Source: Candidatus Desulfopertinax cowenii (GTDB taxonomy: Bacteria; Bacillota; Desulfotomaculia; Desulfotomaculales; Desulforudaceae). Taken from it: a DNA stretch of 64,000 nucleotides. The stretch is taken from contig MPOA01000006.1 in the NCBI GenBank assembly GCA_001899445.1, positions 744,001 through 808,000 of the forward strand. Direction: 5' to 3'. How positions within the stretch are numbered: the first letter of the stretch is position 1; each line of letters opens with the position of its first letter. Shown here piece by piece: positions 1 through 64,000 of the stretch. A model generated the notes under the pieces. It was not told the DNA's origin. It made no database searches and saw nothing but the letters and a program-made list of their open reading frames with translations. The position numbers were made by a program, and so were the translations under genes.

Positions 1-97
1 CTCCGCATTCTCTGCCCAATACTCACCCGGAGTGCTGGGTGGTTAAGCGCCCTCCCCAATTTGCGATTTGCAATTGCGGCGGCGCTTGCGGCACCGC

Positions 98-970
98 CTA
101 CGGGAGCCAGGTGTCCACCAGGCTGCGGTTCTCGGCGATCCACTGCTCGGCCGCCTCGTCTGGACTCAAGCCGTCTTCGATCAGTCCCATGACCGCACCA
201 ATATCGGCGGCGGTCCAGGAGAAATTGTCCAGCAGAGAGTACACTTCCGGCTTTTCTGCTTGCAACCCCTGGCGCACAATGGTGGCGATATGCTCTTCGC
301 CGCCAAAATAGACCTCCGGATCTTCGAGGTATTTCAGGTCGAATTTCGCAAACTTCCAGTGCGGAGTCCAGCCGGTTACAACAATCCACTCTTCCTGGTC
401 GATGGCCGCCTTCAACGCCGCCGCCATGGCGAAGCTGGAGCTATCCTGCAGCTCGAACTCCAGGCCGTAGCCCTCGATAGCCTGCTCGGTGGCCTTCATG
501 ATTCCGGCCCCAGGCTCGATGCCGACGATTTTGCCGTCGAACTTATCCTTGTACTCATTCATCTCGGCAATGGAATCGATAGTTACATAGCTTGGAACAA
601 CCAAGCCGATCCGGGCCCCCTCCAGGTTCGCCCCCAGGTTTTCAACTTTGTCCTGTACCGCCGCATAATAGTCGGCGTGGGTGTGTGGCAGCCAGGCCGT
701 TACCAGGCCGTCGAACTGGCCCTCACCGATGCCCTGCCACATAATCCCGGCGTCCAGAGAATTCAAGGTCACCTCGTAACCCATTTCTTCCAACACGTTT
801 TTCACTACGTAGGTGCTGGCAATAGCGCAGTCCCATTCCACGTAGCCCAGGGACGCTTCTTTGGCCTGTTCGTTAGCAGGCGGCTGGTCCCCGCAACCGA
901 CAACCGCCGCCGACATCAGGGTCAAAGCAGTAAGCAGCGCAACCACTTTCCAACTCCGTTTCTGTTTCAC
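98..970 (-). CDS. opuAC: Glycine betaine ABC transporter substrate-binding lipoprotein
   Basis: Extracellular lipid-anchored receptor that captures glycine betaine or a related quaternary amine for the importer encoded just upstream. The 290-aa protein starts with a basic segment, a hydrophobic stretch and a lipobox VVGC with Cys26 as the lipidation site. The mature part has the OpuAC fold pattern, with Trp-containing segments (EWDCA, WLPHTHADY, TGWTPHW) of the kind that build the aromatic cage around a trimethylammonium group. It is the last gene of the minus-strand set, 30 nt after the permease gene. The substrate is inferred from family; choline, carnitine or proline betaine remain possible. 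Confidence 0.9.
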   Translation of the reverse strand: MKQKRSWKVVALLTALTLMSAAVVGCGDQPPANEQAKEASLGYVEWDCAIASTYVVKNVLEEMGYEVTLNSLDAGIMWQGIGEGQFDGLVTAWLPHTHADYYAAVQDKVENLGANLEGARIGLVVPSYVTIDSIAEMNEYKDKFDGKIVGIEPGAGIMKATEQAIEGYGLEFELQDSSSFAMAAALKAAIDQEEWIVVTGWTPHWKFAKFDLKYLEDPEVYFGGEEHIATIVRQGLQAEKPEVYSLLDNFSWTAADIGAVMGLIEDGLSPDEAAEQWIAENRSLVDTWLP

Positions 971-1000
971 CTGACATCTCCCTCCTAAATCATCTTAAAT

Positions 1001-1849
1001 TCAGTGCGCGGCGCGAGTCCTTTTCCCCTTACCTAAATTCTGAGTAACCCGGTCGAGGATGATGGCGATAATCACGATGGCCAAGCCGCCCTCAAAACCC
1101 GTGGGAATATCCAAACGCTGCAAGCCCCGGAGCACCTCGCCTCCCAGCCCCCCGGCACCGATCATGGCCGCGATCACCACCATGGACAAGGATAACATAA
1201 TGCACTGGTTGATGCCGGCCATGATGGTCGGAAGCGCTAAGGGGAGCTGAATCTTGACCAGCTTCTGAATCTTGGTCGACCCAAAGGCTTCGGCCGCCTC
1301 CAGGAGCTCCCCGGGTACCTGGCGGATGCCCAGACCGGTCAACCTGATCACCGGCGGCATCGCAAACACCACGGTGGCGATCAGCGCCGGAACAACCCCG
1401 ATTTTAAACAGAATCACGGCCGGAACCAGATAGACGAAGGGCGGCATGGTCTGCATAAGATCCAGCACTGGCATGGTACACTTGTGTGCTGCCTCGCTCC
1501 AGGCCGTCAAGATGCCGAACGGTATCCCGAACAGGAGGGCCAGAAAAGTGGCCGTAAGCACCAAAGACAGGGTATTCATAGAGGCCTCCCAGAGGCCGAG
1601 GTTGAGCAGCAAAAACAACCCCAGCCCGGCACCAAGCGCGATCCGGCGGTTGGTGATCAAGAAAACCAGCACCATCGTGAAGGCAATGAACAACACCGGC
1701 GGCAGAAAAAGTATGCCGTCCCGCAGCCCCTCGACCAACGCCTCGATTACCGTCCGGACAACCCCAAAAAACCCGGCGAAGTTGCTTTGGACGAAGATGA
1801 TTAACTCGTTGACCCAATCACCTATGGGAATTTTGGGGATATTCTCCAA
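1001..1849 (-). CDS. opuAB: Glycine betaine ABC transporter permease
   Basis: Inner-membrane channel subunit of the betaine importer (ProW/OpuAB family), 282 aa, the usual family length. Several hydrophobic helices are evident, and a cytoplasmic EAA-type loop (around residues 184-207, EAAEAFGSTK...) would dock onto the ATPase. It lies only 3 nt after the ATPase stop codon and 30 nt before the binding-protein gene, so the three are almost certainly one transcript and one complex. Together with the CBS-domain ATPase this points to osmotic-stress uptake of a compatible solute. Specificity cannot be read from the permease alone. Confidence 0.9.
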   Translation of the reverse strand: MENIPKIPIGDWVNELIIFVQSNFAGFFGVVRTVIEALVEGLRDGILFLPPVLFIAFTMVLVFLITNRRIALGAGLGLFLLLNLGLWEASMNTLSLVLTATFLALLFGIPFGILTAWSEAAHKCTMPVLDLMQTMPPFVYLVPAVILFKIGVVPALIATVVFAMPPVIRLTGLGIRQVPGELLEAAEAFGSTKIQKLVKIQLPLALPTIMAGINQCIMLSLSMVVIAAMIGAGGLGGEVLRGLQRLDIPTGFEGGLAIVIIAIILDRVTQNLGKGKRTRAAH

Positions 1850-1852
1850 GGC

Positions 1853-3106
1853 CTAATCCCCTCTCCTAGTCAGCCCGGCCAAAAGGGCCCCGCGCACAAT
1901 AACCCCCGCCAGGCGACCATCCTGATTCACAACGGCGACCGGATACTTGGAGTCGGCGAGCACCGGGATCAGGTCGCTGATCGGGGTATCCAACAGGGTG
2001 GTGGGTGGGTCAGGAGCAAGAATTCTGGATAGATCTTCGACGTTTTCTTCCCGAGCCTGCACCGCGTCTTCGGCCGTGACGATTCCGGCCAGCTTGCGTT
2101 CCCGCGTGACCACGAAAATGCTGGAGATGCCCAGTTCTTTCATCCGGCGCAGGGCCACCCGCGGCCCGTCCTTGGTCGACACCGTTTCCGCACTTTTCAT
2201 AATGGCGCCGGCCGTCAACACCTTGGCCATGTCCACGTCCTCAACAAACCGGTGCACGTACTCGTTCGCCGGTTTAGTCAAAATCTCCTCCGGGGTGCCG
2301 ATCTGCACGATCATACCGTCCTTCATCAAAGCGATCCGATCCCCGATCTTGAGCGCCTCGTCCAAGTCGTGAGTCACGAAAATAATGGTTTTATTCATCT
2401 GGCTCTGGAGAGCCAGCAGCTCATTTTGCATATCCCGTCGAATCAGGGGGTCAAGCGCACTGAAGGCTTCATCCATCAGCAAAATGTCGGGATCACTGGC
2501 CAAGGCCCGCGCCAACCCGACACGCTGCTGCATTCCGCCGCTTAGTTCGTGGGGATAAGAAGCGGCCCATTCCTTTAACCCAACCATTTCTAGGACCGCT
2601 TTTGCTTTTTCATGCCGCTCCGCCAGGGGCAGCCCTTGTACTTCCAGACCGTAAGCTACATTGTCAATGATGCTGCGGTGTGGAAACAACGCAAAACGCT
2701 GAAACACCATCCCCAGGCGCCGGCGCCGCAAATCGCGCAGCCGTTTTTCATCCACCTGGACAATATCCTCGCCGTCGATCAGGATTTCACCGGCAGTGGG
2801 TTCGATCAGACGATTCAGGCAACGCAAAAGCGTAGACTTCCCGCTGCCGGAAAGCCCCATCAGCACAAACACCTCACCCGGCCGGACGCTGAAGGTCGCT
2901 TCATACACCCCGACCGCATGCCGGGTTTTTTCGAACAATTGTTCCTTGCTGAGCCCATCCCGCAACAAAGGCAGCACCTTTTGGGGATGAGGTCCGAAAA
3001 TCTTGACCAGACCCCGCACCAAAATTTTACTGTTCTCCGTTGAAGACGACAAATCAGCCGACCCTGGCTCTTGGCCGCTTTGGTCCTTTAATGGCACACT
3101 ACTCAC
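1853..3106 (-). CDS. opuAA: Glycine betaine ABC transporter ATP-binding protein with CBS domains
   Basis: ATPase that powers the betaine importer; 417 aa. Walker A GLSGSGKST is at residues 84-92, followed by the LSGGMQQR signature and the Walker B segment ILLMDEAFSALD. The C-terminal ~125 residues form a tandem CBS pair; in the OpuA family this module senses ionic strength and gates transport. The start is GTG at 3106; an in-frame GTG at 3097 is an alternative, and neither has a strong SD. It is the first gene of the three-gene operon. The usual N-terminal family region (residues ~28-70) is intact and nothing is missing. Confidence 0.92.
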   Translation of the reverse strand: MSSVPLKDQSGQEPGSADLSSSTENSKILVRGLVKIFGPHPQKVLPLLRDGLSKEQLFEKTRHAVGVYEATFSVRPGEVFVLMGLSGSGKSTLLRCLNRLIEPTAGEILIDGEDIVQVDEKRLRDLRRRRLGMVFQRFALFPHRSIIDNVAYGLEVQGLPLAERHEKAKAVLEMVGLKEWAASYPHELSGGMQQRVGLARALASDPDILLMDEAFSALDPLIRRDMQNELLALQSQMNKTIIFVTHDLDEALKIGDRIALMKDGMIVQIGTPEEILTKPANEYVHRFVEDVDMAKVLTAGAIMKSAETVSTKDGPRVALRRMKELGISSIFVVTRERKLAGIVTAEDAVQAREENVEDLSRILAPDPPTTLLDTPISDLIPVLADSKYPVAVVNQDGRLAGVIVRGALLAGLTRRGD

Positions 3107-3560
3107 ACTGCCCCAGCCTTTTTAATGACTTTACCTTCCGGCAAACCGGGATCCCAAACACTCCCGTCATTCCCTGCCAACCACACCAGGCACTAAAACC
3201 CAATCTCCAGTAACACTCAACACTCCGGAATACTCCGAATACACACCAGTAGGGGTTTTCCGCAGAAACCAAGGACGCTCCGTCTACCCGTCCGCACAAG
3301 CCACCCCCTTTCCTGGCAATTACTGACGGCATCCTAACACGCGGCCCAGGGGTTTGTCAAACAGCCGGTCGGCGCCGACCCAGCGATCTGACGAATTGGC
3401 GACGGTCAACAGGAAGGCTTCCTGCACCCGGCACTTACTCGAAAACAAAAGCATAGTTTGTCCAATTTCCGGCCTCGTTCGCATAATCGGTGGCCTGAAT
3501 TCTAACTTTAAAAGGAGAAAGCAGATGTTTAGACTGGATGTCGGGATATTACCACCGAGG
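3107..3560. other. Non-coding interval upstream of the betaine operon
   Basis: About 450 bp with no convincing gene. A 77-codon minus-strand reading frame (3099-3332) has no recognisable protein character and was not accepted. Visible structure is limited to a perfect 14-bp palindrome, GGTCGGCGCCGACC, at 3367-3380, and imperfect repeats of GGAGTRTT-like text on the minus strand at 3170-3250. The region must hold the promoter of the betaine operon, but no clear -35/-10 pair was found. Confidence 0.4.
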
Positions 3561-3582
3561 GACTGAGTTTTTCAGCGGAATC
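3561..3582 (+). repeat. Solo terminal repeat of the 239-bp MITE (relic)
   Basis: These 22 bases match the right end of the element at 36551-36789 with one mismatch (GACTGAGTTTTTCAGCGG... against GACTGACTTTTTCAGCGG...). No partner left end was found upstream, so this looks like a degraded or partly deleted copy. It lies about 80 bp before the start of the 3D-domain protein gene. Confidence 0.6.
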
Positions 3583-3662
3583 TGATTGGCCTGATATTCT
3601 CCTGGCTGAGCAGCAGGAATGCCGTTCCCGCGCGCCGAATTTCTGGATCCGGGTGAAGTGCC

Positions 3663-4685
3663 TTGGAATGGTACACCTTTAAATTTGAAAACCGCGCGGC
3701 GGAGAAAAAACGGCGTCTGGCGGCAAAACGGCGCCGGTTGGTAATCCTGGCGTTGCTGGTGAGCCTTTTCCTGGTGGCGGGAGCGGCTTTGAGCTGGTCC
3801 GCCTGGGCCAGGATGGACGTGACGGTGGCCGACGACGGGAGGCTCCTCCGGGTGACGGCCTTTCGGGGTACGGTGGCCGACCTCCTGGAACGGGAGGGCA
3901 TTACAATCGGGCCGTGGGACCGGGTTTACCCCGCCCCGGAAACCCCGCTCCACGACGGGATCGAAATTACCGTGGACCGGGCGGTGCCGGTGACCGTGCG
4001 GGTGGACGGCCGAGATTTGGAAGTTTGGACCGTCGCGCAAAGGGTGGGGCAGGTGCTGGCGGATGCTGGCGTGGAGCTGAATGCCGGTGACCTGGTGCAG
4101 CCCGCGCCGGAAACGCCGGTGACCGCCCGCCTGGAGATCGGCGTCGTCCGGGTAACCACCGAAGTCGAGGAAGTGGAAATCGCCACGCCTTACCAGGTGG
4201 AACGCCGGCCGGCATATGATCTGCCCAAGGGGCAGACCCGGGTGCTGGTTCAGGGGGAAAACGGGCTGATCCGGGAGACCTGGCGGATCACCTACCACGA
4301 CGGCACGGAAGTCGACCGGGAATTGGTAAAGCGCGAAGAAGTCTTGCGGCCCCGCAACCAGGTTTTACTAGTGGGGATGGCGGACATCGTCACCCGCGGG
4401 GTACAGGATATCCGGTTTGAACGCATGCTCACGGCCGAGGCGACGGCCTACACCTACACCGGCAACAACACGGCTACCGGGGTGCCTCCCGGTCCGGGTA
4501 CGGTAGCGGTCGATCCCCAGGTGATTCCCTTGGGTTCGCGGCTTTACATTGACGGTTACGGGTACGGCAAGGCGCTGGATGTCGGGGGCAAGATCAAGGG
4601 GAAACGCATTGACGTATTCTTCCCGACCCGACAGGAGGCCCTGCAGTGGGGCCGCCGCACGGTGAACGTGTATGTGCTGAAATAG
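3663..4685 (+). CDS. yabE: Cell-wall protein with DUF348, G5 and 3D domains (YabE-like)
   Basis: Membrane-anchored surface protein, probably a peptidoglycan lytic or remodelling enzyme. In the 340-aa protein a basic start (to residue 26) precedes a membrane helix at ~27-47. Two ubiquitin-like DUF348 repeats follow (~51-100 and ~108-155), then a G5 domain (~165-245) and a C-terminal 3D domain (~257-340). The three aspartates that name the 3D family are seen in VAVDPQVIPLG (D284), LDVGG (D306) and RIDVFF (D317). The start is TTG 3663, the first possible codon after an in-frame stop, behind a weak GGTGAAG. Its place directly before rsmA matches yabE of Bacillus; the rnmV gene usually found between them is absent. 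Confidence 0.85.
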   Translation: MEWYTFKFENRAAEKKRRLAAKRRRLVILALLVSLFLVAGAALSWSAWARMDVTVADDGRLLRVTAFRGTVADLLEREGITIGPWDRVYPAPETPLHDGIEITVDRAVPVTVRVDGRDLEVWTVAQRVGQVLADAGVELNAGDLVQPAPETPVTARLEIGVVRVTTEVEEVEIATPYQVERRPAYDLPKGQTRVLVQGENGLIRETWRITYHDGTEVDRELVKREEVLRPRNQVLLVGMADIVTRGVQDIRFERMLTAEATAYTYTGNNTATGVPPGPGTVAVDPQVIPLGSRLYIDGYGYGKALDVGGKIKGKRIDVFFPTRQEALQWGRRTVNVYVLK

Positions 4686-4745
4686 GACGCAAGTATCGCA
4701 ACTATGCTGACGACTGACGACTGTTTTTAGGGCAAGGTAGGGGCA

Positions 4746-5624
4746 GTGACCGTAGAACTGACAAGCATCAGAGAGGTACGCCGCCTGCTGGCGGCGTACG
4801 GTTTGCAGCCTCGTAAAACCCTGGGCCAGAACTTCCTGGTGGCGGCGGGGGTGCTGGACAAGATCATCACGGCGGCCGAAATCCGGGAAGGGGAATTGGT
4901 CGTGGAAGTCGGCCCCGGCCTGGGGGCCCTCACCCGGCGCCTGGCTGAGGCCGGAGCGCGGGTGGTGGCGGTGGAGCTGGACCCCGGCCTGCTGGCGGTC
5001 CTGCGGGACGTGTTGGGTGACCTCGGGGACCGGGTACGGCTGGTCAGGGCGGACGCCCTCAAGGTGGACTACGGGACCCTGGTGGGTACCCGTTCCTTCA
5101 AGGTGGTGGCCAACCTGCCCTACTACATTACCAGCCCCTTCGTGACCAGCTTCCTGGAGGCCGATTACCGTTTTGAACGGCTGGTGCTCATGGTCCAGCG
5201 GGAGGTGGGGGAAAGAATGGTGGCGCAACCTGGCACCAAGGCTTACGGCGCTTTGACCGTCCTGGTGAGCTACCACACCCGGGCGGACATTGTCTGGCGG
5301 GTTTCCCGGCACTGTTTTTACCCGCCGCCGGCGGTCGACTCGGCGGTGATCAGGCTGGCCAGGCGCACCCGGCCCGCCGTGCCGGTACTGCGGCCAGACC
5401 TCTTCTTCCGGATTGTGCGGGCCGCCTTTGGCCGCCGCCGCAAGATGCTTCCCAACGCCCTGGAGGGGGCGGTGCCCGGGGTGGACCGGGAGACCTGGGC
5501 CCGGATCATTCAGACCGCCGGCGTGGATCACCGGGCCCGGGGGGAAGTGTTGACGCCGGCGCAGTTTGGCTTGATTGCCGACGCCTGCGTGCGCATGGGC
5601 TTTGCACCCCCTTCCGTGGTATGA
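4746..5624 (+). CDS. rsmA: 16S rRNA (adenine1518/1519-N6)-dimethyltransferase RsmA
   Basis: Dimethylates two adjacent adenines in the 3' terminal hairpin of 16S rRNA during 30S assembly (KsgA). The 292-aa length is normal. The QNFL motif follows residue 27, the SAM-binding glycine loop VVEVGPGLG is at 52-60, and the catalytic NLPYYIT motif is at 123-129. The C-terminal helical domain carries the PPPAVDSAV segment typical of the family. The start is GTG 4746. It sits between the 3D-domain gene and a YkuK-family gene. Confidence 0.96.
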   Translation: MTVELTSIREVRRLLAAYGLQPRKTLGQNFLVAAGVLDKIITAAEIREGELVVEVGPGLGALTRRLAEAGARVVAVELDPGLLAVLRDVLGDLGDRVRLVRADALKVDYGTLVGTRSFKVVANLPYYITSPFVTSFLEADYRFERLVLMVQREVGERMVAQPGTKAYGALTVLVSYHTRADIVWRVSRHCFYPPPAVDSAVIRLARRTRPAVPVLRPDLFFRIVRAAFGRRRKMLPNALEGAVPGVDRETWARIIQTAGVDHRARGEVLTPAQFGLIADACVRMGFAPPSVV

Positions 5625-5648
5625 TATTAGCAGGTGGTATAAGGGGAT

Positions 5649-6131
5649 GTGAGGCCTTTGTTTCTGAATAACCCCACCAAGGGGCGGCTGACTTTCGAAC
5701 AGATGATGGAAGACATGCTGCGGTATATCCACGGTCTGCCGTCCTCATCGTATAAAATTATCGTCGGCACGGACTCCCAGGTAGCCAGGGGTAACACCCA
5801 GTTCATCACCGCGGTAATCATTCACCGGCTAGGGAAGGGTGCGCGCTATTATTACCGGAAAAAGAACCACCGCAAGATTAAGAGCCTGCGGCAAAAAATC
5901 TTTTTTGAAACGGCGCTCAGCCTGGAGTTGGGAGGAATGGTAGCCAAAAGGTTTGCCGAATTGGGCTGTGAAGACATGAAGGTCGAGATTCACATTGACG
6001 CCGGCACCCACGGCGAAACCAAGGACCTCATCCGAGAGGTGGTGGGCATGGTCACCGGTAGCGGTTTCCGGGCCAGGATTAAGCCGGACGCCTACGGTGC
6101 TTCTTCGGTGGCCGACCGACACACCAAGTAG
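5649..6131 (+). CDS. YkuK/DUF458 family RNase H-like protein
   Basis: Small protein (160 aa) of the DUF458/YkuK family, whose fold is related to RNase H; its cellular role is not established. Family text is visible in the N-terminal KGRLTFEQMM, the IIVGTDSQV strand and the late DAYGASSVADRHTK end. Acidic residues in GTDSQ, EIHIDAG and KPDAYG could be metal ligands, but that is inference. The start is GTG 5649 after AAGGGG. It lies 24 nt after rsmA and may share its transcript. Its 3' end overlaps the end of the convergent glycosyltransferase gene by 40 bp. Confidence 0.8.
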   Translation: MRPLFLNNPTKGRLTFEQMMEDMLRYIHGLPSSSYKIIVGTDSQVARGNTQFITAVIIHRLGKGARYYYRKKNHRKIKSLRQKIFFETALSLELGGMVAKRFAELGCEDMKVEIHIDAGTHGETKDLIREVVGMVTGSGFRARIKPDAYGASSVADRHTK

Positions 6132-6937
6132 TTTTTAACGGGTACCGACAACTCCGACCCCATGAATTGCTCAAGAAGGTCCCAGCGGCGGGTGTGGTGA
6201 TAACCGTCAAAGGTTATACCCAGCAGGCTGCGGGATCTTTTCTGGTTATCCAGGAGGCAAAAGGCCTCCAGGTGATCACCCACGATGGTTTCGGCGATCA
6301 GGCGGGCGTGTTGCGGTCCCCGGTCGGGCGATCCCAGTTCGTAGTGGGGAAGTGAGGCGGCGATCCCGATCCGGAGCCTCCGCTGGGTGGCCAGGACCAG
6401 GGTTACGGGCGGTACGGCCAGTTCCCGGAACGGGACCGCGTTCAGAAAACGACGGGACACCGCATGCGGTCCATGCGAGGGCGACGCCGGGCCCAGATGT
6501 TGCAATCCCAGGGCCCGGGTGAGCGCCTTGCGCACCCCCAGGAGTTGGGTAACCATGGAAGTTGGCCAGCTTTGGCTGCCGGTTGGGTAGCAGTTGGTCA
6601 GACAAAGGTCGACGCCCCCTTGAACGGCCTGAAGCAGCTTTTCCAGCGTGCCGCGGATCTCTCCCACCATGTCCCCGTCCACAAACAACACGGCGTCGGC
6701 TCCCAGTCGGTGGGCGTAGAAAGCGCCGACCGCCCGGGGAACGTCGATGCCCAAAGGTTCCTCGAAGTGGATCAACCTGATTCGGTCTTCCGGATAGGAC
6801 TTGACGATGCGGCGTGAATCGTCGCGGCTGCCGTTCAACACCGGAAGTACGAGATCAACGGGCAGGGCCAGGACGTTGTCCAGCACCCGGCCCAGGCGTT
6901 CCTCTTCGTTCTGGATCGGTATCACCACGCACAGCAT
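6092..6937 (-). CDS. Family 2-like glycosyltransferase
   Basis: Predicted cytoplasmic nucleotide-sugar transferase of the GT-A fold, 281 aa. The N-terminus has the typical CVVIPIQNEEERLG strand-loop and a metal-binding DXD equivalent in LFVDGDMVG (about residues 85-95). No membrane helix is evident. The start at 6937 was chosen because GGAGGC lies 8 nt before it; the open frame extends 24 codons further upstream without an SD. The acceptor is unknown. A spore or envelope role is possible given the divergent yabG neighbour, but not shown. Confidence 0.75.
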   Translation of the reverse strand: MLCVVIPIQNEEERLGRVLDNVLALPVDLVLPVLNGSRDDSRRIVKSYPEDRIRLIHFEEPLGIDVPRAVGAFYAHRLGADAVLFVDGDMVGEIRGTLEKLLQAVQGGVDLCLTNCYPTGSQSWPTSMVTQLLGVRKALTRALGLQHLGPASPSHGPHAVSRRFLNAVPFRELAVPPVTLVLATQRRLRIGIAASLPHYELGSPDRGPQHARLIAETIVGDHLEAFCLLDNQKRSRSLLGITFDGYHHTRRWDLLEQFMGSELSVPVKNYLVCRSATEEAP

Positions 6938-7058
6938 CTTTTCAAGCCTCCCTACGCACTGCCAATATATTGAAAATATGGCAAGCATGTGCTTGGTGGC
7001 AGTTCCCAAAAGTCAGCCGTGCTCATAAGATGAAGTAAACACCAAGAAAGGATCCCAC

Positions 7059-7925
7059 ATGCCTATGGACCAGATCAAGGAGGGCGATATTGTCGCCCGA
7101 AGATCCTATGAATTGGACCTGTACTTCAAAGTCTGCAAACTCTACGAGCACGAGAACGGGCAACGCTGGGCCATGTTACGGGGCATTGACATCAGGCTCT
7201 GTGCCGACGCCCCGGTTTCCGATCTGGAAAAAATCTCTTCCGAGAAGGTGGCCCAGTATTGGCGCAAGGTGATGACCACCAGCAACGACCTGATGCGGCG
7301 CTGTTTCCAGCGCCGGGAGAGGGAATTGAAAGAGGGCTGGAGCCGGGGAAATATGGTGGCCACCTTCGACGTGCCGGGCAAGGTGCTGCATCTGGACGGA
7401 GATCAGGATTATCTTGAGCTGTGCAACACCACCTACCGTCAGCTGGGGGTGCCTGCCAAGGGGTACTACATCCCGGAGGCGGAACAGCCGTCGAGGGTGG
7501 CGATCCTGTTGAGAGAGCATAACCCGGATATTCTCGTCCTCACCGGTCACGATGCGTTCAAGAAGGGGAGCAAGGACTTTCGGAACATGGACCACTACCG
7601 CAACTCCCGGTACTTTGTAAAGGCGGTGAAGGTGGCCCGGGAATACGAAAAGAACCGGGACGACCTGGTGATTTTTGCCGGGGCCTGCCAGTCCTTCTAC
7701 GAAGCGCTTCTGGAGGCCGGGGCCAATTTCGCGAGCGCACCCGAGCGGGTACTGATCCATGCGTTCGACCCGGTGTTCGTGGTGGAGAAGGTGGCTTATA
7801 CGCCGGTATGCAAACCAATTGCCCTTAAGGAAGTGATCGAGGCCACCATTACCCGGTATCCCGGGATCGGGGGATTGGATACCCAGGGGAAATACCGGAT
7901 GGGCGCACCCAAATCAGCTTACTGA
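7059..7925 (+). CDS. yabG: Sporulation peptidase YabG
   Basis: Cysteine protease that trims spore-coat and coat-associated proteins late in sporulation; it acts in the mother cell in Bacillus and on cortex-protein precursors in clostridia. The 288-aa length and full-length similarity to YabG are clear: an N-terminal GDIVARRSYELDLYFKV barrel-like segment, the central LTGHDAF (candidate catalytic His) and VIFAGACQSFYEA (candidate catalytic Cys). ATG 7059 follows GAAAGGA; ATG 7065 is also possible. A CATAAGATG element at 7024-7032 resembles a sigma-K -10, but no good -35 was found. Confidence 0.93.
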   Translation: MPMDQIKEGDIVARRSYELDLYFKVCKLYEHENGQRWAMLRGIDIRLCADAPVSDLEKISSEKVAQYWRKVMTTSNDLMRRCFQRRERELKEGWSRGNMVATFDVPGKVLHLDGDQDYLELCNTTYRQLGVPAKGYYIPEAEQPSRVAILLREHNPDILVLTGHDAFKKGSKDFRNMDHYRNSRYFVKAVKVAREYEKNRDDLVIFAGACQSFYEALLEAGANFASAPERVLIHAFDPVFVVEKVAYTPVCKPIALKEVIEATITRYPGIGGLDTQGKYRMGAPKSAY

Positions 7926-7996
7926 CAACCCTAATTTCTTTGAAAAGCCGGTATATTGTATGCTGGTAAACCTTGCATGGTTAGGCAATTATCACT

Positions 7997-8025
7997 AACA
8001 AACCCTCCGGCCTCGTCATAGCATG
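7997..8025 (+). promoter_or_regulatory. Candidate sigma-K-type promoter
   Basis: AACA (7997-8000), 16 bp, then CATAGCATG (8017-8025) fits the Bacillus sigma-K pattern mACm-N16-CATAnnnTA at all but the last base. It lies 20 bp upstream of the gene starting at 8046. It shares architecture with three further sites in the next 4 kb. Confidence 0.5.
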
Positions 8026-8045
8026 GGGCCAAAGGGGGGGTGCCT

Positions 8046-8438
8046 ATGAACGCGGAAGCCGCTTTTGCGTCCATCAACGGGGTGCCTGTGATCGGCACCT
8101 GCTTCCTCGACCGGGAGCAGGCGCTGTCCGAAGTCCAGTATCTTACCGAACAGGTGGCCCGCTACAACGAAAAAGGAAGCCCCATGGTGCGAGTTAGTTT
8201 CAGGCCGCAGAGTGATGGGCGTTTCAGCCTGGAGGTGGGCGGCAGCGAACGGGCGATCACGGTGATTCCCGGGGTGGATGAACTGATGCTCCGCCGCTTC
8301 TACAAGGCTTATAACGCCAAGAAAATGTTTATTCTGACCAGCTTTGTGGGCCGGGAGGCGGGATCACCGGTGTCCCTGGTGGTGTCGGACGGCCTGGGAG
8401 TGGTCATCTACAAGCCGCACGCGACCATTCTGTTTTAA
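8046..8438 (+). CDS. Hypothetical protein, probable late-sporulation gene
   Basis: 130-aa soluble protein that I do not recognise. It has no signal peptide or membrane helix and a mixed alpha/beta character, with a hydrophobic C-terminal end (SLVVSDGLGVVIYKPHATILF region). ATG 8046 is preferred because the purine-rich AAAGGGGGGG at 8031-8040 sits at normal SD distance; GTG 8040 overlaps it. It follows yabG, is preceded by a sigma-K-like promoter and is followed by the small Cys-motif genes, so a coat or mother-cell role is inferred from context only. Confidence 0.65.
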   Translation: MNAEAAFASINGVPVIGTCFLDREQALSEVQYLTEQVARYNEKGSPMVRVSFRPQSDGRFSLEVGGSERAITVIPGVDELMLRRFYKAYNAKKMFILTSFVGREAGSPVSLVVSDGLGVVIYKPHATILF

Positions 8439-8482
8439 GCGTCGCCAGCCGCGGGCTGTTCCCGGGCCGCACCCGAGCGCCG

Positions 8483-8511
8483 CACACTTTGTAGCCAACA
8501 GTCATATTTTA
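8483..8511 (+). promoter_or_regulatory. Candidate sigma-K-type promoter
   Basis: CACA (8483-8486), 16 bp, then CATATTTTA (8503-8511) matches mACm-N16-CATAnnnTA exactly. It stands 55 bp before the start of the first small Cys-motif gene. This is the best match in the window. Confidence 0.6.
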
Positions 8512-8566
8512 TGGTTAGAAAGCCGATACGGGTGCGAGTTATCCGCCGTTTAAGGGAGGGACGCCG

Positions 8567-8788
8567 ATGGGTAATGAAGACCTGGAAAAACTGATCGACA
8601 AAGCGGACCTGCGGGAATTGAAAGACCAGCGGTTCTGGCCCAAGCCGCCCAAGGAAAACGAAAACCGCCCGGGAGTATGCGGGGCACCGTTCATGGTAGT
8701 CTGCGTCGTCTTGTCCAGGTGCACGACCATTAACAGCGGGGCCTGCCCGGACTGGGATTTCTGCGATCCCTTGTGTGCAACAAAGTAA
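8567..8788 (+). CDS. Small Cys-motif protein, copy 1
   Basis: 73-aa protein of unknown family. The N-terminal half is charged; the C-terminal half has a short hydrophobic strand (FMVVCVVLS) followed by the motif C-T-T-I-N-S-G-A-C-P-D-W-D-F-C-D-P. ATG 8567 follows GGGAGG at 8 nt. The next gene, 20 nt downstream, encodes a paralogue sharing the motif, so the pair arose by duplication. With a sigma-K-like promoter in front, a cross-linkable coat component is plausible. A ribosomal-peptide precursor was considered, but no maturation enzyme is nearby. Confidence 0.7.
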   Translation: MGNEDLEKLIDKADLRELKDQRFWPKPPKENENRPGVCGAPFMVVCVVLSRCTTINSGACPDWDFCDPLCATK

Positions 8789-8808
8789 ATGAAAGGGAGG
8801 GTAAAACG

Positions 8809-9021
8809 ATGTTTGATAAAGAACAAGTCAAAGCCGCCGTGGAGGCGGTCAACGAGGCCGGCGGTGATTCTGAAGCCCTCAAATTGTGGGGGCACATGAA
8901 GGGCTGCAAGGCTCCCTTTAAAATCATCTATATCATCCTGTCCAACTGCACCACCGTCAACAACGGGGCCTGCCCGGACTGGGATTTCTGCGAACCGATT
9001 TTCCAGGTTAATAAAAAATAA
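8809..9021 (+). CDS. Small Cys-motif protein, copy 2
   Basis: 70-aa paralogue of the preceding protein. It shares a hydrophobic strand (FKIIYIILS) and C-T-T-V-N-N-G-A-C-P-D-W-D-F-C-E-P, while the N-terminal halves have diverged: copy 1 has an extra Cys pair before the strand, and copy 2 has a single Cys in MKGCKAP. ATG 8809 follows AAAGGGAGG at 8 nt; the open frame begins 12 codons earlier without an SD. It is probably co-transcribed with copy 1. Confidence 0.7.
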   Translation: MFDKEQVKAAVEAVNEAGGDSEALKLWGHMKGCKAPFKIIYIILSNCTTVNNGACPDWDFCEPIFQVNKK

Positions 9022-9251
9022 GTGTACAGCTGCATGCAGCCACTGGGGAGGTCCGGTGGTTTTTCTTTTGGGGATTTTGCCCAATATATACCATTGTAGT
9101 TATAATTTCATCAGGCAGCAAGAATTATCTCGGGTTGCCCCCAACATCCAGACATACCAAGGCAGAGCAAAAATAGGCAGATTTGTCGAATCTGGTCTTT
9201 TAGTTTACACTCTGGGTGGACAAGTCCAATACTGGAAAAAGGAGGTCTTTC

Positions 9252-10217
9252 ATGCGGGTTGTAAACAAAAAGCTGGTAACCGTTGCCGTAGCCCTGTTAT
9301 TCACCGTCGCGTTTCTAGTTTCCACTGTTTTCGCGCACGCCAATGTACCTTCCGCCGCTGAAACCAGGCTGATCGAGGGGATAAACGAGGCCCGGCAGAG
9401 GGCCGCGGTGGAGCCCCTGGTTCTGAGCGGCCCCCTGTCTGACGCCGCCCGGGCCTATCTCGCGCACGGTTCAAATGTTTTCCAGTCGATGCGCGCGCAA
9501 GGGATATCCTACCGTTACGCCTGCGCGATGCGCGCCGGGACCGCGAACGTTGACCTATTGGTCTGGGTACTGACCAGGTCGACTTTATCCCAGGTCATGC
9601 TGTCCCGCTACGATCAGGCGGGCATAGCAATCCAGGGCAACTGCACAGTGCTTATCCTGACCGGCGGGGGCCTCCCGGCCCCGCCGCCGCAGCCGCAACC
9701 GGAACCTGAGCCCCGGCCGCAGCCCGAACCCGAGCCCCGGCCTGAACCCAGACCCGATCCTCAGCCGCAGCCGAAACCTGGGCCCCAACCCCAGCCGCAG
9801 CCTGAGCCGCCGGCCAGGCCGGGCCATGCCATGACCGCATATGAGGCCAAGGTTGTGGAGTTGGTGAACGCCGAACGGGCCCGGTACGGACTGAAGCCTT
9901 TGGCGGTTGATCTCCAGCTGGCGAAGGTGGCTCGACTGAAGTCCGAGGATATGCGGGACCAGAGGTACTTCTCCCACACTTCCCCGACCTACGGTTCCCC
10001 GTTTGCGATGATGCGGCGGTTCGGGATCACTTACCGGATGGCCGGCGAGAATATCGCTGCCGGGCAGCGTACCCCGGAAGAAGTGCTGCGGGGCTGGATG
10101 AACTCTCCCGGGCACCGGGCGAACATCCTGAACGCCAACTTTACCCATATCGGCGTGGGGCACGCGGTGGGCGGCAGCTACGGTAATTACTGGACGCAAA
10201 TGTTTATCGCTAAATAG
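9252..10217 (+). CDS. Secreted CAP/SCP-like protein with a degenerate second CAP domain
   Basis: 321-aa exported protein. A signal peptide (to about residue 30, cleavage near FAHA) is followed by a degenerate CAP-like region (~32-140), a long Pro-rich PxPxPE linker (~140-195) and a canonical YkwD-type CAP domain (~198-321). The C-terminal domain keeps the CAP hallmarks SHTSP, AGENIA, W-MNSPGHR-NIL and YWTQMF. The N-terminal region parallels it (LIEGINEARQRA with VVELVNAERARY; MRAQGISYRYA with MRRFGITYRMA) but lacks the active-site His and Glu. ATG 9252 follows GGAGGTC. CAP proteins of this type are common in spore-formers, including coat and germination roles; the exact role is unknown. Confidence 0.85.
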   Translation: MRVVNKKLVTVAVALLFTVAFLVSTVFAHANVPSAAETRLIEGINEARQRAAVEPLVLSGPLSDAARAYLAHGSNVFQSMRAQGISYRYACAMRAGTANVDLLVWVLTRSTLSQVMLSRYDQAGIAIQGNCTVLILTGGGLPAPPPQPQPEPEPRPQPEPEPRPEPRPDPQPQPKPGPQPQPQPEPPARPGHAMTAYEAKVVELVNAERARYGLKPLAVDLQLAKVARLKSEDMRDQRYFSHTSPTYGSPFAMMRRFGITYRMAGENIAAGQRTPEEVLRGWMNSPGHRANILNANFTHIGVGHAVGGSYGNYWTQMFIAK

Positions 10218-10280
10218 GCTAAGGGGGAGCCGTTACAAAAAACTTGCGGGCGGTTGTTCCCCGGTTAACTGCCCGGCGCG

Positions 10281-10309
10281 CACACTTCCTCCTTTCGGGC
10301 CATATATTG
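10281..10309 (+). promoter_or_regulatory. Candidate sigma-K-type promoter of the first DUF3794 gene
   Basis: CACA (10281-10284), 16 bp, then CATATATTG (10301-10309) fits mACm-N16-CATAnnnTA except for the final base. The same text, with one base less in the spacer, recurs before the paralogous gene at 11813-11840. Confidence 0.5.
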
Positions 10310-10335
10310 GCAGTAAAAGCGAAAGGAGGAAGTGT
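10282..10335 (+). repeat. 16-bp perfect inverted repeat overlapping the ribosome binding site
   Basis: Arms at 10282-10297 (ACACTTCCTCCTTTCG) and 10320-10335 are exact reverse complements separated by 22 bp. The right arm is the SD region of the TTG-started gene at 10337; the left arm overlaps the proposed -35 and spacer. A transcript starting upstream of 10282 would fold its SD into a stem; one starting from the sigma-K-like promoter would lack the left arm and stay open. Confidence 0.7.
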
Positions 10336-10336
10336 T

Positions 10337-11767
10337 TTGCGGCAAGAAGCGAAGGTCGAAATCGTCTGCCAGGAAGAGACCGTGCAGCAGGTTATCGGCG
10401 AGCGGGCGGTGCAGACCGTGGTGCGTGGCGCCATCACCATCCCCAAGCCGAAGCCGCCGACAGAACAAATTCTGGCGGTTCGGGCCCAGGTTGTGGACCA
10501 GGAAGAAGAGATCATTCCCGGCGAGGTAATTGTCCAGGGCAAGCTGGTCCTCAATGTGACCTACGTGGCCGACTTTCCGAGCCAGCCGGTGCACCACGTG
10601 CGCGGCCAGCTTGAATTCGCCGAATCGGTGCCCATTCCGGGCGCCCGTCCCGGCATGGACGTGGTGAAGCAAATCACCATTGAGCGCGTCAGGGCCGAAG
10701 TGGACCCCAAGAACCCGAAGCGGATCGTGGTGACGGTCATTCTGCGGATCTTCGTCAAGGTCACGGAATCGGAGTCCAAGAAGCTCCTGGTCAATCTCCC
10801 CGGGGCCGTGAACCGGTTCAAACGGGAAGAAGTGAAACTGGACATTGTTAAGGCCATCGGGCATAGACAGGTGGTGGTAAGTGACCAGATCGACATCCTG
10901 CAGCTGTTTTGCGGTAAGAAGCCTTGCCCCAAGGAGATTATCGACACCATTGCCGACGCGACGATTAACAAGAAAGAAGTCCTCAACGACAAGGTGATCG
11001 TGGAGGGCGTTCTGACCGTTCAGATCATTTACGTGGCCGACTGGGCCACCCAACCGGTGCACCACGCCCACCTTGAGCTTCCGTTCGTCGAGTTCGTCGA
11101 GGTGCCCGGAGCCCGCCCCGGAGACATGGTGTTCGTCGGGGTGCGGATCGAGGACGTCAGCGCCCGGGTCAAGAACGGATGCGAAATAATGGTCACCGCC
11201 GTCCTAGAAACCACGGCCCGGGTGCTGGAGCAGATCAAGAAACTCCTGGTGGTCCAGATCGACAAGGACCTCCTAGATTGTCTCTTGGAGGCGAGCGCCA
11301 TCCGGCCGATCACGCTTTTCCTGGACCAGATTCTGAACGAGGAGGACCAGGTACAGGCTACCCTCCGCGAAGTCGTCGACATTCCCCGGGAGAAACCGGA
11401 CGCCCAGAAAATACTTGAAACCTTTGTGACCAACGTTGAGGTTCCCGAAGCCGAGGTAATCCGCAACAAGGTGATTGTCCGGGGCGTGGTGACCGTCAAG
11501 GTGACCTACGTGGCCGATCGGCCGGACCAGCCGGTGCACGCCTTTGTGGCCGAGATTCCATTCACCGTGTTTATCGAGGTGCCCGGCGCCGAGCCCGGGG
11601 CGAACGTGAACGTGATGGTGGAGTCCGAATTCGTGCAGGCAAGCCTGGAAGACGGGCGTCAGGTGGCCATCAAGCTGGTGCTGAAGGTAACCGCCCGGGT
11701 GACCGACATTGTCCAGAAGAACGTGTTCGAGTGCCTGAAGAAGTCGGGCACGCAATTCGATTGCTGA
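10337..11767 (+). CDS. DUF3794 (SPOCS) triple-domain protein without LysM
   Basis: 476-aa protein made of three DUF3794/SPOCS-type repeats, a module found in spore-coat morphogenesis proteins such as SipL and also in non-spore proteins. The repeats are marked by [32 protein letters not shown] and [16 protein letters not shown], each followed by an (A/V)E(S/F)V-(P)GA-PG-(D/N) segment. TTG 10337 is chosen as the start because AAGGAGGAAGTG precedes it and the paralogue begins at the equivalent place. Unlike the downstream paralogue it ends without a LysM domain. A mother-cell coat role is inferred. Confidence 0.85.
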   Translation: MRQEAKVEIVCQEETVQQVIGERAVQTVVRGAITIPKPKPPTEQILAVRAQVVDQEEEIIPGEVIVQGKLVLNVTYVADFPSQPVHHVRGQLEFAESVPIPGARPGMDVVKQITIERVRAEVDPKNPKRIVVTVILRIFVKVTESESKKLLVNLPGAVNRFKREEVKLDIVKAIGHRQVVVSDQIDILQLFCGKKPCPKEIIDTIADATINKKEVLNDKVIVEGVLTVQIIYVADWATQPVHHAHLELPFVEFVEVPGARPGDMVFVGVRIEDVSARVKNGCEIMVTAVLETTARVLEQIKKLLVVQIDKDLLDCLLEASAIRPITLFLDQILNEEDQVQATLREVVDIPREKPDAQKILETFVTNVEVPEAEVIRNKVIVRGVVTVKVTYVADRPDQPVHAFVAEIPFTVFIEVPGAEPGANVNVMVESEFVQASLEDGRQVAIKLVLKVTARVTDIVQKNVFECLKKSGTQFDC

Positions 11768-11787
11768 TCGCATTTCGTTGCGATCCG

Positions 11788-11805
11788 GCGCCGGTTAACC
11801 GGCGC
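11788..11805 (+). repeat. 18-bp palindrome between the DUF3794 genes
   Basis: GCGCCGGTTAACCGGCGC is a perfect palindrome 20 bp after the first DUF3794 gene and just before the second promoter. It could be a weak terminator stem or a protein-binding site. A related but broken version (CCGGTTAACTGCCCGGCGC) precedes the first promoter, showing that the whole upstream region was duplicated with the gene. Confidence 0.5.
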
Positions 11806-11812
11806 AAGCGCT

Positions 11813-11840
11813 CACACTTCCTCCTGTTGGGCATATATTG
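11813..11840 (+). promoter_or_regulatory. Candidate sigma-K-type promoter of the second DUF3794 gene
   Basis: CACA (11813-11816), 15 bp, CATATATTG (11832-11840). The flanking 10-bp arms ACTTCCTCCT (11816-11825) and AGGAGGAAGT (11856-11865) keep the inverted repeat seen at the first paralogue in shorter form. Confidence 0.5.
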
Positions 11841-11870
11841 ATAGCAAAATGCCGAAAGGAGGAAGTTTTT

Positions 11871-13496
11871 GTGCGCGGCCAGCAACTAAAGATCAAGATC
11901 GTTTGCCAGGAAGAGACCGTACGGCAGGTCATTGGCGAAAAGACGGTGCAAACCGTAGTCCGCGGCAAGATCACCATTCCCAAGCAGAAACCAGCGGTCG
12001 AACAAGTCCTGGCGGTCCGGGCCAAGGTCGAAGAAAGAGAAACCGAGGTTGTTCCCGACAAGGTCATCGTCCAGGGGAAGGCCATCTTCAACGTGACCTA
12101 CGTGGCCGACTTCCCGACCCAGCCGGTGCACCACGTGCGCGGTGAGATCGAATTCGCCGAGTCGGTGCACATTCCGGGGGCCCGGTCCGGGTTGGACGTG
12201 TTCACCCAGATCACGATCGAGAAGGTCAAGGCCGACCTGGACCCCAAGGACAAGCGGCAGATCGTCGTCACGCTCATCATCCGTATTTTTGTGAAGGTCA
12301 CCGAGGCGGAACCGAAGCAGCTCTTGATCGATCTCCCCGGAGCGAAAAACCGGTTCACCCGGGAGCAGGTGAAGCTGGACATCGTCAAGGCGATCGGCAG
12401 CAGGCAAGTGGCGGTCAGCGACCAAATCGACATTCTGCAGTTGTTTCAGGGCCAGAAGCCCTGCCCCAAGGAAATCATCGACACCATTGCCGACGTGACA
12501 ATTAACAAGAAAGAGGTCATCAACGACAAGGTGATCGTGGAGGGCATCCTGACCATCCAGATCATCTACGTGGCCGACTTCCCGACCCAGCCGGTGCACC
12601 ACGCCCATATTGAAGTCGCTTTTACCGAATTCGTGGAGGTGCCGGGCGCCCGTCCCGGGGACATGGTCACCATCCAGGTGGCGATCGAGGACGTTCACGC
12701 CCGCGTCAAGAACGAGTGCGAGATTGCGGTTACCGCCGTACTGGCGGTTCGGGCCAAGGTGATGGAGCAGATCAAGAAGCTCCTGGTGGCGTGGATCGAC
12801 GACAACCTGTTGGCGTGTCTCCTGGACGCGAATGCCATCCGGCAGGTTACCCTGTTCCTGGACCAGATTCTGAACGAGGAGGACCAGGTACAGGTTACCC
12901 TCCGCGAGGTCGTCAGCATTCCCAAGCCGAAGCCGGACGTCCAGAAGGTGCTGGAGGCCTTTGTCACCGACCTGAAAGTTACGGAGACCGAGGTAATCAA
13001 GAACAAGGTGATTGTCCGGGGCGTGGTGATCATCAAGGTGACCTACGTGGCCGACCGGCCGGACCAGCCGGTGCACGCCTTTGAGGCCGAGATCCCGTTC
13101 ACCGCGTTCATTGAGGTGCTCGGTGCTGAACCCGGGGCCGACGTCAACGTCCTGGCCGAGGCCGAGTTTGTGTCGGCGAGCATGGACACCGCCCGCACTG
13201 TTGCCGTCAAGCTGGTGATCAAGGTGATTGCCCGCGTGACCGACATCGAGCAGCGGAAAGTATTTGAATGCCTGCGACCGAGCGCGGAAATCGAGTGCCC
13301 GATCAAGGTGGTCGAAGAGGTGAAGGTGCCCGAGAAAAAGCCCGCTCCCACCGGAAAAACGTACGTTATCCAGGCCGGGGATACCTTCTTCAAACTGGCG
13401 CAGCGGTTCGGCACCACCGTGCAGGCTCTCCGGGCTGCGAACCCGGGGGTGAACCCCAACAACCTGCAGATCGGCCAGGTGATCAACCTGCCTTAA
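11871..13496 (+). CDS. SipL-like spore coat morphogenesis protein: three DUF3794 repeats plus LysM
   Basis: 541-aa protein with three DUF3794/SPOCS repeats ([39 protein letters not shown]) and a C-terminal LysM domain (about residues 497-541, [18 protein letters not shown]). This is the domain order of clostridial SipL, which binds SpoIVA and links the coat to the forespore surface. GTG 11871 follows AAAGGAGGAAG. It is a close tandem duplicate of the upstream gene, which lacks LysM. Assignment as functional SipL is by architecture; another SipL elsewhere in the genome cannot be excluded. Confidence 0.85.
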
Positions 13497-13500
13497 TTGA

Positions 13501-13536
13501 GAACGGAAAAGCTGCTGAAAAGCAGCTTTTCCGTTC
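13501..13536. terminator. Strong hairpin between convergent genes
   Basis: A perfect 16-bp stem (GAACGGAAAAGCTGCT and its complement) closes a GAAA tetraloop. It lies 4 bp after the SipL-like stop and before the convergent gene ending at 13597, so it could act in both directions. The T-run lies within the stem rather than after it, so this is not a classical intrinsic terminator. Confidence 0.55.
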
Positions 13537-13596
13537 CAGCCCAGCCTGATCCGAACGGTCCGCCGCGCAGGTCACCTTCTATTCGATCACTGGAGC

Positions 13597-14196
13597 TTAC
13601 CAGGCCCGCCACCGGGTCCCCAGGTTAGGTACGACCAGCCTGCCGTTTACGAATTTTTGCCACCGGGTGGTCGCGATGAACACCCCGGTTTCCCGGCCGC
13701 CGGCGATCTCCGGGTAGACCCCGGCGGTGGCCGCTACCACCGTGCCGCCGATGGCCGCCGAAAGCTTCAACGGAAAGCCTTCGCTCGTCAGGTTGCACCC
13801 AAACAGGTGGACGGCACAGTTTCGGGCGAAGACGACTTCGCCTGCCGCCACGACTTTTTCCAGGTCCGGGATGTAAGCGGCCAGGGGGGTGTCGTCCGAA
13901 CCGGGGGAGTGGTAAAACCCGGACATGTTAGTCATGATCACGCCGCGGGGGTAGGCGTGGCTGAAAATCCGGACGTACCGGACGGACCCATGGGTCCGGG
14001 TATAGGCGGCCAACATTTCCAGGAGTTCCTTCCCGTTGTGCGGTTTGACCACGGTGGTGCGGGTCATGTGCGCCCGGTGGTCGAAGGCCGGTTCGTCCCC
14101 GTAGCCCTGGGCGGAAACGGCCAGGTCGACGAACGAGGTCCGCACGGAGTTCGTCATCCTGATCACCCCCCTGACGACGACCTCCGGGAGCTTCAT
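13597..14196 (-). CDS. Possible caspase-fold (DUF4347/CHAT-like) protein
   Basis: 199-aa protein not confidently recognised. Two segments recall clan CD caspase-like folds: VRIFSHAYPRG with His80, and CAVHLFGCNLT with Cys134, followed by LSAAIGGTVVAATAG. The spacing and the H-x(2)-P-G / G-C-N text resemble DUF4347-type modules, where His and Cys form the dyad. No signal peptide is present. It is 11 nt downstream of a trypsin-like protease gene on the same strand and has a poor SD, so translation is probably coupled to it. An alternative is a non-catalytic relative or an unrelated alpha/beta protein. Confidence 0.6.
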   Translation of the reverse strand: MKLPEVVVRGVIRMTNSVRTSFVDLAVSAQGYGDEPAFDHRAHMTRTTVVKPHNGKELLEMLAAYTRTHGSVRYVRIFSHAYPRGVIMTNMSGFYHSPGSDDTPLAAYIPDLEKVVAAGEVVFARNCAVHLFGCNLTSEGFPLKLSAAIGGTVVAATAGVYPEIAGGRETGVFIATTRWQKFVNGRLVVPNLGTRWRAW

Positions 14197-14207
14197 AAGC
14201 CCATTAA

Positions 14208-15215
14208 TTAGAAAGTGACGTCAAACAGCCGGAGCACGTTCTGAATGCGATTGCAGATGGTGACCCGGTTCGAGCCGGCGAACAGCAGGCCTAGGGCCTG
14301 GTTTTTTTCGCTCAGGACCAGGGAACCGCTGTCCCCGGGCTTGCTCATCGCGGTGGTCAGGAACTGGTCCTCGAACACGGCGGTACGTCCGTCAGAGAAC
14401 TGGACGGTAATTGTGGTGGCGACGTACTCCACCTGTCCGTGGGTGAGCCCGGTGGTACGGCCGCTTTTTTTGACCACCGTGCCCAGTTCGGCTTCGGCTA
14501 CGCCCTGTACCGGTCCGATTTCCAGGATGTCCGGCACTATGTCAGCCGCCGCCAGCGGTTCGGCCAGGGCGGCGTCGACCAGGTTGGCCTGGCGTCCCTG
14601 TTTGAATACCTTGATGAAATAGTTCGGGCGGAAAATTCGGATCAGCGCGTTAAGGTACTTCTCAAACTGGCCGGCGGTCCGGCAGGTCGATTCCTGGGAC
14701 GTGAAGTGGAGCGGTACGAATTTGAAGAGTCGGCCGATGGTATCCCGCCGCTGGTCGCCCCCGTCGTGAACACCTGGCTGGACGATCGGGTCACCCACCT
14801 TCGCCCGGCCGTCGGCGCCGTCGGTTTCATTGGCCAGCACGTGGTTGTTGGACAGGATGAACGGAAGGCCGGTGGAGCGCGCGTAGACCACGGCTCCGAA
14901 GGTTCCGGCGCTGACCCGGGGGTGACTGATACTCACTCCTGGGGGCGCCGGCCGGTGTTTTTTCAGCCGCTCGTTGTGGATCCGAATCCGTCCGACTTCG
15001 ACTACGTCGGTGGGCAGGCCGGCCACCCTTTTCGGGATGCGGGAGGCGGCCGGTATTTGTTCCGAGGGGAGTTTCCTGGTGACAAACACCACCAGGGCCG
15101 GCTCCGCGGCACGCGTTCCGGCGGTGACCTTGTAGCCGAGACCGACCCCGACGACGTTCGGATAGGACAGCAGGCGGGAGCGGTTATCTTCCAGCGCCTG
15201 ACGTAAAGCTTTCAT
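14208..15215 (-). CDS. Trypsin-like (S1 fold) serine protease
   Basis: 335-aa protein with no signal peptide. An N-terminal family segment (NVVGVGLGYKV and PALVVFVTRKLP, residues 20-50) precedes a chymotrypsin-fold domain. The triad is visible as His125 (LSNNHVL), Asp214 (NLVDAALA) and Ser296 (KPGDSGSL). Residues ~145-205 are a long insertion between His and Asp strands. The start ATG 15215 has GAGGAG just upstream; the open frame begins at a GTG inside that SD. Substrate unknown; the downstream caspase-like gene is the obvious candidate partner. Confidence 0.8.
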   Translation of the reverse strand: MKALRQALEDNRSRLLSYPNVVGVGLGYKVTAGTRAAEPALVVFVTRKLPSEQIPAASRIPKRVAGLPTDVVEVGRIRIHNERLKKHRPAPPGVSISHPRVSAGTFGAVVYARSTGLPFILSNNHVLANETDGADGRAKVGDPIVQPGVHDGGDQRRDTIGRLFKFVPLHFTSQESTCRTAGQFEKYLNALIRIFRPNYFIKVFKQGRQANLVDAALAEPLAAADIVPDILEIGPVQGVAEAELGTVVKKSGRTTGLTHGQVEYVATTITVQFSDGRTAVFEDQFLTTAMSKPGDSGSLVLSEKNQALGLLFAGSNRVTICNRIQNVLRLFDVTF

Positions 15216-15356
15216 TAGACTCCTCACCTTTCAGCGGTTTTGTACCAGTTGGTCAAGTGGGTTTATTTAACAGGTTATGTGGCGGGAAGCCGGTTGGTGA
15301 GTGCCCCGGTATATTCGCATTCGGGGGAGAAAACACTAGCCCCGGAGGGGGTTTGT

Positions 15357-15803
15357 GTGCACTTTAAACTGATCCCGATCATTATCGCCGTCGCCGCCGG
15401 GGCCACCATGGCTTTCCAGGGCGCCATCAACGCCGCCCTGGGTAAGATCGTGGGGATATTGGAGGCGACTTTTGTTGTTCACCTGGTGGGCCTGGTGTTT
15501 GTGATCGTCTTGTTATTTGTGCTGCAGCTGGGTGGCGGGTCGCTGATAAAGGCCGGGCAGGTGCCGTGGTACCTTTACCTGGGGGGCGTCCTGGGGGTGG
15601 CGATCGTTTACGGGGTGATGCGGAGCATCCCGGAAATCGGGGTGGCTCCGGCCACCACCGCCATTATTTTCGCCCAGATCCTGACGGCGGCGATTATTGA
15701 CCATACCGGCCTTTTCGGCCTGAAACAGATTCCGTTCGCCTGGTATCGGGCAGTGGGCGTTTTCCTGATGGCCGGAGGGGCCTTCCTGCTGCTAAAAAAG
15801 TAG
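15357..15803 (+). CDS. DUF606/YdcZ-type small DMT-family permease
   Basis: 148-aa inner-membrane protein with five predicted helices (IIIAVAAGATMAF, FVVHLVGLVFVIVLLF, YLYLGGVLGVAIVYG, ATTAIIFAQILTAAII and a C-terminal helix). It belongs to the DUF606/YdcZ group in the drug/metabolite transporter superfamily, in which the usual ten helices are halved. GTG 15357 is preceded by GGAGGGGG; the open frame extends 39 codons upstream but without SD or membrane character. Substrate unknown. Its end overlaps the convergent ZIP gene by 12 bp. Confidence 0.75.
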   Translation: MHFKLIPIIIAVAAGATMAFQGAINAALGKIVGILEATFVVHLVGLVFVIVLLFVLQLGGGSLIKAGQVPWYLYLGGVLGVAIVYGVMRSIPEIGVAPATTAIIFAQILTAAIIDHTGLFGLKQIPFAWYRAVGVFLMAGGAFLLLKK

Positions 15804-16499
15804 CTGGGCGCACCGCACCAGGGCCAGTCCGGCCAAGATCCCGCCCGCGGCGGGCCGAATGCCCTGGGTCAGGGAACGAGGCACCAGTTCGACCAGCGAG
15901 ATGTAAAGCATCGTCCCGGCAGCCAGGGCGGAGAGGACACACAGGGAGAGTTCGGTGGCCCTGATCAATCCGAAGCCGACCAGGGTGCCCAGGGGGGAGA
16001 CCAGGCTGAGCGTAGCGGTCAGCAGCACGATTTTCAGGGAGGAGACGCCGGCCGCCCGGAGCGGAGCGGCGGTGGCCATTCCCTCCGGGATGTTGTGGAG
16101 CCCGATGGTCAAGGCCAGGAACAGGCCCAGACCGGCGGGGTTCGCGAACCCCGCCGCGATGACCATGCCTTCGGGCAGGTCGTGCAGGGCGATGCCCAGG
16201 GCTGCTAGCAACCCGGTTTTAATCAACCCGGGCCGGGCCGGGTTGATCAGCACTCCCAGGCCCTTGTCCAACAGGGCGATCACCAGGATTCCCAAAAGTG
16301 TGCCCACGAACACCAGTCCGGGGCGGCCGAAGTCCAGGGCGGCGGGCAGGAGGTCTGTTACCGTCATCCCGACCATAATCCCAGCCGCTAGGCCCAGCAC
16401 CGCCGCCAGGGTATGGCGCCGGGGAACGCCAAGGGTCAGAACGATCAGGGCGCCCAGCAGCGTACAGGCCCCCGCCAGCGTACTTACCGTATAGGCCAT
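15792..16499 (-). CDS. ZIP family metal transporter
   Basis: 235-aa integral membrane protein of the ZIP family, which imports divalent metals such as zinc. Eight hydrophobic segments are visible, and the two intramembrane metal-site motifs are intact: HDLPEGMV and HNIPEGMA. The start at 16499 is chosen for AAGAGGCG at SD distance; the frame opens nine codons earlier. It is divergent from ispE. The metal cannot be told from sequence; zinc is the default. Confidence 0.87.
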   Translation of the reverse strand: MAYTVSTLAGACTLLGALIVLTLGVPRRHTLAAVLGLAAGIMVGMTVTDLLPAALDFGRPGLVFVGTLLGILVIALLDKGLGVLINPARPGLIKTGLLAALGIALHDLPEGMVIAAGFANPAGLGLFLALTIGLHNIPEGMATAAPLRAAGVSSLKIVLLTATLSLVSPLGTLVGFGLIRATELSLCVLSALAAGTMLYISLVELVPRSLTQGIRPAAGGILAGLALVRCAQLLF

Positions 16500-16597
16500 C
16501 CGAACGCCTCTTGAATTGCTTTTCAAATACCTACGGCCAGGCAGGATTATTTATGCGCTTCGTACAATATCATAAACGGGAAGAACGGTGGACTTCA

Positions 16598-17452
16598 ATG
16601 CAGATCAAGGCCCATGCCAAAATCAACCTGGTGCTGGCCGTGGGCGCGCGCCGTCCGGACGGCTACCACGAAGTAGAAACCGTACTTCAGCAGTTGGAAC
16701 TGCACGACCGGCTGGAGTTCCGGGAAGCCGCCGACATCTCCGTGCGCACCGATAGCCCGGAGGTGCCGGACGGACCTGAAAACCTGGTCTCGCGGGCGGC
16801 CGCGTTACTGCAGGAGCGATGCGGCTGTTCGCGGGGCGCCGAGATCCGGCTGACTAAGTCTATTCCGGTGGCGGCCGGGCTGGCCGGTGGTTCGGCCGAC
16901 GCGGCGGCCACCCTGAAGGGACTCAACCGGCTGTGGGGGCTGAACCTGGATCCCGATACCCTGCAGGGCTTCGCCGCCGAACTCGGCGCCGATGTGCCCT
17001 TTTGCCTGGACGGGCCGACCGCCCTGGCCCGGGGGCGGGGAGAGTTGCTCAGTCCTCTACCGCCGCCTCCGCCCATGGGAGTGATCCTGGTAAGGCTTCC
17101 CTTTCGGGTGCGCGCGGCGGACGCCTATACCTGGTTCGACCGGCTTGCGGGTGGGGAATACCCGGAATTGTCCCCGGTGCTGGCGGCCCTGGCCGCCCGG
17201 GACGTGACCGCCATCGCCCGGGGGCTGGCCAACGCCCTGGAGGCGGCCGTGTTCGGCATGTACCCGCAACTCCGGGAAATCAAGCGGCGGGTCCTCGGGG
17301 CCGGAGCGCTGGGGGCGCTTATGTCCGGCAGCGGCCCGACCATCTTCGGCCTGATCCCAGACCCGGCGGGGGTGGCGGGGGTGGCGGCCAAGTTGCGGTC
17401 CGCGGGCCTGGACGTACTGGTCACCCGAACCAGAAGCCGGCCACTTGATTGA
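16598..17452 (+). CDS. ispE: 4-diphosphocytidyl-2-C-methyl-D-erythritol kinase
   Basis: GHMP-family kinase of the non-mevalonate (MEP) isoprenoid pathway; it phosphorylates CDP-methylerythritol. The 284-aa length is standard. Substrate-side motif AKINLVLAVG is at residues 7-16, the ATP-binding loop PVAAGLAGGSADAAAT at 90-105, and the third GHMP motif MSGSGPTIFG near residue 246. ATG 16598 gives the family N-terminus; the frame upstream is not homologous. Its position between yabG and spoVG is conserved in Firmicutes. Confidence 0.95.
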   Translation: MQIKAHAKINLVLAVGARRPDGYHEVETVLQQLELHDRLEFREAADISVRTDSPEVPDGPENLVSRAAALLQERCGCSRGAEIRLTKSIPVAAGLAGGSADAAATLKGLNRLWGLNLDPDTLQGFAAELGADVPFCLDGPTALARGRGELLSPLPPPPPMGVILVRLPFRVRAADAYTWFDRLAGGEYPELSPVLAALAARDVTAIARGLANALEAAVFGMYPQLREIKRRVLGAGALGALMSGSGPTIFGLIPDPAGVAGVAAKLRSAGLDVLVTRTRSRPLD

Positions 17453-17551
17453 AGCTGGTTTCATAGCCTGTCTTGACGCGGTCGGGCTTATCCCAGGCGT
17501 CCGGCGCGGCGGGTAGGCCCGGAAATACTCTTAAATGTGGAGGTTTTTCAT

Positions 17552-18241
17552 ATGGCCAAGCAGCGGCGCTTACTTCCGGTGAAGCTGGATTCCTACAAGC
17601 CGTTGCGGGAACTGGTTTTTGTGTCCCTGCGCGAGGCGATCATCCAGGGACAGTTAAAGCCGGGGGAACGGCTGATGGAGCTGCAGCTTGCCGAGGAACT
17701 GGGAGTGAGTCGCACGCCGGTACGGGAGGCCATCCGGAAGCTGGAGCTGGAGGGTTTTGTGGTCATGCTGCCCCGCAAGGGCGCCTACGTGGCCGGGATC
17801 ACCGACAAGGACATCACCGACGTCTTCGAGGTGCGGGCGGCCCTGGAGGCGCTGGCCGCCGGGCTGGCGGCGGAACGGATCACGGATCGGGAACTGGAGC
17901 GGCTGGAGCGCTCGGTGGTGCAGATTTCCGAACTCACGGAGCAACCGGACCTGGACGCCCTGGTCCAGGAAGACGCCCAGTTTCACGAGATCATCTACCG
18001 GGCCAGCCGTAACCAGCGCTTGAGCCAGATCTTGACCAACCTGCAGGAACAGATCCAGCGGTTCCGGCTGACTACCCTCTCCCGGCCTGGACGTACCCGG
18101 GAGGCCCTGGAGGAGCACAAGCAGATCGTGGACGCCATCTCGGAGCGGAATGTTGAACTGGCCCAGAAGCTGGCCTGGGAACACATTGAAAGCGCTGAAA
18201 ACAGCCTGTTGTGCGCGCTTCGGGACGGTGAGGGCCATTGA
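17552..18241 (+). CDS. GntR family (FadR/FCD) transcriptional regulator
   Basis: 229-aa DNA-binding protein. The N-terminal winged helix (about residues 15-75, LMELQLAEELGVSRTPVREAIRKLE) is typical of GntR proteins, and the all-helical FCD effector domain fills residues ~85-225 (VFEVRAALEALAA, FHEIIYRASRN). FCD metal ligands are plausible at Asp/His positions in FHEII and in the last helices (LAWEHIESAE). ATG 17552 follows GTGGAGG. It occupies the purR position of Bacillus but is a different family. It overlaps the next gene by 4 bp. Confidence 0.88.
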   Translation: MAKQRRLLPVKLDSYKPLRELVFVSLREAIIQGQLKPGERLMELQLAEELGVSRTPVREAIRKLELEGFVVMLPRKGAYVAGITDKDITDVFEVRAALEALAAGLAAERITDRELERLERSVVQISELTEQPDLDALVQEDAQFHEIIYRASRNQRLSQILTNLQEQIQRFRLTTLSRPGRTREALEEHKQIVDAISERNVELAQKLAWEHIESAENSLLCALRDGEGH

Positions 18242-18990
18242 TTAACTGCCTGTTGCTGGCGGGCAGCCCCAACACCGGCCCCCTGCGAACAGTTAGCCCG
18301 GTGGCGCACGAGGCGCTGATCCCGGTCGGGGAACGGGCGATGGTGGAATACGTAATCGCGGCGCTTAAGGCTTCGGACTGCGTGGGACGGATCATCGTCA
18401 TCGGTCCGGGAGAGATCGGGCGGCTTTCCGGGGCGTCCGGAGTCGAGGTAGTCGCGCCCGCAGGCAGCCTGCTGGATAACCTGGCCGCTGGTCTCGGGCA
18501 CGTGGGGGCGGCAGAGAACGTGCTGGTCGCCACCGCCGACATCCCCATGCTGACGCCGGAAGCGGTGCGTGATTTTATCGACCGGTGCGGGGACCGCCGG
18601 GCGGATCTCTACTACCCGGTGGTCCGGGAAGAAGTGATCGCGCGGCAGTACCCTGGGAGCCGGCGCACTTACGTGCGGCTGTCCGACGGCCGGTTCGCCG
18701 GGGGGAACCTGGTCCTGTTCCGGCCGGCCGTGTTTGAGCGCTGCCGCGCCAAGGCGCAGGAATTCGCCCGGCACCGCAAGAATCCCCTGAAACTGGCCGC
18801 GCTGGTCGGACCGGTTTTCGTGCTCCGGTTTCTCTTGCGCCGCCTGAGCCTGGCCGACGCCGAGCACCGGGTCACCACCCTGGTGGGAATCACCGGGCGG
18901 GTGGTGGTTTCGGAGTACCCGGAGATCGCCATGGACGTAGACAAGCCGGAAGACTACGCCTTGGTGCGGGCCCGAAAATTTCCCCCCTGA
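18238..18990 (+). CDS. MobA-like nucleotidyltransferase family protein
   Basis: 250-aa protein of the NTP-transferase Rossmann fold. Evidence: N-terminal LLLAGSP (a variant of the LAGGxGxR loop lacking its basic residue), HEALIPVGERAMVEYVIAAL, and the metal-binding ATADIPMLT segment. The degenerate first loop means the activity may be altered. TTG 18238 overlaps the preceding TGA stop (TTGA), indicating translational coupling with the GntR gene. Similar genes recur near ispE/spoVG in thermophilic and sulfate-reducing clostridia; the substrate is unknown. Confidence 0.72.
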   Translation: MINCLLLAGSPNTGPLRTVSPVAHEALIPVGERAMVEYVIAALKASDCVGRIIVIGPGEIGRLSGASGVEVVAPAGSLLDNLAAGLGHVGAAENVLVATADIPMLTPEAVRDFIDRCGDRRADLYYPVVREEVIARQYPGSRRTYVRLSDGRFAGGNLVLFRPAVFERCRAKAQEFARHRKNPLKLAALVGPVFVLRFLLRRLSLADAEHRVTTLVGITGRVVVSEYPEIAMDVDKPEDYALVRARKFPP

Positions 18991-19027
18991 TCGTAGGTTG
19001 ACCAACCCAACAAATCGTAACCCCCCC

Positions 19028-19056
19028 TTGACATTCCCTTGATCTTAGTGTAATAG
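19028..19056 (+). promoter_or_regulatory. Sigma-A promoter of the GntR-ABC operon
   Basis: TTGACA (19028-19033), 17 bp, TAATAG (19051-19056): consensus -35, optimal spacing, near-consensus -10. It lies 37 bp before the GTG of the YtrA-type regulator gene. Confidence 0.8.
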
Positions 19057-19069
19057 TAAGATAGTACAG
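19046..19069 (+). promoter_or_regulatory. Candidate YtrA-type operator
   Basis: AGTGTA (19046-19051) and TACAGT (19064-19069) form an inverted repeat with one mismatch, spaced by 12 bp, across the -10 and start region. Placement and form suit autorepression by the first gene product. Confidence 0.55.
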
Positions 19070-19093
19070 TGACACGGAGGAGGCCGGTATTCT

Positions 19094-19474
19094 GTGACTT
19101 GGGATTTTGACCGCAACCGGCCCATCTATCTGCAGATCGGCGAGGAAATCTGCCGCCGGATCGTGCGGGGGGATCTGCCCCCGGGAGCGCGCACGCCTTC
19201 GGTCCGGGAGTTGGCGGCCGAACTGCGGGTGAATCCCAACACCGTACAGCGCGCCTACCAGGAGCTGGAACGGAACGGGGTCCTGTTCGCGCGGCGCGGA
19301 CAGGGCAGCTTTGTGCGCGAGGATCCCGCGCTGGTGGGGCGACTGCGCCAACAGATCGCCGCCGCGGCGGCCCGGCGCTACTGGACGGAGGTCGCGGCCC
19401 TGGGCATGTCTCCGGAGGAGGCACGGCGATTGATTGCAGGAGTCATCCACGACGATAAATCGTCGCTCAGGTGA
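19094..19474 (+). CDS. GntR family YtrA-type regulator
   Basis: 126-aa repressor. The winged helix is at residues ~8-78 (PIYLQIGEEICRRI, PSVRELAAELRVNPNTVQRAYQEL, GQGSFV), followed by a short helical tail of the YtrA subfamily used for dimerisation. GTG 19094 follows GGAGGAGG. It heads a three-gene operon with an ABC ATPase and permease, the standard YtrA context, and probably controls it through the inverted repeat at the promoter. The inducer is often a cell-wall stress, but nothing in the sequence identifies it. Confidence 0.9.
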   Translation: MTWDFDRNRPIYLQIGEEICRRIVRGDLPPGARTPSVRELAAELRVNPNTVQRAYQELERNGVLFARRGQGSFVREDPALVGRLRQQIAAAAARRYWTEVAALGMSPEEARRLIAGVIHDDKSSLR

Positions 19475-19529
19475 GGATGACAAGGCGATTTGAAGGGGCG
19501 ATAGAAAGCGAGAAGGAGGATGGTGCGCG

Positions 19530-20231
19530 GTGAGCGAGTGGGCGTTGGAAGTTGAACAGCTGGCCAAGAAATTCCCCGGGGTCCAAGCGCTGCGGGGGGT
19601 TGATCTGACGATACCCCGGGGGGTGACCGTTGGTCTTTTGGGCCCGAATGGGAGCGGCAAGTCGACGCTGATGCGGATCCTGGCCGGGGTGCAGCGGCCC
19701 AGCGCCGGCGAGGTGCGGGTGCTGGGACGGCGGCCAGGCCGGGAGACCAAGGAGCGGGTGGCCTACGTGCCCGAGGTGGAGCACCTGTACCCGTGGATGG
19801 ACGTGGACGAAGCGCTCCGGTTCACGGCGGCCGTGTTTCTCGACTTCAATCCGGACCGGGCCGAAGAAATGCTGGCGCTGGCCGGACTCGACCGGGAGGC
19901 GCGCATTGGGGACTTGTCCAAGGGCTATCGGGCACGCCTGAAGCTGGTCCTTGCCATGGCCCGGGACGCCGAGCTGGTGTTGCTGGACGAACCGCTGTCG
20001 GGGATTGACCTGATTTCGCGGGAGAAGGTGCTGGACGGGTTCCTGCGCGGTCACCGCCCGGGTGAGACCACGGTGGTCATCACCACTCACCTGGTGCGGG
20101 AGGTGGAACCGCTGCTGGACCGGGTGGCCTTTCTCAAGGAGGGCCGCGTGGTTCTGGACGGCGAGGCCGAGGCCCTGCGCGCCAAGCGCGGTTGCTCCAT
20201 CGAGGATCTTTACCGGGAGGTGTTCGCGTGA
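19530..20231 (+). CDS. ABC transporter ATP-binding protein
   Basis: 233-aa cytoplasmic ATPase: Walker A GPNGSGKST at ~37-45, signature LSKGYRARL (a non-canonical variant of LSGGQ, common in this exporter subfamily), and Walker B LVLLDEPLSGID. GTG 19530 follows GAAGGAGG. The stop overlaps the GTG of the permease gene (GTGA), so the two are coupled. With the YtrA-type regulator it forms a probable export or membrane-stress system; the substrate is unknown. Confidence 0.9.
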   Translation: MSEWALEVEQLAKKFPGVQALRGVDLTIPRGVTVGLLGPNGSGKSTLMRILAGVQRPSAGEVRVLGRRPGRETKERVAYVPEVEHLYPWMDVDEALRFTAAVFLDFNPDRAEEMLALAGLDREARIGDLSKGYRARLKLVLAMARDAELVLLDEPLSGIDLISREKVLDGFLRGHRPGETTVVITTHLVREVEPLLDRVAFLKEGRVVLDGEAEALRAKRGCSIEDLYREVFA

Positions 20232-20971
20232 GACGGCTGATTGTCCTCTACCTGAAGGAACTCAGCGGTGCCTGGATGATCGTCCTGGGTACGGCGGCGC
20301 TGATCGTGCTCTGGAATCTGTTTCTCCGGGTTCAGACTTTTTGGGAGGCGCAATCCGCTTTCGCCCTGAGCACGATGGCGCTTTCCGCCGTGATTATCCT
20401 GGGGGTTCTGTTCGCCCAGGGCGTGGACCGGGAATGGCGCAGCGGAACCGCCTACTGGCTCCTGTCGCTTCCGGTATCCGGTTACACCATCCTGGCGGCC
20501 AAGTTCGGCCTGGGGCTTTCCTTCCTGCTGCTGAACACGCTGCTCGCGGTGACCGGCGGGGTCTTCACCTTCCGGTGGGTGTACGGCGGCTGGATCGCCC
20601 CGGGGGCGGCCGCTCTATTCTATCTTTACTTCCTGGGCTTCGGCACTATGGTCCTGCTGCTGGGCTTGCTGGCGCGGACGGCGGGGCTGGCGGTCCGGCG
20701 CGGGCGGTTGCCGGTGGTGGTGGGCGTATTCTGGGGCGGAGCTTGGCTCCTGGTAACGTTCACCCGGCTAATGAATGAAGTATGCGCTTTCCTGCCGGCG
20801 CTGACGGTACCCACCGGGATTAACTGGGGTCTTGATCTGGGACCATCGGGATTCGTTTCAATATGTTACTTTGGTCAGCTTCCCCTGGCGACAGTCCTGG
20901 CCTGGGCACTTTACGGCGCGGCTGTGTTTTGGTTGACCGGCTGGCTGCTGGACCGGCGGGTCGAGATCTGA
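20228..20971 (+). CDS. ABC-2 type transporter permease
   Basis: 247-aa membrane protein with six hydrophobic segments (WMIVLGTAALIVLW, MALSAVIILGVLF, GYTILAAKFGLGLSFLLLN, ALFYLYFLGFGTMVLLLGLL, and two near the C-terminus). The DREWRSGTAYWLLSLPVSG segment after the second helix is typical of ABC-2 exporters. GTG 20228 overlaps the ATPase stop and is preferred to the upstream open frame. It pairs with the preceding ATPase. Confidence 0.85.
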   Translation: MRRLIVLYLKELSGAWMIVLGTAALIVLWNLFLRVQTFWEAQSAFALSTMALSAVIILGVLFAQGVDREWRSGTAYWLLSLPVSGYTILAAKFGLGLSFLLLNTLLAVTGGVFTFRWVYGGWIAPGAAALFYLYFLGFGTMVLLLGLLARTAGLAVRRGRLPVVVGVFWGGAWLLVTFTRLMNEVCAFLPALTVPTGINWGLDLGPSGFVSICYFGQLPLATVLAWALYGAAVFWLTGWLLDRRVEI

Positions 20972-20988
20972 AGGTGGCCATAATGGAT

Positions 20989-21012
20989 CGCCCGGCAGCG
21001 ATACACCGGGCG
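20989..21012. terminator. Hairpin between convergent genes
   Basis: CGCCCGG (20989-20995) and CCGGGCG (21006-21012) form a 7-bp stem between the permease stop and the vapC stop. There is no T-run, so it is a weak or factor-assisted bidirectional terminator candidate. Confidence 0.4.
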
Positions 21013-21014
21013 GT

Positions 21015-21434
21015 CTAGGCGGCAAACCCTTCCCCGCGAGCCGCTTCCGACAGTCTGCGGTCGAAACTCAAGACCCGTAATTCAGGAAATCTATGCGCTA
21101 CCGTTTTCGCCATGGCCAGATGCCATAAGTCTGCCCCGCGCAGGGACCACTTTTTGGCCAACACTTGAAACAAGCTCCATTCGGGAAGCAGGTTCAAGCG
21201 TTTCCACGGGCCAGCTTGGAGTTCTGCCTGCACCTTTTTGACTAGGTTTGGCATATTCGACTCCCGCTGCACGCGCTGCAAAACGGCCTGCACTTCGGCG
21301 AAAGCCAGGGATGAGATCAGGTGGTCGCCATTTGTTCTCAGCCAGCTCAGGGCTTTTTCGGTATGTTCGTCTTCCAGCAGGGCCGAAATCAGGGCCGATG
21401 TGTCCCAATACAACAGTACAGGGTTGCCTACCAT
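21015..21434 (-). CDS. vapC: VapC-type PIN-domain toxin
   Basis: 139-aa predicted ribonuclease toxin. The four acidic PIN residues are visible: Asp11 (YWDTSAL), Glu47 (AFAEV), Asp102 (RGADLWHLA) and Asp125 (LSFDRRL). PIN toxins cut tRNA or rRNA when the antitoxin is lost. The gene start overlaps the antitoxin gene by 7 bp, the usual coupled arrangement. The true start may be a few codons internal. The active site appears intact. Confidence 0.88.
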   Translation of the reverse strand: MVGNPVLLYWDTSALISALLEDEHTEKALSWLRTNGDHLISSLAFAEVQAVLQRVQRESNMPNLVKKVQAELQAGPWKRLNLLPEWSLFQVLAKKWSLRGADLWHLAMAKTVAHRFPELRVLSFDRRLSEAARGEGFAA

Positions 21435-21721
21435 TTGTTTCTATCCTCACGCAGAATCCGTTGGGCGGATGTCCCGGGCACCATAACCGGTTTGGGCAGT
21501 CGGGGTTTGCAGGACAGGGGAGACACAAGGCCCTGTCGTTCCATTTCCAGCAGCCTTTCTCTGAGAGAAAGGGCCTCTTTTTCGATCGGTACAATTCTGG
21601 CGGTCGGTATGCCCCTTTCGGTAATGATCACCGCTTTGCCCGCCCGTGCATACCGGAGTAACTTACTCAGCTTCGCCTTGGCTTCGCGAACACCCACGCT
21701 GATTTCTTCCACGGCCACCAC
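21428..21721 (-). CDS. vapB: Phd/YefM-type antitoxin
   Basis: 97-aa antitoxin with an N-terminal Phd/YefM DNA-binding fold (VGVREAKAKLSKLLRYARAG, VIITERGIPTARIVPI) and a C-terminal toxin-binding tail. GTG 21721 is the likely start. A palindrome directly upstream (21727-21743) is the expected autoregulatory operator. The pair is a self-contained accessory module inserted between the ABC operon and tusA. Confidence 0.87.
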   Translation of the reverse strand: MVAVEEISVGVREAKAKLSKLLRYARAGKAVIITERGIPTARIVPIEKEALSLRERLLEMERQGLVSPLSCKPRLPKPVMVPGTSAQRILREDRNKW

Positions 21722-21726
21722 CCCTT

Positions 21727-21743
21727 GTAACTACTGTAGTTAC
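21727..21743 (-). promoter_or_regulatory. Antitoxin operator palindrome
   Basis: GTAACTAC-t-GTAGTTAC: perfect 8-bp arms around one base, 6 bp before the antitoxin start codon. It covers the ribosome-binding region and lies just downstream of the -10. Confidence 0.65.
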
Positions 21744-21753
21744 GTTTTATTAT

Positions 21754-21783
21754 ATTATGTTCACTTGGTTCCGGTTGGGTCAA
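21754..21783 (-). promoter_or_regulatory. Promoter of the VapBC operon
   Basis: Read on the minus strand: TTGACC (21783-21778), 18 bp, CATAAT (21759-21754). Position and spacing suit a sigma-A promoter for the toxin-antitoxin operon. Confidence 0.5.
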
Positions 21784-21803
21784 GTGGAGAACGCAAAAAC
21801 AGT

Positions 21804-21839
21804 AAAAATACGCCCGGTATCGCGAACGATGCCCGGGCG
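21804..21839 (-). terminator. Terminator of the yedE-tusA unit
   Basis: On the minus strand CGCCCGG (21839-21833) and CCGGGCG (21817-21811) form a stem followed by TATTTTTA. It lies 29 bp after the tusA stop and ends the LysR-side transcription unit. Confidence 0.65.
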
Positions 21840-21867
21840 TCTTGATGAGGTAAACTGACGGGTGCAG

Positions 21868-22077
21868 CTATTTGGTTAGGGTCAGCAGCCACTGTTCACC
21901 TTGCTCTTCCACCTTTACCGTCCAGCCTTTACCGGTCGCCAGGCGCTTGATGTTTTCCCGGGCGGCCTCGGAGTCGGCGAGCACGGTGATGGTGCCCTGG
22001 CCCTGGTCCTCGATTTTCCTTTTGACCAGCAGCACGGGTTCAGGGCATACCAGGCCGCAAACGTCTACATCAGGCAC
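21868..22077 (-). CDS. tusA: TusA-family sulfurtransferase (sulfur/selenium carrier)
   Basis: 69-aa protein of the TusA/SirA/YedF family, which carries persulfide (or selenium) on a conserved cysteine. The motif CGLVCPEPVL holds the active CPxP Cys at position 11 and a second Cys at position 7. It is shorter than the two-domain YedF and close to classical TusA. It lies 16 nt after a YedE-type transporter gene, an association seen repeatedly for selenium or sulfur handling. Which chalcogen it carries cannot be decided here. Confidence 0.9.
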   Translation of the reverse strand: MPDVDVCGLVCPEPVLLVKRKIEDQGQGTITVLADSEAARENIKRLATGKGWTVKVEEQGEQWLLTLTK

Positions 22078-22093
22078 TTTTCGTCACCCTCCC

Positions 22094-23161
22094 TTAATGA
22101 GCGAACACTTTTACCTTGGACAAGGCGAGGCCGATGGCCAGCGCCACCGCGAATCCGGCGACCACGGCGATCTGCCCGTTGACCGGGACCCCCGCCGGGC
22201 TGGCGGCCAACCCGAAGTTGTGGGCGAAGGCTGCTCCGATCAGAGCACCCAGGACGGTGACCGCCGAGTCGGTGTTGCCTTCGGCGGCGGAGACCAACTG
22301 GCGCAACGGGCAGCCGGCGACCAGGGTGAAACAAAGGCCCGCCAGGGCAAGGCCCAGGAAGTTCCACAGGCCATCGGCGTGGGCAATCGGCTGACCGACA
22401 AACCCGACGTTGAAGTTGCTGATGATCAGATTGCCGGCCAGCGCGGCCACAAAGAGGCCGGCCATGCCGAATAGCAGGTAGGAGTCGCGGAACATGATCA
22501 TGTCCCGGATGGGACCCACCAGGCAGAACCGGGCCCGCTGGGCCAGCACACCGACCAGCAAGCCGGCCCCCAGGGCGAGCGGAAGCGGGGCGCGCATGGC
22601 GGCGGGACCTTCGGTGCTGAACTGCAGGTGGGCGAAATTAACGAACAATAAGACCAGCAATATGCCCATCAGGGCGGGAAACACGTAGCCGTGCGCGTTG
22701 CTTTGACGGGAGGCCCGGCCCAGGGTGAAGCCGCGGTTGATGAACCAGATGCCGAGAGCGATGCCCCCGGCGAACCCGGGGAGGGCGACCCAGGCGTTGA
22801 GATCTCCGGCCGACATTCGGATAAGCATCCGCATGGGGCAGCCGAGAAACACCAGAAAACCGATCATGCCGATAAACCCCAAAGCAAACCTGGTCAGGGC
22901 GCTCGACCCGCCCATGGTCCGAAACGACTTCGTGGCCAGGGCGGCCACAAAGGCCCCGAGCACGATCCCGATAATCTCCGGCCGGACGTACTGCACGGGC
23001 GCGGCGCTGTGCAACCCCAATCCCCCGGCGATGTCCCGCAGGAAACAGGCGATGCATATTCCCATGTTCTTGGGATTTCCGGCCGCCATCAGGATGACGG
23101 CCAGGGCGCCGATGGTCAGGCCGGTGAGGGTGACCAGACCTTTCCCCTTGAACGGCAACAA
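22094..23161 (-). CDS. yedE: YedE-family putative selenium/sulfur transporter
   Basis: 355-aa polytopic membrane protein of the YeeE/YedE family with about ten helices in two homologous halves. Each half carries a Cys-containing signature: GCPMRMLIRMSAGDLNA in the first and GCPLRQLVSAAEGNTDSA in the second, plus ICIACFLRD and RARFCLVGPIRD. The first is characteristic of the YedE group linked to selenium metabolism; thiosulfate-importing YeeE is a relative. TTG 23161 follows AGAGGTGA. It begins 30 nt after the 3' end of the SelC-like tRNA on the same strand, so both probably come from one transcript. Confidence 0.88.
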   Translation of the reverse strand: MLPFKGKGLVTLTGLTIGALAVILMAAGNPKNMGICIACFLRDIAGGLGLHSAAPVQYVRPEIIGIVLGAFVAALATKSFRTMGGSSALTRFALGFIGMIGFLVFLGCPMRMLIRMSAGDLNAWVALPGFAGGIALGIWFINRGFTLGRASRQSNAHGYVFPALMGILLVLLFVNFAHLQFSTEGPAAMRAPLPLALGAGLLVGVLAQRARFCLVGPIRDMIMFRDSYLLFGMAGLFVAALAGNLIISNFNVGFVGQPIAHADGLWNFLGLALAGLCFTLVAGCPLRQLVSAAEGNTDSAVTVLGALIGAAFAHNFGLAASPAGVPVNGQIAVVAGFAVALAIGLALSKVKVFAH

Positions 23162-23191
23162 GAATATTCACCTCTTTCTCAAAGGTTGCTG

Positions 23192-23285
23192 TGGAGGAGG
23201 GAAGTGGGAATCGAACACCACCCCGGCTGATCCAGCACGGCCAGCGGATTTGCATTCCGCGGGGAGCACCAGCTCCTTTCCCTCC
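23192..23285 (-). tRNA. SelC-shaped minor tRNA-Cys (anticodon GCA)
   Basis: A 94-nt cloverleaf read from 23285 to 23192, with CCA encoded. The acceptor stem is 8 bp (GGAGGGAA with TTCCCTCC), the D stem 5 bp (GGAGC/GCTCC) with a 4-nt TGGT loop, and the anticodon stem GCGGA/TCCGC with loop ATGCAAA, so the anticodon is GCA. A long variable arm (tRNA nt 46-63, about 7 bp with one bulge) follows. The T arm has the canonical loop TTCGATT and a 5-bp stem interrupted by one bulged U (nt 69). The long acceptor, small D loop and long variable arm are selenocysteine-tRNA traits. The anticodon and discriminator U73 are cysteine traits. It lies between the LysR gene and yedE; a -10-like TATGAT stands about 55 bp upstream. 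Confidence 0.85.
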
Positions 23286-23386
23286 GTGATTATCAACGGG
23301 CGGATTCACCTCCCTTCCAAACAAACCAGTTCGGCGGTCTATCATAAATTCCTCTTATATCAACAATAAAATAATGTTATATTTCC

Positions 23387-24271
23387 CTAGGGCTTAACGA
23401 AGGAAAGAAAGGCGTGGGTTGGCCTGGAGGGCGTCCGGTTGCGCGGGTAAATCAAGTATAAGCTCCGGGAAAGGTCCAGATCCTTTAGGCTGCGTAGTTC
23501 GATCCGGCCGGCGAGCGCCGCCTTTTCGGCGGCCCAGCGAGAGGCGAAGGAAATGCCCAGTCCCGCTTCTACGGCTGCCAGCACCGACTCGGTGCTACCG
23601 AACTCCCCGGCGATCTGGAGGCTGTCCGGGGGCACGCCGGCGGCGATCAGTTTTTCCTCGATGACCCGGCGGGTTCCGGAATCGGGTTCCCGGACGATCA
23701 ATTTTTCCCCGACCAGGTCGTCGGCCACCAGTTCCGCCCGGGTGCCCAGGGAGTGGCCCTTAGGAATGATCAGCACCAGTTCATCGTTTAGGAACGCGGT
23801 GCAGTTAATCTCGGCGCAGTTCACCGGGGCCCCCACCACGCCGAGGTGGATGGCTTCTTCGTGGAGACGGTTCACGATTTTCCCGCTATTGCTTACCTCC
23901 AGCGAGACGTCTACCAGCGGGTACTCCTTTTTAAATTCGCTGATCAGTTTCGGTAGAACGTAGTGGCCGGGAATGGTGCTCGCCCCGATGGCCAGGCGCC
24001 CTTTCACGTCCTCGGCGAACGAGCTGATCTCTTCTTTTGCCCTCTGGGTGATGGCGATGATCCGCTTGGCGAAATGGTGGAGCACGATTCCCGCGTCGGT
24101 CAGTTCCACCCGGCGGCTGGTGCGGTTCACCAGTTTGGTGCCGTAATGGGCCTCCAGCATGGCGATATGTTTACTCACTGCAGGTTGGGTCAGGTTTAGG
24201 ACGTGAGCGGCCCGAGAAAAGCTCTTGTGCTTGGCCACCATGACGAAGGTTTCTAGGTAGTTGAGGTTCAT
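23387..24271 (-). CDS. LysR family regulator, probably of the YedE-TusA locus
   Basis: 294-aa regulator. The N-terminal winged helix (residues 1-60, YLETFVMVAKHKSFSRAA, LTQPAVSKHIAMLE) is followed by a periplasmic-binding-type effector domain (~88-294). Similar regulators are annotated as associated with selenium metabolism, which fits the neighbours. The ATG at 24271 gives the family start; six codons lie upstream in frame. The gene is on the same strand as, and upstream of, the tRNA-yedE-tusA unit and divergent from the threonine dehydratase gene. The ~110-bp AT-rich gap to that gene is the likely operator region. Confidence 0.85.
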   Translation of the reverse strand: MNLNYLETFVMVAKHKSFSRAAHVLNLTQPAVSKHIAMLEAHYGTKLVNRTSRRVELTDAGIVLHHFAKRIIAITQRAKEEISSFAEDVKGRLAIGASTIPGHYVLPKLISEFKKEYPLVDVSLEVSNSGKIVNRLHEEAIHLGVVGAPVNCAEINCTAFLNDELVLIIPKGHSLGTRAELVADDLVGEKLIVREPDSGTRRVIEEKLIAAGVPPDSLQIAGEFGSTESVLAAVEAGLGISFASRWAAEKAALAGRIELRSLKDLDLSRSLYLIYPRNRTPSRPTHAFLSFVKP

Positions 24272-24382
24272 AAGGACACGCTCCATCAAATTTTTTAATT
24301 AATTATATTATTTTTTGTTATTTGTGCAATAAATCTTTTGTCGGATCCCGGGAAAAATGAAGGTTAGCAGGGGAGGTAAGTC

Positions 24383-25396
24383 ATGGATGAAAACTTGACC
24401 CTGGCCCATGTGCAGGAGGCCAGGCGCACATTGGCCGGGGTGATCCACCAGACTCCGCTGGAAAGTTCGCGGACCATCAGCGCTTTACTGGGCCGGCGAA
24501 TTTATTTCAAGATGGAAAACCTGCAGCGCACCGGTTCGTTTAAGTTCCGGGGGGCTTATAACAAGATTTCGCGCCTGCCCAGCGGCGGGCCTGGGGTGGT
24601 GGCCGCGTCCGCCGGGAACCACGCCCAGGGGGTGGCCCTGGCGGCGGGCCGGCGGGGTCTCTCCGCCGTTGTGGTTATGCCGCGCACCACCCCGCGCGGC
24701 AAGATCAGGGCGGCGGCCGGGTACGGGGCCCGGGTGGTGTTGGCCGGCCGGGACTACTGGGAGGCCTGGGTGGCGGCGGAGCGAATCGCCGCCGAAACCG
24801 GCGCGCAGCCCATTCCGGCGTTTGACGATCCCGAAATCATCGCTGGACAGGGCACTATCGGCTTCGAGATCCTGGAGCGCCTGCCCGACGTGGACGCCGT
24901 CCTGGTGCCGATGGGCGGGGGCGGGTTGATCAGTGGAGTGGCGCTGGTAGTCAAGACTCTCAAACCGGACACCCGGGTGGTCGGCGTAGCGGTCCGGGCG
25001 GCCCCGGCGCTTTTTCTCTCCCACCGGGCCGGAGTGGTGTGTGATGTGCCGGTGACCGCGACCCTGGCCGATGGCATCGCGGTCAAGCGACCGGGAGAGT
25101 TGAACTTTCGGTACATCCGGCGCTTTGTGGACGACGTGGTACTGGTGAACGAGCGGGAGATCGCGGCTGCCATCCGGCTGCTCCTGGCCCGTGCCAAGAC
25201 GGTGGTCGAGGGGGCGGGGGCGGTCGGCTTAGCGGCGCTTTTAGGCGACCGGGTGGGGTTTCAAGGGCGGCGGGTGGTGGTGATCCTGAGTGGGGGAAAC
25301 ATTGAAGCGGCCACCCTCGCCAGGGCGGCCCTGGCCGTAAAAAAATTGCCCCGCGGGCAGGATTCCAGCATACGGTACCGAAGTTCCTTGCCTTAG
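24383..25396 (+). CDS. Threonine ammonia-lyase / serine-threonine dehydratase
   Basis: 337-aa PLP enzyme of fold type II that deaminates threonine or serine to the 2-oxoacid. The PLP lysine is Lys54 in TGSFKFRGA, the phosphate-binding loop is SAGNHAQG, and the glycine-rich cofactor site is [11 protein letters not shown]. It lacks the C-terminal ACT regulatory domain of biosynthetic IlvA, so it resembles catabolic TdcB or serine racemase-like forms. ATG 24383 follows GGGGAGG. It is divergent from the LysR gene. Confidence 0.87.
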
Positions 25397-25497
25397 CAAG
25401 CAGGTTGTCTTCCGGGGAGTTGGAGGTAGGCAGGGTGTTCCCGGCCGGCCAGGGGGGAAGCGGGCTCTTAACAGCACTTAACAAGGTGGTGAACGGT

Positions 25498-25752
25498 ATG
25501 GAGGTTACCGACGTCCGCATACGCAAAGTCCTGGAGGAGGGCAAGATGAAAGCGATTGTTTCGGTCACCCTGGACAACGCCTTTGTGATTCACGACATTA
25601 AGGTGGTCGAGGGACAAAACGGGCTGTTCGTGGCCATGCCCAGCCGGCGCACCCCCAAAGGCGAATTCCGCGATATTGCCCACCCGATCAATCCCTCCGC
25701 CCGGGCGCTGATCCAGGGTGCGGTGCTGCAGGCCTATGCCGAGCAAACGTAG
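25498..25752 (+). CDS. spoVG: Septation regulator / RNA-binding protein SpoVG
   Basis: 84-aa protein with the full SpoVG pattern ([45 protein letters not shown]). In Bacillus it affects asymmetric septation; it binds RNA and DNA in other Firmicutes. ATG 25498 gives the universal family start behind AAGGTGG; the frame opens 31 codons earlier without similarity. It precedes glmU as in most Firmicutes. Confidence 0.96.
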
Positions 25753-25909
25753 TTTTGCTTTACAGCGGCCAGGTCAGTGAAATCGTAATCGCGGCCCAGG
25801 ACAAATAAAGAATCCTTAATTTCGCGGCAGGGAATCCCCCACAATTTGTTGAATAATCATTGAATACCGAGGGATAAGATTCGTTTCCGCCATATTTCAG
25901 GGGGTTCAA

Positions 25910-27295
25910 ATGGCTTTAGCGGCGGTTGTGCTGGCGGCGGGTAAAGGGACGAGGATGAAATCGCGCCATCCCAAGGTGTTGCACCGGCTTGGCGGTAGAC
26001 CCATAGTGCAGTACGTGGTAGAGGCGGTGCGGGAGGCCGGTGCCCAGCGGGTGATCGTGGTGACCGGTTACGGTCATGAGGCGGTCGCCGCCGTTGTCGG
26101 CGAACTGGGCGCCGAAGCGGTGCTGCAGGAGCAGCAGTTGGGCACTGCCCACGCTTTGCTGCAGGCCGAGCGAGTGCTGGCCGGTTTTCGGGGCGACGTG
26201 CTGGTGGTTTGTGGCGACACTCCGCTTTTGCGGGGGGAAACCCTGTCTCGCCTGGTGGCCCAGCACCGGGCTTCCGGGGCCGCGGTCACCGTGCTCACCG
26301 CCATCCTGGAGAATCCCCGGGGTTACGGTCGGGTGGTGCGCGATGCCGCGGGCCGGATCCTGCGGATCGTGGAGCAGGCTGACGGTTCCCCGGAAGAATT
26401 GGCGATCCGGGAGATCAATACCGGCGTGTTCTGCTTTGCGGCGGACGGGTTGTTTGCCGCCCTGCGCGAGATCCCATCTTCGAGCCAGCAGGGGGAATAT
26501 TACCTTACCGATATTCTTTCCGTTTACCTCCAAAACGGGCGGTCGGTTTCTTCCGTTCCGGTTGAGGATCCGGTCGAAGCGTACGGAATCAACGACCGGC
26601 GCCAGTTGGCCGCGGCCGAAAAGCTGATCCGCCGCGCCATTTTGGATTACTGGATGAATGCGGGCGTGACCGTGATCGACCCGGATTCCACTTACGTCGA
26701 CCGTGAGGCCCGGATCGGTCCGGACACGGTGATTCACCCGCTCACCATAATAGAAGGGGACAGCGTCATCGGCGCCGAATGCGTCCTTGGCCCGGGAGCC
26801 CGCCTGATCCGCGCCCGGTTGGGTGACCGGGTGTCCGTACAGTATGCCGTGGTGGTGGAGTCCAGGATCGGTGAACGGTCGACGGTGGGTCCGTTTGCCT
26901 ACGTGCGCCCGGGGTGCGAAATCGGCGCCGGGGTCAGGATCGGTGACTTTGTGGAACTCAAGAAATCCGTAGTGGGGGCGGGGAGCAAAGTTCCCCACCT
27001 TTCTTATGTGGGCGATGCGGTGATTGGGGAAAAAGTGAACATCGGTGCGGGCGTCATTACCTGTAACTACGACGGTGAGAAGAAGTGGACCACTGTAATC
27101 GAGGACGGTGCTTTCATCGGCAGCAACGCCAACCTGGTTGCCCCCGTAACCGTGGGACGCGGCGCCTACATCGGGGCCGGTTCCACCATCCGCCGGGATG
27201 TGCCCTCCGGGGCGCTAGGAGTGGCCAGGAGCGACCAAAAGAATATCCCGGACTGGGAAACCCTTAGGAAAAAGAAAGCAAGGAAAACAACGTAA
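25910..27295 (+). CDS. glmU: Bifunctional GlcNAc-1-P uridyltransferase / GlcN-1-P acetyltransferase
   Basis: Two-domain enzyme making UDP-N-acetylglucosamine for peptidoglycan. The 461-aa protein has the N-terminal uridyltransferase ([11 protein letters not shown] at 8-18, CGDTPLL metal site) and a C-terminal left-handed beta-helix with hexapeptide repeats from ~260 (acetyltransferase). The [22 protein letters not shown] stretch holds active-site residues. ATG 25910 follows CAGGGGG. It is followed by prs after 45 nt. Confidence 0.97.
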
Positions 27296-27340
27296 AACAA
27301 TAGGCTCGGACGAGGCATGAAACCCGACGGAGGCATGGCT

Positions 27341-28288
27341 ATGTTTTCTCGTCACAGAAAGCTGAAGATCGTAAGCGGCAACGCTAATCCGGCTCTGGCG
27401 ACCGAAATTTGTGAGTATCTGGGGGTACCCCTGGGGAGGGCGGATGTTTCCCGGTTCTCAGACGGAGAAATCCGGGTGCGGATCGAAGAAAACGTCCGGG
27501 GCGTGGATGTATTTGTGATTCAGCCCACCGGACATCCGGTGAACGAAAACCTGATGGAACTCTTGGTGATGATCGACGCCCTGAAGCGGGCTTCCGCCCG
27601 CCGGATCACCGCCGTGATGCCCTACTTCGGTTACGCGCGGCAGGACCGAAAGACCCGGGCCCGGGAGCCGATCACCGCGAAACTGGTCGCCAACTTGCTT
27701 ACCGCCAGCGGGGCCGACCGGGTGATCACCTTGGATCTGCACGCCGGGCAGATCCAGGGATTCTTCGATATTCCGGTGGACCACCTGCCCGCCGGTCCAA
27801 TCCTGGCGGAATACCTGATCCGCCGGCAGCTGGATGACGTGGTGGTGGTGTCCCCCGACGTGGGTGGGGTGGTGCGGGCGCGCGAACTGGCCGAGCGCAT
27901 CGGGGCCCCGCTGGCCATCATCGACAAGCGGCGTCCCGAGCCGAACGTGGCCGAGATCATCCACGTGATCGGTCCGGTGCAGAACAAGACGGCCGCCATC
28001 CTGGACGACATCATCGACACGGCGGGGACCATTACCGAGGGCGCCCAAGCGCTGATGCAGTTCGGGGCCCGGGCGGTTTACGTGTGTTGCACCCACCCGA
28101 TTCTTTCCGGTCCGGCCATCGAGCGGCTGCGGAACTCGGTGGTGGAGGAAATTATCGTTACTAATACCATTCCGATTTCTCCCGAAAGACTGCTGCCCAA
28201 GATTAAAGTGCAGTCTGTGGCGCCGCTGTTGGGCGAGGCCATCATCCGGGTGCACGAAAACTTGTCGGTGAGCAAGCTCTTTGACTAG
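27341..28288 (+). CDS. prs: Ribose-phosphate pyrophosphokinase
   Basis: Makes PRPP from ribose 5-phosphate and ATP for nucleotide, histidine and tryptophan synthesis. The 315-aa protein carries the flexible-loop text [11 protein letters not shown], the [18 protein letters not shown] signature and the PRPP loop [13 protein letters not shown] 27341 is preferred for the family start with GGAGG upstream; two in-frame ATGs lie just before. It ends at a clear terminator. Confidence 0.96.
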
Positions 28289-28327
28289 TTTGTGATTCCG
28301 GAGTCTTGCTGAGCCGGCGGGTTCGGG

Positions 28328-28350
28328 CCGGGTAATCCCCGGTTCTTTTT
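28328..28350 (+). terminator. Rho-independent terminator after prs
   Basis: Stem CCGGG (28328-28332) / CCCGG (28338-28342), loop TAATC, then TTCTTTTT. It separates prs from rplY. Confidence 0.7.
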
Positions 28351-28454
28351 GCCTTGGTCGCCTCGCCAGTGATTGGCATTGCAGGTACCACATGTTTACC
28401 CCGAGTTTGATATTATGGGGTCGGGGGAATAATTCCGGAAGGAGGAGATCCTGA

Positions 28455-29090
28455 ATGAACGTTGTAGACTTGAACGCCAGGTCAAGGACGGGCCGGGGGA
28501 AGGGGTACCGTAACCGGCTCAAGGCCCAGGGCTTGGTTCCGGCCGTGGTGTACGGCAAGGAGCTGGGCAGCCTGCCCATCGAGTTGGAAAACCGAGCCGT
28601 CGAGAACATCCTCAACAAGGGCAGTCGCAACATGCTCATTTCCTTAAAAGTCGATCCCGGGAATGGCAGGGCCAGGAAGTTTGACGCCATCATCAAGGAA
28701 GTTCAGTTTCACCCGTACAAGAACGAGATCTTCCACGTGGATTTTCAGCAGATCTCGTTGAAAGAGGAACTGACCACCAACGTGGGCTTGCGGCTGGTGG
28801 GAGAGGCGCCGGGAGCAAAGGCCGGCGGCCGCCTGGAACAGTTGCTCTGGGAGATCGAGGTGAGCTGCCTGCCCCAGGATATTCCGGACTACATCCGGGT
28901 GGACGTCTCGGGTCTTGAGATCGGGGACAGCCTCCACGTAGCGGATCTAACGCCGCCCAAGGGCGTGAAGTTCATGACGGACGGGGAGGTTACGGTGGTT
29001 ACGGTAACGGCACCGCGACAGGAGGGAGAGGCTCCTGAAGAGGCCGCGGAGGAAACTCCGAAAGTCGCCCCCGCACCTGAAGCCGAGTAA
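28455..29090 (+). CDS. rplY: Ribosomal protein bL25 (CTC / TL5 type)
   Basis: 211-aa 5S rRNA-binding protein; in Bacillus it is the general stress protein Ctc. The N-terminal L25 domain (~5-92, GRGKGYRNRLKAQGLVPAVVYGK) is followed by the CTC beta-domain (~93-190) and an acidic Glu/Ala tail. ATG 28455 follows GGAAGGAGG. The stop TAA overlaps the ATG of pth by one base. Confidence 0.95.
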   Translation: MNVVDLNARSRTGRGKGYRNRLKAQGLVPAVVYGKELGSLPIELENRAVENILNKGSRNMLISLKVDPGNGRARKFDAIIKEVQFHPYKNEIFHVDFQQISLKEELTTNVGLRLVGEAPGAKAGGRLEQLLWEIEVSCLPQDIPDYIRVDVSGLEIGDSLHVADLTPPKGVKFMTDGEVTVVTVTAPRQEGEAPEEAAEETPKVAPAPEAE

Positions 29091-29665
29091 TGCGGCTGGT
29101 TGTCGGTCTGGGTAACCCGGGAGAAAAGTATCGGTTTACCCGGCACAACGTCGGTTTCATGGTGGTGGATCGGCTCTCCAGTGCCGTGGGCGCGCCGGTA
29201 ACCGGGAAGCGTGGTTTTTCGCTGGTTGGTGAGGGCTTTCTGGGCGGCGAGAAGGTGGTGCTGGCCAAGCCCCAGACTTACATGAACTTGAGCGGCATGG
29301 CGGTTTCCGGGTTGATTCGATATTACCGGGCCGCCCCTGCGGATCTGCTGGTGGTCTGCGACGATCTGGACCTGCCTTTCGGGCGGATTAGGCTGCGGGC
29401 GAAGGGCGGCTCGGGCGGACACCGGGGTTTGGAGTCCATTATCGCGGCCCTGGGCAGTTCTGATTTTCCGCGCCTGCGCGTAGGAATAGGAAAGGCCGGA
29501 GAGGCCGCAGATCACGTCCTCGGCCAGTTTCCGGCCGCGGACGAACCGGCGCTCGCCGAGATTCTGGAGGCTGCGGCCGCGGCGGTGACCGTGACCTGCC
29601 TGGAGGGGCTGGAGCGAGCCATGAACCGTTTCAACAGCTGGCAGTTGAGAATGGAATCGGGATGA
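29090..29665 (+). CDS. pth: Peptidyl-tRNA hydrolase
   Basis: Releases tRNA from peptidyl-tRNA that drops off the ribosome. The 191-aa protein has VGLGNPGEKYRFTRHNVGF with catalytic His19, KPQTYMNLSG, the VVCDDLDLPFGRIRLR strand with the catalytic Asp, and GGSGGHRGLESI. It overlaps rplY by one base (TAATG), so translation is coupled. The fin gene that separates pth from mfd in Bacillus is absent. Confidence 0.96.
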   Translation: MRLVVGLGNPGEKYRFTRHNVGFMVVDRLSSAVGAPVTGKRGFSLVGEGFLGGEKVVLAKPQTYMNLSGMAVSGLIRYYRAAPADLLVVCDDLDLPFGRIRLRAKGGSGGHRGLESIIAALGSSDFPRLRVGIGKAGEAADHVLGQFPAADEPALAEILEAAAAAVTVTCLEGLERAMNRFNSWQLRMESG

Positions 29666-29733
29666 AAGACAGAATAATTAGAATAATTATAGCTAGAATA
29701 TCTGACTCCTGAATTCTGTTTTAGGAGTGAAAA

Positions 29734-32700
29734 ATGCAGGGTTTAGCCGAATTCCTGGCTAAAACCCCCGCCCTGAGGGGTGTGGTCTCCGGCCTGCGGC
29801 GGTACGGCGTCCAGCAGGTGTATGGGGTGGGCGGGGGGCACCAGGCCCTGGTATGCGCGGCCCTGGGCCAGAGGCAACGGCCGCTTCTGATCGTTACCCC
29901 CGGGGAGCGGGAGGCGATGGTTCTCGCCGAGAACCTGGCCACCCTGCTCCCGGGCCGGGGATGTTTTTTGTTTCCTGCCTGGGAAATACTTCCTGTTCAG
30001 GTTTTGGCTTGCAGCAAGCACATCAGGGTGCAGCGCATGCGGGTGCTGGAAGTGCTCCTGGCCGGGACCAGCCCGGTGGTGGTGGCCCCGGTGGATGCCC
30101 TGGCCCGCCTCCTGACTCCACCCGCCGTGCTCCGCGACCGCATTTTTGCCCTGGGTGCCGGGCAGAACTGGGACCTGGAGTATTTGCGCCGGCGGCTTTT
30201 GGCCAGCGGCTACGAACCGGTTTCCCAGGTCGATGCGGCCGGGCAGTTCAGCGCCCGGGGCGGCATTCTGGACCTGTTTGCGTATACTCGAGATTCCCCG
30301 GTACGAATCGAGTTTTTTGGGGACGAGATCACGACCATGCGCTGGTTTGATCCCGAAACGCAGCGTTCCCGGGCCCAAACCGACCGGGTAACCGTGGCGC
30401 CGGCGAGCGAGTTGGTATTGAAGGATGAACTCTGGGAAGCGGGGACCGAGGCCCTGCGGCGCGACTTTGAGGAACAATTGGAACGGCTGGCGCGCCGGGG
30501 GAACACCGAGGCCGTCCGGCGGCTTCGGGAGCGCATGGACGACGTACTGTCCCGGGTTGAGTCTCGGGGTAGTTTCCCGGGGATCGAGGAGCTGCTGCCC
30601 TATTTCCACGCCCAGCCGGCAACGCTGCTGGACTACCTGGCGCCCGGAACCCTTCTAGTTTTGGCGGAACCCGATCGGATCGTGGAAGTGGCCGAGAGCC
30701 ACGAACGGCAACGTTCCGAGAGTTACGCGGTGCTGCTGGAGCAGGGGCGGGTTCTGCCCGGCCAGTTTCTGGTTTACCTGGACAGCGCCCGCCTGTTCCA
30801 AAAAATGGAACCATTTCGGACCGTTTATCTCTCGCTGTTCGGCCGCACCGGCCGCCTGCCGAAGCCCGAGCGGGAAATTGGTTTCGAGGTCCGGGAACTA
30901 CCCGCGGTCCTGGGCCGGGCCGAGGCCGTGCTGACGGAGGTGCGCCGGCGGCAGGGATCGAGCCGGCGCGTGGTGCTTCTCCTGGGTACCAAGGAGCGGG
31001 CGCGCCGAGTGTTGAACATCCTGCGCCGGGATGGACTGCCCGCCTTCCAGGGTACGGACCTGGGCCGGGTACGTTTCGGCCAGGTGGCGGTTGGGGTGGG
31101 CCGGCTCCACGAGGGCTTCGAGATTCCCGACGCCGGCCTGGTGGTCCTAACCGAAAAAGAAATCTACGGCAAGCAGTTCCACGACCGGCGGAAGACGCAC
31201 CGGTCCAAGTTGCGGATCCTGGACGAGTTGGATCTGAATCCGGGCGATTACGTAGTGCACGCCAACCACGGTATCGGCCGTTATCAGGGGATCGTGCTGC
31301 TGGAAATCGGCGGAGCGAAGCGGGAGTACCTCCTGATCAGGTACGCGGGCGAAGACAAGCTTTACGTGCCGACCGACCAACTGGGTCTGGTGCAGAAATA
31401 CATCGGCGCCGAGGGGGAGGTCCCCCGCCTTTCCCGCCTGGGTGGCAGTGACTGGGCGCGGTCTAAGAAGCGGGTGCGGGAAGCGGTGCGGGCGATGGCC
31501 GAGGAGTTGATCAAGCTTTACGCCACCCGGCAGTCCCTGCCGGGGCACAGTTTCGGGCCCGACACCCCCTGGCAGCGGGAATTCGAAGCGGCCTTTCCTT
31601 ACGAGGAAACTCCGGACCAGCTCAAGGCCACCGCCCAGGTGAAAAAGGACATGCAGCGGCCGCGCCCCATGGACCGGCTGCTCTGCGGCGACGTTGGGTA
31701 CGGCAAGACCGAGGTGGCCATGCGCGCCGCCTTCAAGGCGGTCACCGAAGGGAAACAGGTTGCCGTTCTGGTGCCCACCACCGTGCTGGCCCAGCAGCAC
31801 CTGCAGACCTTCCGGGAGCGGTTCAACGGGTACCCGGTGGTAATTGAAATGCTGAGCCGTTTCCGGTCGCCCCGGGAAATCAGGCAGGTACTGGCCGACC
31901 TGGCGCTGGGGAAGGTGGACATCGTGATCGGAACGCACCGGCTGGTGCAGGACGACGTGCACTTTCCCAACTTGGGCCTGATCGTAGTGGACGAGGAGCA
32001 GCGTTTTGGCGTGCTGCACAAGGAGAAACTGAAGTTGAAGTATCCGAACGTGGACGTGCTGACCCTTACGGCCACCCCGATTCCGCGCACCCTGTACATG
32101 TCCCTGGTGGGCCTCCGGGACACGAGCATCCTGGAGACGCCGCCCCAGGACCGCTACCCGGTGCAGACCTTCGTGGTCGAGGAAGACCCAGTGTTGATCC
32201 GGGACGCGGTGACCCGGGAGCTGGCCCGGGGGGGGCAGGTCTACTTCGTGCACAACCGGGTGTTTGAGCTGGACCGGGTCGCTTACTGGTTACATGAACT
32301 GATTCCCGAGGCGCGGATCGCCGTGGCGCACGGCCAGATGCGCGAGGACCGGCTGGAACAGGTGATGCTGGACTTTGTGGCCGGGAAGTACGACGTGTTG
32401 GTCTGCACCACCATCATCGAAACCGGACTGGATATTCCGAACGTCAATACTTTGATCGTCAAGGAAGCCGACCAACTGGGCCTGGCCCAGCTGTACCAGC
32501 TGCGGGGGCGGGTTGGGCGATCCAACCGGCTGGCGTATGCCTATTTCACTTTCCGCCGGGACCGGCTGATGGGGGAGGCGGCCGAGAAACGGTTGCGGGC
32601 GATCCGGGACTTCACCGATTTTGGCTCGGGTTTCCGGCTCGCCAAGCGGGACCTGGAGATCCGCGGTGCCGGCAATCTTTTGGGCACCGAGCAGCACGGT

Positions 32701-33276
32701 AACATCTCCGTAGTGGGATTCGAGATGTACTGCCGGCTGCTGGAGGAGAGTGTGCGCGAACTGAAGGGCGAGGCGCCGGCCGACGAGTTTGAGACGGTGG
32801 TTGAATTGCCGGTGACCGCTTTCCTGCCGGACGACTACATCCCCGACCCCGAGGAGAAGGTGCGGATCTATCACCTTCTGGCCCGCGTGCAGAAGGAGCG
32901 GGAGGTGGAGGCCGTGGCGGAAGAACTGCGGGACCGCTTCGGCAGCCTTCCCGACCCGGTGCAAAACCTGCTGGCGGTCGCCAGCATCCGGGCCCAGGCT
33001 AGAAGATTGCGGATCCGGAGCGTCAGCGTGCGGGGACGCAACTGCCGGTTCGTGTTGGGGGATGGACACCGATTGGACGGCGGCCGGCTGGTGGCGGTTT
33101 CCGCACTCTTTCCGGAACGGCTTCGTTTTAAGGACGGCGACGGTGGCTTCGAAATCTGGTTGCGCTTCGAACAACCCGGGAGCGAGACCGGCCTAATCCG
33201 CGAAATAAAAACATTCCTTGGCAATATCAGTCAAGAGCCGGCGGCCCAGGTTTCTGAAGGGCGCCGGGGCCCTTGA
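29734..33276 (+). CDS. mfd: Transcription-repair coupling factor
   Basis: Removes RNA polymerase stalled at DNA damage and recruits UvrA. The 1180-aa protein has a UvrB-like N-terminal module (~1-340), an RNA-polymerase-interacting domain (~490-560, PGDYVVHANHGIGRYQGI), a RecG-like translocase (Walker A GDVGYGKTEV near 650, DEEQ Walker B near 753, QLRGRVGRS motif VI) and a C-terminal TRCF domain. ATG 29734 follows TTAGGAG. Length is typical, with no truncation. Confidence 0.97.
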   Translation: MQGLAEFLAKTPALRGVVSGLRRYGVQQVYGVGGGHQALVCAALGQRQRPLLIVTPGEREAMVLAENLATLLPGRGCFLFPAWEILPVQVLACSKHIRVQRMRVLEVLLAGTSPVVVAPVDALARLLTPPAVLRDRIFALGAGQNWDLEYLRRRLLASGYEPVSQVDAAGQFSARGGILDLFAYTRDSPVRIEFFGDEITTMRWFDPETQRSRAQTDRVTVAPASELVLKDELWEAGTEALRRDFEEQLERLARRGNTEAVRRLRERMDDVLSRVESRGSFPGIEELLPYFHAQPATLLDYLAPGTLLVLAEPDRIVEVAESHERQRSESYAVLLEQGRVLPGQFLVYLDSARLFQKMEPFRTVYLSLFGRTGRLPKPEREIGFEVRELPAVLGRAEAVLTEVRRRQGSSRRVVLLLGTKERARRVLNILRRDGLPAFQGTDLGRVRFGQVAVGVGRLHEGFEIPDAGLVVLTEKEIYGKQFHDRRKTHRSKLRILDELDLNPGDYVVHANHGIGRYQGIVLLEIGGAKREYLLIRYAGEDKLYVPTDQLGLVQKYIGAEGEVPRLSRLGGSDWARSKKRVREAVRAMAEELIKLYATRQSLPGHSFGPDTPWQREFEAAFPYEETPDQLKATAQVKKDMQRPRPMDRLLCGDVGYGKTEVAMRAAFKAVTEGKQVAVLVPTTVLAQQHLQTFRERFNGYPVVIEMLSRFRSPREIRQVLADLALGKVDIVIGTHRLVQDDVHFPNLGLIVVDEEQRFGVLHKEKLKLKYPNVDVLTLTATPIPRTLYMSLVGLRDTSILETPPQDRYPVQTFVVEEDPVLIRDAVTRELARGGQVYFVHNRVFELDRVAYWLHELIPEARIAVAHGQMREDRLEQVMLDFVAGKYDVLVCTTIIETGLDIPNVNTLIVKEADQLGLAQLYQLRGRVGRSNRLAYAYFTFRRDRLMGEAAEKRLRAIRDFTDFGSGFRLAKRDLEIRGAGNLLGTEQHGNISVVGFEMYCRLLEESVRELKGEAPADEFETVVELPVTAFLPDDYIPDPEEKVRIYHLLARVQKEREVEAVAEELRDRFGSLPDPVQNLLAVASIRAQARRLRIRSVSVRGRNCRFVLGDGHRLDGGRLVAVSALFPERLRFKDGDGGFEIWLRFEQPGSETGLIREIKTFLGNISQEPAAQVSEGRRGP

Positions 33277-33301
33277 ACCGGGATAATTTCTTGGAAAAAT
33301 A

Positions 33302-33332
33302 TGAATAAATCATAAATGGTCGATGTATACTA
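33302..33332 (+). promoter_or_regulatory. Candidate sigma-G promoter of spoVT
   Basis: TGAATA (33302-33307), 18 bp, TATACTA (33326-33332) matches the Bacillus sigma-G form TGAATA-N17/18-CATACTA with one difference. It lies 48 bp before spoVT, which is a forespore sigma-G gene in Bacillus. Confidence 0.7.
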
Positions 33333-33380
33333 TTTTCAACGGATAAGTAACCCTTTGCAAAAAAGGAGGGACGGAGTTTA

Positions 33381-33941
33381 ATGAAGGCAACGGGCATAGT
33401 TCGCCGCATCGACGATTTGGGAAGGGTGGTTATTCCGAAGGAAATCAGGCGGACCTTGCGGATTCGCGAAGGCGACCCTCTCGAGATTTTTGTGGACCGC
33501 GACGGCGAAGTGATCCTGAAAAAATACTCTCCCATCGGGGAACTTGGTGATTTCGCCAAGGAATATGCCGATTCTCTGTACGAAGCTACCGGACATATTG
33601 CCTGCATAGCCGATCGTGATACCATCATTGCCGTTTCGGGTGCCCCTAAGAAGGAGTTTCTCAATAAACCGGTCGGGCCGGCCGTGGAAAAGGTGATGGA
33701 GGAGCGGCGGCCGGTCATCGTCAACGCGCCGGGGGACGAACCATTGTGTAAAGAATGCCTCGCGGCGGAGAACGGGGAATGCAAGTATACCGCGGAGGTG
33801 ATTGCGCCTATTGTGTCCGAGGGCGACCCGATCGGGGCGGTCATGCTGATTTCCAAGGAACCCGGCGCCAAAATGGGCCAGTTGGAGCTGAAGCTATCGG
33901 AAACAGCGGCAGGATTTTTGGCGAAACAAATGGAACAATAA
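33381..33941 (+). CDS. spoVT: Stage V sporulation regulator SpoVT
   Basis: 186-aa forespore transcription factor. The AbrB-type swapped-hairpin DNA-binding domain is at residues 1-50 (GIVRRIDDLGRVVIPKEIRRTLRIREGD, read in parts), followed by a GAF-like sensor domain to the end. Four cysteines lie in the GAF domain, including CKECLAAENGEC. ATG 33381 follows AAAGGAGG. It has its own sigma-G-like promoter and terminator, so it is a single-gene unit. Confidence 0.96.
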   Translation: MKATGIVRRIDDLGRVVIPKEIRRTLRIREGDPLEIFVDRDGEVILKKYSPIGELGDFAKEYADSLYEATGHIACIADRDTIIAVSGAPKKEFLNKPVGPAVEKVMEERRPVIVNAPGDEPLCKECLAAENGECKYTAEVIAPIVSEGDPIGAVMLISKEPGAKMGQLELKLSETAAGFLAKQMEQ

Positions 33942-33963
33942 TGGCCTAAAGGCCATTTTTTTT
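33940..33963 (+). terminator. Rho-independent terminator after spoVT
   Basis: AATGGCCT / AGGCCATT stem with a minimal loop, followed by a run of eight or more T. It starts inside the spoVT stop codon. Confidence 0.85.
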
Positions 33964-33978
33964 ATCAGGGGGTATTTA

Positions 33979-35442
33979 ATGGGGAGCGGCGTACTCATCG
34001 CCGGGCTGGGTCCAGGGGCGGTCGGGGCGGTGCCCGCCGGGCTGACCGGGGAGTTGGCCCGGGCGGACCGGGTTTACCTCCGCACCGCCCGGCACCCGGT
34101 GGTGCCCTGGCTGGAAGGGCAGGGAGTACGGTTTGAAACCTTTGACCGGTACTACGAGGAGTGCCCGACCTTTGAAGAGGTATACCGGCGGATCGCGGCG
34201 ACGGTGATCGCGGCGGCCGAGCAGGGCCTGGTGGCTTACGTGGTGCCGGGTCACCCGCTGGTGGCCGAGGAGGCCAGCGATTTGATCCTGGACCAGGCCG
34301 GGGCGATGGGTCTTGCGACTAGGGTGCTTCCGGCCATGAGTTTCCTGGATGCTCTGTTTGTGGCCCTGCGCCTGGATCCGACGGCGGGGCTCTTTATCTT
34401 GGACGCCCTGGAACCGGACCGGTTGATCCCGGTGGGCACGGCGGGTATGGTGCTGACCCAGGTGCATAACCGGATGGTGGCCGGGGAGGTGAAAATCCGG
34501 CTGATGGCCTACTACCCCGATGAGCACCGGGTGTGGGTCGTCCGGGCGGCCGGCGTTCCGGAACTGGAGCGGATCCAAGAAGTTCCGCTCTACGCCCTGG
34601 ATCGGCTGGATTGGCTGGACCATCTCACCTCGGTGTACGTTCCACCCGGCGAAGCTTGCGCGGGCACCTTCAGTCTGGCGCCCCTGGTCGGGATTATGGC
34701 TACCCTGCGCGGTAGGGACGGCTGTCCCTGGGACCGCGAGCAGACCCATCACTCCATCAGACGTTACCTGATCGAGGAAACCTACGAAGTGCTGGACGCC
34801 ATCGAGCGGCAAAACATGCATAGTCTCCGGGAAGAGTTGGGAGACTTATTGTTACAAATTGTGTTTCACGCCCAAATGGCCAAAGAGCAAGGGCACTTCG
34901 ACATGGACGACGTGGTTCGGTCGGTCTGCGACAAGATGATCTACCGGCATCCCCACGTGTTCGGCCGGGAGAAGGTGCGGGACGCGGACGAGGTGCTGGC
35001 CAACTGGGAAAGACTGAAGCGCAGGGAGAAGGGAGACGCCGGGAAATCGTGCCTGGCGGATGTGCCCAGGAACCTGCCGGCTCTCCTGCGGGCGGACCGG
35101 GTACAGAGCAAGGCCGCCCGAGTGGGCTTTGATTGGCCGGATTACCGGGGAGCTTTTGCCAAGCTGGACGAGGAACTGGTCGAGTTGCGGGATGTTCTGG
35201 ATGAAGGGAACCCGGAGAGAACGCGGGAAGAGCTGGGAGATCTTTTGTTCGCGGTGGTGAACGTGGCCCGGCTTTTGAACATCGACGCCGAGGAGGCGCT
35301 GCGCCTGACGGTGGATAAGTTCACCCGTCGTTTCGCGCTGGTGGAGGAAAAATGCCGGCTTTCGGGGCGAGAACCCGGCCGCGTCTCCCTGTCGGAGATG
35401 GACGAATGGTGGGAGGCGGCAAAAAAACGGGAGAAATCTTAG
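33979..35442 (+). CDS. mazG: YabN: tetrapyrrole methylase-like / MazG NTP pyrophosphohydrolase fusion
   Basis: 487-aa fusion as in Bacillus YabN. Residues ~1-225 form a SAM-dependent tetrapyrrole-methylase-type domain (GLGPGAVGAVPAGLTGEL, VVPGHPLVAEEA). Residues ~235-487 hold two MazG modules (LRGRDGCPWDREQTHHSIRR, EETYEVLDAI, EELGDLLLQIVFHAQMA; then EELGDLLFAVVNVARL). MazG hydrolyses non-canonical or excess NTPs. ATG 33979 follows AGGGGG. Whether the methylase half is catalytic is unknown. Confidence 0.94.
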   Translation: MGSGVLIAGLGPGAVGAVPAGLTGELARADRVYLRTARHPVVPWLEGQGVRFETFDRYYEECPTFEEVYRRIAATVIAAAEQGLVAYVVPGHPLVAEEASDLILDQAGAMGLATRVLPAMSFLDALFVALRLDPTAGLFILDALEPDRLIPVGTAGMVLTQVHNRMVAGEVKIRLMAYYPDEHRVWVVRAAGVPELERIQEVPLYALDRLDWLDHLTSVYVPPGEACAGTFSLAPLVGIMATLRGRDGCPWDREQTHHSIRRYLIEETYEVLDAIERQNMHSLREELGDLLLQIVFHAQMAKEQGHFDMDDVVRSVCDKMIYRHPHVFGREKVRDADEVLANWERLKRREKGDAGKSCLADVPRNLPALLRADRVQSKAARVGFDWPDYRGAFAKLDEELVELRDVLDEGNPERTREELGDLLFAVVNVARLLNIDAEEALRLTVDKFTRRFALVEEKCRLSGREPGRVSLSEMDEWWEAAKKREKS

Positions 35443-35533
35443 GAAAACTTTTCTACCGGGCAGGAAATCCAAAGTAGTTAAAGAATAGTAAAAAACCAAA
35501 ATCCTAATACAAATTTAATAGGAGGGTATCGCC

Positions 35534-35812
35534 GTGAATAAAGCCGAACTCATTTCGAGTGTCGCCGAAAAAACGAACCTGACCAAGAAAGATGTCGAAA
35601 AGGCCCTGGCCGCAGTGTTGGATACCATTAGAGAGGCCCTGGCGCAGGGGGACAAGGTGCAGTTGGTCGGTTTCGGCACCTTTGAGACCCGGGAAAGGGC
35701 GGCCCGCAAGGGAAGGAATCCGCAGACCGGCGAGGAGATCGACATTGCCGCCACCAAGGTTCCGGTTTTCAAGGCCGGCAAAGCCCTGCGGGAGTCGGTG
35801 AGCAACAGCTAA
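35534..35812 (+). CDS. hup: HU family DNA-binding protein
   Basis: 92-aa nucleoid protein with the HU/IHF fold: the N-terminal helical region [18 protein letters not shown], and the beta-arm signature [25 protein letters not shown] 35534 follows AGGAGGG. It is followed after 5 nt by the S4-domain gene, so the two are co-transcribed. Confidence 0.96.
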
Positions 35813-35817
35813 ACGCC

Positions 35818-36093
35818 GTGCGGTTGGACAGGTTTCTGAAGGTAGCGCGGATTATCAAGCGCCGCACCCTGGCCAAAAAGGTGTGCGACCGGGGAATGGT
35901 TACCGTCAACGGGCGACCGGCCAAAGCCAGCACCGTGCTCAAGCCGGGAGATATCGTCTTTGTATGTTTGGGTTCTAAGACCTATCATTTTGAGGTTCTT
36001 AAGCTGGATGAACATCCGCCAGCGGGACTGGCTGCCAGTCTCTACCGCCCACTTGAGGCCCAAACGGGAGCCGGTGCGGAAGAGGAAGGGTAG
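35818..36093 (+). CDS. rqcP: S4-domain ribosome quality control protein RqcP (YabO)
   Basis: 91-aa RNA-binding protein, the Hsp15/RqcP type that supports poly-alanine tailing on stalled 50S subunits. The S4 motif fills residues 1-65 ([35 protein letters not shown]). GTG 35818 is 5 nt after the hup stop. A strong terminator follows. Confidence 0.92.
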
Positions 36094-36122
36094 CTGGCTT
36101 TTTCTTTTTTATAAAAGATCAT

Positions 36123-36156
36123 CGGGGATTGGGGGCGTGGCTCCCCGTTTTTTTTT
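36123..36156 (+). terminator. Rho-independent terminator after rqcP
   Basis: CGGGGA (36123-36128) pairs with TCCCCG (36142-36147) across a 13-nt loop and is followed by nine T. It separates hup-rqcP from yabP, which must have its own promoter. Confidence 0.8.
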
Positions 36157-36272
36157 GCATACCCCGCCGGGGAAGGGGCATATCCATTTAACATAATTAC
36201 GCCGGCAGATGCTCCGCCGGTTTTTAGGGACCGGTTGATTGGCAAATACCTGGCTGGAGGGGGATCGGGATC

Positions 36273-36551
36273 GTGAACCAGGAGACCACCCACCGGATCG
36301 AGGTGGTGCAGCGCAAGGAAATCAAAGTGGACGGCGTGCAGCACGTGGAGAGCTTCACCGAAGAAGAAATTACCATCGATACCAACATGGGCGTGATTGT
36401 GCTGATCGGAGAGGGGCTGAACATCACCCAGCTGGATCTGCAGGCGGGCAGCCTGCAGGTGGACGGCTTTATCAACGGGATCCGGTACGAGGAGGCCGGG
36501 TTCTGGAAATCCCGCCGGGGACGCAACTTCTTGGGCCGCATTTTTAAATAG
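36273..36551 (+). CDS. yabP: Sporulation protein YabP
   Basis: 92-aa YabP/YqfC-family protein needed in the mother cell during sporulation (sigma-E regulon in Bacillus). The family text is clear: RIEVVQRKEIKVDGVQHVESF (read in parts), TNMGVIVLIGEGLNITQLDL and a basic C-terminus. GTG 36273 has a weak GGGATC upstream. The stop codon TAG is the insertion point of a MITE; the target duplication recreates the stop, so the protein is unaffected. Confidence 0.92.
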   Translation: MNQETTHRIEVVQRKEIKVDGVQHVESFTEEEITIDTNMGVIVLIGEGLNITQLDLQAGSLQVDGFINGIRYEEAGFWKSRRGRNFLGRIFK

Positions 36552-36789
36552 ATTCTGCTGAAAAAGTCTATTTGCGCACTTCTCTCACTGTGCTGAGGCA
36601 TTATCTTCGGTCACTGTGTCCGCGCTAAGGAATGAACTCGCTCGCCTCGGGCGGCGCCGAAACTCACCCGCTTCGCGGTCTCAAACAGTCGGCCGCCGCT
36701 TTTCCTTGGCTTCGCTCGTTCTTTGAATAAGCTCCCAATGTGACCTCCGATAATCCTCAGCACCACAGACTGACTTTTTCAGCGGAATC
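36551..36789 (+). mobile_element. 239-bp MITE, copy A
   Basis: Non-coding element with terminal inverted repeats (GATTCTGCTGAAAAAGTC at the left, GACTTTTTCAGCGGAATC at the right). A second inverted block follows inside (GTGCTGAGG-ATTATC near the left, GATAATCCTCAGCAC near the right), giving about 60 bp of imperfect terminal symmetry. It is flanked by a 6-bp target duplication TAAATA (36545-36550 and 36790-36795). A copy of identical length lies inverted at 50011-50249, at roughly 90% identity by eye. It separates yabP from yabQ. No transposase gene is inside. Confidence 0.9.
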
Positions 36790-36844
36790 TAAATAGCAAA
36801 TAGCGCCGGCACCTTTTTGGTCAGCCGCGAAGGGGTATCCAGCC

Positions 36845-37297
36845 TTGTTTCTCGAAGCGCAATTTCTGGTCTTTCTGGTCGCCATTGGCATTGGCATCGG
36901 GGCCGGCTTTCTGTTCGATTGCTACCGGGCGGCCCGGGTTACCCTGAGGCTCGGCCGGTTGGGGACCAGCATCGGGGACCTGCTGGTCTGGGCCGTGCTC
37001 ACCCTGGTAGTGTTCGGTTTGCTGCTTCTGACCAACTGGGGTGAAGTTCGCTGGTACATTTTACTGGGTTTGAGCCTGGGTGCCCTGCTGTACCACCGCA
37101 CCTTTTCCCGGCGCGGGGTGGCTTTTTGGAAGAGCGGCTTCAGGGTCGCCGGACGTGTGGGGCGGGTGCTAGCCAGTCCCGTGGTTTTTGTTTGGAGGCT
37201 CCTTACCCGACCTTTCCGGCTTGGGGCGTGGTCCTTGGTCCGCCTGCGCGCGGGGTTTAAGCGGTGCGCACCGCCCCCTCCGGACGACGGGGAATGA
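36845..37297 (+). CDS. yabQ: Spore cortex biosynthesis protein YabQ
   Basis: 150-aa membrane protein of the YabQ family, required for cortex formation in Bacillus (mother-cell outer forespore membrane). Three to four hydrophobic segments are visible (FLVFLVAIGIGIGAGFLF, LLVWAVLTLVVFGLLLL, WYILLGLSLGALLY), followed by a basic tail. TTG 36845 has AAGGGG upstream. It is now separated from yabP by the inserted MITE. Confidence 0.83.
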   Translation: MFLEAQFLVFLVAIGIGIGAGFLFDCYRAARVTLRLGRLGTSIGDLLVWAVLTLVVFGLLLLTNWGEVRWYILLGLSLGALLYHRTFSRRGVAFWKSGFRVAGRVGRVLASPVVFVWRLLTRPFRLGAWSLVRLRAGFKRCAPPPPDDGE

Positions 37298-37350
37298 CCG
37301 GCCGGGGGTCTTTGCCCGCTGCTTGCCCGGGGCCTGGTTGGCCGCGGGTG

Positions 37351-37680
37351 CTAGCGGGGTGGACGGCGCCGCGGGGAGAACAGCCGCAGGCGCGTGCCGA
37401 CCAGGGCACCGACCAGGGCGGCCAGGGCCAGGGGCACCCAGATGTTCAGCGTAACCGTGGGGTTGGCGACCCCTTCCCGGTACGTCAGGAACAGACTGAT
37501 CACCATCCCGCCCAGAGGCGGCACCAGGCCCAGGAGCAGTTTTTTCCGGGGCGCGAGCAGCGCTACCAGCAGTCCCAGCAGGCCGGCGACCAGCCACACG
37601 ACCGGCGCCTCCTGCTGCTGTTCCACCGCCAGGTAAAGCAGCGCGGTGGAAAAAGCTAGGAATACAGCCAACTGTCCCAC
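37351..37680 (-). CDS. Small hypothetical membrane protein
   Basis: 109-aa protein with four hydrophobic helices and a basic C-terminus (LRLFSPRRRPPR). I do not recognise a family. GTG 37680 has GGGAGGG at 9 nt, which supports it as a real gene. It lies opposite to the surrounding conserved cluster, with another small membrane gene upstream on the same strand. Confidence 0.6.
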   Translation of the reverse strand: MGQLAVFLAFSTALLYLAVEQQQEAPVVWLVAGLLGLLVALLAPRKKLLLGLVPPLGGMVISLFLTYREGVANPTVTLNIWVPLALAALVGALVGTRLRLFSPRRRPPR

Positions 37681-37761
37681 TTGTCGATTCCCTCCCAGAC
37701 GATTTCCCTGATAAATTTTTCCGATAGCTTGTACTTTCCGGGGTGCCGCCTCCGGGTCAGC

Positions 37762-38043
37762 TCACCTTTTCCCGGCCAGGCGCCGCCAGACCGCGTATAA
37801 GAATCCGCCGGCCACGGCCAGGAGCAGCACGGTGCCGCCAATGGCCAGCAGGAGACAGAGAATCACCAGTCCGGCAGCGGCCCACACCGCTAGGCGGAAC
37901 GGAGACAGCGGCTTGGTGCCGGAGTAATGATAGTAGTAAAAACGGCGCGTGCTCCCGGGCCGCTCCTCTTCATTCCGTCTTTCGGGGGCGTACTCCACGA
38001 TCACTTGGGGTTCATGGTCTTCTCTGCGGCTTCGGTCCTTCAC
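37762..38043 (-). CDS. Small hypothetical membrane protein with charged N-terminus
   Basis: 93-aa protein: a charged, Tyr-rich N-terminal half (EYAPERRNEEERPG, RRFYYYHYS) is followed by one long or two short hydrophobic helices (LAVWAAAGLVILCLLLAIGG and following) and a basic end. No family is recognised. GTG 38043 follows AAGGAG at 9-10 nt. It is probably co-transcribed with the gene at 37351-37680. These two genes interrupt the usual yabQ-divIC order. Confidence 0.6.
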   Translation of the reverse strand: MKDRSRREDHEPQVIVEYAPERRNEEERPGSTRRFYYYHYSGTKPLSPFRLAVWAAAGLVILCLLLAIGGTVLLLAVAGGFLYAVWRRLAGKR

Positions 38044-38220
38044 GGATATACACTCCTTGTTTAACCGGTGTCCTTACCATTGTATCAGGCATAAGCGTAT
38101 CAGGCATAAGAATTCTGCTCTAATTTTTTGGGAAGCTGGCAGGAGAATTTTCGCCGCCGTAGAAAGCCATGACTTGTAATAATATTGTACACATTTTGTG
38201 GACAAAACCGGGGATAAGCG

Positions 38221-38481
38221 ATGCAGATGGAAATTCGGGGTGCCGAGCGCCTCAGCTTTCGCGAGCGGCAGGTGGTGGTGCTCAAGGAGATGGGTTATGC
38301 CAACGGGGAGGTGGCGCGCCGGCTGGGCCTGAGCCCCAGTACGGTGGCTACCCTGTTCAACCGGGCGCGTACCAAGGGCTACCAAGTGGTGCTGGTATTA
38401 AGCGGCGACCCCCTGGGCATTTTCGGCGATGAGGAAGGTGAGCGCGGTGCAGACGGCGGTGCCGAGGAAACGCAGGTTTAA
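38221..38481 (+). CDS. Small sigma-70 region 4-like HTH protein
   Basis: 86-aa protein with a helix-turn-helix like sigma region 4 or LuxR-type domains (LSFRERQVVVLKEMGYANGEVARRLGLSPSTVATLFNRAR, read in parts, residues ~11-50) and an acidic C-terminal tail (GDEEGERGADGGAEET). No core-binding sigma region is present, so it is not a sigma factor. ATG 38221 has only GGGGAT upstream. The end overlaps the start of divIC, which suggests co-expression with it. Confidence 0.7.
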   Translation: MQMEIRGAERLSFRERQVVVLKEMGYANGEVARRLGLSPSTVATLFNRARTKGYQVVLVLSGDPLGIFGDEEGERGADGGAEETQV

Positions 38482-38794
38482 CCCGGTCAAAAGCAGATTG
38501 CCCATTCTGTTTATGATTATCTTGCTGTTGTACTTTGCCGTGTTGCTTGGTTTCCAACTGAATAAACTCTGGACCATGCAGGAATCAATAATGAAAATGG
38601 AAGAACAGGTGGTCGAGCTGCGGCAGAAGAACGAATACTTGTGGGGCCGCCTGGCGACGCTGGAATCGGAGGGCTACATCGAGGAAACAGCCCGGGAACG
38701 CCTGGGCCTGATCCGCCCCGGGGAAACACGGATCGTGCCTGTTTTGCCCGGGGACGAGGGTTATGGTTTCATAGACCGGAGCATTAAAGATTAG
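38447..38794 (+). CDS. divIC: Septum formation initiator DivIC/FtsB
   Basis: 115-aa bitopic division protein: a short basic cytoplasmic start, one membrane helix (PILFMIILLLYFAVLLGF), a coiled coil (ESIMKMEEQVVELRQKNEYL) and the conserved end region (GYIEETARERLGLIRPGE). It works with FtsL and DivIB at the septum. GTG 38447 is preferred, with GGAAGGTGA upstream; an in-frame ATG at 38429 is the alternative. The S1-domain gene yabR, usually next, is missing. Confidence 0.88.
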   Translation: MQTAVPRKRRFNPVKSRLPILFMIILLLYFAVLLGFQLNKLWTMQESIMKMEEQVVELRQKNEYLWGRLATLESEGYIEETARERLGLIRPGETRIVPVLPGDEGYGFIDRSIKD

Positions 38795-38860
38795 AAACTA
38801 AATCTCAAAGAGAGGGAATAAATCATCCTGGATAGAAAAGTTTACAGGGGCGGTGCGAAC

Positions 38861-39016
38861 GTGAAGTCCAAGGAACGTAAAACATACAAGCCCACGTTGC
38901 GCACCCGCGTGCGCCGGACCCTCGGTTTTGCCCTGGGATTCCTGGTGCTTGCGCTGGTCGACCTGCGGTACCACTTCCTCCCCAAGCTGACCGGCCGGCT
39001 CCGGAAGATGCGCTAG
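38861..39016 (+). CDS. Short hypothetical protein with one membrane helix
   Basis: Encodes 51 aa: a very basic N-terminus (KSKERKTYKPTLRTRVRRT), one hydrophobic helix (LGFALGFLVLALVDL) and a basic end (RLRKMR). GTG 38861 is preceded by AGGGGCGG. Nothing identifies its role, but the codon pattern and reading direction match divIC 66 nt upstream. Confidence 0.45.
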   Translation: MKSKERKTYKPTLRTRVRRTLGFALGFLVLALVDLRYHFLPKLTGRLRKMR

Positions 39017-39110
39017 CAACCGGGATTAAGGTTGTAGACACTCAAAAATAGACCCTCATTTTCGGCTCTCGGTGGCGACGATTTACCCCGTCGTGAATGG
39101 CTTCTTCCCG

Positions 39111-39329
39111 TTACGAGCCTACCCCAGGTAGATTCATTCCGCCCATCCCCGCACTTTTTCCGGTCGGTATCCGGGGCGCTTTCCGGTGTTTTTCGGAAGC
39201 CTTTTTCTCCCCGGCGGCCGGGTGAACAATCGTGTGCCGGCAAACGTCGCACTCCCAGGGCTTGATGGTTTCCGGCGAGGCCGAGGAATAATAGGCGGTA
39301 CCGCACTTAGGACAGGAATAGTAATACAA
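39111..39329 (-). CDS. Small zinc-ribbon protein
   Basis: 72-aa protein with a CPKCG...CDVC zinc ribbon in its first 35 residues (YYYSCPKCGTAYY, KPWECDVCRHTI) and a basic, Gly-rich tail. TTG 39329 is the only start consistent with an upstream stop; AGGGTGG lies at 9-10 nt. It has a clear promoter at 39401-39372 whose spacer is a palindrome, and it is divergent from the XRE regulator gene. Function unknown. Confidence 0.6.
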   Translation of the reverse strand: MYYYSCPKCGTAYYSSASPETIKPWECDVCRHTIVHPAAGEKKASEKHRKAPRIPTGKSAGMGGMNLPGVGS

Positions 39330-39371
39330 TGCTTTAACACCACCCTGACTAGATTAATATTCACGCCCCCG

Positions 39372-39401
39372 AGCATACTACCACTGTGGTAGCTTTGTCA
39401 A
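39372..39401 (-). promoter_or_regulatory. Promoter with operator palindrome in the spacer (zinc-ribbon gene)
   Basis: Minus strand: TTGACA (39401-39396), 18 bp, TATGCT (39377-39372). The spacer contains the perfect 15-bp palindrome CTACCAC-a-GTGGTAG (39392-39378). A half-site GGTGGTAG recurs at 39450-39457, just before the XRE gene. Confidence 0.75.
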
Positions 39402-39493
39402 GCCTTTTTCTGCCGTTTTGGCAACACCCGTTGGAGTGCAGCCCCGAGCGGTGGTAGAATACTTGACAAAATGGCAGAAAATCAGGAGTAAGC

Positions 39494-39781
39494 ATGCTGG
39501 AGTATCGATTGCGTAAAGCCCGCGAGGCGCGGGGATGGACCCAGTCCCAACTGGCAGCCAAGCTGAATGTTTCCGACGCCACCATCAGCCGCTATGAAAA
39601 AGGCGTGCGCTACCCGGATCCCGAGATGTTGAAACGCCTGGCCTTTGTACTGGAGGCCTCGGTGGATTACCTGGTCGGGAACGAGCCCCACAATCCCGAT
39701 GCAGAACTGCCCCCGGAAGCCCGGCGCTGCCTCGAGGAGTTCAGGAGCTTCCTCAGGCACAAATATCTCACTAAGGATTAG
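39494..39781 (+). CDS. XRE family transcriptional regulator
   Basis: 95-aa protein with an N-terminal Cro/CI helix-turn-helix (residues ~4-60, LRKAREARGWTQSQLAAKLNV, ISRYEKGVRYPDPEML, LVGNEP) and a short helical tail. ATG 39494 follows CAGGAG. It probably controls its own divergent intergenic region, where CTACCAC-N-GTGGTAG and a GGTGGTAG half-site are present. The signal is unknown. Confidence 0.87.
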   Translation: MLEYRLRKAREARGWTQSQLAAKLNVSDATISRYEKGVRYPDPEMLKRLAFVLEASVDYLVGNEPHNPDAELPPEARRCLEEFRSFLRHKYLTKD

Positions 39782-39898
39782 TATCCGGCGGCTTACGGCC
39801 GCACCTTTTCCACCTCGCAACAAAGCGATTCTCGACTTCCCCAGAATACCACCTCGATCGCAAAAAGACCCCGGTGAGCGCGCGTATGGACGCTTCGT

Positions 39899-40768
39899 TC
39901 ACGGAATGACTTTATTCAGGGGGTACTCGATGATGTCCTGGGCGCCCGCGCGCTTGAGTACCGGGATCAGGTCCCGCACCTGTTGCTCGTCCAGGATGGT
40001 CTCGATGGCTACCCAGTCACTGTTAAACAGAGGGGATATGGTCGGGTGCTTCATGGCCGGCAGGATGTTCAGGATGGTATCGATCTTTGCCCGCGGCACG
40101 TTCATTTTAAGTCCGACCATACGTTCAGCCCGCAGGGCGCCGTTTAAAAGCACAGACAAGTTTTGCAGCTTTTCCCGCTTCCACGGGTCGGCCCAGGCCG
40201 CTTTGTTGGCGTGCAGCTTTGTGTTGGATTCCAAGATGGTGGCGATGATGCGCAGGTTGTTGGCCCGCAGGGAACTACCGGTTTCGGTCAGGTCGGCGAT
40301 GGCGTCGACCAGGTTGGGCACCTTTACCTCGGTGGCGCCGTAGGAATACTCCACGGTGGCCTTTACGCCGTGCGCGGCGAGATACCGGCGCGTGACGTTG
40401 ACTAGTTCGGCGGCGATCCGCTTGCCCTGCAGGTCGCGCACCTCTTTGATGTCGCTGTCGTTGGCCACGGCAAGCACCAGGCGCACCGGGCGCGCCGACT
40501 GCTTGCTGTAAACCAGGTCGGTGACCTCGACCACGTCGGCCTCGTTTTCCAGGATCCAATCCAGGCCGCTCAAGCCTGCGTCCAGTACGCCCTCGTGCAC
40601 GTAACGCGGGATTTCCTGGGCCCGCATCAGCAGGATCTCCAGTTCAGGGTCGTTGACCGTCGGATAATAGGAACGCGAATTGACGTGCAGGTGGTAACCC
40701 GCCTTTTTAAACAGTTGAAAGGTTTTTTCCTGCAGGCTTCCCTTGGGCAATCCGAGGCGTAGTTTCAA
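39899..40768 (-). CDS. hisG: ATP phosphoribosyltransferase, long form
   Basis: First enzyme of histidine biosynthesis, joining ATP and PRPP. The 289-aa length marks the HisZ-independent long form with a C-terminal regulatory domain (~215-289). Family text: [33 protein letters not shown] and the PRPP loop [15 protein letters not shown] 40768 is chosen for AGGAGGG 7-8 nt upstream. No other his gene is in the window, so this is an orphan in a cell-division/sporulation neighbourhood. Confidence 0.93.
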
Positions 40769-40830
40769 TGGTGGACCCTCCTGAAGGCGCCAGGCCACTT
40801 TTTAGCAGACTGACCTCCTAAGTGCTAAAT

Positions 40831-40895
40831 AAGGGGACAGGCTACTTTTTTAGCACTCTAAAGTGCAGTCTGCCAGAAAAGTAGCCTGTCCCCTT
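40831..40895. repeat. Long REP-like inverted repeat
   Basis: Perfect 19-bp arms at 40831-40849 (AAGGGGACAGGCTACTTTT) and 40877-40895, 27-bp loop. The loop and left flank hold further complementary text (AGTGCTAAA with TTTAGCACT, CAGACTG with CAGTCTG), so the whole 40801-40895 block is a compound foldback. The GTAGCCTGTCCCC core is widespread in bacterial intergenic REP/RAYT-type repeats. It lies between hisG and ppx, which are divergent, and covers most of the 234-bp gap. Confidence 0.75.
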
Positions 40896-41002
40896 TTCTG
40901 GCGTCCGTTTGTTTGGGGCACATGCTTATGTATACCGGAAAACGGGGGCACCGTCAATGGTATAATGAGCGGTAGTTTTCTACAAGGGGGGATGCTTTCC
41001 CT

Positions 41003-41914
41003 ATGGCCGTAACGGTCGGGGTGATTGATATCGGTACAAATTCAACGCGGCTGCTGATCGGCCGGGTGCATGCCGGCGACCGGTTGGAGGTGGTGAAGAC
41101 GGCGCTGACCACCACCCGCCTGGGCGAAAACCTGGCGGGGGGTGCGTTGCTGGAGCGGGCCATGGCCCGGACGGTGGACTGCCTGCGGGAATACCGGAAG
41201 CTCATGGCGGCTTTCGGGGTGGACGAGGTGGTGGTGGCCGCCACCGCCGCCGTCCGGGAGGCGGCCAACCGCAACCGTTTCCTAGCTCTGGTGGAAAAGG
41301 CGGCCGGGTTTAAGGTGCGTGTGCTGTCCGGCCGTGAGGAGGCGCTGTACGGCTACCGGGGCGTGCTTTCGGGGCTGGATGCCGCGCCCGGGGAAACCGT
41401 GGTGGTAGACGTGGGCGGGGGCAGCACCGAGTTCGTCTGGTCCTGGGAGGGGGTGCCGCAGTGCCGGAGCCTGCCCCTGGGTGCCGTGCGGATGACCGAG
41501 GGGTGCTGCACCGACGCCGAAATCGCCGCGCTCGTCAGCCCGGTGGCCAAAGAGCTGGCCGGGCGCTGGCCCTGGAGGCTGGTAGGTGTGGGCGGGACGG
41601 TGACCACCCTGGCGGCCATGGCCCAGAAACTGACCGTTTACGATCCGGAACGGGTCCATGGTTTTCGCCTGCGGCTGGGGGAGGTCGAGCGCATCCTGGA
41701 ACGGCTGGTGTTGGCCGGAATAGAGGAACGGAAGCGCATGCCCGGGCTGCAGCCGGAACGGGCGGACATCATCCCGGCCGGGGCGCGGATCGTAAGGGTA
41801 GTTATGCGGGTACTGGACACGCGGGAAATAACCGTCAGCGAGGCCGACATTCTTCACGGGCTGGCCCTGTATGGCCGCCCCAATGTCGAAACAAAAAGCC
41901 GGAACCATCACTAA
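41003..41914 (+). CDS. ppx: Ppx/GppA family phosphatase
   Basis: 303-aa exopolyphosphatase or pppGpp phosphatase of the ASKHA fold: GVIDIGTNSTRLLIG at the start, VVDVGGGSTEFVW phosphate-binding strand, VGVGGTVTTLAAM. It has only the catalytic core, without the C-terminal HD part of longer Ppx. ATG 41003 is 9 nt after GGGGGG. It is 34 nt before spoIIE and its last codons contain a Spo0A box. Confidence 0.92.
   Translation: MAVTVGVIDIGTNSTRLLIGRVHAGDRLEVVKTALTTTRLGENLAGGALLERAMARTVDCLREYRKLMAAFGVDEVVVAATAAVREAANRNRFLALVEKAAGFKVRVLSGREEALYGYRGVLSGLDAAPGETVVVDVGGGSTEFVWSWEGVPQCRSLPLGAVRMTEGCCTDAEIAALVSPVAKELAGRWPWRLVGVGGTVTTLAAMAQKLTVYDPERVHGFRLRLGEVERILERLVLAGIEERKRMPGLQPERADIIPAGARIVRVVMRVLDTREITVSEADILHGLALYGRPNVETKSRNHH
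41884..41890 (+). promoter_or_regulatory. Spo0A box upstream of spoIIE
   Basis: TGTCGAA matches the 0A box TGNCGAA exactly. It lies 58 bp before the proposed spoIIE start and within the end of ppx. Spo0A-P activates spoIIE in Bacillus, so location and function agree; a 7-bp match alone is weak evidence. Confidence 0.5.
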
Positions 41915-41948
41915 TTCTGACAAGAATTTCCCCGGAGCCTGTATTACA

Positions 41949-44414
41949 ATGGTTCATAAATTCCAGGTTCTGGGAGCTGGTCGGGTGGTTCAGCATGCCA
42001 AGACGTACGGATCGCAGTATAAATATCAGAAAAGAAATGGCTGGGCTGGGGTGGGCTTGTCCCGCCGTTACCGCTGGCGGCCGCCCGTTCGCCCGGGCTT
42101 CGCCAAGGCCCTGGAGTTGCCGTACTGGCACAAGCTGGGCCTTATAATTTTGGCCTTCTTCCTGGGGCGGGCAGTGCTGCTGGGGGAACTCAGTCCTTTC
42201 GTCGTTGCCTTCGCCGGCGCCGTCCTTTACCTTTACGGTCCCTGGGGCTGGCTGGCCGCGGGGGCCGGTCTGGCTGGGCAGGCTACGGTACTGAGTCCCG
42301 CGGAAATTGGTCCGGAGTTCCTAGTGCTGTTGGCGGTGGGCCTGGGCTTGCGCACGATTCCGTCTGATTTTCGGCGGCCCCAGGTGGCGGTGGCCGTACT
42401 GGCCGGGACGGCCACCATCGTGATCAAGGGTTCGTACCTCGCCTTTTCGGGCGCGGCGCTTTACGACTTCGTGGCCGTTTTCTTTGAGAGCTCGCTGGCC
42501 GGGGTGCTGGCCTACGTTTTCCTGGTCGCTCTTTCTCCGCGCGCCCGTCCTGTAGCCGTCGAGGAGTTCTGCTGCGCGCTGGTTCTGCTGGCGGCCTCCC
42601 TGGCCGGCACCGGAAACCTGGAGTACGGCCTGGTTTCGCTGCACGGGTTGGTGAGCAAATTCATCATCCTGGTGGCTGCGTTTCTGGGTGGTGTCGGGCT
42701 GGGTGCAGCCGGGGGTGCGGTGGTGGGCATCCTCCCCGGCATCGCCTACACGGTAACGCCGGCGGTGATCGGCGTCTACGCGTTCGCCGGTTTCTTGGGG
42801 GGGTTCTTCCGCCGTTTCGGCAAGCCGGGAGTGGCGGCCGGTTTCATCCTGGGCAATATCACCCTGGCCGTGTACATCGGGGAATACCGGGAACTGGCCG
42901 GGGTGCTGGCCGAGGTCGGGGTGGCCGCGGCTCTCTTTGCCGTCTTGCCGCGGCGCTGGTTTGAGGCTCTACGTTCTCTGATCCCGGCCGGTGTTTTGGG
43001 TTCCGGGGAGGCGAAAGAACGGGTGCAGGAACTGGTGCGCAGCCGCGTGCGGAGCTGGGCGCGCATGTTTTCCGAGCTTTCCCGCACTTTTGCCCAGGTT
43101 TCGCCCGCCGGGCTGGACGTCGGCAGCGAAAAGCCGCTCCGGGAGCTGTTGAACGAGGTTAAGGGCCGGATCTGCCAAGACTGCAACCTGTACCGCGGCT
43201 GCTGGGAACGGGATCCGGAACGGGCCAACCGGGAGTTCCTGGATACCCTGGCCCGGGTCGAAGCGACCGGCCGGGTGGTGCCGGAGGATTTCCCCGGGGA
43301 CATCCGCCGGAAGTGCCTCCGGCTCAAGGAAATGGCGGTCGCCCTCACCTGCCTGTACGAAACCTACCAGGTAAACCGCTACTGGTACCGCCGGCTGGTG
43401 GAAAGCCGCGAAATGGTGTCCGAGAATTTACGGGGGCTATCCCAGATTATGCACAACCTGGCCACCGAGCTGTGTAACAGCATCGAGCGGGCCAGCCAGG
43501 TCGACGCGCTCCTGCGGCGGAAACTCCGCGAGCTGGACGTGCCGGTGCACCGGATCGAGGCCCGGCACCGAGAGGACGACCGGTTGGAGGTGACCGTCAG
43601 CAGGCCGACCTGCCACGGCGAGCTGGCCTGTCACTACGTCGTCGCCCCGGTTGTTTCGCGGGCGCTCGGCCAGCCCTTCACGGTGGCCGACACCAGCTGC
43701 GCCCGGGAGGAGGACGCCGCCGAATGCAGCTTCCGGCTGCGCCCGGCACTGCGCTACCGGGTGGCGGTAGGCCTCGCCCAGATGGGAAAAAACGGCAGCG
43801 CCGTCTCTGGCGATACCGCCTCGTACCTGGAGCTGGCAGACGGAAGATTCGCCCTGCTGTTGAGCGACGGCATGGGCGTGGGCAGCCAGGCCGCCCTGGA
43901 ATCGAGCACCACCGTTTCCCTGCTGGAACACATGTTCCAGGCGGGTTTCGGGAAGGACATGGCAGTGAAAACGGTGAACTCGATCCTGCTCCTACGCGCG
44001 CCCGACGAGAGCTTCGCCACCGTGGACCTGGCGGTGGTCGACCTGCACACGGGCGAGGTCGAGTTTGTGAAAATCGGCGCTGCGCCCAGCTTCATCGTGG
44101 GGGCTGACACTGTGAGCGTGGTGGAGGGCGACGCCCTGCCGGTGGGCATCATCCGGGAGATAAACTTCTCCGTGGTGGTCCGGAAACTGGCCGCCGGTGA
44201 CCTGGTGGTGATGGTGACCGACGGAGTGACCGATTCCTACCGCGGCCCCCTGGAAAAGGAGACCTGGCTGGGCGAACTCCTGCGCGACCTGCCGCGTACC
44301 GACCCGCAGCAGGTGGCCGACCTGGTGCTGCAGCAGGCCCGCCGGGCGGCTGGTGGAAGCGTTCCCGACGACATGACTGTCCTGGTGGGCAGAATTGAAA
44401 ACACCGATTCCTGA
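41949..44414 (+). CDS. spoIIE: Stage II sporulation protein E (SpoIIE phosphatase)
   Basis: Membrane PP2C phosphatase that dephosphorylates SpoIIAA and so activates sigma-F in the forespore; it also joins the polar septum. The ~820-aa protein has an N-terminal block of about ten helices (~25-330), a central regulatory region (~330-590) with Cys pairs (CQDCNLYRGCWE), and a C-terminal PP2C domain (~610-820: LLSDGMGVGSQA, VVMVTDGVTD, DDMTVLVGRI). The start is uncertain: ATG 41949 has no SD; GTG 41985 with GGGAG nearby is possible. Confidence 0.94.
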   Translation: MVHKFQVLGAGRVVQHAKTYGSQYKYQKRNGWAGVGLSRRYRWRPPVRPGFAKALELPYWHKLGLIILAFFLGRAVLLGELSPFVVAFAGAVLYLYGPWGWLAAGAGLAGQATVLSPAEIGPEFLVLLAVGLGLRTIPSDFRRPQVAVAVLAGTATIVIKGSYLAFSGAALYDFVAVFFESSLAGVLAYVFLVALSPRARPVAVEEFCCALVLLAASLAGTGNLEYGLVSLHGLVSKFIILVAAFLGGVGLGAAGGAVVGILPGIAYTVTPAVIGVYAFAGFLGGFFRRFGKPGVAAGFILGNITLAVYIGEYRELAGVLAEVGVAAALFAVLPRRWFEALRSLIPAGVLGSGEAKERVQELVRSRVRSWARMFSELSRTFAQVSPAGLDVGSEKPLRELLNEVKGRICQDCNLYRGCWERDPERANREFLDTLARVEATGRVVPEDFPGDIRRKCLRLKEMAVALTCLYETYQVNRYWYRRLVESREMVSENLRGLSQIMHNLATELCNSIERASQVDALLRRKLRELDVPVHRIEARHREDDRLEVTVSRPTCHGELACHYVVAPVVSRALGQPFTVADTSCAREEDAAECSFRLRPALRYRVAVGLAQMGKNGSAVSGDTASYLELADGRFALLLSDGMGVGSQAALESSTTVSLLEHMFQAGFGKDMAVKTVNSILLLRAPDESFATVDLAVVDLHTGEVEFVKIGAAPSFIVGADTVSVVEGDALPVGIIREINFSVVVRKLAAGDLVVMVTDGVTDSYRGPLEKETWLGELLRDLPRTDPQQVADLVLQQARRAAGGSVPDDMTVLVGRIENTDS

Positions 44415-44483
44415 CTGGAAAGGAAACCCCGCGCCCGCGTGGAATTTTTACACAATAGAGTTTTTCTTTTTCCGACGTGGGGG

Positions 44484-45899
44484 ATGGCGGTGGATTTTCA
44501 GGCCCGGATCAAGGAATACATTTGCCGGCACCGGATGGTCTCCCCGGGGATGCGGGTCCTAGTGGGGGTTTCCGGTGGTCCGGATTCGGTGGCCCTGCTG
44601 GACGTTCTGTGCGGCCTGCGCGAGACGCTGGAGATTTCCGTCGTGGTGGGACACCTCAACCACCGCTTGCGGGGTGCCGCGGCGGACGCGGATGCCCGGT
44701 ACGTCCGGGAATTGGCCGGCAATTACGGGCTGCCCTGCATGCTTGATGAGTTCGACGTGGCCGCTTACCGGAAAGCGCGCCGTCTCTCCACCCAGGCGGC
44801 GGCGCGGGAGGTCCGCTACCAGTTCTTCGTCCGGGCGGCGCGGGAAACTGGCGCCGCCCGGGTGGCGCTCGGCCACCACGCCGACGACCAGGTCGAAACC
44901 ATCCTGCACCATTTCCTCCGCGGCACGGGACCGGCGGGGTTGGCGGGTATGGCTCCGGTGCGCGTACCCTTCATTCGCCCGCTGCTGGCCGTACGGCGCC
45001 GGGACATCGAGGCGTACTGCCGCGCCCGCGGTCTTGAACCCCGCCGGGACGCGTCCAACCTGGATTCCGCCTACACCAGGAACCGGCTGCGCCACACTCT
45101 CCTGCCCCTGCTGGAAACCGAGTACAATCCCAACCTGGTGACCAGCCTCCTCCGCCTGGGTGAGATCTGCCGGGAGGAAAACGCTTACCTGGATGAGCTG
45201 GCGGAAGAAGCCTTCCGGAAGCTGGCGGTCCGGTCGAACGGCACCGTTCGCGTTGACGCGGCCGAGCTGGCCGCGCTGCCCCCGGCGCTTGCCCGCCGGG
45301 TGGTCCGGAAGGCCTGGGCGGACCTGGCCGCGGCCCCGAACGCCCTGGATTTTGACCACGTGAAGCGGGTCCTGGCCCTGGCCCGGACGGCGACCGGCGG
45401 CCGGCGGCTGGACCTGCCCCGGGGCTTCATTGTCGAGAAGCAAGCCGGCCGGCTGGTATTCGGGCGGAGAACGGCCCCGCCCGAAACCGGGTCTTGGTGC
45501 TATGAACTCGCCGTTCCCGGGCGAACCGACCTGCCTGCGGTCAACCGGCGCCTCACGGCCGAAATCCGACCCGCGCGGGATCTGCGGCCCGAGGCGCTGG
45601 CCCCCAATCAGGCTGCTCTCGACCTGGAATCCCTGGCGCTTCCCCTTTACGTCCGGAGCCGGAGGCCCGGGGACGTGTTCGCGCCCCAGGGGGCGGGCGG
45701 CCGGATGAAACTCAAGGAATTCCTGATCAATTGCAAGGTGCCGCGGTCCGGGCGGGACCAGATCCCGCTGGTTTTCGACCGGACGGGTCGACTGGCCTGG
45801 GTGGCCGGGTACCGGATCGCCGACTTCTGCAAGCTGGGTCCGCAGAGCCGCACGGCGCTGCTGCTGACCATGTCATCTCCTGCCCCCGGGGGCGTTTGA
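44484..45899 (+). CDS. tilS: tRNA(Ile)-lysidine synthase
   Basis: Modifies C34 of tRNA-Ile(CAU) with lysine so it reads AUA. The 471-aa protein has the N-type ATP pyrophosphatase loop VGVSGGPDSVALLD (P-loop SGGPDS), GHLNHRLRG, the HHADDQVET motif and a C-terminal TilS domain (SRRPGDVFAPQGAGGRMKLKEFLI, read in parts). ATG 44484 is preferred (GTGGGGG upstream); the frame opens 15 codons earlier. The hpt gene that follows tilS in Bacillus is absent. Confidence 0.95.
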   Translation: MAVDFQARIKEYICRHRMVSPGMRVLVGVSGGPDSVALLDVLCGLRETLEISVVVGHLNHRLRGAAADADARYVRELAGNYGLPCMLDEFDVAAYRKARRLSTQAAAREVRYQFFVRAARETGAARVALGHHADDQVETILHHFLRGTGPAGLAGMAPVRVPFIRPLLAVRRRDIEAYCRARGLEPRRDASNLDSAYTRNRLRHTLLPLLETEYNPNLVTSLLRLGEICREENAYLDELAEEAFRKLAVRSNGTVRVDAAELAALPPALARRVVRKAWADLAAAPNALDFDHVKRVLALARTATGGRRLDLPRGFIVEKQAGRLVFGRRTAPPETGSWCYELAVPGRTDLPAVNRRLTAEIRPARDLRPEALAPNQAALDLESLALPLYVRSRRPGDVFAPQGAGGRMKLKEFLINCKVPRSGRDQIPLVFDRTGRLAWVAGYRIADFCKLGPQSRTALLLTMSSPAPGGV

Positions 45900-45981
45900 G
45901 TTGTGTTGAAAGCGGATATAAAATGTGATAATATACCTCTATTGCGGACCAACTAGCGAGAGTCCGAAGGGAGGGAAGCGG

Positions 45982-47829
45982 TTGAGTCGAATCCTCAAGA
46001 ATTTGAGTATATATATCCTGATCGTCCTGGTGGTCATCGCCCTGCTTAAGTACAGCTCTCCGGGGACCAACGACGTCCGGGCCATGGACTACAGCGAATT
46101 CTACCAGGCGGTCAACCGGGGCCAGGTGGCGTCGGTGCTGATCAAGACGGATGCTGAGACCAACATCATCACCGGCACCTTAAGGGACGGCACCCGTTTC
46201 GAGACCAAGGGGCCGGCTGCCGACCAGGCACTGCTGGATTTGCTTCGGGACAAGAACGTGCAGCACAAACAGGAACTCCCGGACCGGCCCAGTTGGTTGA
46301 CAACCATGTTCATGTCGTTCCTGCCGATTCTACTGCTGGTGGGTTTGTTTTTCTTCCTCATGCAGCAGAGCCAGGGCGGGGGTAGCCGGGTGATGTCTTT
46401 CGGCAAGAGCCGGGCCAAGCTCCACGCCCAGGAGAAACCACAGGTGACCTTCGCGGACGTGGCCGGGGTGGATGAGGTCCGGGAGGAACTGCAGGAACTG
46501 GTCGACTTCCTTAAGGAACCCGGAAAGTTCAGCGAGATCGGGGCCCGGATTCCCAAGGGGGTTTTACTGTTCGGCCCGCCCGGCACCGGCAAGACCTTGC
46601 TGGCGCGGGCGGTGGCCGGGGAGGCCGGCGTACCTTTTTACAGCATCAGCGGCTCGGACTTCGTCGAGATGTTCGTGGGCGTCGGGGCCTCAAGAGTTCG
46701 GGACCTTTTCGAGAACGCCAAGAAGCACTCTCCCTGCATCGTGTTCATTGACGAGATCGACGCGGTTGGACGCCAGCGTGGCGCTGGCCTGGGTGGCGGC
46801 CACGACGAACGGGAGCAGACCCTGAACCAGCTGCTGGTGGAGATGGACGGCTTCGACCCCCACGAGGGGATCATTGTGATCGCGGCCACCAACCGCCCGG
46901 ACATCCTGGATCCGGCCCTGCTGCGTCCGGGGCGTTTCGACCGGCAGATCGTGGTTAGCCAGCCGGACGTGAACGGCCGGAGGGAGATCCTGGAGGTGCA
47001 CACCCGCAGCAAGCCGCTGGCGGACGACGTTTCCCTGGACGTGATCGCCCGGCGCACCCCGGGTTTTTCCGGGGCCGACCTAGAAAACCTGATCAACGAG
47101 GCCGCCCTGCTGACGGCACGAGCGAACAAAAAGCGCATCGGGATGGAAGAAATCGAGAATGCTATCGAACGGGTGATTGCCGGACCGGCGAAAAAGTCCC
47201 GGGTGATCAGCGACTTCGAGAAGAAACTGGTATCGTACCACGAGGCCGGCCACGCGTTAGCGAGCTACTACCTGCCGAACAGCGACCCGGTACACAAAGT
47301 TTCCATTATTCCGCGTGGACGGGCCGGTGGCTACACCCTGCTCCTGCCCAAGGAGGAGCGGTATTACGCCACCCGGTCGCAGCTCCTGGACCAGATCACC
47401 ATGCTGCTGGGCGGACGGGTGGCCGAGGCTTTGGTGCTGAAGGAGATCAGCACCGGCGCGCAAAACGACCTGGAGCGGGCGACCGAGATCGCGCGCAAGA
47501 TGATCATGGAATACGGCATGAGCGACGAACTCGGACCCCTGACCCTGGGGCGAAAGCAGGACACGCCTTTCCTAGGGCGGGACCTGGCCCGCGACCGCAA
47601 CTATTCGGAGGAGGTGGCCAGCGCCATCGACCAGGAGGTGCGGCGGATCATCGACGAGTGCTACCACCGGGCAGAGACCATCCTCAAAGATAACATGGAC
47701 GGCCTGCACCTGGTGGCGAATACGCTGTTCGAGAAGGAAACCATTGAGGGCCGGGAGTTCGAGGCCCTGATGGAAAAAGCCGCCGGGGGGATGACAAGAC
47801 CGGAGGCGGTGCAGCAAGGAGGGTCATAG
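45982..47829 (+). CDS. ftsH: ATP-dependent zinc metalloprotease FtsH
   Basis: Membrane AAA+ protease for quality control and regulator turnover. The 615-aa protein: a first helix [11 protein letters not shown], an extracytoplasmic segment, a second helix [15 protein letters not shown] (~105-120), an AAA domain (Walker A GPPGTGKT, Walker [14 protein letters not shown] region [17 protein letters not shown]) and a protease domain with the zinc motif HEAGH. TTG 45982 with GGGAGGG at 6-8 nt is chosen. It is followed after 4 nt by ndk. Confidence 0.97.
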
Positions 47830-47833
47830 CACT

Positions 47834-48283
47834 TTGGAGAGAACCTTTGTGCTGGTGAAACCCGACGGCGTGCAGCGCGGCCTGGTAGGCGAGATCGTCG
47901 CCCGGTTCGAGCGCCGGGGTTTCAAGCTGGTGGCGCTGAAGATGCTGCGGATTAGCCGGGACTTGGCCGAGCAGCATTATGGTGAGCACCGGGAAAAACC
48001 ATTTTTTGAAGATCTGGTGAAGTACATCACTTCCGGTCCGGTGGTGGCTATGGTCCTGGAGGGCCGGAACGTGATCACCACGGTCCGCGACATGCTGGGA
48101 GCCACCCAGCCGGCAAAAGCCTTGCCGGGCACCATCCGCGGCACTTACGCCATCGACGTCGGCCGGAACATTGTCCACGGTTCCGACTCGCCGGCCAGCG
48201 CCGCGCGGGAGATCGGGCTGTTCTTCGCGGCAGACGAACTCCTGGTCTGGAAGCGGGACCTGGATTCCTGGATTTATGAGTAA
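47834..48283 (+). CDS. ndk: Nucleoside diphosphate kinase
   Basis: 149-aa enzyme that balances NTP pools by phosphate exchange through a phosphohistidine. The signature NIVHGSDSP holds the catalytic His (~residue 115); [13 protein letters not shown] starts the fold. TTG 47834 follows AAGGAGGG. It lies 4 nt after ftsH and 23 nt before fhs, so all three may be one transcript. Confidence 0.96.
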
Positions 48284-48306
48284 CATGAGGTAACACGAGG
48301 TTGAAA

Positions 48307-50007
48307 ATGCAGCTACGGACCGACCTGGAGATCGCGCAGGCGCACCAGCTGATCCCCATCACGGAAATTGCGGCTTCCGTTGGTCTGGCTGAGGAAGACC
48401 TGGAACTGTACGGTCGATACAAGGCCAAGATCGGTCTCCACGTCCTAGAGAAGTTCAGGGAACGCCTGGACGGCAAGTTGATTGACATTACGGCCGTTAC
48501 GCCCACTCCCCTGGGTGAGGGCAAGACTCTGACCACCATCGGGTTGACCCAGGGTCTGGGCCGGATCGGGAAGCGGGCGGCCTGTACCCTCCGGCAGCCT
48601 TCCATGGCCCCGGTTTTCGGGATCAAGGGCGGGGCCGCCGGCGGCGGTTACGCCCAGGTGGTGCCCATGGAGGACCTCAACCTGCATTTCACCGGCGACC
48701 TACACGCGGTGGCCCAGGCGCACAACCTACTGGCCGCGATGGTGGACGCCTCTTTGTTTCACGGCAACCCCTCCAGAATTGATCCCCACACCGTGACCTG
48801 GCCGCGAACGCTGGACGTTAACGACCGGGTGCTGCGGAACGTGGTCGTAGGCCTGGGCGGGCCGTTAAACGGCTATCCCCGCCAGACCGGCTTTGAAGTC
48901 ACCGCGGCTTCCGAAGTCATGGCCGTACTGGCCCTGACTTCCGGGCTGCAGGACCTGCGGCGCCGCCTGGGACGGATAATGGTGGCCTTCGACCGGGACG
49001 GAGGGCCGGTCACCGCCGAGAACCTGCGGGCGGCCGGGGCCATGGCGGTGATTCTCCGGGACGCCGTCAAACCCAACCTGGTTCAGACTCTGGAGGGTCA
49101 GCCCTGTATCGTGCACGCCGGACCGTTCGGGAACATCGCCCACGGACAGTCCTCGGTGCTTGCCGACCGGATTGCACTCAAGCTGGTCGACTACGTGGTG
49201 ACCGAGAGCGGGTTCGGGGCGGACCTGGGGATGCAAAAATTCATGGACATTAAGTGCCGGCAATCGGGGCTGCGGCCTGACTGCGTGGTGGTCACCTGCA
49301 CGGTGCGCGCGCTGAAGATGCACGGCGGGGTGGGGAGGATCATTCCCGGAAAGCCCCTGCCCGAGGAAATCAGGCGGGAGAACGTGACCGCGGTGGAGGA
49401 GGGGTGCCGGAACCTGGCGCACATGATCAGGATCGCCAGCTACTACGGGGTGCCGGTGGTGGTGGCCGTGAACCGTTTCCTGGACGACACCGACGCTGAG
49501 GTCGAGGCGATCCTCCGGGAGGCGGTACGCGCGGGGGCGTTAAGCGCGCACCAGGTCACCGCCTGGGCTGAGGGCGGTGCCGGTGCGGTCGACCTGGCCG
49601 CCGGGGTGGTCGAAGCCTGCGCGCGGGGCGGGGAGTTCCGGTTTCTATACCCGGACGAACTGTCCATTAAGGAAAAGATTGAACTGATGGCCACGCGGAT
49701 CTACAATGCCGACGGCGTGTCCTATGAGCCGCAGGCCGAGAAAAAAATCACCCGGTTCGAAGAACTAGGCTGGGGCAGGTTGCCGATCTGCATGGCCAAG
49801 ACCCACCTGTCCATTTCCCACGACCCGACGCTGAAGAACGTACCGTCGGGATACGTGTTTCCGATCCGGGACATCCGGGCCTCGCTGGGGGCGGGGTTTT
49901 TGTACCCGTTGGCCGGGACGATGCTGACCATGCCCGGCCTGCCGTCGGAGCCGGCCGCTTTCAACATCGACCTCGACAGCCAGGGCCAGGTGAAGGGACT
50001 TTTTTAA
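48307..50007 (+). CDS. fhs: Formate-tetrahydrofolate ligase
   Basis: ATP-dependent enzyme forming 10-formyl-THF, the entry of formate into the methyl branch of the Wood-Ljungdahl pathway and into purine synthesis. The 566-aa length is normal. TPTPLGEGKTLTTIGL holds the P-loop; further family blocks are QPSMAPVFGIKGGAAGGGY (read in parts) and FGNIAHGQSS. ATG 48307 is preferred over TTG 48301 (GAGG at 6 nt). Its stop codon TAA is the insertion point of MITE copy B. Confidence 0.96.
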   Translation: MQLRTDLEIAQAHQLIPITEIAASVGLAEEDLELYGRYKAKIGLHVLEKFRERLDGKLIDITAVTPTPLGEGKTLTTIGLTQGLGRIGKRAACTLRQPSMAPVFGIKGGAAGGGYAQVVPMEDLNLHFTGDLHAVAQAHNLLAAMVDASLFHGNPSRIDPHTVTWPRTLDVNDRVLRNVVVGLGGPLNGYPRQTGFEVTAASEVMAVLALTSGLQDLRRRLGRIMVAFDRDGGPVTAENLRAAGAMAVILRDAVKPNLVQTLEGQPCIVHAGPFGNIAHGQSSVLADRIALKLVDYVVTESGFGADLGMQKFMDIKCRQSGLRPDCVVVTCTVRALKMHGGVGRIIPGKPLPEEIRRENVTAVEEGCRNLAHMIRIASYYGVPVVVAVNRFLDDTDAEVEAILREAVRAGALSAHQVTAWAEGGAGAVDLAAGVVEACARGGEFRFLYPDELSIKEKIELMATRIYNADGVSYEPQAEKKITRFEELGWGRLPICMAKTHLSISHDPTLKNVPSGYVFPIRDIRASLGAGFLYPLAGTMLTMPGLPSEPAAFNIDLDSQGQVKGLF

Positions 50008-50010
50008 TGA

Positions 50011-50249
50011 GATTTTGCTGAAAAAGTTGGTCTGCAGTGCTGAGGATTATCGGAGGTCACATTGGGAGCTTATTCAAAGAACGAGCGAAGCCGAGGAAAA
50101 GCGGCGGCCGACTGTCTGAGGCCGCGGAGCGGGCGAGTTTCGGCGCCGCCCGAGGCGAGCGAGTTCATTCCTTAGCGCGGACACAGTGACCGGAGATAAT
50201 ACCTCAGCACTGCGTGAGAAGTACGCAAATGGACTTTTTCGGCAAAAAC
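50011..50249 (-). mobile_element. 239-bp MITE, copy B (inverted relative to copy A)
   Basis: Same length and, read on the minus strand, nearly the same sequence as copy A, with most differences in the outer 60 bp. It is flanked by a 6-bp target duplication TAATGA (50005-50010, 50250-50255). The duplication includes the fhs stop TAA. The terminal repeats here are GATTTTGCTGAAAAAGT (left) and ACTTTTTCGGCAAAAAC (right), more diverged than in copy A. It fills most of the fhs to DUF134 gap. Confidence 0.9.
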
Positions 50250-50361
50250 TAATGAGGTAGAAAAGTGCCGGTTTTGGAACCCGCTTCGAGGCCACCCTGC
50301 CCACTCTTTATTGACCTATGCCCTTAACAGGCGTATAATTCCGTTGTAAGGGTGAGAATGA

Positions 50362-50820
50362 ATGGGAAGACCACCAAAGTGCCGCCGAGTGGAGTTCATG
50401 CCCCACTGCACCTACTTCAAACCGGCCGGGGTGCCCCTGTGGAAGCTGGAAGATGTCGGTTTGACCGTAGAGGAAGTCGAGGCGCTACGTCTTAAGGATC
50501 TGGAGGGTTTGGAACAGGAGAGTTGCGCGGAACGTATGGGCATCTCCCGGCCCACTTTCCAGCGCATTCTGACCAGTGCCCGGGGCAAAGTCACCCAAGC
50601 GCTGGTGTACGGGAAGGCGATCCGGGTGGAAGGCGGCAACTTCGAGTATGTGGCGCGGGGCTTGCGCTGCGTCCAGTGCGGCAATGAATGGGAACGCCGG
50701 CCCAGCGAACTGGCCGAAACCCGGTGTCCGAAATGCGCTGGTACGGAGATCGTGTCCGTGTTCGGCCGCTGCGACCGCAGAAGGCGGGGCGGTCGCCGGC
50801 AGGCCGGACCGTGCAAATGA
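50362..50820 (+). CDS. DUF134 family HTH regulator with zinc-ribbon-like tail
   Basis: 152-aa protein. The N-terminal DUF134 region (GRPPKCRRVEFMPHCTYFKPAG, read in parts) leads into a sigma-like helix-turn-helix (LTVEEVEALRLKDLEGLEQE, ERMGISRPTFQRIL). The C-terminal CVQCGNEWE...CPKCAG zinc ribbon and a basic tail are an addition not present in all family members. DUF134 genes are typically adjacent to Mrp/NifB-type Fe-S genes, as here. ATG 50362. Confidence 0.82.
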   Translation: MGRPPKCRRVEFMPHCTYFKPAGVPLWKLEDVGLTVEEVEALRLKDLEGLEQESCAERMGISRPTFQRILTSARGKVTQALVYGKAIRVEGGNFEYVARGLRCVQCGNEWERRPSELAETRCPKCAGTEIVSVFGRCDRRRRGGRRQAGPCK

Positions 50821-50856
50821 GACAAAATCAATCATAAGAGAGACGGGGGAATGATT

Positions 50857-51765
50857 ATGGCTTCCGGGAAAAATAACGGTGGTACCTGTAACGCCGCCCA
50901 GGGCGGGGGTTGCCCGGGTGCCGCGGCCTGCAGCCTGTCCGGGGCGCAAGCCCGCGGCCAGCATACTGCGCCAAAAGCACCCCAGGTCCTGGCGCCGAAC
51001 GACCTTTCCGCAGTGAAGAACGTGGTGGCCGTGATGAGCGGCAAGGGAGGCGTGGGCAAGTCTTCGGTGACCGCCCTGTTGGCGACGACCCTGGCCCGCC
51101 AGGGTTACAAGGTAGGCATTCTGGACGCTGACCTGACCGGTCCGAGCATCCCCAAAATTTTCGGACTCCGCGGGCGTCCGGATATCGAGGAAGAGGCCAT
51201 CAAGCCCGTGGCGAGCCCGGTATACGGCATCAAGATCTTCTCCATCAACCTGCTTTTGGAAACCGAGGATGAGCCGGTGATCTGGCGCGGCCCAATTGTC
51301 GCCGGCGCCATCCAGCAGTTCTGGACCGAGGTGGCCTGGGGTGAACTGGATTACCTACTGGTCGATCTGCCCCCCGGGACGGGCGACGCCCCGCTGACGG
51401 TGCTCCAGTCTCTGCCGGTGGATGGAGTGTTGATGGTGTCCGGGCCGCAGGAGCTGGCGGTAATGGTGGTTCGCAAGGCCATTCGGATGACCCGGAAAAC
51501 CGGTGTTCCGCTCCTGGGCCTGGTGGAAAACATGAGCTACGCCATCTGTCCGAAGTGCGGCGAGAAACTGGAACTGTTCGGGCCTTCGCGGGCCGAGAGC
51601 GTGGCGGATAGCACCGGGTTGCACCTGCTGGGCCGAATTCCCATTGATCCCGAGCTGACCAGCCTGTGCGACCGGGGCGAGGTGGAAAAGTACGAAACCG
51701 AGGTCCTGGCCCACCTGCCCGCTCACCTGGACCGGACAATGAACAAAAACCGGGAAAGCCGGTAG
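50857..51765 (+). CDS. Mrp/NBP35 family Fe-S cluster carrier ATPase
   Basis: 302-aa P-loop ATPase (ApbC/Mrp) that binds and transfers [4Fe-4S] clusters to apoproteins. A Cys-containing N-terminal stretch (TCNAAQGGGCPGAAAC) precedes the deviant Walker A MSGKGGVGKSS (~61-71), LVDLPPGTGD, and the cluster-binding CPKC motif in the last third. ATG 50857 is preferred; GGGGGA directly abuts ATG 50851. It is 36 nt after the DUF134 gene. Client proteins could include the Fe-S-rich HdrA/HdrD pair encoded next. Confidence 0.92.
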   Translation: MASGKNNGGTCNAAQGGGCPGAAACSLSGAQARGQHTAPKAPQVLAPNDLSAVKNVVAVMSGKGGVGKSSVTALLATTLARQGYKVGILDADLTGPSIPKIFGLRGRPDIEEEAIKPVASPVYGIKIFSINLLLETEDEPVIWRGPIVAGAIQQFWTEVAWGELDYLLVDLPPGTGDAPLTVLQSLPVDGVLMVSGPQELAVMVVRKAIRMTRKTGVPLLGLVENMSYAICPKCGEKLELFGPSRAESVADSTGLHLLGRIPIDPELTSLCDRGEVEKYETEVLAHLPAHLDRTMNKNRESR

Positions 51766-51810
51766 TATCAGGCCAGGAGCGCGATTTAGGAAAATTTCAG
51801 CCCGAATGAA

Positions 51811-51839
51811 TTGACAGTGAAAAAGAATGAGTCTATACT
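51811..51839 (+). promoter_or_regulatory. Strong sigma-A promoter of the hdrA operon
   Basis: TTGACA (51811-51816), 17 bp, TATACT (51834-51839). With a start site near 51846 the leader to hdrA is about 220 nt. Confidence 0.8.
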
Positions 51840-51840
51840 G

Positions 51841-51865
51841 AAGGACAAGGAGAAACCTTGTCCTT
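51841..51865 (+). repeat. 25-bp palindrome at the predicted transcription start
   Basis: AAGGACAAGG / CCTTGTCCTT arms around AGAAA, directly after the -10, followed by TTGTT. It may serve as the intrinsic terminator of the mrp transcript and/or as an operator over the start site of the next promoter. Confidence 0.65.
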
Positions 51866-51966
51866 TTGTTGCTTGGTACGGCTTTACCCGGGCCGATCCA
51901 GGGTACCCGGTTTTAGGCTTTCAGTTATTGATTAATTGAATACGGAATTTTTAGGTTAAAGGGGGG

Positions 51967-52092
51967 ATGAGCACTTCCAAAGAGCGAAGTTTTCGGCGTT
52001 GTTTTCGGAGATCTTGGCCCGGCAGCGTGCCGGGACGCTCAATTAGGGAGGACGGGTGTGATCTGATATGCCAGATAAAATTGGAGCGGTAA
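51967..52092 (+). CDS. Possible leader ORF overlapping the hdrA start
   Basis: A 41-codon frame with ATG 51967 behind AAAGGGGGG. The product is basic (SKERSFRRCFRRSW) with three Cys, and the stop lies 25 bp inside hdrA in another frame. It has no recognisable family. The hairpin CCCGGCA-gcg-TGCCGGG (52018-52034) lies within it. Either a regulatory upstream ORF or chance. Confidence 0.3.
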   Translation: MSTSKERSFRRCFRRSWPGSVPGRSIREDGCDLICQIKLER

Positions 52093-55000
52093 TGGTAGTG
52101 GGCGGCGGTATCGCCGGGGTGCAGGCGTCCCTCGACCTAGCCGACGCCGGATATTACGTGTACTTGGTTGAGGCCTCCACGGCCATCGGCGGTACCATGG
52201 CCCAGCTGGACAAAACGTTCCCCACCAACGATTGTTCGATGTGTATCCTTTCGCCGAAGCTCGTGGAATGCGACCGGCACCCCAACATCGAACTCATCAC
52301 CCTGGCTCAGCTGGTCGGCCTGGAGGGTGAGCCGGGCAACTTCAAGGCGACCGTGTATCAGAAACCGCGGTACGTGGATCCCGACAAGTGCGTCGGTTGC
52401 GGTGACTGCGCGGTCAAGTGCCCGGTAAAGGTCCCCGACGAGTTCAACCAGGGCATCAACATCCGGAAGATCATCAGCAGCAAGTATGCGCAGGCGGTAC
52501 CCAACACTTACGCGATTACCCACCCCGAGAAGTGTCTTTACCTGACCAAGGGCGTGCAGACCGGCAAGCCGGTGTGTCTACTCTGCCAGAAGGCCTGCGG
52601 CAAGGACGCCATCAACTTTGAGGACAAGGAAAAGACCTTCAGCCTCAACGTCGGCGCCGTAATCCTGGCGCCCGGTTTCGATGAATTCGACCCCGCCACG
52701 ATCAAATCCCTGGGTTACGGTACCTACCCGAACGTGGTCACCAGCATTGAGTTCGAGCGTATTCTGAGCGCGTCCGGCCCGTTCGAGGGGCACCTGGTGC
52801 GGCCCTCCGACCACAAGGAGCCTAAGAAGATCGCCTGGATCCAGTGCGTCGGTTCCCGGGACGCTAAAGCCTGCGGCTACTGTTCCTCGGTCTGCTGCAC
52901 CTACGCGATCAAGGAAGCGATTATTGCCAAGGAACACAGCGAGCAGCCGCTGGACACCGCCATCTTCTTCATGGACATGCGGACCTTTGGTAAGGGCTTT
53001 GAAGCTTACTATGAGCGGGCTAAGAACGAGTCGGGCGTACGGTTCATCCGTTCCCGCATCTTTGAGATTGGCCCCGGGGCCAACGAGGGTGACCTGAAGA
53101 TCCGCTATGCTGACGAGGACGGCACCGTGAAGTACGAGGAGTTCGACATGGTGGTGCTTTCCGTCGGCCTGGAGGCGTCCAAGAGCGCCATCGAAATGGC
53201 CGAGAAAATCGGCGTGAAGCTGAACAACCACAACTTCGCCGCTACTTCGACCACGGCGCCGGTGGAAACCTCCCGGCCGGGCGTGTTCGTGTGCGGCGTC
53301 TTCCAAAGCCCGATGGACATCCCGCAGACCGTGATGCAGGCCAGCGCGGCAGCCAGCTGCGCCGGCACGCTCCTGTCCGAGGCGCGCGGCAGCTTGGTCA
53401 AGAAAGAGGAGCCGGCTGCCGAAGTGGACGTCAGTGGGCAGGAGCCGCGGATCGGCGTTTTCGTCTGCCACTGCGGGATCAACATCGGCGGGGTCGTCGA
53501 CGTGCCGGCGGTGCGCGACTACGCCGCTACCCTGCCGAACGTGGTGTACTGCACCAACAACCTGTACAGCTGTTCCTCGGACACCCAGGACGCCATCAAG
53601 GAAGCGATCAAGGAACACAAGCTCAACCGCGTGGTGGTGGCCTCCTGTACCCCGCGGACGCACGAGCCGCTGTTTCGGTCCACCTGCGCGGAAGCGGGCC
53701 TGAACCCCTACTTGTTCGAGATGGCCAACATCCGCGAGCACTGTTCCTGGGTGCACATGAAGGAGAAGGAAGCGGCCACGGAGAAGGCCAAGGAAATCGT
53801 CCGCCGGGCGGTCGCCAAGGCCCGCCTGTTGGAGCCGCTCTCCACGGTCAGCCTCGGGATCAACAAGGCGGCGCTGGTGGTCGGCGGTGGCATCGCCGGG
53901 ATGAACGCCGCGCTGGACCTGGCTAACCAGGGTTTTGCGGTCAGCCTGGTGGAGAAGGCCGACGCCCTGGGCGGCATGGCCCGGAAGATCCACTACACCC
54001 TGGAGGGTCTGGACGTCCAGGCTTACCTGAGCGGGCTCATCAACAGCGTGCAGGCCAACCCGAACATCACGGTGTACACCAACGCCCAGATCACCGAAGT
54101 CTCCGGCTACGTCGGGAACTTCGTCACCAAGGTTAACGTGGGCGGGCAAGTGCAGGAGATTCAGCACGGCGCTACGGTGATCGCCATCGGCGCCCAGGAA
54201 CTGAAGACCAACGAGTACCTCTGCGGCCAGGACCCGCGGGTAATCACCGGGCTGGAACTGGAAGCGGAAATCGTCAAGGGCGCCGACCGGGTCAAGAACG
54301 CTAAGAACATCGTGCTGATCAACTGCGTCGGTTCCCGCGAAGAGGGCCGGATGTATTGCAGCCGGGTCTGCTGCAGCGAGGCCGTTAAGAACGCCCTCAA
54401 GCTCAAGGAAGAGAACCCCGACGTAAACGTGTACATCCTGTACCGTGACATGCGCACTTACAGCTTTAAGGAAGACTTTTACAAGGAAGCGCGGGGCAAG
54501 GGAGTTATCTTCCTCCGCTACGACCTGAAGTCGAAGCCCGTGGTCAAGGCCGAGGGCGGCGCGCTCCTGGTCAGCGTCAAGGATCCCGTCCTACAGCGGG
54601 AGTTCAGCATCGAGGCCGACCTGGTGGCCCTGGGCGTGGCCACCGTGGGTCCGGAAGACGGCAAGGAAATCGGTCAGTTCTACAAGGCGTCGCTGAACGA
54701 TGAAGGCTTCTTCCTCGAGGCGCACATGAAGCTGCGGCCGGTTGAATTCGCCACCGACGGCGTCTTCCTCTGCGGCTTGGCGCACGGTCCGAAGTTCATC
54801 GAGGAGAGCATCGCCCAGGGCCGGGCGGCGGCTTCCCGGGCGGCGACGGTGCTCACCAAGGACGCCCTGACCGGCGGCGGCGCGGTTTCCTTCATCGACA
54901 AGGAGCAGTGCGTGGGTTGCCGGATCTGCGTAAACGTCTGCCCGTACAGCGCCATCTCCTTCCTGGAGGACGAGGGCGTGGCCGAAGTCAACGAGGTGCT

Positions 55001-55109
55001 TTGCAAGGGCTGCGGGACCTGCGCGGCGGCCTGCCCGTCGAAGGCTTGCGCGGCCAAAGGCTTCAAGGACGAACAGATCTTCGCCGAGATCGCGTCCTTC
55101 TTTGCATAA
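52068..55109 (+). CDS. Double HdrA-type flavin/Fe-S oxidoreductase
   Basis: 1013-aa soluble protein with two HdrA-like halves. Half 1: FAD fold VVGGGIAG (10-17), the DCSMCILSPKL segment, ferredoxin-type Cys clusters at ~108-120 and in PVCLLCQKACGKDAI, and the HdrA signature CGYCSSVCCTYAIKEA. Half 2: VFVCHCGINIGG, second FAD fold VVGGGIAG (~605), CSRVCCSEAVKNA, and a C-terminal two-cluster ferredoxin domain (CVGCRICVNVCPYSAI and CKGCGTCAAACPSKAC, ~945-995). HdrA proteins can split electrons at FAD (flavin-based bifurcation). ATG 52068 has TAGGGAGGACGGG further upstream. The HdrD-like partner follows. The electron donor and acceptor are unknown. Confidence 0.88.
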   Translation: MPDKIGAVMVVGGGIAGVQASLDLADAGYYVYLVEASTAIGGTMAQLDKTFPTNDCSMCILSPKLVECDRHPNIELITLAQLVGLEGEPGNFKATVYQKPRYVDPDKCVGCGDCAVKCPVKVPDEFNQGINIRKIISSKYAQAVPNTYAITHPEKCLYLTKGVQTGKPVCLLCQKACGKDAINFEDKEKTFSLNVGAVILAPGFDEFDPATIKSLGYGTYPNVVTSIEFERILSASGPFEGHLVRPSDHKEPKKIAWIQCVGSRDAKACGYCSSVCCTYAIKEAIIAKEHSEQPLDTAIFFMDMRTFGKGFEAYYERAKNESGVRFIRSRIFEIGPGANEGDLKIRYADEDGTVKYEEFDMVVLSVGLEASKSAIEMAEKIGVKLNNHNFAATSTTAPVETSRPGVFVCGVFQSPMDIPQTVMQASAAASCAGTLLSEARGSLVKKEEPAAEVDVSGQEPRIGVFVCHCGINIGGVVDVPAVRDYAATLPNVVYCTNNLYSCSSDTQDAIKEAIKEHKLNRVVVASCTPRTHEPLFRSTCAEAGLNPYLFEMANIREHCSWVHMKEKEAATEKAKEIVRRAVAKARLLEPLSTVSLGINKAALVVGGGIAGMNAALDLANQGFAVSLVEKADALGGMARKIHYTLEGLDVQAYLSGLINSVQANPNITVYTNAQITEVSGYVGNFVTKVNVGGQVQEIQHGATVIAIGAQELKTNEYLCGQDPRVITGLELEAEIVKGADRVKNAKNIVLINCVGSREEGRMYCSRVCCSEAVKNALKLKEENPDVNVYILYRDMRTYSFKEDFYKEARGKGVIFLRYDLKSKPVVKAEGGALLVSVKDPVLQREFSIEADLVALGVATVGPEDGKEIGQFYKASLNDEGFFLEAHMKLRPVEFATDGVFLCGLAHGPKFIEESIAQGRAAASRAATVLTKDALTGGGAVSFIDKEQCVGCRICVNVCPYSAISFLEDEGVAEVNEVLCKGCGTCAAACPSKACAAKGFKDEQIFAEIASFFA

Positions 55110-55178
55110 AGCGTATCCCCCCGGGCCGTGGCGCGCGGCCCGGACGGGCTCCAAATTCAGGCTGGTGGAGGGATAACT

Positions 55179-56423
55179 GTGGAAGCCCTAACTTTGAATA
55201 AGGTGATCGATCCTAAATTCAGGGACGAGATCGTCCAAAAGATGTGTTTCCATGTCGAGGAGAAGAAGTTCGACTTTAACTACTGCCTGTCGTGCGGCAC
55301 CTGCGTGGCGGGGTGTTACTTCTCCGACTTGCTCGACGAGCCCCACGACCCGCGGCAGTTCATGCGCAAGATCCTGCTGGGATTGAAGGACGAAGTCTTA
55401 AACGACCGCTTCGTGTGGCTCTGTAACATGTGCGGCCGGTGCACCATGCACTGCCCGATGGACATTCCGCTGGCCAACGTGGTGCGGACCATTCGCGGCC
55501 AGTTCGGCCTGACCGCCCCCGGGCGGCTGCAGGAGGTCGCCGACACCCACATGCAGGTCGGCAACCAGATGGCGGTTACCACCGAGGACTTCGTCGAAAC
55601 CATCGAGTGGATGGAGGAGGAACTCCAGGAAGAGCTGGGTCGTCCAGACCTGAAGATCCCGATCGACGTCGAGGGTGCCGAGATCCTGTTCATCCCGCAC
55701 CCGCGCGAGATTAAGTACTACCCGGAGGACATCAAGCACTGGAGCAAGATCTTCATTAACGCCAAGCTCAGTTGGACCCTGTGCTCCACCGCGTTTGACG
55801 TCACCAATTTCGGCTTGTTCAACGGCCGGGACGACGAGGCCAAGAAGATCATGGACTTCACGGTGGACGCGTGTCGGCGCCTGGGCGTGAAGAAGGTCGT
55901 CATGACTGAGTGCGGCCACGGCTACTGGGCCTTCAAGTGGGGCGCGAAAGTCTGGTACAAACCGGGGGAGTGCCCCTGGCCGTTTCTGCACCTGGTCGAG
56001 TTCATGGCCGAACTGATCAAGACCGGCCAGATCAAGGTGGACAAGAGCAAGAACCCGTACACGGTCACCATCCACGACCCGTGCAACACGGTCCGGAAGG
56101 GCGGCCTGGTCGAGGAGGGCCGTTACATCCTGGAGCATGTGGCCGAGAAGTTCGTGGACATGTGGCCGAACCGCGAGTACAACATCTGCTGCGGCGGCGG
56201 CGGCGGCGCCCTGCCGATGGCCGACCCGGTCAAGGCGGCACGCCTGAAGAAGGGCAAGCTGAAGGCCGACCAGATGATGGCCACCGGCGCGGAGATCTGC
56301 TGCGCACCGTGCCATAACTGCTATGACCAGCTCAACGACATCAATAAGACTTACGACCTGGGGATGAAGATCAAACACCTGCATCATCTGGTATCCGAGG
56401 CGTTGATCTGGGACGAAGAGTAG
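55179..56423 (+). CDS. HdrC/HdrD-like Fe-S oxidoreductase subunit
   Basis: 414-aa protein. The N-terminal 4Fe-4S dicluster part (~30-100) has CLSCGTCVAGC and CNMCGRCTMHC. The C-terminal part has CCG-type domains: the second is canonical (ICCGGGGG...CCAPCHNC), the first is incomplete, with isolated Cys in TLCSTAF, TECGHG and GECPWPF. CCG domains bind the non-cubane cluster that reduces disulfides in HdrB/HdrD. GTG 55179 follows GGAGGG at 6 nt; the open frame begins 17 codons earlier. It most likely forms a complex with the HdrA-like protein, 69 nt upstream. Confidence 0.87.
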   Translation: MEALTLNKVIDPKFRDEIVQKMCFHVEEKKFDFNYCLSCGTCVAGCYFSDLLDEPHDPRQFMRKILLGLKDEVLNDRFVWLCNMCGRCTMHCPMDIPLANVVRTIRGQFGLTAPGRLQEVADTHMQVGNQMAVTTEDFVETIEWMEEELQEELGRPDLKIPIDVEGAEILFIPHPREIKYYPEDIKHWSKIFINAKLSWTLCSTAFDVTNFGLFNGRDDEAKKIMDFTVDACRRLGVKKVVMTECGHGYWAFKWGAKVWYKPGECPWPFLHLVEFMAELIKTGQIKVDKSKNPYTVTIHDPCNTVRKGGLVEEGRYILEHVAEKFVDMWPNREYNICCGGGGGALPMADPVKAARLKKGKLKADQMMATGAEICCAPCHNCYDQLNDINKTYDLGMKIKHLHHLVSEALIWDEE

Positions 56424-56438
56424 GGGTTTAACTCCGGA

Positions 56439-56478
56439 AACCGTGGGGGACCGAAAAGCCCCCACGGTTTTCTTCTTT
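56439..56478 (+). terminator. Rho-independent terminator of the hdr operon
   Basis: 11-bp stem AACCGTGGGGG (56439-56449) / CCCCCACGGTT (56459-56469), then TTCTTCTTTT. Confidence 0.85.
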
Positions 56479-56583
56479 TGCTGGCGGCACGTCCGGCCGC
56501 ATACCACCTACCGGAATTATAAGGTATAATGTTCTGTATTGCGAACGCATTCATGAATCTGAAAGTAACGGGGCGCGATCACC

Positions 56584-57588
56584 ATGCATTCAGCACTGCC
56601 ACGCGGTAATGCGGCCTATCTCATGCTTTTCCTGGCCCCCCTGCTCTGGGGTGGGGCTTTTGTGGCCGCCAAGTATGTGGTCCTGGAACTACATCCCCTG
56701 GCGGCCGCCAGTCTGCGTTTCCTGATCTCGTTCCTGGTGCTTTTTTTGGTACTGTTGTTCTGGGAAGGCCGCGCGGCCTTTCCCCGGATCCGGGACCTGC
56801 CGTTACTGGCCTTCCTGGGCCTGACCGGGGTGTTCGCCTACAACGCCCTCTTCTTCTACGGAATCGGGGCCACGGCGGCGACGGACGGAGCGCTGGTGGT
56901 GGCTTCCAGCCCGGTACTGACGGCAGCGCTATCGGCATTATTCCTGGGGGAGCGTTTCGGGGGGCGGCAGCTGACCGGTTTCTTGCTTTCGCTCCTTGGA
57001 ATGTTGACCATCATCACCAAGGGACATCCAGAAGTCTTGCTGACCTGGGAGATTGACAAGGGTGGCCTTTTATTCCTGGGCTGTGCCCTGTCCTGGGCCT
57101 GTTACTCGGTGGCCGGGAAAAAAGCAATGACCGGGTTCACACCCCTGGCGGCCACCACCTGGGCCACCGGTCTGGGCGCCGTGTTTCTCACCGTGGCCGC
57201 CGTGCCGTATTACGTGTTGCCCGCCGTGACTGGGCTTTCCAGCATGGCTTTCTGGAGCCTGATGTTTCTGGCGGTATGCGCTTCGGGCATCGCCTTCGTG
57301 TTCTGGTTCGTGGGGGTCGACCGGGTGGGAGCCGGACGCGCCGGGGTGTTTGTGAACGTCGCCCCACTGTCGGCGGCCGTTTGGGCGGCGCTGATTCTCG
57401 GAGAGCAACTAGCGCTTTTTCACCTGGTGGGAGCTATTTTGATCTTCGGCGGCGTTTACCTGGTCACCCGCTCATCACGCCACCCGCCACCCGGATATCG
57501 GGCCCGGCCGCGAGGGTCCAGAGCCGGCTTCCCCCGGAGCCGGTTTTTATCATCAACAAGTACCGCGGTTCCGATCAAACAGGTATAA
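56584..57588 (+). CDS. EamA/DMT family permease
   Basis: 334-aa inner-membrane transporter with ten helices in two EamA repeats (~12-145 and ~155-300; first begins LMLFLAPLLWGGAFVAAKYV, second LLFLGCALSWACYSVAGKKA). The last ~35 residues after VYLVTRSSR are polar, Pro/Arg-rich and read into the folP leader, so they may be unconserved. ATG 56584. The substrate is unknown; members export amino acids or metabolites. Confidence 0.87.
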   Translation: MHSALPRGNAAYLMLFLAPLLWGGAFVAAKYVVLELHPLAAASLRFLISFLVLFLVLLFWEGRAAFPRIRDLPLLAFLGLTGVFAYNALFFYGIGATAATDGALVVASSPVLTAALSALFLGERFGGRQLTGFLLSLLGMLTIITKGHPEVLLTWEIDKGGLLFLGCALSWACYSVAGKKAMTGFTPLAATTWATGLGAVFLTVAAVPYYVLPAVTGLSSMAFWSLMFLAVCASGIAFVFWFVGVDRVGAGRAGVFVNVAPLSAAVWAALILGEQLALFHLVGAILIFGGVYLVTRSSRHPPPGYRARPRGSRAGFPRSRFLSSTSTAVPIKQV

Positions 57589-57617
57589 TAAAGCCACCAG
57601 GCAAGGGGGAAACGATT

Positions 57618-58808
57618 ATGGAACACAGGGTCTGGGCCGTGGAGGTGGGTAACCTCCGGGAAGCGCAGGAACTGGTAGCCCGGGTGGGGGCTGATGATGC
57701 CGGTTGCGCCTTGATGGCGCCCAAGGCGGTGCACCGGCTGTTAAAGGTGACCGGTTTGACGCCAGTACAGGCGAACATCATCAAGCAGGAGATGCTGGCC
57801 CGCGGTGGCGAGGCCGCAGTCGCCCGGGGCGTGGTCGACCAGTCGGTGCCCCGGACCGACGTGCTGTTGATGGGCACCAGGAAACAGTTTGCCGCGTTTC
57901 TGGAAAAAATGGGGCGGCAGCCGTTCGGCCTGGCGAAACTGGGCGAGAAAATCGGGCGGGTGCTGGAAAACCTGGAAAGGACGCCCCGAGGCCTGTACTG
58001 CCGGGGAAAGCTTTTGCCGCTGGGGGAGCGGACCCTGGTGATGGGAATTCTGAATGTCACCCCGGACTCCTTTTCGGACGGGGGCCGGTACGTTGACCCG
58101 GAGAGTGCCCTGGAGCGGGCCCGAGCAATGGTGGCCCAGGGCGCCGACATCATCGACTTGGGAGGCGAGTCGACCCGGCCCGGCCACGAGCCGGTCGGGG
58201 TAGAGGAGGAACTGTCCCGGGTTATGCCGGTTCTCTCGCGCTTGGTCGCGGAGTTGGACGTGCCTGTTTCCATCGACACCAGCAAGACCGCGGTGGCCCG
58301 GCGGGCGTTGGAGGCCGGCGCGCACCTGGTGAACGACCAGTGGGCCTTGGCCGATGAGGGGATGGCCGAACTGGTGGCCGAATACGGCGTGCCGGTGGTG
58401 CTGATGCACAACCAGCGGGGGACCGAATACACGGATCTGGTAGGGGATATAATCGGGTACTTCGAGGAACGGATGGAGAAAGCGATGCGGGCCGGGATCG
58501 TTCCGGACAGGATCATCCTGGATCCGGGGTTCGGTTTCGGCAAGACCCCGGAACAGAACCTGGCGGTGCTGCGCCGCCTCCGGGAGTTCAGAAGCCTGGG
58601 TTGCCCGCTCTTGATCGGCACGTCCCGCAAGTCGACCATCGGCAAGGTTTTGGACCTGCCGGTGGACGACCGGGTGGAGGGCACTGCGGCCTCCGTGGCC
58701 GTGGGCATCGCCCGGGGGGCGGACATGGTGCGGGTGCACGACGTGCGGGAGATGGTCCGGGTGGCCCGGATGACCGACGCCATCGTACGGGGGAGTTGGA
58801 CGGCGTGA
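57618..58808 (+). CDS. folP: Dihydropteroate synthase with N-terminal extension
   Basis: Condenses p-aminobenzoate with hydroxymethyl-dihydropterin pyrophosphate in folate synthesis. The 396-aa protein has the catalytic TIM barrel at ~135-396 (MGILNVTPDSFSDGG, DLGGESTRPG, GFGFGKTPEQN, GTSRKSTIG). The first ~130 residues are an extra domain found in some clostridial DHPS; its role is not known. ATG 57618 follows AAGGGGG. Overlap of 4 bp with folBK indicates coupling. THF supply suits the presence of fhs. Confidence 0.95.
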   Translation: MEHRVWAVEVGNLREAQELVARVGADDAGCALMAPKAVHRLLKVTGLTPVQANIIKQEMLARGGEAAVARGVVDQSVPRTDVLLMGTRKQFAAFLEKMGRQPFGLAKLGEKIGRVLENLERTPRGLYCRGKLLPLGERTLVMGILNVTPDSFSDGGRYVDPESALERARAMVAQGADIIDLGGESTRPGHEPVGVEEELSRVMPVLSRLVAELDVPVSIDTSKTAVARRALEAGAHLVNDQWALADEGMAELVAEYGVPVVLMHNQRGTEYTDLVGDIIGYFEERMEKAMRAGIVPDRIILDPGFGFGKTPEQNLAVLRRLREFRSLGCPLLIGTSRKSTIGKVLDLPVDDRVEGTAASVAVGIARGADMVRVHDVREMVRVARMTDAIVRGSWTA

Positions 58809-59686
58809 AAGACCGGATCATCATGCAGGGGCTGGAACTGCACGGTTACCACGGTGTGCTGGACGCCGAGCGGGAACTGGGCCAGCCCTTTCTCATTGAC
58901 CTGGAACTGTTCCTGGACCTGAGGCCGGCCGGGCGGCGGGACGACCTGGCCCTGACCGTGGACTACAGCGCGGTGTATGCGGTGGTAAAAAAAGCCTTCC
59001 AGGCCCGGCGCTACCGGCTGATCGAAGCGGTGGCCGAGGCGGTGGCGCAGGCGGTGCTGTCCGAGTTCCCGGTCAGGGAGGTACGGGTGCAGGTGCGCAA
59101 ACCGCACGCCCCGGTACGGGGTAAATTCAAGTACTTCGCGGTCGAGATCACCCGATCGAAGCGGTGGCTGAAGCGGTGCGAAAAAGCAGGCTTGAATCCC
59201 GCTACCGCCTACATCGGTCTGGGCAGCAACCAGGGTGACCGGTCCGCCAACCTGGAACGCGCCCTGCGCGAACTGGCGGCCGGGCCCGGGATTGAGGTGC
59301 GGCGTACGGCCTCGGTGTACGAGACGGCGCCCGTGGGACGGACCGACCAGGGTTGGTTCCTGAACACGGTAGCCGAGATTGAAACCACCCTGGAGCCACG
59401 CGCCCTGTTGACGCGGCTGCAGCGGATCGAGACCCGGCTCGGCCGCGTTCGGAAGGAACGCTGGGGTCCCCGGGTGATCGACCTGGACCTACTCCTCTAC
59501 GGGGACCTGGTGCTTGACGAACCCGGCCTACAGGTACCGCACCCCCGCCTGACCGAACGGGCCTTCGCCGTGGTGCCCCTGGCCGAAATCGTCCCGGAGT
59601 TGACGCTGCCCGGCCGCCGCCGGGCAGCCGACCTGGCCCGTCAATTAGCCCGGGAGCAGGAGATCCACAGGTGTACCGAGAGTTAA
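58805..59686 (+). CDS. folK: Fused dihydroneopterin aldolase / HPPK (FolB-FolK)
   Basis: 293-aa bifunctional folate enzyme. Residues ~1-122 are FolB (GLELHGYHGVLDAERELGQPF, read in parts; catalytic Lys in RKPHAPV). Residues ~135-293 are FolK (AYIGLGSNQGDRSANLERAL, RWGPRVIDLDLLLYG, HPRLTERAFAVVPLAEI). GTG 58805 overlaps the folP stop (GTGA). Separate folB and folK genes are more usual in Bacillus; the fusion places two consecutive steps on one chain. Confidence 0.93.
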   Translation: MKDRIIMQGLELHGYHGVLDAERELGQPFLIDLELFLDLRPAGRRDDLALTVDYSAVYAVVKKAFQARRYRLIEAVAEAVAQAVLSEFPVREVRVQVRKPHAPVRGKFKYFAVEITRSKRWLKRCEKAGLNPATAYIGLGSNQGDRSANLERALRELAAGPGIEVRRTASVYETAPVGRTDQGWFLNTVAEIETTLEPRALLTRLQRIETRLGRVRKERWGPRVIDLDLLLYGDLVLDEPGLQVPHPRLTERAFAVVPLAEIVPELTLPGRRRAADLARQLAREQEIHRCTES

Positions 59687-59706
59687 AGAGAAGGAACGCT
59701 TTAGGG

Positions 59707-60939
59707 ATGAACAAACCGGCGCCAGTTTCGGATCGCGGAGTAGTTGCCGCAGGCGGCGTCCTGATGATGCTGTTCCTTGGAACCGTGTACGCCTGGAGTG
59801 TGTTCAAGATTCCGCTGATGCAACAGCACGGTTGGTCGGACTTTGAAGTAGGGTTTACCTTTACCCTGGTGATTGCGTTCATAGGCCTATCGGCTGCCTT
59901 TGGCGGGCGTTTCGTGGACCGGGCGGGGGTTACCAGGGCGGCTACGCTGGCGGCCATCCTTTTCGGAGGCGGGACGCTCCTGGCCGGACTGGCGGCGCAA
60001 ATCGGCAACCTATGGCTGCTCTGGCTGGGGTACGGCGTCATTGCCGGCATCGGCAACGGTCTAGGTTATATCACCCCGGTGGCGGTACTGGTACGCTGGT
60101 TCCCCGACAAGCGCGGCGTGATCACCGGGGTGGCCGTAATGGGCTTCGGCTTTGGCGCGGCGATCATGGGACAGATTGCCCCCCTCATAATACCAGCCTG
60201 GGGCGTTGCGGGCACGTTTTACTTTTTCGGAATAGTTTTCCTGGTCGGGCTTTACATTGCGGCCCGGAAGCTGGTCAACCCGCCGGAAGGCTATAAGCCG
60301 CCGGTACCGGCCGGCGCGGCCGGCAAGCAGCCGGCTTCCGCGGCACTGGTGTCTGTTGACTTCCAAACGGCTAAGGGTATGTTCCAGTTCTACATCCTGT
60401 GGGGGGTCCTGTTCCTGAATATCACGGCGGGCATCACCATCCTGAGCAATCTCTCACCGCTGGCTCAGTCCCAGGTGGGTTTGACGGCTTATGCCGCCGG
60501 GACACTGATTTTCGTTGGTTCGTTGTTCAACGGGCTGGGTCGGATTTTCTGGGCGTCGGTTTCCGATAAGCTCGGATGCAAGAACACGTTCCTGCTGATC
60601 GTGGGCACCCAGATTCCGCTGTTCTTCCTGCTGCCCCAGATCCAGAATTCGGTCCTGTTCGGTGTCCTGGTGTGTTACATTCTGGCCTGCTATGGCGGGG
60701 GCTTCGCCACTATGCCGGCTTTTGCGGCCGATACTTTTGGTCCCAGGAACATCGGCAGTATCTACGGCCCGATCCTCCTGGCCTGGGGCGCTGCCGGAGT
60801 GCTTGGTCCTACGCTGATGGAGTTCTTCAAGGAGTCGACCGGAAGTTTTGATGCGGCCATCTATGCCGGTGGGGTCCTGCTGATCGTGGGCTTCCTGCTG
60901 GTGGCCGTGTACCGTAAGCCGGATTTCCGGTCGAAATAA
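59707..60939 (+). CDS. OFA family MFS transporter (oxalate/formate antiporter-like)
   Basis: 410-aa major facilitator with twelve helices. OFA text: LGTVYAWSVFKIPLMQQHGWS near the start, AFGGRFVDRAGVT loop, GYITPVAVLVRWFPDKRG, and the second-half YGGGFATMPAFAAD. The family exchanges oxalate/formate or carries monocarboxylates. ATG 59707 is 20 nt after folBK. Formate would connect it with fhs, but that is inference. Confidence 0.87.
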   Translation: MNKPAPVSDRGVVAAGGVLMMLFLGTVYAWSVFKIPLMQQHGWSDFEVGFTFTLVIAFIGLSAAFGGRFVDRAGVTRAATLAAILFGGGTLLAGLAAQIGNLWLLWLGYGVIAGIGNGLGYITPVAVLVRWFPDKRGVITGVAVMGFGFGAAIMGQIAPLIIPAWGVAGTFYFFGIVFLVGLYIAARKLVNPPEGYKPPVPAGAAGKQPASAALVSVDFQTAKGMFQFYILWGVLFLNITAGITILSNLSPLAQSQVGLTAYAAGTLIFVGSLFNGLGRIFWASVSDKLGCKNTFLLIVGTQIPLFFLLPQIQNSVLFGVLVCYILACYGGGFATMPAFAADTFGPRNIGSIYGPILLAWGAAGVLGPTLMEFFKESTGSFDAAIYAGGVLLIVGFLLVAVYRKPDFRSK

Positions 60940-60969
60940 TGCTAATCCTACTGGGATGGAGGGGTATCC

Positions 60970-61710
60970 GTGACTGCCAAGGACGAAATACAGAACCTGG
61001 CCCGCCTGCTCCGCGAGTCCGACCACACCCTGGCGTTGACCGGGGCCGGAATCAGTACGGCCAGCGGCATCCCCGATTTCCGCAGTCGAGGAAGCGGGCG
61101 CTGGGAGAAGGTCGACCCGGCCCAGGTGTGCAGCGTGCAGGCCTTCAGGCGGGATCCGGCCGCTTTCTGGAACTACAACCTGGAGTGGTGGCTGGCCTGC
61201 CTCCGCGCCGAGCCCAACCCGGCGCACCACGTTCTGGCCCGCTTGCAGCAGGAGGGACTGCTTTTAGGCGTGATTACCCAAAACATCGACGGCCTGCACG
61301 TGCGGGCCGGCTCCCGGACCTGGGAGGTGCACGGACACCTCCGGACCTGCCGCTGCCTCGGGTGCGGCCGGCAGCACCCGTTCGACTTCGTGTCGGAACA
61401 GTTCCAGGCGGGCAAAAACCCGCCGCGCTGTCCGTGCGGGGATCTTTTGCGCCCGGACGTGGTGTTGTTCGGGGACATGCTGGGTGAGGATTTTCAGGCG
61501 GCCACCCAGGTACTGGCGGGCTGCCAGTTGCTGGTCGTGGTGGGTTCCAGCCTGCAGGTGTATCCGGTGGCCGCTTTGCCCCGCTTCGCCCGGCAGCTGG
61601 TGATCGTGAACCGGGACCCGACGCCCTGGGACGACAAGGCGGTGCTGGTCCTGCGGGACGATATCGTCCGGGTGTTCGAGGAATTGGCGGCTACGTTGGG
61701 ACTGTCCTGA
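60970..61710 (+). CDS. cobB: NAD-dependent protein deacylase (sirtuin)
   Basis: 246-aa Sir2 enzyme that removes acyl groups from lysines using NAD. Motifs: GAGISTASGIPDFRS (NAD site, ~25-39), TQNIDGLH, catalytic His in VHGHLRT, zinc site CRCLGC...CPCG, VVVGSSLQVYP. The second zinc pair is C-x-C rather than C-x2-C. GTG 60970 follows GGAGGGG. In bacteria the usual target is acetyl-CoA synthetase; none is in the window. Confidence 0.94.
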   Translation: MTAKDEIQNLARLLRESDHTLALTGAGISTASGIPDFRSRGSGRWEKVDPAQVCSVQAFRRDPAAFWNYNLEWWLACLRAEPNPAHHVLARLQQEGLLLGVITQNIDGLHVRAGSRTWEVHGHLRTCRCLGCGRQHPFDFVSEQFQAGKNPPRCPCGDLLRPDVVLFGDMLGEDFQAATQVLAGCQLLVVVGSSLQVYPVAALPRFARQLVIVNRDPTPWDDKAVLVLRDDIVRVFEELAATLGLS

Positions 61711-61774
61711 AAACAGTCGTCGGTCGTCAGTCGCCAGCATACCCGGGTTCGGGGGCGCGTTGATCCCTTAGTTA

Positions 61775-61792
61775 GATTCTGCGGAAAAAGTC
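61775..61792 (+). repeat. Solo left terminal repeat of the MITE (relic)
   Basis: GATTCTGCGGAAAAAGTC differs at one position from the left end of copy A. No matching right end or target duplication was found nearby (a short CGGAATCT stands at 61834-61841). Confidence 0.5.
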
Positions 61793-61967
61793 GGCAAAGA
61801 GACCTTTGAATCAAAGGTACCGGTGACGGAATCTCGATCCGTTGATTACCGCAGCAGGAGTGCTTGAAGCCTGGCAGGTTCGCTGCCGACCAAATATCTC
61901 CGCCCTTACCCTTTTTCTTTTTTTTTGGAGTATAATGGTGGCAAGTGAACTCTCTAGGGGTGAAAGC

Positions 61968-62486
61968 ATGATAAACAAACAGGCCGTTTTTCGCGGTGCC
62001 CTTGCCCTGCAGGCCGCGGGCCTTTCCCTTATGTTCGCTTCGCAAGGTCCGCTCTGGTGTGCCTCCGGCTACACGCTGGTCAACCTGGGCGTGCTCTTCT
62101 CCGGTTGGCTGCTGCCCGCGCCTTTGCGCTCCCTCCGCACCCCGGTCATGGGTCTGGCCGTGGCCGGCTGCGTGCTCCAACTGGCGGCGGTCACCTGGGT
62201 ACTCCTTACCGGTGAACTTACAAACGTAAAGTATCTGATCCCCGCCGGCCTGGCACTTGTGTTCGCCGGCGCCTGCACCGTTGCGGTCGGCATTGCCCGG
62301 CGCCACCGCCTCCCGGAGGCCCGCTTGCTCCCGCCGGTCCTAGCGCTGCTGATCATCTCGATACTCTACCTGTACGCTACCGGCGCTGCGGTGCCCGCCC
62401 GCGTGATGCTCGCCTTGGCCCTGGTCGTTCAACTGTCCCTCACCGTGCGCAACTACCACCTCCCGTACACCGCCGCTGCTGAATAA
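61968..62486 (+). CDS. Hypothetical membrane protein
   Basis: 172-aa protein with six hydrophobic segments and short loops; no family recognised. ATG 61968 follows AGGGGTG; the frame is open 42 codons further upstream but crosses the probable promoter (TATAAT at 61931-61936). The strongly hydrophobic composition and good SD support it as real. The neighbours give no clear hint of function. Confidence 0.65.
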   Translation: MINKQAVFRGALALQAAGLSLMFASQGPLWCASGYTLVNLGVLFSGWLLPAPLRSLRTPVMGLAVAGCVLQLAAVTWVLLTGELTNVKYLIPAGLALVFAGACTVAVGIARRHRLPEARLLPPVLALLIISILYLYATGAAVPARVMLALALVVQLSLTVRNYHLPYTAAAE

Positions 62487-62834
62487 TTCTCCGCTACCGG
62501 ACGGTCGAAGGTTACTTCCAAAATCGGTCTCTCCACCGTTGCCGCTCGCAGCGCGGCCGGGGTCTGGACGGCTAGAATCTTTCCGGCCTGAATGATCGGC
62601 CACCCGATCGCCTAGGAAGTCGGCCTCTTCAAGGTTGTGGGTTGAATGTATAATGTTGTCGCCGGGGTCCGTTCTGTGGTAAACTAAGGCTACGGGTAGT
62701 ATCCCGGGAGGAACTACACCTTGATCCCGAATCTACAACCCAAAGAAACGTGGCCGCTTGGAGCCTATCAGGACCGAGACGGTGGATTTGCCCAAAATCC
62801 TGCGGATCTGTCCGGGGATTTTTGCTTTTAAGCG
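62487..62834. other. Interval between membrane gene and DUF2520 gene
   Basis: About 350 bp without an assured gene. A TATAAT at 62650-62655 has no clear -35. A 36-codon frame (62721-62831, TTG start behind CGGGAGG) could be a leader peptide but has no recognisable content. The rest shows nothing striking. Confidence 0.35.
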
Positions 62835-62860
62835 GCCGATTGGAGGGGGAAACCAATGCC
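62835..62860 (+). repeat. Duplicated ribosome-binding hairpin, copy 1
   Basis: ATTGG (62839-62843) pairs with CCAAT (62853-62857); the SD AGGGGG is the loop and the ATG at 62856 begins inside the stem. The same 25-26 bp recur before panB at 63872-63896 with one base deleted. Confidence 0.6.
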
Positions 62861-63908
62861 CTCAACGGACCGTAAGGTTTGTATTGTGGGCGCCGGAAAG
62901 GTCGGTTCCACGCTCGCCCTCGCGCTGCACAACAAGGGTTACCAGATCGTGGGGGTGATTTCCCGCACCGCCGAGTCGGCCCGGCGCTTGGCTGACCAGC
63001 TTGGTTGCCCGTTCGGGACGCGGCCGGAGGCGTTGACCCCCGCGGCCGAAGTGGTGCTGATCACCACCCCGGACCGGGCGATTGCGGCGGTGGCTAAAGA
63101 CATCCAAGCCCGGGGCGGGTTTACGGCGGGGCAGCTGGTGGCCCACACCAGCGGGGCCACTCCGGCGGAGGTGCTGGCCCCGGCCCGGGCCTCCGGGGCG
63201 GTGGCCGTTTCCATCCACCCCCTGCAGTCGTTTGCGGACGCAGAAGTCGCCCTGGCGCGGCTTCCCGGCTGCTACTTCGGGCTGGAGGGGGATGCGGCCG
63301 GCATCCGCCGGGCCCGGCGCCTGGTGGCGGCCCTGGAGGGAATACCCATCGAAATAAAACCCGAGCACAAGGCACTCTACCACGCTGCGGCCTGTGTGGC
63401 TTCGAACTACCTGGTAAGCGTGGTTCACCTGGCGATCGCGATGCTGGAACGGTGCGGACTGCCGCGGGAAACCGCCCTAGAGGCGTTGCGGCCGCTGGTG
63501 GATGGGACCTGGAACAACATTCAGGAGGTCGGAGTGGTCCGGGCGCTGACCGGGCCGGTGGCCCGGGGTGATCTGCCGACGCTGGAGTGGCACCTGGCGG
63601 CGCTCGGCCGCTTTCGGCCGGAATTCGAGGAGGTATACCGGGTACTGGGAGCTTACACCGCCGGCGTGGCGCAGCAGCAGGGCGCGGGGGAGGCCTTGGC
63701 CCGGGAAACGGCAGCCTTGTTCAGGGGGGCGCTTTCACCGGGGCAGATCCCCCTGCCGCTTGTCAGCGGCACCACAGCGGCCGGGCCGCATCAACTCCGG
63801 GGCGATTTCGGCGAGGATGAAAATCAGGCGCGCAACGTTTCGGCGTCCAAGCGTTGGAGATTTTCAGGACAGCCGATTGGAGGGGAAACCAATGCCTCCA
63901 CCGGTTAA
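62856..63908 (+). CDS. Rossmann-like / DUF2520 dehydrogenase, candidate ketopantoate reductase
   Basis: 350-aa protein: NAD(P)-binding Rossmann fold at the start (VCIVGAGKVGSTLALAL, ~8-24), AHTSGATPAEVL and SIHPLQSFAD, then a helical DUF2520 domain (~150-300). DUF2520 proteins next to panB have been proposed or shown to act as alternative ketopantoate reductases (PanG); that fits here but is not proven. ATG 62856 lies in a small hairpin. The last ~35 residues are polar, not family-like, and overlap the panB start by 17 bp. Confidence 0.85.
   Translation: MPSTDRKVCIVGAGKVGSTLALALHNKGYQIVGVISRTAESARRLADQLGCPFGTRPEALTPAAEVVLITTPDRAIAAVAKDIQARGGFTAGQLVAHTSGATPAEVLAPARASGAVAVSIHPLQSFADAEVALARLPGCYFGLEGDAAGIRRARRLVAALEGIPIEIKPEHKALYHAAACVASNYLVSVVHLAIAMLERCGLPRETALEALRPLVDGTWNNIQEVGVVRALTGPVARGDLPTLEWHLAALGRFRPEFEEVYRVLGAYTAGVAQQQGAGEALARETAALFRGALSPGQIPLPLVSGTTAAGPHQLRGDFGEDENQARNVSASKRWRFSGQPIGGETNASTG
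63872..63896 (+). repeat. Duplicated ribosome-binding hairpin, copy 2 (panB)
   Basis: ATTGG (63876-63880) and CCAAT (63889-63893) flank AGGGG before the panB ATG at 63892. It matches the copy before the DUF2520 gene and lies inside that gene's final codons. Confidence 0.6.
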
Positions 63909-64000
63909 GCGGATCTCCACGGTCGACATCCGCCGCAAGAAACAGGAGGGCCGGTTGATCACCATGCTCACCGCCTACGACTACCCGACGGCCCGGCTGG
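63892..64000 (+). CDS. panB: 3-methyl-2-oxobutanoate hydroxymethyltransferase, 5' part
   Basis: The first 36 codons of PanB, cut by the window end. The translation contains the family start KRISTVDIRRKKQEGRLI followed by TMLTAYDYPTARL, which is diagnostic. PanB adds a hydroxymethyl group from methylene-THF to ketoisovalerate, the first step to pantothenate. ATG 63892 follows AGGGG. Its pairing with the DUF2520 gene suggests a pantothenate operon continuing to the right. Confidence 0.9.
   Translation, partial: MPPPVKRISTVDIRRKKQEGRLITMLTAYDYPTARL

Follow-up and report, generated by a model that had tools for sequence, protein, structure and literature searches.

A putative caspase-like protein encoded beside a trypsin-like protease raises the question of whether the two enzymes belong to a conflict or programmed-death system or serve another program of the cell. 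In the present study, we analyzed such a gene pair in a 64,000-nucleotide stretch of DNA from Candidatus Desulfopertinax cowenii (contig MPOA01000006.1, positions 744,001 to 808,000; hereafter the window). The original prediction for this locus had suggested a conflict or programmed-death setting. This suggestion was not upheld, since a PADLOC search at E 1 returned no family for either protein and the neighboring genes were sporulation genes, namely yabG, spore_YkwD, and SipL/SPOCS genes (Table 1). With modest confidence, we favor the explanation that the products of both genes are proteases that serve endospore development and not conflict.

Two minus-strand ORFs, 13597-14196 (199 aa) and 14208-15227 (339 aa), were found on the same strand with a spacing of 11 nt, as had been described. 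In the second ORF, the ATG at 15215 gives a protein of 335 aa, compared with 339 aa for the whole ORF, and the predicted His125/Asp214/Ser296 triad was confirmed in the 335-aa numbering. The SHAYPRG and FGCNL motifs of the first ORF were also located, and the residues named His80 and Cys134 were correct in the 199-aa numbering. Based on homologue comparison and a near-consensus Shine-Dalgarno sequence, however, we moved the start of the small gene to the ATG at 14157. The small protein therefore probably comprises 186 aa with the dyad His67/Cys121, and the gap between the protease stop and the small gene becomes 50 nt, not 11. No signal peptide was recognized in either protein on inspection by eye.

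Table 1. Features of the locus (window positions).
Feature	Positions	Strand	Basis
Small caspase-fold protein, 186 aa, probable dyad His67/Cys121	13597..14157	-	Homologues, alignment, predicted fold
Near-consensus Shine-Dalgarno of the small gene, GGGGGGTGATC	14161..14171	-	Sequence
NAL1-like trypsin-fold protease, 335 aa, triad His125/Asp214/Ser296	14208..15215	-	Pfam domains, alignment
Gln146-Pro147-Gly148 codons (CAGCCAGGT), unbroken in the window; element insertion site in relatives	14772..14780	-	
yabG, sporulation cysteine protease	7059..7925	+	TIGR02855, 339.8 bits (over cutoff); PF05582
YkwD-family CAP-domain sporulation protein (spore_YkwD)	9216..10217	+	TIGR02909, over cutoff
SipL/SPOCS-domain protein	10244..11767	+	PF12673
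SipL/SPOCS-domain protein with LysM at the C-terminus, convergent with the small gene	11838..13496	+	PF12673 and PF01476

The tandem SipL/SPOCS genes (10244-13496) were about 72% identical, with the LysM domain in the second, and at least six of the examined family genomes have kept the duplication. Between the second of them and the convergent small gene, a palindrome read by eye, AAAAGCTGCT-gaa-AAGCAGCTTTT (13507-13532), is likely a bidirectional terminator, and similar palindromes were seen 3' of the small gene in some relatives. Sporulation sigma motifs were also sought by eye upstream of the small gene, and no consistent ones were found.

Linkage to yabG and pairing of the two genes

The 335-aa protein matched NAL1_N (PF25608) with 30.5 bits, above the cutoff of 27. 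The Nal1_C match (PF25819) reached 18.7 bits against a cutoff of 26.1, so we name the protein NAL1-like only, and its Trypsin_2 match was also below cutoff. The His-Asp-Ser triad was invariant in 17 of 17 aligned proteases. Among 113 genomes of the class, the protease was present in 106 and yabG in 102. The distance between the two genes was assessed in 102 class genomes, four of the 106 being omitted because they held C-terminal protease fragments only. A same-strand protease was located at most 250 bp downstream of yabG in 68 of these 102 genomes, and the others comprised 14 with both genes on the same strand within 10 kb, nine with convergent genes within 10 kb, three with a larger distance, and eight whose contig carried no yabG. 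Counting both strands, the two genes were within 10 kb of each other in 91 of 102 genomes. The window is one of the nine convergent cases, with the protease 6.3 kb from yabG. A similar arrangement was observed outside the class: in 11 of 13 genomes that hold the small gene, yabG was followed on the same strand by the protease, at a distance of 1.97-2.43 kb. G355 and G422, in both of which yabG lies less than 3 kb from a contig start, yielded no protease match. The gap between yabG and the protease held two ORFs in four such outside-class regions listed. When gap ORFs were scanned, SpoIID was matched above cutoff (1 of 1), and the Veg matches (3 of 3) fell short of the curated cutoff.

Across the phylum sample, yabG and the protease occurred together in 118 genomes; the protease was found alone in 38 and yabG alone in 87, and both were missing from 155, indicating co-occurrence (Fisher p 6e-15, uncorrected for phylogeny). 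The 38 of 156 protease holders without a yabG match count against a sporulation reading. Every examined genome with the small gene also had yabG; in the phylum sample, this was 16 of 16, compared with 205 of 398 genomes overall, and the corresponding p of 2.5e-5 overstates the association because the holders span only five taxonomic families. As separate observations, the phage protein family phrog_20754, annotated "protease", was matched by the window protease at E 1.3e-68, which means that relatives of this enzyme occur in some phages, and G017, G026, G029, G030, G032, and G033 contained extra, shorter protease paralogues with two-piece matches that lacked about residues 170-208.

The small gene itself was found in 8 of the 113 class genomes searched. 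All eight belong to the window's own family, in which every sampled genome (8/8) carried it, and a Desulforudis MAG is among the named loci. A profile search of the 398-genome phylum sample added 13 further holders, from which the weak, fragmentary matches in G240 and G341 (E 0.005-0.008) were excluded. An intact protease adjoined the small gene in four of the eight family genomes (G000, G043, G044, and G046) and was missing or decayed beside it in the other four: G045 kept a C-terminal remnant (residues 257-333 at 75%; L015 6792-7001), and nothing convincing was seen in G047, G048, and G049. A protease copy with 63-64% identity was present elsewhere in G045 and G047, the full copy of G045 (64%) being 400 kb away. 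G048 and G049 had yabG and no protease anywhere in the genome, which counts against the sporulation reading. In six of eight family genomes, both flanks of the small gene were matched, with the second SPOCS gene on one side and ydcZ on the other; in G043 and G044, the ydcZ flank alone was matched in the stretch examined, and the contig of G044 is short. In all 13 holders outside the family, other genes surrounded the small gene; the examined stretches contained nothing that matched the window protease and no recognized sporulation genes around the small gene, and the latter absence also counts against the sporulation reading.

A conserved pairing of the two genes, whose absence the original prediction had named as one of its refutations, was therefore not observed: four of the eight family genomes have no intact protease beside the small gene, and none was found beside it in 13 of 13 others. 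The small gene and the protease are only loosely paired, and an obligate pair is ruled out. The caspase-like and trypsin-like neighbors that do recur in the class are YabG and the NAL1-like protease. These results could also be explained if the two genes were chance neighbors with unrelated roles and only the protease acted in sporulation, since their adjacency is not kept outside the family, the protease has been lost or moved in some members of two genera of the family, and the surroundings of the small gene elsewhere are varied. We regard this explanation as rather doubtful, because both genes lie in the yabG-SipL stretch of the window's family and each is associated with yabG in the phylum sample. 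The case for a spore role of the small protein, which draws on its fold, its dyad, its co-occurrence with yabG, and the sporulation neighborhood of one family, is nevertheless the weaker one.

Predicted fold and dyad of the small protein

The small ORF is not a chance ORF, because it is conserved across its sampled family and 13 additional phylum genomes, with dN/dS values of 0.09-0.43 in six pairs. His67 and Cys121 were invariant in all 21 aligned homologues, as were Gly120 and the Pro-Arg-Gly following His67, with some 40 invariant columns altogether. An AlphaFold2 prediction on the 21-sequence alignment yielded a mean pLDDT of 90.6 and a pTM of 0.88, compared with a pLDDT of 78.7 with eight sequences only. 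The predicted core had the order strand-helix-strand-helix-strand(His67)-helix-strand(Cys121)-helix-strand. In this model, His67 follows strand 58-65 and Cys121 follows strand 110-119, which is the dyad placement of clan CD.

The model was then compared with known structures. In Foldseek, the sole match under E 0.001 was Tce1 (9qpe; E 4.8e-6), described in PMC13323088 as a putative T6SS cysteine protease effector with the dyad His186/Cys240 at a spacing of 54; ranks 3-7 included CED-3 and caspase-1, interspersed with unrelated rows. VIA-align against Tce1 gave a Z of 14.6 and an rmsd of 3.0 over 166 aligned residues, followed by Z values of 10.3 for SAVED-CHAT, at most 8.9 for legumains, 8.2 for gingipain, 7.7 for clostripain, and 7.3-7.7 for caspases. 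Rows below about 8 carry little weight singly, and the list is nearly all clan CD. The model has the caspase-type alpha/beta core of that clan, and the earlier guess of a caspase fold was borne out by the confidence of the prediction and by the Tce1 and SAVED-CHAT matches. In line with the more specific proposal of a DUF4347/CHAT-like dyad, a His-Cys pair occupies the clan CD positions, and a faint DUF4347 signal was obtained. Eight of the 21 members matched DUF4347 (PF14252) across the dyad region at E 0.1, with a best E of 2e-4; the best score among the matches listed was 21.6 bits against a gathering cutoff of 24.6, and the window's own protein gave no match at E 0.1.

For the caspase-fold family of the small protein, no curated model passed its cutoff. 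No NCBIfam match was obtained, and a sequence search of solved structures with the protein or its profile gave nothing credible. A Glycos_transf_1 match (PF00534; E 0.005, 7 of 21 members) was rejected as spurious, being below cutoff and in conflict with the fold. Relatives of the small protein were also sought among phages, plasmids, and viral contigs, and none were found.

Taken as a model, the predicted structure suggests that the small protein is a stand-alone caspase-fold (clan CD-like) cysteine peptidase, which would use His67 and Cys121 for catalysis. It might instead be a caspase-fold pseudo-enzyme with a regulatory or binding function, given that the peptidase activity is deduced from the predicted fold and the dyad, and that the many invariant columns outside the dyad would equally fit a binding role. 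This alternative seems unlikely to us because His67 and Cys121 are invariant in 21 of 21 homologues with the same spacing as in Tce1.

Split protease genes in relatives

In 13 genomes of the class (G010, G013, G014, G015, G016, G018, G034, G090, G091, G093, G100, G101, and G112), the protease was matched solely by two pieces, an N half and a C half, with the break at the Gln-Pro-Gly codons 146-148. A fourteenth genome, G099, had the C half only, beginning at the same site (loci of all 14: L081-L098). The site was uninterrupted in five examined relatives of the carriers and in the window. The core CARCCCGGS was present at both sides in 11 of the 13 genomes; the C side of G093 was one base off, and G112 had a longer common stretch at both sides, CCCGGCCCTTACGAC, seen by eye. 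When the halves were joined at the core, the frame was preserved and free of stops in 12 of 12 genomes by script and in G112 by eye. The break leaves the catalytic His on one half and the Asp and Ser on the other, and the triad was retained in 13 of 13 split proteases.

The interval between the halves spanned 1,958-8,854 bp in eight genomes, the shortest being that of G091, where the recombinase takes up nearly all of it, and was about 9.5 kb in G112 and about 90 kb in G034; the element extends past the contig ends in G013, G018, and G101. Every one of the 13 split loci encoded a large serine recombinase of 537-572 aa, oriented as the protease gene. Its end lay 5-136 bp short of the C core in 11 genomes; the distance was 1,668 bp in G010, and in G112 the recombinase sits near the N half. 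The recombinases were mutually 49-86% identical, and Pfam resolvase, recombinase, and zinc-ribbon domains were detected in the three that were scanned; that of G034 was classified as an integrase by PHROGs. The inner flanks formed an inverted repeat, which was compared with 500 shuffles at 12 sites, G112 being left out: no shuffle reached the observed match at six sites, and 5-25 shuffles did so at the other six. For the 90-kb interval of G034, a prophage was considered and rejected, as the 10 ORFs scanned gave no structural phage family and matched integrase, transposase, metabolic-type, and unknown families only.

Both protease halves are under purifying selection in the carriers: in eight pairs, dN/dS was 0.036-0.127 for the N halves and 0.051-0.167 for the C halves, with one saturated value per set. 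This conservation of the split halves suggests that the gene would be mended in the cells that use it, since selection would otherwise have been lost, and the joined frames are consistent with excision of the element restoring the protease. The elements might alternatively be parasitic integrations for which the protease gene is an attachment site, in which case development would bring no excision and the gene would be dead; the recombinases do resemble mobile-element integrases, the G034 stretch is about 90 kb long, and excision is read from sequence. Such an origin is improbable, however, because both halves are stop-free and constrained with an intact triad, the recombinase is retained in 13 of 13 loci, and no second intact protease copy occurs among the matches listed. 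We interpret the protease as a sporulation gene because of its linkage to yabG and because the known mended split genes of spore formers are sporulation genes.

Proposed roles and comparison with known systems

A defense or cell-death relay in which one protease activates the other, as the original prediction had conceived, would suit the caspase-like fold and the adjacent, co-directional genes of four of the eight family genomes, with the protease remnant of a fifth, but it is very improbable given the retention of the small gene without a neighboring protease, the absence of PADLOC matches, the sporulation neighbors, and the search among phages, plasmids, and viral contigs, which detected no relative of the small protein. 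Nothing indicates such a relay, nor is one needed. In the endospore explanation that we favor, the 335-aa protein would be a cytosolic NAL1-like trypsin-fold protease belonging to the yabG sporulation neighborhood; most likely, it would act together with YabG in the mother cell, on proteins of the coat or of other parts of the spore surface. The second protein, of 186 aa, would be a small stand-alone clan CD-like cysteine peptidase, probably co-expressed with the protease in this family where both are present, and mutual activation would not be required. In some relatives, a serine-recombinase element would gate the protease, with excision needed for an active enzyme; DNA excision would be a direct protease switch because the insertion places the catalytic His apart from the other two triad residues. 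Tentatively, the NAL1-like protease may be an unrecognized sporulation protease of Desulfotomaculum-like bacteria, its triad split in many lineages by long-maintained recombinase elements, so that active enzyme would form solely in cells that are bound to die as mother cells; in the window, it would form a three-protease spore-maturation cluster with YabG and the new caspase-fold family.

In the literature searched, which included few subscription papers, we found no report of the yabG/NAL1-like linkage, of an element in the protease gene, or of the small family. The kinds are known (clan CD peptidase, trypsin-like protease, and gene-intervening element), and the members appear new. They would provide two candidate spore-maturation proteases for anaerobic spore formers beyond the usual models.

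YabG is described as a mother-cell cysteine protease under sigma K with a role in spore coat assembly, assigned to MEROPS U57 with clan CD proposed (PMC12445089, PMC10681294), and the gene order reported for C. difficile is yabG, then veg, then sipL (PMC10681294). The small protein resembles YabG in its His-Cys dyad, proposed caspase clan, window locus, and occurrence in spore formers, whereas YabG has about 290 aa and is retained in addition to the small protein. Sequence kinship between the two was rejected (hhalign probability 0.2%, TIGR02855 unmatched). Tce1 is the best fold match and shares the His-Cys spacing of 54, but its identity is 14%, and it is a secreted Pseudomonas effector, whereas the small protein shows no sign of secretion. 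DUF4347/CHAT proteins are similar in the sub-threshold DUF4347 signal over the dyad and in the SAVED-CHAT structural match; unlike them, the small protein is below the cutoff and is a single short domain with no defense partner seen. The window protease resembles NARROW LEAF 1, of a plant trypsin-like protease family, in its NAL1_N domain and trypsin-type triad, and differs in its Nal1_C score below cutoff, its bacterial origin, and its yabG linkage.

Mended interrupted genes reported in spore formers include sigK, spsM, spoVFB, spoVR, gerE, and yabG (PMC4191935, PMC10747680), with gerE interrupted by the gin element (PMC5595907). The split-protease elements of the relatives, not of the window, show the recombinase-bearing insert and the frame restored on joining by which sporulation gene-intervening elements are recognized. 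Like skin, vfbin, vrin, gin, SPbeta, and yin, they combine an internal serine recombinase, a sporulation-linked target, and in-frame joining. Unlike these elements, they are described here from sequence, with excision as their presumed fate, and they occur in 13 class genomes, are absent from the window, and target a NAL1-like gene beside yabG. Their resemblance is to sporulation elements of the skin/yin type, with what appears to be a new target gene. The protease gene would be a further target for sporulation-type recombinase elements, adjoining yabG, itself reported as an element target in one Clostridium strain.

Follow-up and report, generated by a model that had tools for sequence, protein, structure and literature searches.

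Introduction

The selC* tRNA-Cys genes were reportedly surveyed by Mukai in 2017, where related 8/4 tRNAs are said to have been treated as Ser and His isoacceptors, and the names tRNA-ReC and tRNA-ReU reportedly come from the abstract of the 2018 work of Vargas-Rodriguez. In a review, the selC* tRNA-Cys of Firmicutes and other anaerobes is described as having a GCA or UCA anticodon, U73 and a bulged T stem (PMC7609411). The tRNA of D. nigrificans (Desulfotomaculum) is reported, in the passage of PMC11415595 that cites Vargas-Rodriguez 2018, to insert Cys at Sec UGA codons and to be carried by SelB, not by EF-Tu. Here we analysed a stretch of 64,000 nt from Candidatus Desulfopertinax cowenii (the window), in which positions 23192-23285 are a real second tRNA-Cys and a member of the known selC*/tRNA-ReC kind. 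A preliminary description of this tRNA had suspected that the class might be known already, which the review bears out (PMC7609411); its statement that the role is not known is outdated, since reports now exist of SelB-mediated insertion of Cys at Sec UGA codons.

Results

Structure of the SelC-like tRNA-Cys

The minus-strand sequence of the gene is GGAGGGAAAGGAGCTGGTGCTCCCCGCGGAATGCAAATCCGCTGGCCGTGCTGGATCAGCCGGGGTGGTGTTCGATTCCCACTTCCCTCCTCCA. Its parts are given below; the two ends, the anticodon and the discriminator were read from the sequence, and the variable and T arms were placed by folding.

23192..23285, minus strand, selC*-type tRNA-Cys (tRNA-ReC), 94 nt including the encoded CCA
23192-23194 and 23285, minus strand, CCA and 5' end
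23278..23285, minus strand, 5' strand of the acceptor stem, 8 bp with 23196-23203, all 8 pairs formed
23263..23276, minus strand, D arm, 5 bp, 4-nt loop UGGU, 100% of cells paired among relatives
23244..23260, minus strand, anticodon arm, 5-bp stem, loop AUGCAAA
23251..23253, minus strand, anticodon GCA
23223..23240, minus strand, long variable arm, 7 bp with one bulged U, loop GAU
23204..23221, minus strand, T arm, 5 bp, bulged U at 23217, loop UUCGAUU
23192..23195, minus strand, discriminator U73 (23195) and encoded CCA (23192-23194)

The body is that of a tRNA-Sec in its long acceptor stem (GGAGGGAA/UUCCCUCC, 8 bp) and long variable arm, the T stem has a bulged nucleotide (GUGG-[U]-G/CCCAC, the U at 23217), and the Cys identity elements GCA and U73 are present. 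All the SelC-like features claimed in the preliminary description hold (94 nt, 8-bp acceptor, 4-nt D loop, variable arm, bulged U, GCA, U73 and CCA). The folding energy is -44.6 kcal/mol (z = -2.8), and the covariance model check for tRNA-Sec that had been proposed gave a match of Rfam RF01852 to 23196-23285 at 50.2 bits (E 1.8e-8), above the gathering score of 47. A true tRNA-Sec (selC, with UCA and G73) was ruled out by GCA and U73, a canonical tRNA-Cys (7-bp acceptor, short variable loop) by the SelC-like fold and the absence of an RF00005 match, and an allo-tRNA (Ser) by the SerRS elements (G73 favoured), in place of which U73 and GCA are found.

ARAGORN did not report the gene in the 64-kb window, and it is absent from the 43 tRNAs found with the general tRNA model RF00005 at E ≤ 0.001. 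Standard pipelines would therefore omit the gene or label it as tRNA-Sec. ARAGORN called one tRNA in the window, a tRNA-Pro(TGG) of 99 nt at 9726-9824 (minus strand), which is probably false: its cloverleaf is poor, it is embedded in GC-rich, repetitive coding sequence, and it has no RF00005 match.

Distribution and conservation

Eight of eight genomes of the family carry the SelC-like tRNA-Cys, with 88-94% identity in those other than the source genome. In the family alignment 96.6% of the paired cells are standard pairs, so that close relatives retain the stems and the loss that would have spoken against a functional tRNA is not seen, and a compensatory UA/CG change was found in the variable arm. 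Occurrence in all eight genomes, pairing and compensatory change together indicate that the gene is not a product of chance. A covariance model was built from the eight family tRNAs and run on 113 genomes of the class; from its hits, those with U73 were picked, which gave 72 copies in 64/113 genomes and 17 families, and 71 of these copies could be parsed. The anticodon is GCA in 69/71 and ACA in 2/71, and the acceptor has 8 bp in 69/71. The T stem is bulged in 67/71, with varying letter and position, and the bulge is absent from three of the eight family members. Of the traits that the preliminary description proposed to follow in relatives, GCA and U73 are kept and the bulge is not universal. 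The two ACA copies, L102 (G025) and L110 (G029), lie directly before yedE; both genomes have GCA copies as well.

A few further copies occur in other classes of the same phylum. By a pattern scan of named genomes we found matches in Desulforudis, Ammonifex, Desulfovirgula, Desulfofundulus and Desulforamulus, and also in Actinomycetota such as Solincola; the matches L143 and L164 (Rhodothermales) and L141 (Actinomycetota) do not have this CCA/U73 body and were excluded. A selected set of 38 class genomes was tested, and all 38 have true selC and SelB; the SelC-like tRNA-Cys or its UCA form occurs in 36 of them. Co-occurrence with the Sec trait is uninformative as evidence, because SelB is found in 109/113 class genomes.

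Selenium genes around the tRNA

The tRNA lies between two genes on its own strand:

22094..23161, minus strand, yedE, putative selenium transporter (TIGR04112 seleno_YedE, 479 bits)
23387..24289, minus strand, LysR-type regulator of the selenium-metabolism subfamily, upstream of the tRNA (NF040786 LysR_Sec_metab, 296 bits, cut-off 250)

The yedE start codon follows the CCA of the tRNA by 30 nt, with a Shine-Dalgarno sequence (AGAGGTG) in the gap. No terminator-like site was found between tRNA and yedE, and no strong sigma-70 promoter was found ahead of the tRNA at the scan threshold. Downstream of yedE, a Phd/YefM antitoxin and PIN-domain toxin pair occupies 21015-21721 (minus strand).

Among the 72 class copies, 23 from six families have YedE closely downstream, and for a further 9 it is found no more than 20 kb away; shared ancestry was left uncorrected, and the 23 linked loci do not count as 23 independent events. 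The other 49/72 copies are without an immediately downstream YedE, and dependence on YedE was ruled out by the presence of SelC-like tRNA-Cys in genomes that lack it. Of 13 true selC genes from this class, none had YedE or LysR as a neighbour within the examined flanks. Other neighbours in relatives include SelD and genes of the SAO operon, some copies adjoin a double-cubane reductase and its activase, and YedF and LysR_Sec are neighbours in actinomycetes or other clostridia. In one Actinomycetota MAG (L136) the order is gltX-cysE-tRNA-cysS, and the tRNA lies 20 nt before the cysS open frame. The linkage theme is met again, with other genes, in other phyla. Genes for YedE, LysR_Se, YedF and 2-hydroxyglutaryl-CoA dehydratase/activase were tied to selenium metabolism by Zhang et al. 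2015 (PMC5322559), and in the light of that gene set the varied contexts of the tRNA form one selenium theme. In the archaeon Methanococcus maripaludis, selenium depletion raised yedE mRNA by 5.3 log2 (PMC11097638). At G049:C8:78813-82044 a second SelB gene adjoins yedE, in a genome with two SelB genes.

In family f16, five genomes (G085, G088, G095, G105 and G107; loci L117, L120 and L122-L124) carry a tRNA with the same body and UCA and A73, which is presumably the tRNA-ReU described from Pelotomaculum. These UCA/A73 tRNAs are located between saoC and saoX, with the true selC elsewhere in the genome, and at the corresponding saoC-saoX site of G094 (f16) there is a tRNA with GCA and U73. The anticodon does not track the codon of saoC, the gene covered by this comparison within the SAO operon: in 6/6 loci, be the anticodon GCA or UCA, the SaoC reading frame closes with two Cys codons.

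Partner genes in the same genome

The preliminary description had advised a search for a normal tRNA-Cys and a true selC in the genome, and both were found: an ordinary tRNA-Cys at G000:C6:461733 and selC at G000:C6:180706-180795 (UCA, G73, 75.3 bits). The tRNA at 23192-23285 is therefore an extra gene and not the sole tRNA-Cys, a finding that would have spoken against the preliminary description. By eye, the D stem has 6 bp in this selC versus 5 bp in the SelC-like tRNA-Cys. In the true selC of several class genomes, the source genome included, the eighth acceptor pair also appears non-standard by eye (G or A facing G).

One SelB of the source genome scored above cut-off, with further TIGR00475 hits below it, and CysRS is encoded by a single gene, as in each of six genomes tested. 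No second selB or cysS stands beside the tRNA, which is flanked by LysR and YedE, and no dedicated second SelB or CysRS was found in the genome. As to UGA targets, formate dehydrogenase was rejected because TIGR01591 had no match in the source genome, and FlpD was used instead. In-frame TGA codons occur in two FlpD/MvhD genes, in each case aligned with Cys of two paralogues and followed by a stable SECIS-like hairpin. Sec UGA sites on which a SelC-like tRNA-Cys could act are thus available.

Loss of U33

Decoding tRNAs need U33, and it is present in each of the 39 ordinary tRNAs of the source genome that were checked. Among the 71 parsed SelC-like copies U33 is kept in 65 and replaced by C in five and by A in one. 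The six U33-less copies still have GCA and U73, and in at least four genomes that are >90% complete (G014, G071, G079 and G066) the U33-less copy is the only one found. Several adjoin selenium genes (YedE, LysR_Sec, SelD or double-cubane reductase), and for this reason they do not look like decaying genes. It is above all the loss of U33 that the known mechanism does not account for.

Discussion

Taken as a whole, the tRNA-ReC recoding account (CysRS charging, SelB delivery, Cys for Sec at UGA, and a back-up at low selenium) is in our judgment probably correct for this tRNA. The ordinary CysRS would charge it with cysteine by way of GCA and U73, the selenocysteine-tRNA body would keep it off EF-Tu and bring it onto SelB, and SelB would carry the Cys-charged tRNA to SECIS-marked Sec UGA codons, where GCA would pair with UGA despite a third-position mismatch and cysteine would replace selenocysteine. 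Co-transcription with yedE next to the LysR_Se regulator would cause the tRNA to be produced when selenium is scarce. For the source copy, we infer SelB delivery and Cys insertion at UGA from the D. nigrificans relative. Probable co-transcription with yedE beside LysR_Se, together with the rise of archaeal yedE mRNA (PMC11097638), makes a back-up role in selenium shortage most likely. In favour of recoding are the conserved SelC-like body, GCA and U73 (64/113 genomes), the presence of all partners, the UGA targets and the selenium-gene linkage; against it stand the GCA-UGA mispair, the loss of U33 in 6/71, the 49/72 copies without immediately downstream YedE and the occurrence of the tRNA in genomes that lack YedE. 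Of the specialised uses suggested earlier (regulatory, suppressor or non-translational), it is the suppressor that matches the D. nigrificans tRNA as reported in the passage of PMC11415595.

A non-ribosomal role, in which the CysRS-charged tRNA serves selenium/sulfur metabolism or regulation as a Cys donor or sensor, would account for the change of U33 to C or A with CysRS elements retained (6/71, at least four being sole copies), in a background where the 39 ordinary tRNAs of the source genome all have U33, and would suit the selenium and cysteine gene neighbours, including the cysE-tRNA-cysS order of an actinomycete. We nevertheless consider it improbable, as U33 is retained in 65/71, the operon has no aminoacyl-tRNA-using enzyme and UGA decoding is reported for a close relative in the cited passage of PMC11415595. 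The 30-nt spacing to yedE, the Shine-Dalgarno sequence in the gap and the lack of a terminator, with similarly tight spacing before yedE in 23 loci and before double-cubane reductase in two, could also mean that the tRNA fold is a cis-acting leader in the yedE 5' region, which would control yedE via RNase P/Z cleavage or CysRS binding; this we regard as quite unlikely, because many copies have no immediately downstream gene and the CCA end, of no need to a leader, is retained throughout.

Judged by GCA and U73, the gene might simply be an additional ordinary tRNA-Cys that is borne by EF-Tu and reads UGC/UGU codons, and related 8/4 tRNAs were reportedly seen as Ser and His isoacceptors by Mukai in 2017. 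The genome already has an ordinary tRNA-Cys, the selenium-gene linkage would be left unexplained, and an EF-Tu route is reported to be absent for the D. nigrificans tRNA in the same passage of PMC11415595, all of which makes this reading very unlikely. Aeromonas salmonicida has a tRNA-Sec that reads cysteine codons and likewise joins a SelC body to GCA (PMC11415595); that ours is another such tRNA-Sec is hardly to be expected, given U73 in place of G73, the SerRS-favoured form of tRNA-Sec (PMC5330540), and a D stem of 5 bp versus 6 bp in the selC of the source genome.

Under the recoding account, this would be a natural example of a codon whose meaning may shift from Sec to Cys with the supply of selenium. 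The recurrent placement of the tRNA in operons that contain a selenium transporter, a selenium-type regulator, SelD, YedF or cysE-cysS offers a direct and testable link from selenium status to recoding. It is possible, although we rather doubt it, that these tRNAs belong to a LysR_Se selenium-starvation regulon in which the U33-less forms recode via an altered anticodon-loop geometry or act off the ribosome. What our survey adds to the known kind is the repeated placement in selenium-uptake operons, which may have been mentioned earlier; the selenium-operon linkage and the U33 loss deserve follow-up.

Compared with bacterial tRNA-Sec, the source tRNA is alike in fold and in its RF01852 match above cut-off, and differs in anticodon, discriminator and its 5-bp D stem. 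The Pelotomaculum tRNA-ReU is of the same build, with UCA and A73 where the source tRNA has GCA and U73. The selC* tRNAs of Syntrophobacterales and Desulfobacterales are also SelC-like Cys tRNAs; these orders have a second selB, and Desulfobacterales also UCA and a second cysS (PMC7609411), whereas the source genome has one SelB and one CysRS. The closest counterpart is the tRNA-ReC of the D. nigrificans type, with which our tRNA shares the SelC-like body, 8-bp acceptor, bulged T stem, GCA and U73, the presence in addition to a true selC, and the bacterial class. The published selC* consensus has A51a as the bulge, whereas that of the source tRNA is a U near the T loop; and in distinction from the D. 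nigrificans type, three close relatives of the source tRNA are without the bulge, and the source tRNA itself is set between LysR_Se and yedE.
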